Shown piece by piece: positions 1 to 11,259 of a DNA stretch of 11,259 bases; within the stretch, counting starts at the first letter, position 1; every line of letters begins with the position of its first letter. A program made the translations under genes and the position numbers. The notes under the pieces are model-generated. The model ran no database searches. It had not been told where the DNA came from and saw only the letters and a program-made list of their open reading frames with translations. Origin of the DNA: Deltaproteobacteria bacterium RIFOXYA12_FULL_61_11. GTDB lineage: Bacteria > Bdellovibrionota_F > JAHFAK01 > YA12-FULL-61-11. Location: NCBI GenBank assembly GCA_001799195.1, contig MGSU01000114.1, positions 1 to 11,259 of the forward strand. Direction: 5' to 3'.

Positions 1-76
1 AAGCGACGCGCAGGATGCAGCGGCGTCGGGGTGAGAGGCGACAGGACCCCTTACCCAACCAAGACTGAAGGCATTC
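1..76 (-). repeat. Inner end of a dispersed repeat, partial copy A
   Basis: The terminal motif CCAAGACTGAAGG at 59-71 and the segment just left of it (28-71) match, as reverse complement, 4062-4106. Twenty-five consecutive bases (28-52) are identical to the complement of 4082-4106; then come a few changes and one indel, and the last 13 bases are again identical. Weaker similarity continues leftwards toward position 1, so this copy probably runs out of the window. The six bases after the terminus (71-76) also match those after the right end of copy B. Seen directly. No transposase is encoded here, so the element type (MITE-like or other small repeat) is inference. Confidence 0.7.
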
Positions 77-80
77 TCGG

Positions 81-109
81 TTGATGCCCTTCTCCGACCG
101 CACCATAAG
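81..109 (+). promoter_or_regulatory. Weak sigma70-like promoter candidate for the lipoprotein gene
   Basis: TTGATG at 81-86 and CATAAG at 104-109 are separated by 17 bp and each matches 4 of 6 consensus bases. It lies about 75 nt upstream of the start at 183 and directly after repeat copy A. In GC-rich DNA a match of this quality is easily found by chance, so this is only a candidate. Confidence 0.22.
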
Positions 110-182
110 GTGGAACACACCACGTACGCCCCCTTGCGCCCCGAAGTCGCTCCGACTACACTCTCTCAAGAAGGGAGGAAGC

Positions 183-1277
183 ATGCCGGTTTTGCACACC
201 ATCACCCTGCTCTTGCTCCTTTCCCTGGGGGCCTGTCAGTCTACCGATGAGCTCTCCACCACCGGCCAACCCCCCGGGCCAGGACCCTTCCCCACGACCG
301 GGACCCCTGTCTTCGGTTCCCCGGGCGGCGAGCCCACGCCGAGCGTAGACCCGAGCCCCGATCTCACCGTTCTTGCCGTCTCGTCGGATCCAGTTGTCCA
401 GGCGCCCCCCGACCTCGGGACCTCCTGTCCAAGCGGGGGCGAGGCAAGTCTCACGTTCTCGCCGCCCAACCCTCGCGTGGGAGAACGGGTCACGGTCACG
501 GTCGCTGCGCCCGAGGCCCTGACCAACCTCGTCGTGACCTTTCCCCCCAGTTCCGCCGATCCCCTGGTCTGGGGTCAGGTTACCCCAACCGGCTCCGGCT
601 ACCGCTGGACCTGGAGCACCACGCCGCGCACGGCCGGCCCTCTGTGCGTTCGTCTCACCGCCGACCCCGCAAGCACGTCCTATGGAGCGGCGCTCCTCGT
701 GGTACAAGAGTCCCAGACGGTTCAACCCCAACCTCCGGCCACCGGTGGCCGAACCGCCTTCAAGGTCTCGAGCAACCACCAGTGGACCTGCGAGGAGGAA
801 TTCACCTGGGCGATCGTCTTCGAGGTGAGGGTCGAGGACGAGCAGGGCCAAGGCCTCGAGGGCGTCTCCGTGACGGTCGGACACAATGACTGCGAACTCG
901 CCGAGGATCACCCCCCACCGGCGGTCCTCGTCACCGGGGCGGACGGCAAGGCCAGCTTCGAGAATTACAATCCCGGCAGCATCCGCGACTACCCGACCAA
1001 TACCTGCAAGTTCTTCATGGAGGTAGCGGGTCAGCCGAGCGACCGGGCCGTGGAGTTGACCACCGGGATCTGGGAGGACCAGGACACCCCGCAGGGCAAG
1101 TGCAACTTCTGCAGCACCTTTGCCGAGAACGTCTGGGGACACTGGAGTTACACCGTGGTGTTCCGCCGTACTCCCGGCGCCACCGAGCGGTGCGAGGTCC
1201 CGACCGACCACGCCGGTCAGGCACACTGCTCGCCGACCCTCCATTTCTACGAGCCGGGACCATGTACCCCGCTGTGA
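183..1277 (+). CDS. Secreted lipoprotein with Ig-like domains, function unknown
   Basis: A 364-residue protein. The start at 183 was chosen over the in-frame codon at 81 because AAGGGAGGAAGC lies immediately upstream and because it places a lipoprotein signal peptide at the N-terminus. Residues 7-17 are leucine-rich and end in the lipobox Leu15-Gly-Ala-Cys18; Gln at +2 is compatible with outer-membrane sorting. A Pro/Gly/Ser/Thr-rich linker (about 20-90) follows. A Cys-containing beta-rich region (about 105-210) starts with the 'NPRVGERVTVTV' pattern seen in Ig-like domains. A second module (about 225-345) contains 'VEDEQGQGLEGVSVTV' and 'TGADGKASF', typical of Big_1 or carboxypeptidase-regulatory-like folds. 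Several Cys in the C-terminal module may form disulfides. Probably exported, lipidated and surface or periplasmic. The methyltransferase starts 74 bp downstream on the same strand, so they may be co-transcribed. I recognise folds, not a function. Confidence 0.8.
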   Translation: MPVLHTITLLLLLSLGACQSTDELSTTGQPPGPGPFPTTGTPVFGSPGGEPTPSVDPSPDLTVLAVSSDPVVQAPPDLGTSCPSGGEASLTFSPPNPRVGERVTVTVAAPEALTNLVVTFPPSSADPLVWGQVTPTGSGYRWTWSTTPRTAGPLCVRLTADPASTSYGAALLVVQESQTVQPQPPATGGRTAFKVSSNHQWTCEEEFTWAIVFEVRVEDEQGQGLEGVSVTVGHNDCELAEDHPPPAVLVTGADGKASFENYNPGSIRDYPTNTCKFFMEVAGQPSDRAVELTTGIWEDQDTPQGKCNFCSTFAENVWGHWSYTVVFRRTPGATERCEVPTDHAGQAHCSPTLHFYEPGPCTPL

Positions 1278-1351
1278 GCCCCTGCCCGGCGGACTTGACC
1301 TCCTCCCCCCTTCGTGGCAGCCTCGCCCGGCTCAACCATAGAGGATCGACC

Positions 1352-2140
1352 ATGACCGCCTCGCTCGGAGCCCTGCGTCGTCGTGACCTCGAACTGCTGT
1401 TCGGCCGCTGCCCCGAGGGGGTGTTCGCCCAGGCCCTGGAGCTCGGCGCCGGTGACGGTTGTCAGTCCGAGTTCCTCTCGCACTATTGCCGGCGGTTGCT
1501 CTGCACCGAGTACAACGAAGCCCGGCTGCAGCGCCGTTCGCTGCCCGGAGTCGAGTACGCCGTCCTCGACGCCACGGACCTCACCAGCCTGCCCGAGGCC
1601 TCGTTCGACTTGATCTTCAGTTCGAACCTGCTCGAACACCTGCCCGAGGTCGAACAGGTGCTCGTCGGCCTCCGCCGCCTCCTGGCGCCGGGCGGTCTTG
1701 CCCTGCACTGCCTGCCCAACCCGACCTGGAAGGCCCTGCAGTTCGGTCTGTACCCGGCGATGAAGGCGCGGGCTCTCGCGTGGCGCCTCGGACTAGGCAC
1801 CCCTCACCGCTCACCCGCAGGACAGGTGGGAAACAACCCCTCGACCGGCACGGTCCAACGCTCCCGGGGGCTCGATCGCCTGCTCCCCGCGCACGGCCAG
1901 AGCGGCGACACCCTGGCAGAATTCCGCCTCTTCTCGCGCTCCTCCTGGCGCTCGACCTTTGCATCGGCCGGATACACGCTCCTGCACGAACGCGAGCTGC
2001 AATTCCACTCGCCCTATCGCCTCGGTTGTCCGGAAATCCTCCGTCGGGGCCTGTCGGGCCTTGGCCTTGCCTGCTCCACGGCCTATATCCTCGCGCCGGG
2101 AAACGAGGTGCCTGCTAACGCCCTTCATCTCCTCCCGTAA
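1352..2140 (+). CDS. Class I SAM-dependent methyltransferase
   Basis: A 262-residue cytoplasmic protein of the Methyltransf_11 type. The start at 1352 follows GAGG at 1341-1344 and leaves a full Rossmann domain; the open frame extends further upstream but overlaps the lipoprotein gene. Motif I is ELGAGDG (30-36), which binds SAM. The acidic residue after strand 2 is Glu53 in CTEYNE. Asp73 lies in the 'VLDATDLTSLP' stretch (71-81), and residues 84-97 (SFDLIFSSNLLEHL) are the post-motif II strand. LLAPGG (110-115) is motif III-like. The C-terminal half (about 125-262) is less conserved, includes a polar Gly/Ser segment near 155-190, and would supply substrate specificity. Acceptor unknown: the LEHL pattern occurs in methyltransferases of small molecules, lipids and glycans. 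It ends 83 bp before the convergent deaD; no clear hairpin-plus-T terminator is visible in that gap. Confidence 0.85.
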   Translation: MTASLGALRRRDLELLFGRCPEGVFAQALELGAGDGCQSEFLSHYCRRLLCTEYNEARLQRRSLPGVEYAVLDATDLTSLPEASFDLIFSSNLLEHLPEVEQVLVGLRRLLAPGGLALHCLPNPTWKALQFGLYPAMKARALAWRLGLGTPHRSPAGQVGNNPSTGTVQRSRGLDRLLPAHGQSGDTLAEFRLFSRSSWRSTFASAGYTLLHERELQFHSPYRLGCPEILRRGLSGLGLACSTAYILAPGNEVPANALHLLP

Positions 2141-2223
2141 GAAGCGCTCGCAACGCCGAAGTCCTGAGGTCTTGTTAACTCCAAGGTTGGACTGCGGGTA
2201 TCGGCTTCATTCTTCGCACTGGC

Positions 2224-3903
2224 TTATCTGCCCGCGGTGGAAGTCGGTGTATAGATTCGCAGCGCCACTTTTTTCCTGTTGAATTCTATTTTCTGGAAGT
2301 CAGCGAGGAGCTTGGCTTGGAAACGCTCGTCCGCGTCGAAGATGGCCTGATCCTTTCTCAGTTCGATCTTGCCGATCGTGATGTTGCTGCTCCGGGTACA
2401 GCGATTGATCAAGCTGATGAGCTCCCTCGGGGTGAGATTGTCGTAATGCCCCAGGTTGATGTGAAATCGGGTGAAACCTTCTTCTCCCCCGCTACGTAGT
2501 TTCCCCGTGTTGCGCTTGGGCCCAGGCGTCTCTTTGCCCGGCTGGAAGGTGGGCCGCTCGCCGTTGGGCACAACGGGTATACGAAGATCTGTACTATCCT
2601 TGTAGTATTCAAGGAAGCGGTTGAATTCCAAGGAGACGAATCGCTTGATGAGGTCCTGGGGATCGAGTCCTTGAAGTTTTTCCAAGATGGCGGGGAGAAA
2701 TTTGTCGATCTCTTGGTGGTCGACATCGATCCTCTGCAGCCTGTCCACGAGGTGGAGAAGTTGCTTCTCGCAAATCTCCTTCCCGCCCGGGACCGCCAAG
2801 AAGGTAAAGGTCTTCCTGAGTTTCGCTTCGATACGCCGGATCTTGAATTGTTCCTTCAGGTTGATGATGACGATCGAAATGCCCGCTTTCCCAGCGCGAC
2901 CGGTCCTGCCGCTGCGGTGGATATAGGAATTGCCGTCTTCAGGTACGTTGTAGTTGATGACATGACTGATATCTTTGATGTCCAGCCCCCGGGCCGCAAC
3001 ATCGGTCGTGACCAGCAGTTGCAGATTCCTGAGCCGGAACTTGTTGATCACCAATTCCCGTTGCGCCTGGGCAAGGTCCCCGTGCAGAGCCTCGGCATTG
3101 TAACCGCTCGCGATGAGCCGGTCGGCTATTTCCTTGGTCTCGTCCCTGGTCCTGCAAAAGACCATGCCGTACAGATCAGGGTTGGCATCGACAATCCGTT
3201 TCAGCGCAAGGAAGCGATCTTCCGAACGGACGCAGTAGCAGTAGTGCTCGACGCAATCGGCTCCACTGTTCGAGGAGCCTACACAGATTTTCAGTGGATC
3301 TTTCAGGTAGTTGTTTGCGAAAGGCAGGATTTCCGGCGGCATGGTTGCAGAAAAAAACAAGGTGCGTTTCGACTGCGGGGTTTGCTCGAGGATGGCGTCT
3401 AACTCCTCCTGGAAGCCCATCTTCAACATTTCATCCGCCTCGTCCAGGACGACAGTCTGGAGGCCACGCAGGTCTATTTTTTTCCGCTTGTTGAGCAGAT
3501 CGTTCATTCGGCCGGGGGTCGCGACAATCACCTGTACGCCGTTTCTCAAGGCCAGGAGTTGGCGTTGCATGTCGTCGCCGCCATAGATCGTCGCGATAGT
3601 TATCCCCTGCAGGTAGTGGGCGAATTTCACCAACTCAGCGCCGAGCTGTATGCACAACTCGCGGGTCGGCGATAAAATCAGGACCTGCGGGGCCTTCAGC
3701 TCTGGATTGATCATTTGGAGAAGGGGCAGACCAAAGGCACCGGTTTTTCCCGTACCGGTCTGAGCAAGCCCGATCACATCTCGAGCAGAGTTGAGCAGGA
3801 GGGGAATGACCTGTTCCTGGATGGGCATGGGAGTTGTGTAACCCAATGTTGCCACTGCCCGCAGTAGAGGAGCTGTAAGACCTAGATTTTCGAATGTTGT
3901 CAC
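2224..3903 (-). CDS. deaD: DEAD-box ATP-dependent RNA helicase, DeaD/CsdA type
   Basis: A 559-residue cytoplasmic RNA helicase, expected to help ribosome assembly and unwind structured mRNA, often at low temperature (family knowledge). All motifs are present: Q motif with Phe4 and PIQEQ (27-31), motif I AQTGTGKT (47-54), Ia PTREL (79-83), Ib TPGR (129-132), II DEAD (154-157), III SAT (185-187), V ARGLDI (304-309) and VI HRSGRTGR (329-336). A helical region (about 355-435) leads to a DbpA-type RNA-binding domain (about 476-553, 'FTRFHINLG'), which separates DeaD/CsdA from RhlE or SrmB. It is shorter than the roughly 630-residue enterobacterial DeaD and lacks a long basic RGG-like tail. Translation starts at a GTG preceded by TAGGAA. 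About 158 bp separate this start from the 4062-4199 element, leaving room for a 5' leader. Transcription converges on the methyltransferase. Confidence 0.95.
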   Translation of the reverse strand: MTTFENLGLTAPLLRAVATLGYTTPMPIQEQVIPLLLNSARDVIGLAQTGTGKTGAFGLPLLQMINPELKAPQVLILSPTRELCIQLGAELVKFAHYLQGITIATIYGGDDMQRQLLALRNGVQVIVATPGRMNDLLNKRKKIDLRGLQTVVLDEADEMLKMGFQEELDAILEQTPQSKRTLFFSATMPPEILPFANNYLKDPLKICVGSSNSGADCVEHYCYCVRSEDRFLALKRIVDANPDLYGMVFCRTRDETKEIADRLIASGYNAEALHGDLAQAQRELVINKFRLRNLQLLVTTDVAARGLDIKDISHVINYNVPEDGNSYIHRSGRTGRAGKAGISIVIINLKEQFKIRRIEAKLRKTFTFLAVPGGKEICEKQLLHLVDRLQRIDVDHQEIDKFLPAILEKLQGLDPQDLIKRFVSLEFNRFLEYYKDSTDLRIPVVPNGERPTFQPGKETPGPKRNTGKLRSGGEEGFTRFHINLGHYDNLTPRELISLINRCTRSSNITIGKIELRKDQAIFDADERFQAKLLADFQKIEFNRKKVALRIYTPTSTAGR

Positions 3904-4061
3904 GGTGTTCCTACATCAAAAATGAACCTGCACCACCACGCCATGTACCTGGCCCAAAATCGGCTGAAGTACCTGACGAAAGGCAGGCCTCAGAGATTCT
4001 CGACGCTTGCCTTACCTTGTTTTTTCAGGAAAAGCTATTGTTTTCTTTCAAGAGACGTAAT

Positions 4062-4199
4062 CCTTCAGTCTTGGGTGGGGCAAGGGGTCCTGTCGCCTCT
4101 CACCCCCACCATGCTCATGCTTGCGCGTGGCGGGGGACCCCCGTCGGCGCCACCCCAAGGTGTTGATAAATAACCTGCAATTCACTCCAAGACTGAAGG
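4062..4199. repeat. 138-bp element with perfect 13-bp terminal inverted repeats, copy B
   Basis: The element begins CCTTCAGTCTTGG (4062-4074) and ends with its exact reverse complement (4187-4199). The interior is GC-rich and includes a CGGGGG-A-CCCCCG palindrome and a short AGGT/ACCT stem near the right end, but encodes no convincing protein. Its left 45 bp recur inverted at 28-71. The last 18 bp of its right end plus flank (4187-4204) recur in direct orientation at 59-76. No target-site duplication is obvious. This is compatible with a MITE-like non-autonomous transposon or a small dispersed repeat. It lies upstream of deaD and may contribute to that gene's transcription start region (inference). 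Confidence 0.65.
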
Positions 4200-4751
4200 C
4201 ATTCCAAGAGAAGTTGAGCCTGAGAACGGTCATGATCAACAAATGCAGGAGGCCGCACGATGCAAGGCCGACGGCCGCGCTGTATGTAAAAGAAGGACTC
4301 CAATGACTAGGTGGGATTCATGGGGAGAGCGAGGTCGAAGGCAGTGCTGGGGGTTCCTACCAACTCAACCAGAAGCACATGTGGGAACCGGGTTCAAGTA
4401 CCGTACTGGACCTCACCGGACAGTTTCGGGCGAGCGAATGGATTCGGCATTTCGATTTCATCATTGTTCGAAAGGGTTATCAGGAAGCAGTGCTCGCAAA
4501 TCCTTTCATGATGATGAGTTAGGACACCGAACCCGATTCGGTTATTCGAATCGCCGATACCACCGTTTGCCATAACAGGTTGTATGATCACACCCAAAGT
4601 CATGATGCTGTTGGCACAGAAATTGAGAAATCCATCACCGTGGCAAAAGGAACCACCATCGGTTGCGACGTAGGCCTCTTGACCACAGCCCGTGTTTCTG
4701 CTATGAGATGGTGCGTTGACAGCAGAGACCATAGGAACTACCAGGGGGGAT
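4200..4751. other. About 550 bp with no recognisable gene; possible decayed coding sequence
   Basis: Base composition is intermediate between the GC-rich left and AT-rich right. No tRNA, rRNA or known RNA element is evident. On the + strand, the frame running 4307-4759 is open except for one TAG at 4520-4522, with protein-like stretches on both sides (for example RHFDFIIVRKGYQEAV before, and EKSITVAKGTTIGCDVGLL after). The minus strand is also open over 4394-4789 (131 codons, beginning MEITVLAKKLRI). Neither matches a family I recognise, neither has a convincing ribosome binding site, and the other + frames give only short Arg/Ser-rich products. The best reading is a decayed gene or uncharacterised intergenic DNA. 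A leader for the downstream cluster could also lie here, but no clear promoter is visible. Confidence 0.35.
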
Positions 4752-4898
4752 ATGATGCGTAGCTTCTTGGCCAGGACAGTGATTTCCATCCTTGTATTAC
4801 TTCCATTCCAGTTGCAGGCGTTGCAGGTGTTTGTTCAAGGAGAGAGAGCGAACATTGAAAAGCCAGCGGGAACTGTAAGCTGGAGTAACTCTCACTGA
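4752..4898 (+). CDS. Small 48-residue ORF with an N-terminal export signal; possible precursor peptide
   Basis: Adjacent ATG codons at 4752 and 4755 follow the purine run AGGGGGGA (4743-4750), a plausible but non-ideal ribosome binding site. The product begins MMRSFLARTV, with a positive N-region, a hydrophobic core ISILVLLPF (about 11-19) and a possible signal-peptidase site after QLQA (about residue 23). The remainder is about 25 residues, ending GTVSWSNSH. It lies 17 bp upstream of the peptide-binding protein gene, in a cluster with a radical SAM enzyme and a histidine kinase, so a secreted or modified peptide is an attractive idea. Alternatives are equally open: the first exon-like piece of a frameshifted secreted protein, or a chance ORF. 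I recognise no family. Confidence 0.4.
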   Translation: MMRSFLARTVISILVLLPFQLQALQVFVQGERANIEKPAGTVSWSNSH

Positions 4899-4915
4899 CA
4901 TCATCATACTCATTT

Positions 4916-6478
4916 ATGATAACAACTAGTGGTAAATTTTTCATCATTTCAATTGTACTGTTACTTTTTTCATTTTGTTATTATTTTTGGAGAACATTCT
5001 CAATGTCCAATCAACCAGAAATATTAAAATATGCTGTTACTGGACCGTGGGGGGAATTAAAACCTGCCCGTCAATCAATGGCACTCGCTGATATTATTCT
5101 TGCTGCAGGTTTCGAACCACTTACAATAGATACAGGTAATGGATTTTATACTGCTGGTATTGCCAAAGAATGGCGTGTCAGTGAAGACCGGCGGCAGGTA
5201 ACTTTCTTGCTTAACCTTGATAAACGCTTTTCAGATGGCACTCAGATCAGTTCCTTTCTTTATAAAGAGGCCATGCTTGATTCTCTCCGACAAGCGCCAA
5301 TCTACAAGAATCAAGCGACAAGAGATGTGTTTTACGCATTAGTAGGTTTTGAAGACTTTCTTCATAGTAATGATATCGTTGGTATTAATACACCAAGCGC
5401 CGACACCTTGGTATTATCTTTTAAAAGACCTTATCGTGATATCCTGATGGAAATTAGCGGGATAAGATATTCAATTTACAAAAAAAATGACAAAGGGCAA
5501 CACCTTGGAACTGGACCATACATTATGGAGGAAATTAGTGATCGACAAATACACCTACGGAAGAACCCTTATTATTTTCCCCAACCATCTATTGAGAATA
5601 TTGTGATAGATAATCTTGACCGAGAGCAATTTCAGATAGCTTTATGCGAAGCAAAGTATGACTACTATTTAATACCTCCTTATCAATCACGAGATACTCT
5701 CTGTCAGAAAAACAGTTCAATATTCAGCTATGAAGAAATACCAAGTAAATTGGATACTCATCTCTTTTTAGGCATTAATGATAAAAGTAACAACATATTA
5801 AGCAATCATCGATTTCGACTCCTATTTGAAAAACTTTTCTATTCAGAATTTGATAAACTGAATGACCTGAAAAACTACAAGACAATACCTGAAATACAAT
5901 TCTTCCTACCTACACAACCTGGGCGGCTTGAAATGGAAGAATTGACCAATTACCGATCTATCACTGAAACAGAGAAAGTAGAATTAATTAAAGCAATTAA
6001 GCAGAAGCCATTGTTCATTTTAACAGGTCTCGGGCAAGAGAATCGATTTCACAAGTTAATATCAGCATATTTACAAGAACTTGGCATTGATATCCATCCA
6101 AATTCAAGAACTATTTCATTTACTGAATTTCAGCATCTGGACCAACTCCAAGAAGATTGGGATATCTACTACGCATCTACTTCAATTGGTTGTGACGATC
6201 CAGATGGTCTTTATCATCTTTTTGGGAAACATGGTGCATTAACCATGCTTCCATTTGAGAGACCACTTCTTCAAAACACACTTGAACACGCTCGTAGTTT
6301 GCTTGAATTTTCACAGCTTCATGAAGCATACAAAGAAGTAAATAGAACAATTTTCTCAGAAATTCCTGCTATCCATTTGGGCTATAGCAGTTTCTCCGTC
6401 TATTACAACGAAAACACAATCGAGTTTCGCGGTCGCGGGTCAAGTATGTTCTTTCTCCAGAACTACTCTTGGAAGTGA
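4916..6478 (+). CDS. Membrane-anchored extracellular solute-binding protein, family 5 (peptide/oligopeptide binding)
   Basis: A 520-residue protein with SBP_bac_5 (DppA/OppA-like) hallmarks: a 'GIAKEWRVSEDRRQVTFLL' lobe-I pattern (81-99) followed by KRFSDGTQIS (103-112), and the family signature LGTGPYIMEE (197-206) before RKNPYYF (215-221). Residues 8-25 form one strong hydrophobic segment with no usable lipobox and no clean cleavage site, so it probably remains tethered to the inner membrane facing the periplasm. No good Shine-Dalgarno precedes the ATG at 4916, so the start is less certain than the family; it may depend on translation of the upstream small ORF. Base composition is strongly AT-rich, unlike every neighbour, which suggests a separate origin. 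No ABC permease or ATPase genes are nearby, so a receptor or delivery role is at least as likely as uptake. It ends TGATG, overlapping the radical SAM start. Confidence 0.85.
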   Translation: MITTSGKFFIISIVLLLFSFCYYFWRTFSMSNQPEILKYAVTGPWGELKPARQSMALADIILAAGFEPLTIDTGNGFYTAGIAKEWRVSEDRRQVTFLLNLDKRFSDGTQISSFLYKEAMLDSLRQAPIYKNQATRDVFYALVGFEDFLHSNDIVGINTPSADTLVLSFKRPYRDILMEISGIRYSIYKKNDKGQHLGTGPYIMEEISDRQIHLRKNPYYFPQPSIENIVIDNLDREQFQIALCEAKYDYYLIPPYQSRDTLCQKNSSIFSYEEIPSKLDTHLFLGINDKSNNILSNHRFRLLFEKLFYSEFDKLNDLKNYKTIPEIQFFLPTQPGRLEMEELTNYRSITETEKVELIKAIKQKPLFILTGLGQENRFHKLISAYLQELGIDIHPNSRTISFTEFQHLDQLQEDWDIYYASTSIGCDDPDGLYHLFGKHGALTMLPFERPLLQNTLEHARSLLEFSQLHEAYKEVNRTIFSEIPAIHLGYSSFSVYYNENTIEFRGRGSSMFFLQNYSWK

Positions 6479-7593
6479 TGCCCACCATGAACGTCGCGAA
6501 GACGAACTGGTGGACGAAGTTCTTGGACCGGGTTCAGAGCCGCCTTATCGCCTCCGCAGCGAAACACGAGCGTATCTTTACCCTGCAATGCGAACCATCC
6601 TGGCGCTGCAATCTGCGCTGCCGCCACTGTTATCTTGGCGACGGCCCTCCTCGCGCTGTCGAGGAACTCGGGCCGGAACAGTGGCGCTCGATCCTGCTCC
6701 AGTTTGCCGAACTGAATACCCTCCTCGCCACTCGATCCCATGTCGCTTTGGCGGGCGGTGAACCCCTGCTCCTCCCCTGGTTCGAACACTTCTTGAACCT
6801 GGCCAAAGAGCTTGTGCCAAGCTGCGACCTCAGCGTCCTTACCAACGGAACGCTGCTCGACGAGCGGCGAGCAAAACTGCTGCACCATCACCGAGCCACG
6901 GTGCAACTCAGCCTCGACGGTTGGGACGAGCCCAGTCATGACCAGGTTCGCGGCGCCGGCTCCTTCCATGCAACCTGTCGGGGAGCCATCCTCTTGCGGA
7001 AACATCAGGTCCCCTTTTCCCTGCAATGCACGCTTTCGCACCACAATGCCGAGGGTATCGAGGCCATGTTCGTCCTGGCAAAGCGACTCGGGGCGAGGTC
7101 CATGGATTTCTGTCGGCTCATTCCCTCCGGCCGCGCCTCGGGCCCAGCCTCCGATCCGATCTGCACCCCTTTGCACGGCGAAACCCTCCGCCAGGCCTTT
7201 TGCGATATTTTTCAGGCCTCCCACGGCACTGGGCTCACCACCAACCGCGGCCTTCCCCTGATGCACCTTATTGAAGCCGACGCCGGCGGGCAGTTCGGTC
7301 AAGGTTTCTACGGCCTCACCGTGCAACCGGACGGCGGCTTGCGGCCGACCAGTAGGCTCGGTATCGTCCTGGGCGATCTGCGTCGGCAAGATCTCCGTTC
7401 GCTCTACTTCGGTGCTGAGTTCCAAGCATTGCGCACCCAGTGTGTTGAGGGCTGCTCTGCTTGCCCTACCTATGAGCGCTGCGGAGGCGGAGATCGGAAC
7501 GCTGCCTATGCCGAGCACGGGCATTTCCTCTCCAAAGACCCGGGTTGCTGGGCTGGGACCGATCCACAACAGAGCGAAGGAGTGGGCCCGTGA
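6478..7593 (+). CDS. Radical SAM protein with reduced SPASM-like C-terminal domain
   Basis: A 371-residue protein. The CX3CX2C cluster C44-NLR-C48-RH-C51 binds the 4Fe-4S that cleaves SAM, and GGEP (93-96) contacts SAM. The C-terminus has C322, C326-SA-C329-PTYER-C335 and C357, resembling the SPASM CX2CX5C core. The Cys expected four residues after C335 is Asp339, and the early SPASM Cys in the 'PC' position looks like Thr291. At most one auxiliary cluster therefore seems likely. SPASM enzymes commonly modify peptides or proteins (PqqE, anSME, sactisynthases), so a peptide substrate is likely but not shown. No RRE-like leader-binding domain is evident. I chose the ATG overlapping the upstream stop; ATG 6487 and TTG 6469 are alternatives. 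The gene is GC-rich, in contrast to its upstream partner, and its stop overlaps the kinase start (GTGA). Confidence 0.87.
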
Positions 7594-9395
7594 ATTCCTC
7601 AAGCGCACCATCTATCCAGACGTGGTTCAACGCCAAGATCAACCGCAAGATCCTCATCCTTATGCTCGTGACCCTTGGCTTCCAACTCCTCCTCTCGGGC
7701 ATGCTTGGCCGGAAATGGCACCAGCAACGCGAAGAAGAAATCCTGGATGACGCCCTCACCCTGGGGATGCAATACGATCGCCGCGATCAAACTGCCATGA
7801 ACGCACATGCTGAGTTACTCCGCAGCCATTACCGGGCAACCTTCTTAGCCATCTGCGATCATACTGGTACGCTTCGGGTCGCCTTCTACGACCTCGGCGA
7901 CCACTGTCGCGAGCCTCTTTCCTTGACGACCCTCCGCATCCGCGCACCGCTCCATCAGTCCACCCGCCAACTCGAACTGGTGCTCGACTACCCCGCACTT
8001 GATTATCTCGTCATGCTGGGTCCCTATTCGTTGGTATTATTGTGCTTCTTTGCTTGTATGCTCTTGGTACTCCACGGTTTCCATCACCATCTCGGCAAAG
8101 AGCTCGTCGGCCCGATCCAACGTCTCCTGCAGCCCGAAGAACCTTTGCCGCGCATCAAAGAACTTGCGGAACTCCAAACCAATTTCCGCCACCTCACCCG
8201 TTCCCTCCAAGAGCAGTCCGCGCTCGCGGCCATCGGTAAGACCTCGGCTATGCTCGCCCATGACCTCCGGAAGCCTTTCGCGGCCATGCGCACCTTCTTT
8301 TCCCTGCTGCCTGCGCAGGGTAGTGACCCCGATTTTCTCTTGCGTTGGCAAACCGCAATCGAGCAGGGCGGGAAGCGGATCGAGAGCATGCTTTCCGAGG
8401 TCCTGCAGTTCGCTTCCACTGGCAATCTGCAACAGAAGCCCTGTAACCTCCAGGACCTCCTCTCAGCCGCGGCCACCGAGGTCTTCACCACCCACCCCAG
8501 CCTGGTGACCCTCACCTACGACCTCGCGCTTCGGCTCACTCCCTACGTCGATGAGACCAAGATCTTGCGCTTGCTCATCAACCTTCTCGCGAACGCGGTC
8601 GAGGCCATGCACGGCATGGGTACTATCCACATCGCGAGTGAGGCTTTGCTGGATACTCCTGGCCGCTGGATGCGCCTCAGCCTCACCAACAGCAACAGTT
8701 TGATCCCACCCGAGGTGCAAGAGCATCTCTTCGAGGCGTATTACACCCACGGAAAACCCGGGGGTACTGGGCTTGGTCTGGCCATTTGCAAGAAGGTGGT
8801 CGAGGACCACGGCGGGAGGATCTGGGTCGAGAGCACGGTCGCAACGGGAACCTGCTTCAGCTTCACCCTGCCCTGCTCCGACCTGTCCGAACCGGGACCG
8901 ACGCTCCCCCTCCATCCACGGGGGAGCGACTTCGCGACCGGGGTCCGTCCAGGGCCCCACGTTCCCCAGCCGAAGGTGGTGCCCGCAGAAGCTACCCCGC
9001 GAGCAACCGCCACCTCGGCCCTGCTGATTGTCGACGATGACCCCCTCCTGCGCGAGGGAACAAAGCTCCTGCTCGCCCGGCACGTGTGCCCGACCTCGGG
9101 GCACGCCATCCTCACCGCGGCCGGTCCCGAAGAAGCCCTGGAAATGCTGGCCGACCATCCGGTCGAGGTGGTCATCACCGACCTCCACCTCAGCGAGAGC
9201 GCCGAAACCGAGGGTCTGGAGCTTATCAGACAACTAAAAAACCTTCGTCCGGACCTTGCGGTCTTCGCCCTGTCGTGTTCCTCGGCCTCGGTCATGGAAA
9301 CATCTGCTCTGGCCGCCGGAGCGACCGCATATTTCGAGGCTCCCCTCACTTCAGCCATGCTCGAACGCATCGGTAGAACCTGGCGATGCACCTGA
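7590..9395 (+). CDS. Hybrid sensor histidine kinase with C-terminal receiver domain
   Basis: A 601-residue inner-membrane sensor. GTG 7590 was chosen because AAGGAG (7577-7582) sits 7 nt upstream and the start overlaps the radical SAM stop. Order: TM1 about 20-39; periplasmic domain about 41-136; TM2 about 138-162; linker; HisKA with phosphoacceptor His224 in AHDLRKP; HATPase with the N box around N331/N335 ([11 protein letters not shown]) and GGTGLGLAI (391-399); Pro-rich linker 430-475; REC domain about 477-595 with acidic pocket D482-D484, phosphoacceptor Asp531 (VVITDLHLS) and Ser562. Oddities: the G1 box, normally DxGxG, reads NSNSLIP (367-373), and the conserved receiver Lys is replaced by Ala584 (YFEAP). 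No DNA-binding output domain is present, so the signal must pass to another protein or the receiver self-regulates. By context it may sense a ligand of the SBP or a modified peptide (inference). Confidence 0.92.
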
Positions 9396-9573
9396 TAGGG
9401 CCCTTGCGCGATTCTAGGTAGAAAACCGTCCCAGTCGTGTCGCAGTAGAGCGGTAATTCATCAATTCTTGTTTTCATACAGAAAATAATATACTATAATT
9501 TCATTATAGTAAAGTCGGCATATTCAATGCAGTGCTTTTTCTTGTTTTGTTCTTGTTTTCACGGAGGCTCCCC
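9396..9573 (+). promoter_or_regulatory. AT-rich promoter/operator candidate with perfect 9-bp palindrome
   Basis: This 178-bp intergenic region precedes the 9574 gene. TACTATAAT (9491-9499) and ATTATAGTA (9503-9511) are exact inverted repeats around TTC. The left arm contains TACTAT (9491-9496), 17 bp downstream of TTGTTT (9468-9473), a fair sigma70-like pair; TATAAT (9494-9499) is an exact -10 but with a 20-bp gap. The -10 therefore lies inside the palindrome, the usual geometry for a repressor operator. The segment contrasts with its GC-rich flanks. No terminator hairpin is visible after the kinase gene. Confidence 0.5.
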
Positions 9574-10464
9574 ATGAAGACCAGCCGCGTATGCATGCTG
9601 TTCCTTTCTTTCGGTCTGCTCAGCGTGTTTGGGTTCGGCAGCGGTGGAGCAACCAGCGCGTCCTGCCCTTTCTTCGGGCCGGATGAAGAAGAGCTCGCTG
9701 CCCTCGAGGCGATCGAATGGGACGAATCGTGTTGGCAGGACGATGCGACCGACGCGGTTTTCGAGCGCAGCACCGAGGTACTTGCCCGCGATGTCGATGG
9801 AAACCGCCATGTCGTCGTGATTACCGAACTGACCATTTCCGACGCCTATGTCAATATCGGCTATGGGATCAAGCGTTGGCTGCCAACCTGCGCCCTCCTA
9901 CCGCTCCTCGAGAGCAACGAACACCTGACGCTCCACCAAGAGGCCCTCTATATCGCCCCCGAGAGCGGCCTTCATACCCTCGTCACGGTGCAGCAAATCA
10001 CCCCGATCGAGGTCTCTGTCACTGAAACCGTAGGTCTTGGCGCCGAGCCCTCCTCGCCCTTTTGGGTTCCTTACGAGGACCTTGCTACCCTGCAACCCTT
10101 CGCCGGACCGGGCGTAACCCAGGACCTGCTGACCTACTACGCCGCGGCAATGGGTTATAACTTCGAGGAGCCGGAAACGGAATTCCTCCTCAACGACGAG
10201 TGCTACTGGCAATACGAAGAAGCTTCCGATCTCGAGGCTTGCATTACGACCAGTTACCGCCAGGCGATGCGCGAGGAATTTTTGCACAAACCCGAGATAT
10301 TTCAGGTCTACGAGAAAGTCCTTCTCAACGAAAACGGCACCAAGTCCTTCGCCCAGATCACCCACCTGACCAGCGACGAAGCAAGGGTGAAGTTCGAGGG
10401 ACAAGATGTCGTCCAAGCAACCCGCTGGGTCGGATTCGAAGCCCTGACCAAACTCCTCCCCTGA
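9574..10464 (+). CDS. Secreted protein with three imperfect ~50-residue beta-rich repeats, function unknown
   Basis: A 296-residue protein. The start at 9574 follows ACGGAGG and gives a clean Sec signal peptide: MKTSR, a hydrophobic core 7-21, and likely cleavage after ATSA (29). Three segments share one pattern, in which V..L leads to V..IT.LT..EA.V, then an aromatic W-V/L, then L..L.P: about 67-113 (RHVVVITELTISDAYVNI...RWLP), 121-176 (HTLVTVQQITPIEVSV...FWVP) and 244-296 (FAQITHLTSDEARVKF...RWVG). A DESCW (50-54) and a DECYW (208-212) precede the first and third repeats, suggesting Cys-bearing spacers that could form disulfides. The pattern resembles small SH3-like or beta-barrel modules, but I cannot name the family. 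It stands alone behind its own promoter candidate; repeat-rich DNA follows. Probably periplasmic or extracellular. Confidence 0.8.
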   Translation: MKTSRVCMLFLSFGLLSVFGFGSGGATSASCPFFGPDEEELAALEAIEWDESCWQDDATDAVFERSTEVLARDVDGNRHVVVITELTISDAYVNIGYGIKRWLPTCALLPLLESNEHLTLHQEALYIAPESGLHTLVTVQQITPIEVSVTETVGLGAEPSSPFWVPYEDLATLQPFAGPGVTQDLLTYYAAAMGYNFEEPETEFLLNDECYWQYEEASDLEACITTSYRQAMREEFLHKPEIFQVYEKVLLNENGTKSFAQITHLTSDEARVKFEGQDVVQATRWVGFEALTKLLP

Positions 10465-10487
10465 GTAGCTGATGACAAAAAATGATT

Positions 10488-10904
10488 CTAATGCTCAGAA
10501 GCACCCAATGTAGGGGCGCGATGTATCGCGCCCTGTGCTTCGGTTGCGATCCCGGATGTCATTGATTGGGTTGCGATCCCGGATGTCATCGCACCCAAAT
10601 GGGGCGCAATGAATTGCGCTCCTACGTTGCGTTCCGACAAGAGGACGATGCCGTGCATGTGGTTAGGCATGATGATATATTCATCGATATCAACGGTCGG
10701 AAAACGGCCACCGGGGAACAACGACCATACATCTGCAACGATCCTCCCCGCATCGTTCAACAACATCTCCCCATCCGCCACCTCGCCGAACAGGCATTCG
10801 CGATCTTGGGTACAAATGGTCACGAAATACGCTCCAGCCTGGGAATAATTCCATCCCTGCAAGCGTATGGAACGTCGATGGTGATGGTCGGGGTGGAATC
10901 TCAT
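10488..10904 (-). pseudogene. Truncated RAYT (REP-associated tyrosine transposase, TnpA_REP/Y1 HUH family)
   Basis: 138 residues with the family's N-terminal signature: RRSIRLQGWNYSQAGAYFVT (10-29), CTQDRECLFGEV (31-42), LNDAGRIV (49-56) and the HUH metal-binding motif PNHMHGIV with His82 and His84. GGAGG lies 7 nt before the ATG, which overlaps the stop of the upstream methylase-like fragment (ATGA). From about residue 95 the frame runs through REP-like palindromes (GAQFIAP..., TSGIAT..., APTLGA) and stops soon after, at 138. The family normally continues with a helical region containing the catalytic Tyr (often in a YYEHIIR-like motif). That part is missing, so the product should be catalytically dead. 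The expected continuation (VVRGFKSR) occurs instead in a separate fragment at 11053-11174. Confidence 0.8.
10508..10625. repeat. REP-like palindromic repeat unit A with internal 27-bp tandem duplication
   Basis: Two palindromes flank a spacer: GGGCGCGAT-GT-ATCGCGCCC (10514-10533, perfect) and GGGGCGCAAT-GA-ATTGCGCTCC (10601-10622, one mismatch). Between them a 21-bp segment occurs twice with a 27-bp period (10542-10562 and 10569-10589). A second unit lies at 11087-11174 without the duplication. The unit is translated inside the RAYT frame on the minus strand, where the duplication adds exactly nine residues. RAYT enzymes are known to act on REP palindromes, so co-occurrence fits. Confidence 0.8.
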
Positions 10905-11056
10905 GCCTGCGCCTCCAGCGCGCCCTCGGCGAACTGTTCCTCGAGCTTCTGCACGAGCCGGATCATCTTTTCATCGAAAGATTCGCCGTCGTCCTCGATC
11001 TCCTCAATGGCGATGTCGGCGAGCTTGCCGATATCATCTTTAAAGCCGGACCACGA
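10901..11056 (-). pseudogene. C-terminal remnant resembling a type I restriction-modification methylase (HsdM)
   Basis: 51 codons and a stop. The segment reads SWSGFKDDIGKLADIA near its start, then FDEKMIRLVQKLEEQFAEG. The pattern F.EKM.RL...L.EQFAE resembles the C-terminal coiled region of type I modification subunits (family knowledge, recalled rather than searched). The N-terminal bulk, including the SAM-binding and NPPF/NPPY motifs, is absent: sequence upstream switches to a RAYT fragment at about 11053. The end (GALEAQA, stop) lacks the short Gly-Leu-Gly-Tyr-like tail common in HsdM, consistent with the RAYT start having joined here. The stop overlaps the RAYT ATG. An unrelated acidic coiled-coil protein is the alternative. 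Confidence 0.45.
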
Positions 11057-11174
11057 GACTTGAACCCGCGAACAACGGCCCCCAACGTAGGGGCGAGATT
11101 CATCGCGCCCTGTGCTTCGGTTGCGATCCCGGATGTTGTCGCACCCATATGGGGCGCAATGAATTGCGCCCCTA
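11053..11174 (-). pseudogene. Internal fragment of a second RAYT, made of REP-like sequence plus conserved VVRGFKSR
   Basis: Reads GAQFIAPHMGATTSGIAT, then EAQGAMNLAPTLGAVVRGFK, followed by SR. The first part matches residues 95-134 of the truncated RAYT at 10488-10904. The last part (PTLGAVVRGFKSR) is the conserved segment that normally follows in RAYT proteins. Similarity stops at about 11053, where the methylase-like fragment begins in another frame. At the other side the group II intron starts at 11175, so the N-terminal part of this copy, if it survives, lies beyond the intron outside the window. Confidence 0.65.
11087..11174. repeat. REP-like palindromic repeat unit B
   Basis: Same architecture as the unit at 10508-10625: GGGCGAGAT-TC-ATCGCGCCC (11091-11110, one mismatch) and a perfect GGGGCGCAAT-GA-ATTGCGCCCC (11151-11172), with the shared spacer TTGCGATCCCGGATG present once. 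Orientation is the same as unit A, so recombination between them would delete the 0.5 kb in between. It lies directly left of the group II intron boundary. Confidence 0.8.
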
Positions 11175-11259
11175 GTGCGCCTTCAAGCGCACACTGTCAG
11201 AGAGGTGGAAGTCCTCTTCAGGGCAAACGCTTTCCGGCCCTGAAACCGAGAGTAACTGC
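11175..11259 (+). ncRNA. 5' end of a group II intron (partial, runs off window)
   Basis: GTGCG at 11175 is the consensus group II intron 5' terminus. GTGCGC (11175-11180) pairs with GCGCAC (11187-11192). AGAGG...CCTCT (11201-11205/11213-11217) encloses GTGGAAGTCC, close to the GUGAAAGUCC segment of bacterial domain I. CAGGGC/GCCCTG (11219-11224/11237-11242) forms a third stem, and the window ends in GAGAGTAACTGC, also typical of domain I. The ribozyme core, any reverse transcriptase ORF and the 3' end would lie to the right. The subclass cannot be decided from 85 bp. Confidence 0.7.

Follow-up and report, generated by a model that had tools for sequence, protein, structure and literature searches.

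An operon encoding a prepeptide, a tethered binding protein, a radical SAM enzyme and a hybrid kinase that may form a peptide self-sensing circuit

The genome of Deltaproteobacteria bacterium RIFOXYA12_FULL_61_11 carries an operon that looks like an undescribed way of making and sensing its own peptide signal. Its four plus-strand genes, at positions 4752-9395 of the 11,259-nucleotide stretch of DNA analysed here (the window), encode a small exported prepeptide, a membrane-anchored SBP_bac_5 protein (SBP), a radical SAM enzyme and a hybrid sensor histidine kinase, and a literature search found no description of a system that joins SBP_bac_5, radical SAM and histidine kinase proteins. Judging from sequence, we put the chance that the cluster is a peptide signalling (self-sensing) two-component circuit at about even. 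A more detailed reading, which we hold only tentatively, is that a radical-SAM-modified, Sec-exported autoinducer is read by the tethered SBP and the hybrid kinase, and that the peptide core and SBP are swapped as a cassette between conserved flanks, which would make the system ComQXPA-like but assembled from unrelated parts. If true, the circuit would bring peptide communication to a phylum whose biology is almost unknown, be a direct instance of a signal produced by a radical SAM enzyme, and place signal specificity in a binding protein and not in the kinase.

The contig is part of a draft genome of 4.64 Mb in 342 contigs (87% complete). The cluster forms one tight operon with a single gap and two gene overlaps (Table 1): the short open reading frame (sORF) for the prepeptide ends at 4898, 17 nt before the SBP gene starts at 4916, the SBP and enzyme genes share TGATG (TGA 6476-6478, ATG 6478-6480), and the enzyme and kinase genes share GTGA (GTG 7590-7592, TGA 7591-7593). 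Re-reading of the sequence bore out the coordinates, the gap and both overlaps as given in a preliminary description of this DNA. Apart from SPASM, the domains that it had assigned to the three large proteins also held, with SBP_bac_5, Radical_SAM, HisKA, HATPase_c and Response_reg all above their Pfam cutoffs. The tether of the SBP is an N-terminal hydrophobic anchor (residues 6-24); no lipobox was seen by eye in its N-terminus. A consensus scan of 4699..4754, upstream of the sORF, gave no passing sigma-70 promoter.

Table 1. Features of the cluster and its surroundings, in window coordinates
Feature	Positions	Strand	Basis and remarks
Candidate degenerate sigma-54-type site TGGCACAGAAATTGA	4612..4626	+	One mismatch to TGGCN7TTGC; weak
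Region upstream of the sORF, with its ribosome-binding site GGGGGGAT	4699..4754	+	Alignment of the two same-genome copies; highly similar block
Small exported prepeptide MRSFLARTVISILVLLPFQLQALQVFVQGERANIEKPAGTVSWSNSH	4755..4898	+	47 codons; alternative ATG at 4752; signal peptide/leader about residues 1-28, then variable core
Hypervariable C-terminal core of prepeptide	4839..4898	+	Copy alignment, Fisher test; Trp near C-terminus
Membrane-anchored SBP_bac_5 protein, 520 aa	4916..6478	+	Pfam; GC 37%; anchor about residues 6-24
Radical SAM enzyme	6478..7593	+	Pfam, NCBIfam, family alignment
Hybrid sensor histidine kinase	7590..9395	+	Pfam, TM prediction
Putative exported protein, no family match	9577..10464	+	Downstream of kinase; cluster membership uncertain

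Four related loci are known. Two lie in the window's genome (G000), namely the window itself and contig C182 (locus L039), and two in genome G001, on contigs C153 (L040) and C75 (L041); G001 belongs to a different family and is the only other genome of the window's class and phylum among those searched. An enzyme, a kinase and an exported peptide of 46-50 aa are found in all four loci and an SBP in three. The C182 locus keeps the window's order of SBP, enzyme and kinase, C153 reads sigma-54 activator, MFS, enzyme, SBP, SBP, kinase, and C75 reads enzyme, MFS, kinase, NtrC-type regulator; since C75 has peptide, enzyme and kinase without an SBP, the SBP is not universal to these clusters. Co-occurrence of SBP, radical SAM and kinase elsewhere, set beforehand as a test of the proposed circuit, is thus seen in three loci from two families, and a conserved short exported ORF stands beside the three genes each time. 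Likewise, the earlier remark that no ABC transporter is adjacent extends to all four loci, where no ABC permease or ATPase gene adjoins any cluster SBP.

Single-sequence searches of 98 genomes set this family apart. An 83% identical paralogue of the enzyme lies in C182 and two relatives at 33-34% lie in G001, with the family scoring 199 bits against 115 for the next best. For the SBP the sole relatives are one in C182 (61%) and two in G001 (29-32%), at 250 bits against 31. Profile searches of 386 genomes found the enzyme subfamily only in G000 and G001 and gave an equal picture for the SBP; the score gaps in these searches are exaggerated, since the four members themselves went into the profiles, and the single-sequence searches give an equal gap. 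None of 80 loci with distant enzyme relatives in named genomes (the best of them 34% identical over the full length) has this SBP nearby, and a search of viral contigs and plasmids for SBP relatives gave nothing useful. The putative exported protein downstream of the kinase has a 77% amino acid match at the broken contig end of C182 and was duplicated along with the cluster; it is absent from G001 and has no Pfam or NCBIfam match.

The small exported ORF beside the cluster has proved to be beyond chance, as a homologous prepeptide is present in all four loci. In C182 it lies directly before the SBP gene (MRSFLARAVISILVLLPFQLQALQVFVQAEQTGISDARGSISDWSNHNKK; 74% at the amino acid level across the match to the window prepeptide), in C153 it is a 46-aa ORF directly before the kinase gene (MKKRMKMLLILVLTLIPIGSVALKAQIIAAGINENGRPVSFDEESG, with the ribosome-binding site AGGAAAGGAGG), and in C75 it is a 46-aa ORF directly after the enzyme gene (MKKRIILGILSVVRMIPVRAVSLRAQIVEAHIVSRETHMLSELSVW). 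When the roughly 150 ORFs of 30-80 codons in each locus are ranked as matches, the two G001 peptides pick each other first by a large margin (score 55), the window and C182 peptides both rank the C153 peptide first, and the C75 peptide is placed first by the C182 peptide and third by the window peptide. Two-peptide profile HMMs are too short for a significant link between G000 and G001, and the link consists of best-rank alignment together with common position and size. All four prepeptides have a charged start and a hydrophobic stretch followed, by eye, by a signal-peptidase-like site and L-[QKR]. Their cores differ, with Trp among the last eight residues in three and, in the fourth, Phe seven residues from the end. 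No further copies of the prepeptide were found elsewhere in G000 or G001. In each locus, as expected of a RiPP cluster, a gene-encoded precursor whose leader is conserved and whose core varies accompanies a modifying-type enzyme. A RiPP recognition element (RRE) or PqqD-like protein or domain, which is common but not universal in RiPP clusters, had no Pfam match among the cluster proteins scanned; relatives at about 200 bits in other phyla have a PqqD-like neighbour by eye.

Nucleotide alignment of the window with C182, the one pair of copies from which all of the following figures are drawn, reveals a mosaic of conserved and divergent segments. The ribosome-binding site and leader are 96% identical, whereas the prepeptide core, which ends in GTVSWSNSH in the window and in GSISDWSNHNKK in C182, is only 43% identical (leader versus core, Fisher P = 8e-15), and pN rises from 0.015 in the leader to 0.42 in the core. 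Identity is also low in the spacer and SBP anchor (39%), is higher in the conserved N part of the SBP (75%), falls again in the variable remainder of the SBP (60%), and reaches 85% in the enzyme (SBP remainder versus enzyme, P = 2e-37), 91% in the kinase sensor and 86% in the rest of the kinase. Because the SBP varies with the peptide core and the kinase sensor is nearly constant, we infer that the SBP would carry specificity, reading the peptide while showing a constant face to the kinase. A comparable pattern is known from ComQXPA, in which the peptide C-terminus and the receptor vary together and the ligand-reading part of the kinase is the variable piece (PMC4008528).

Other processes have left their mark on the same alignment. 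Synonymous sites in the SBP gene are saturated between the copies and its GC content is 37% compared to 62% for the enzyme gene, so cassette replacement or flank conversion is at least part of the cause, and SBP divergence may stem from gene replacement, recombination or flank gene conversion instead of selection for specificity. The leader (window 4738-4838, L039 about 4920-5030) has a dS of 0.11 compared to synonymous values of 0.60 for the enzyme and 0.41 for the kinase, which therefore points to recent gene conversion or constraint at the nucleotide level; the possibility that the leader is an RNA element was rejected, as it neither matches Rfam nor folds stably (z +1.25 and +1.30). Within the enzyme gene, the region of the auxiliary-cluster cysteines (window 7351-7500) is 63% identical between copies compared to 85% elsewhere, a divergence that possibly matches the different peptide cores.

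A core and a binding protein that vary to match each other, beside a leader that is conserved, fit a toxin with its immunity protein as well as a signal with its receptor. The peptide could be a RiPP bacteriocin with self-control that kills relatives, with the anchored SBP giving immunity by sequestering it and the kinase providing autoinduction in the manner of nisin and NisRK, and the MFS exporters of G001 would suit such a role. We nonetheless consider this unlikely: an ABC exporter, a protease and any other immunity gene are all absent next to the cluster, and the SBP retains a conserved N part next to a kinase sensor that is itself strongly conserved, a pattern that suggests contact between the two rather than sequestration.

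The window SBP matches SBP_bac_5 (PF00496) at 84.3 bits (cutoff 32.4) and the G001 SBPs at 100.6 and 105.8 bits. The preliminary description had started from the premise that SBP_bac_5 proteins bind peptides, which is not a safe assumption here, as the peptide-anchoring Asp of DppA and OppA is missing (PMC12136057). In an alignment with E. coli DppA, OppA and NikA, all four SBPs have Gly at the position of DppA D436 and its OppA counterpart, and Asp occupies this position in DppA, OppA and three unrelated SBPs. D436 of DppA pairs with the peptide amino group, and an R383D+D436R double mutant loses dipeptide binding (PMC12136057). The longer-peptide SBPs LlOppA and YejA leave the peptide termini unfixed (PMC10924461), and peptide binding by the cluster SBPs is therefore possible, though not in the DppA mode. 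The earlier proposal that the SBP captures the peptide accordingly gains from the coupled divergence of core and SBP and loses from the missing Asp. An AlphaFold model of the SBP (pLDDT 50) was unusable. The second SBP of C153 (L040 5093-6556) has a good ribosome-binding site and neither signal peptide nor anchor, and is therefore predicted to be cytoplasmic, which is odd for an SBP.

By score, the SBPs are nearest to NikA and CntA-type metallophore-binding models, and MbnE, PrgZ and AmiA are among their matches. MbnE is an SBP_bac_5 protein from a methanobactin system, and these similarities would be in keeping with peptide-derived scavenging and sensing of a metal or cofactor, methanobactin-like or PQQ-like, in which the product of the radical SAM enzyme binds a metal or turns into a cofactor, is captured by the SBP and is reported by the kinase. 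Several observations make this improbable. NikA residues R97, W100, R137 and H416 (PMC11091072) align with F, F, a gap and A in all four SBPs, so that R97, W100 and H416 are not kept; a TonB receptor and an ABC importer are absent nearby; and the peptide cores contain neither Cys nor an obvious common metal-binding pattern.

The enzyme scores 62.8 bits against Radical_SAM (Pfam cutoff 29.5) and 17.2 bits against SPASM (cutoff 21.5), its SPASM end being degenerate, so that of the earlier label "radical SAM/SPASM-like" the first half stands and the second lacks the support of a match above the Pfam cutoff. The only cysteines invariant across the four-member family are C47, C51 and C54 (CxxxCxxC) and C329, C332, C338 and C360, numbered from an upstream TTG at 6469, which suggests a radical SAM cluster and one auxiliary cluster; a SPASM enzyme would have two auxiliary clusters, and one auxiliary set of cysteines is invariant here. 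Its best NCBIfam models include the haem enzymes AhbD and NirJ2 alongside peptide maturases. The haem enzyme matches and the lack of an RRE or PqqD-like recognition protein would be in keeping with a prepeptide that is a genuine but unmodified, Phr-like pheromone sensed through the SBP and kinase, with the radical SAM enzyme having a different substrate such as a small molecule. This seems quite unlikely to us, as enzyme and peptide occur together in every one of the four loci, even in C75 with its missing SBP, and the auxiliary-cluster region of the enzyme varies between copies (63%) as the core does.

The kinase combines HisKA, HATPase_c and a C-terminal receiver with two transmembrane segments (TM1 21-39, TM2 143-161) that enclose an extracytoplasmic domain of about 100 aa, for which the structural model is PAS/Cache-like (pLDDT 70) and the PAS/Cache matches from a fold search were all weak (E 0.009 or worse). 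Nutrient sensing by an SBP together with a kinase is common, and the leader is conserved at the nucleotide level beyond its codons and hence may be regulatory. Even so, we think it very unlikely that the cluster is a two-component system that senses an external nutrient with the help of the SBP and in which the sORF is merely a chance leader ORF or a short membrane peptide, given that the sORF is kept in four loci at varied positions (before the SBP, before the kinase or after the enzyme) with good ribosome-binding sites, none of which a leader ORF needs.

Our best model is therefore framed by analogy: a circuit resembling ComQXPA, with a binding-protein co-receptor resembling that of LuxP/LuxQ, and belonging to neither. 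Within the cytoplasm, the radical SAM enzyme would modify the prepeptide core, with the aromatic residue close to the C-terminus a possible target. The peptide would then leave through Sec (in G001 with the additional help of an MFS transporter) and be cleaved by signal peptidase. Once mature, it would be bound by the tethered SBP, which would touch the small extracytoplasmic domain of the kinase, as LuxP does with LuxQ, and the kinase and its receiver would signal on to a response regulator. Such a signalling or self-sensing RiPP-like circuit had been proposed in the preliminary description; gene co-occurrence, the recurring prepeptide and the co-divergence of core and SBP speak for it, and the missing SBP of C75, the missing DppA/OppA Asp, the second SBP of C153 with no signal peptide and the lack of a nearby RRE or PqqD gene speak against it. 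As a single genome has two copies that differ in core and SBP, orthogonality could be tested directly.

Among known systems, ComQXPA of Bacillus likewise sets a peptide-modifying enzyme, a short prepeptide and a sensor kinase side by side in overlapping genes (PMC4008528, PMC4408185), its variable pieces are the peptide C-terminus and the ligand-reading part, and it has a Trp near the peptide C-terminus, as here in three of four loci. It differs in using the isoprenyl transferase ComQ where this cluster has a radical SAM enzyme and a Sec-type signal peptide, and in varying the kinase N-terminus where this cluster varies a separate tethered SBP and has a hybrid kinase, and its hosts come from a little-sampled phylum that is probably not part of Bacillota; no Pfam match to a ComQ isoprenyl transferase or the ComX family was found among the cluster proteins scanned. 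LuxP and LuxQ are a periplasmic binding protein and a hybrid sensor kinase encoded side by side that act as ligand receptor and signaller, the roles that we propose by analogy for the adjoining SBP and kinase. However, LuxP, the ligand of which is AI-2, comes from a different SBP family, whereas the cluster has an SBP_bac_5 protein with its own membrane anchor and holds the peptide and modifying enzyme within the operon. PrgZ and AmiA/AliB are SBP_bac_5 proteins that capture signalling peptides, but they feed ABC importers for intracellular sensing, whereas the cluster has a kinase and no importer. The methanobactin operon with MbnE similarly unites a modified ribosomal peptide and an SBP_bac_5 protein (the modification being putative here); the present cluster lacks a TonB receptor, MbnB/MbnC and peptide Cys, and has a radical SAM enzyme and a kinase. 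Finally, in the streptide and tryglysin RaS-RiPPs under Rgg/SHP control a radical SAM enzyme adjoins a short precursor with a tie to quorum sensing, but sensing there falls to a separate, unmodified SHP and cytoplasmic Rgg (PMC13361665); in the present clusters the operon itself encodes a kinase, in most cases joined by an SBP, and there is no sign of a separate signal peptide.

How the circuit might be controlled is best seen in G001, whose loci carry an additional MFS transporter, a sigma-54 activator gene and sigma-54-type sites. A perfect TGGCN7TTGC lies at L040 1163-1177, directly before the first gene of the operon, which encodes the MFS transporter, and another at L041 6157-6171, directly before the enzyme gene, with a second L041 site beyond the regulator gene; 0.27 and 0.18 such sites per locus are expected by chance. 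These sites are no more than suggestive, as they would place transcription starts at most about a dozen bases from the start codons, an unusual arrangement. The response regulator in G001 would probably be the adjacent NtrC-type activator, and by acting at sites before its own operon it would give positive feedback. A one-mismatch candidate like that of the window (Table 1) occurs at L039 5142-5156, with equal spacing to the sORF in both copies; the count of one-mismatch matches is not above chance. No cognate response regulator was singled out among dozens of candidates in the window's genome, which is rich in radical SAM enzymes and sigma-54 regulation, with 30 SPASM-domain matches and 44 matches to an NtrC-type regulator, some of them to the receiver alone.

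Several neighbouring features are of separate interest. On the minus strand, window positions 10488-10904 look like part of a likely REP-associated tyrosine transposase, and this ORF is flanked by direct repeats of about 60 nt (90-92% identical, at 10501-10624 and 11078-11174) that contain palindromic GGGGCGC...GCGCCCC units, one repeat running into the 3' end of the ORF. Directly after the kinase gene of L040, a long, near-perfect inverted repeat noted by eye at 8799-8870 (AATGGGAAAAATGAAGATGGATCCCGCGA...TCGCGGGATCCATCTTCATTTTTCCCATT) is probably a terminator or small mobile element. Beyond it, and still next to the peptide cluster, the minus strand at L040 8997-10812 carries a second MFS gene in overlap with one that by eye resembles the C-terminal half of an ATP-grasp protein (no Pfam match), and this pair may represent a separate peptide-ligase pathway.
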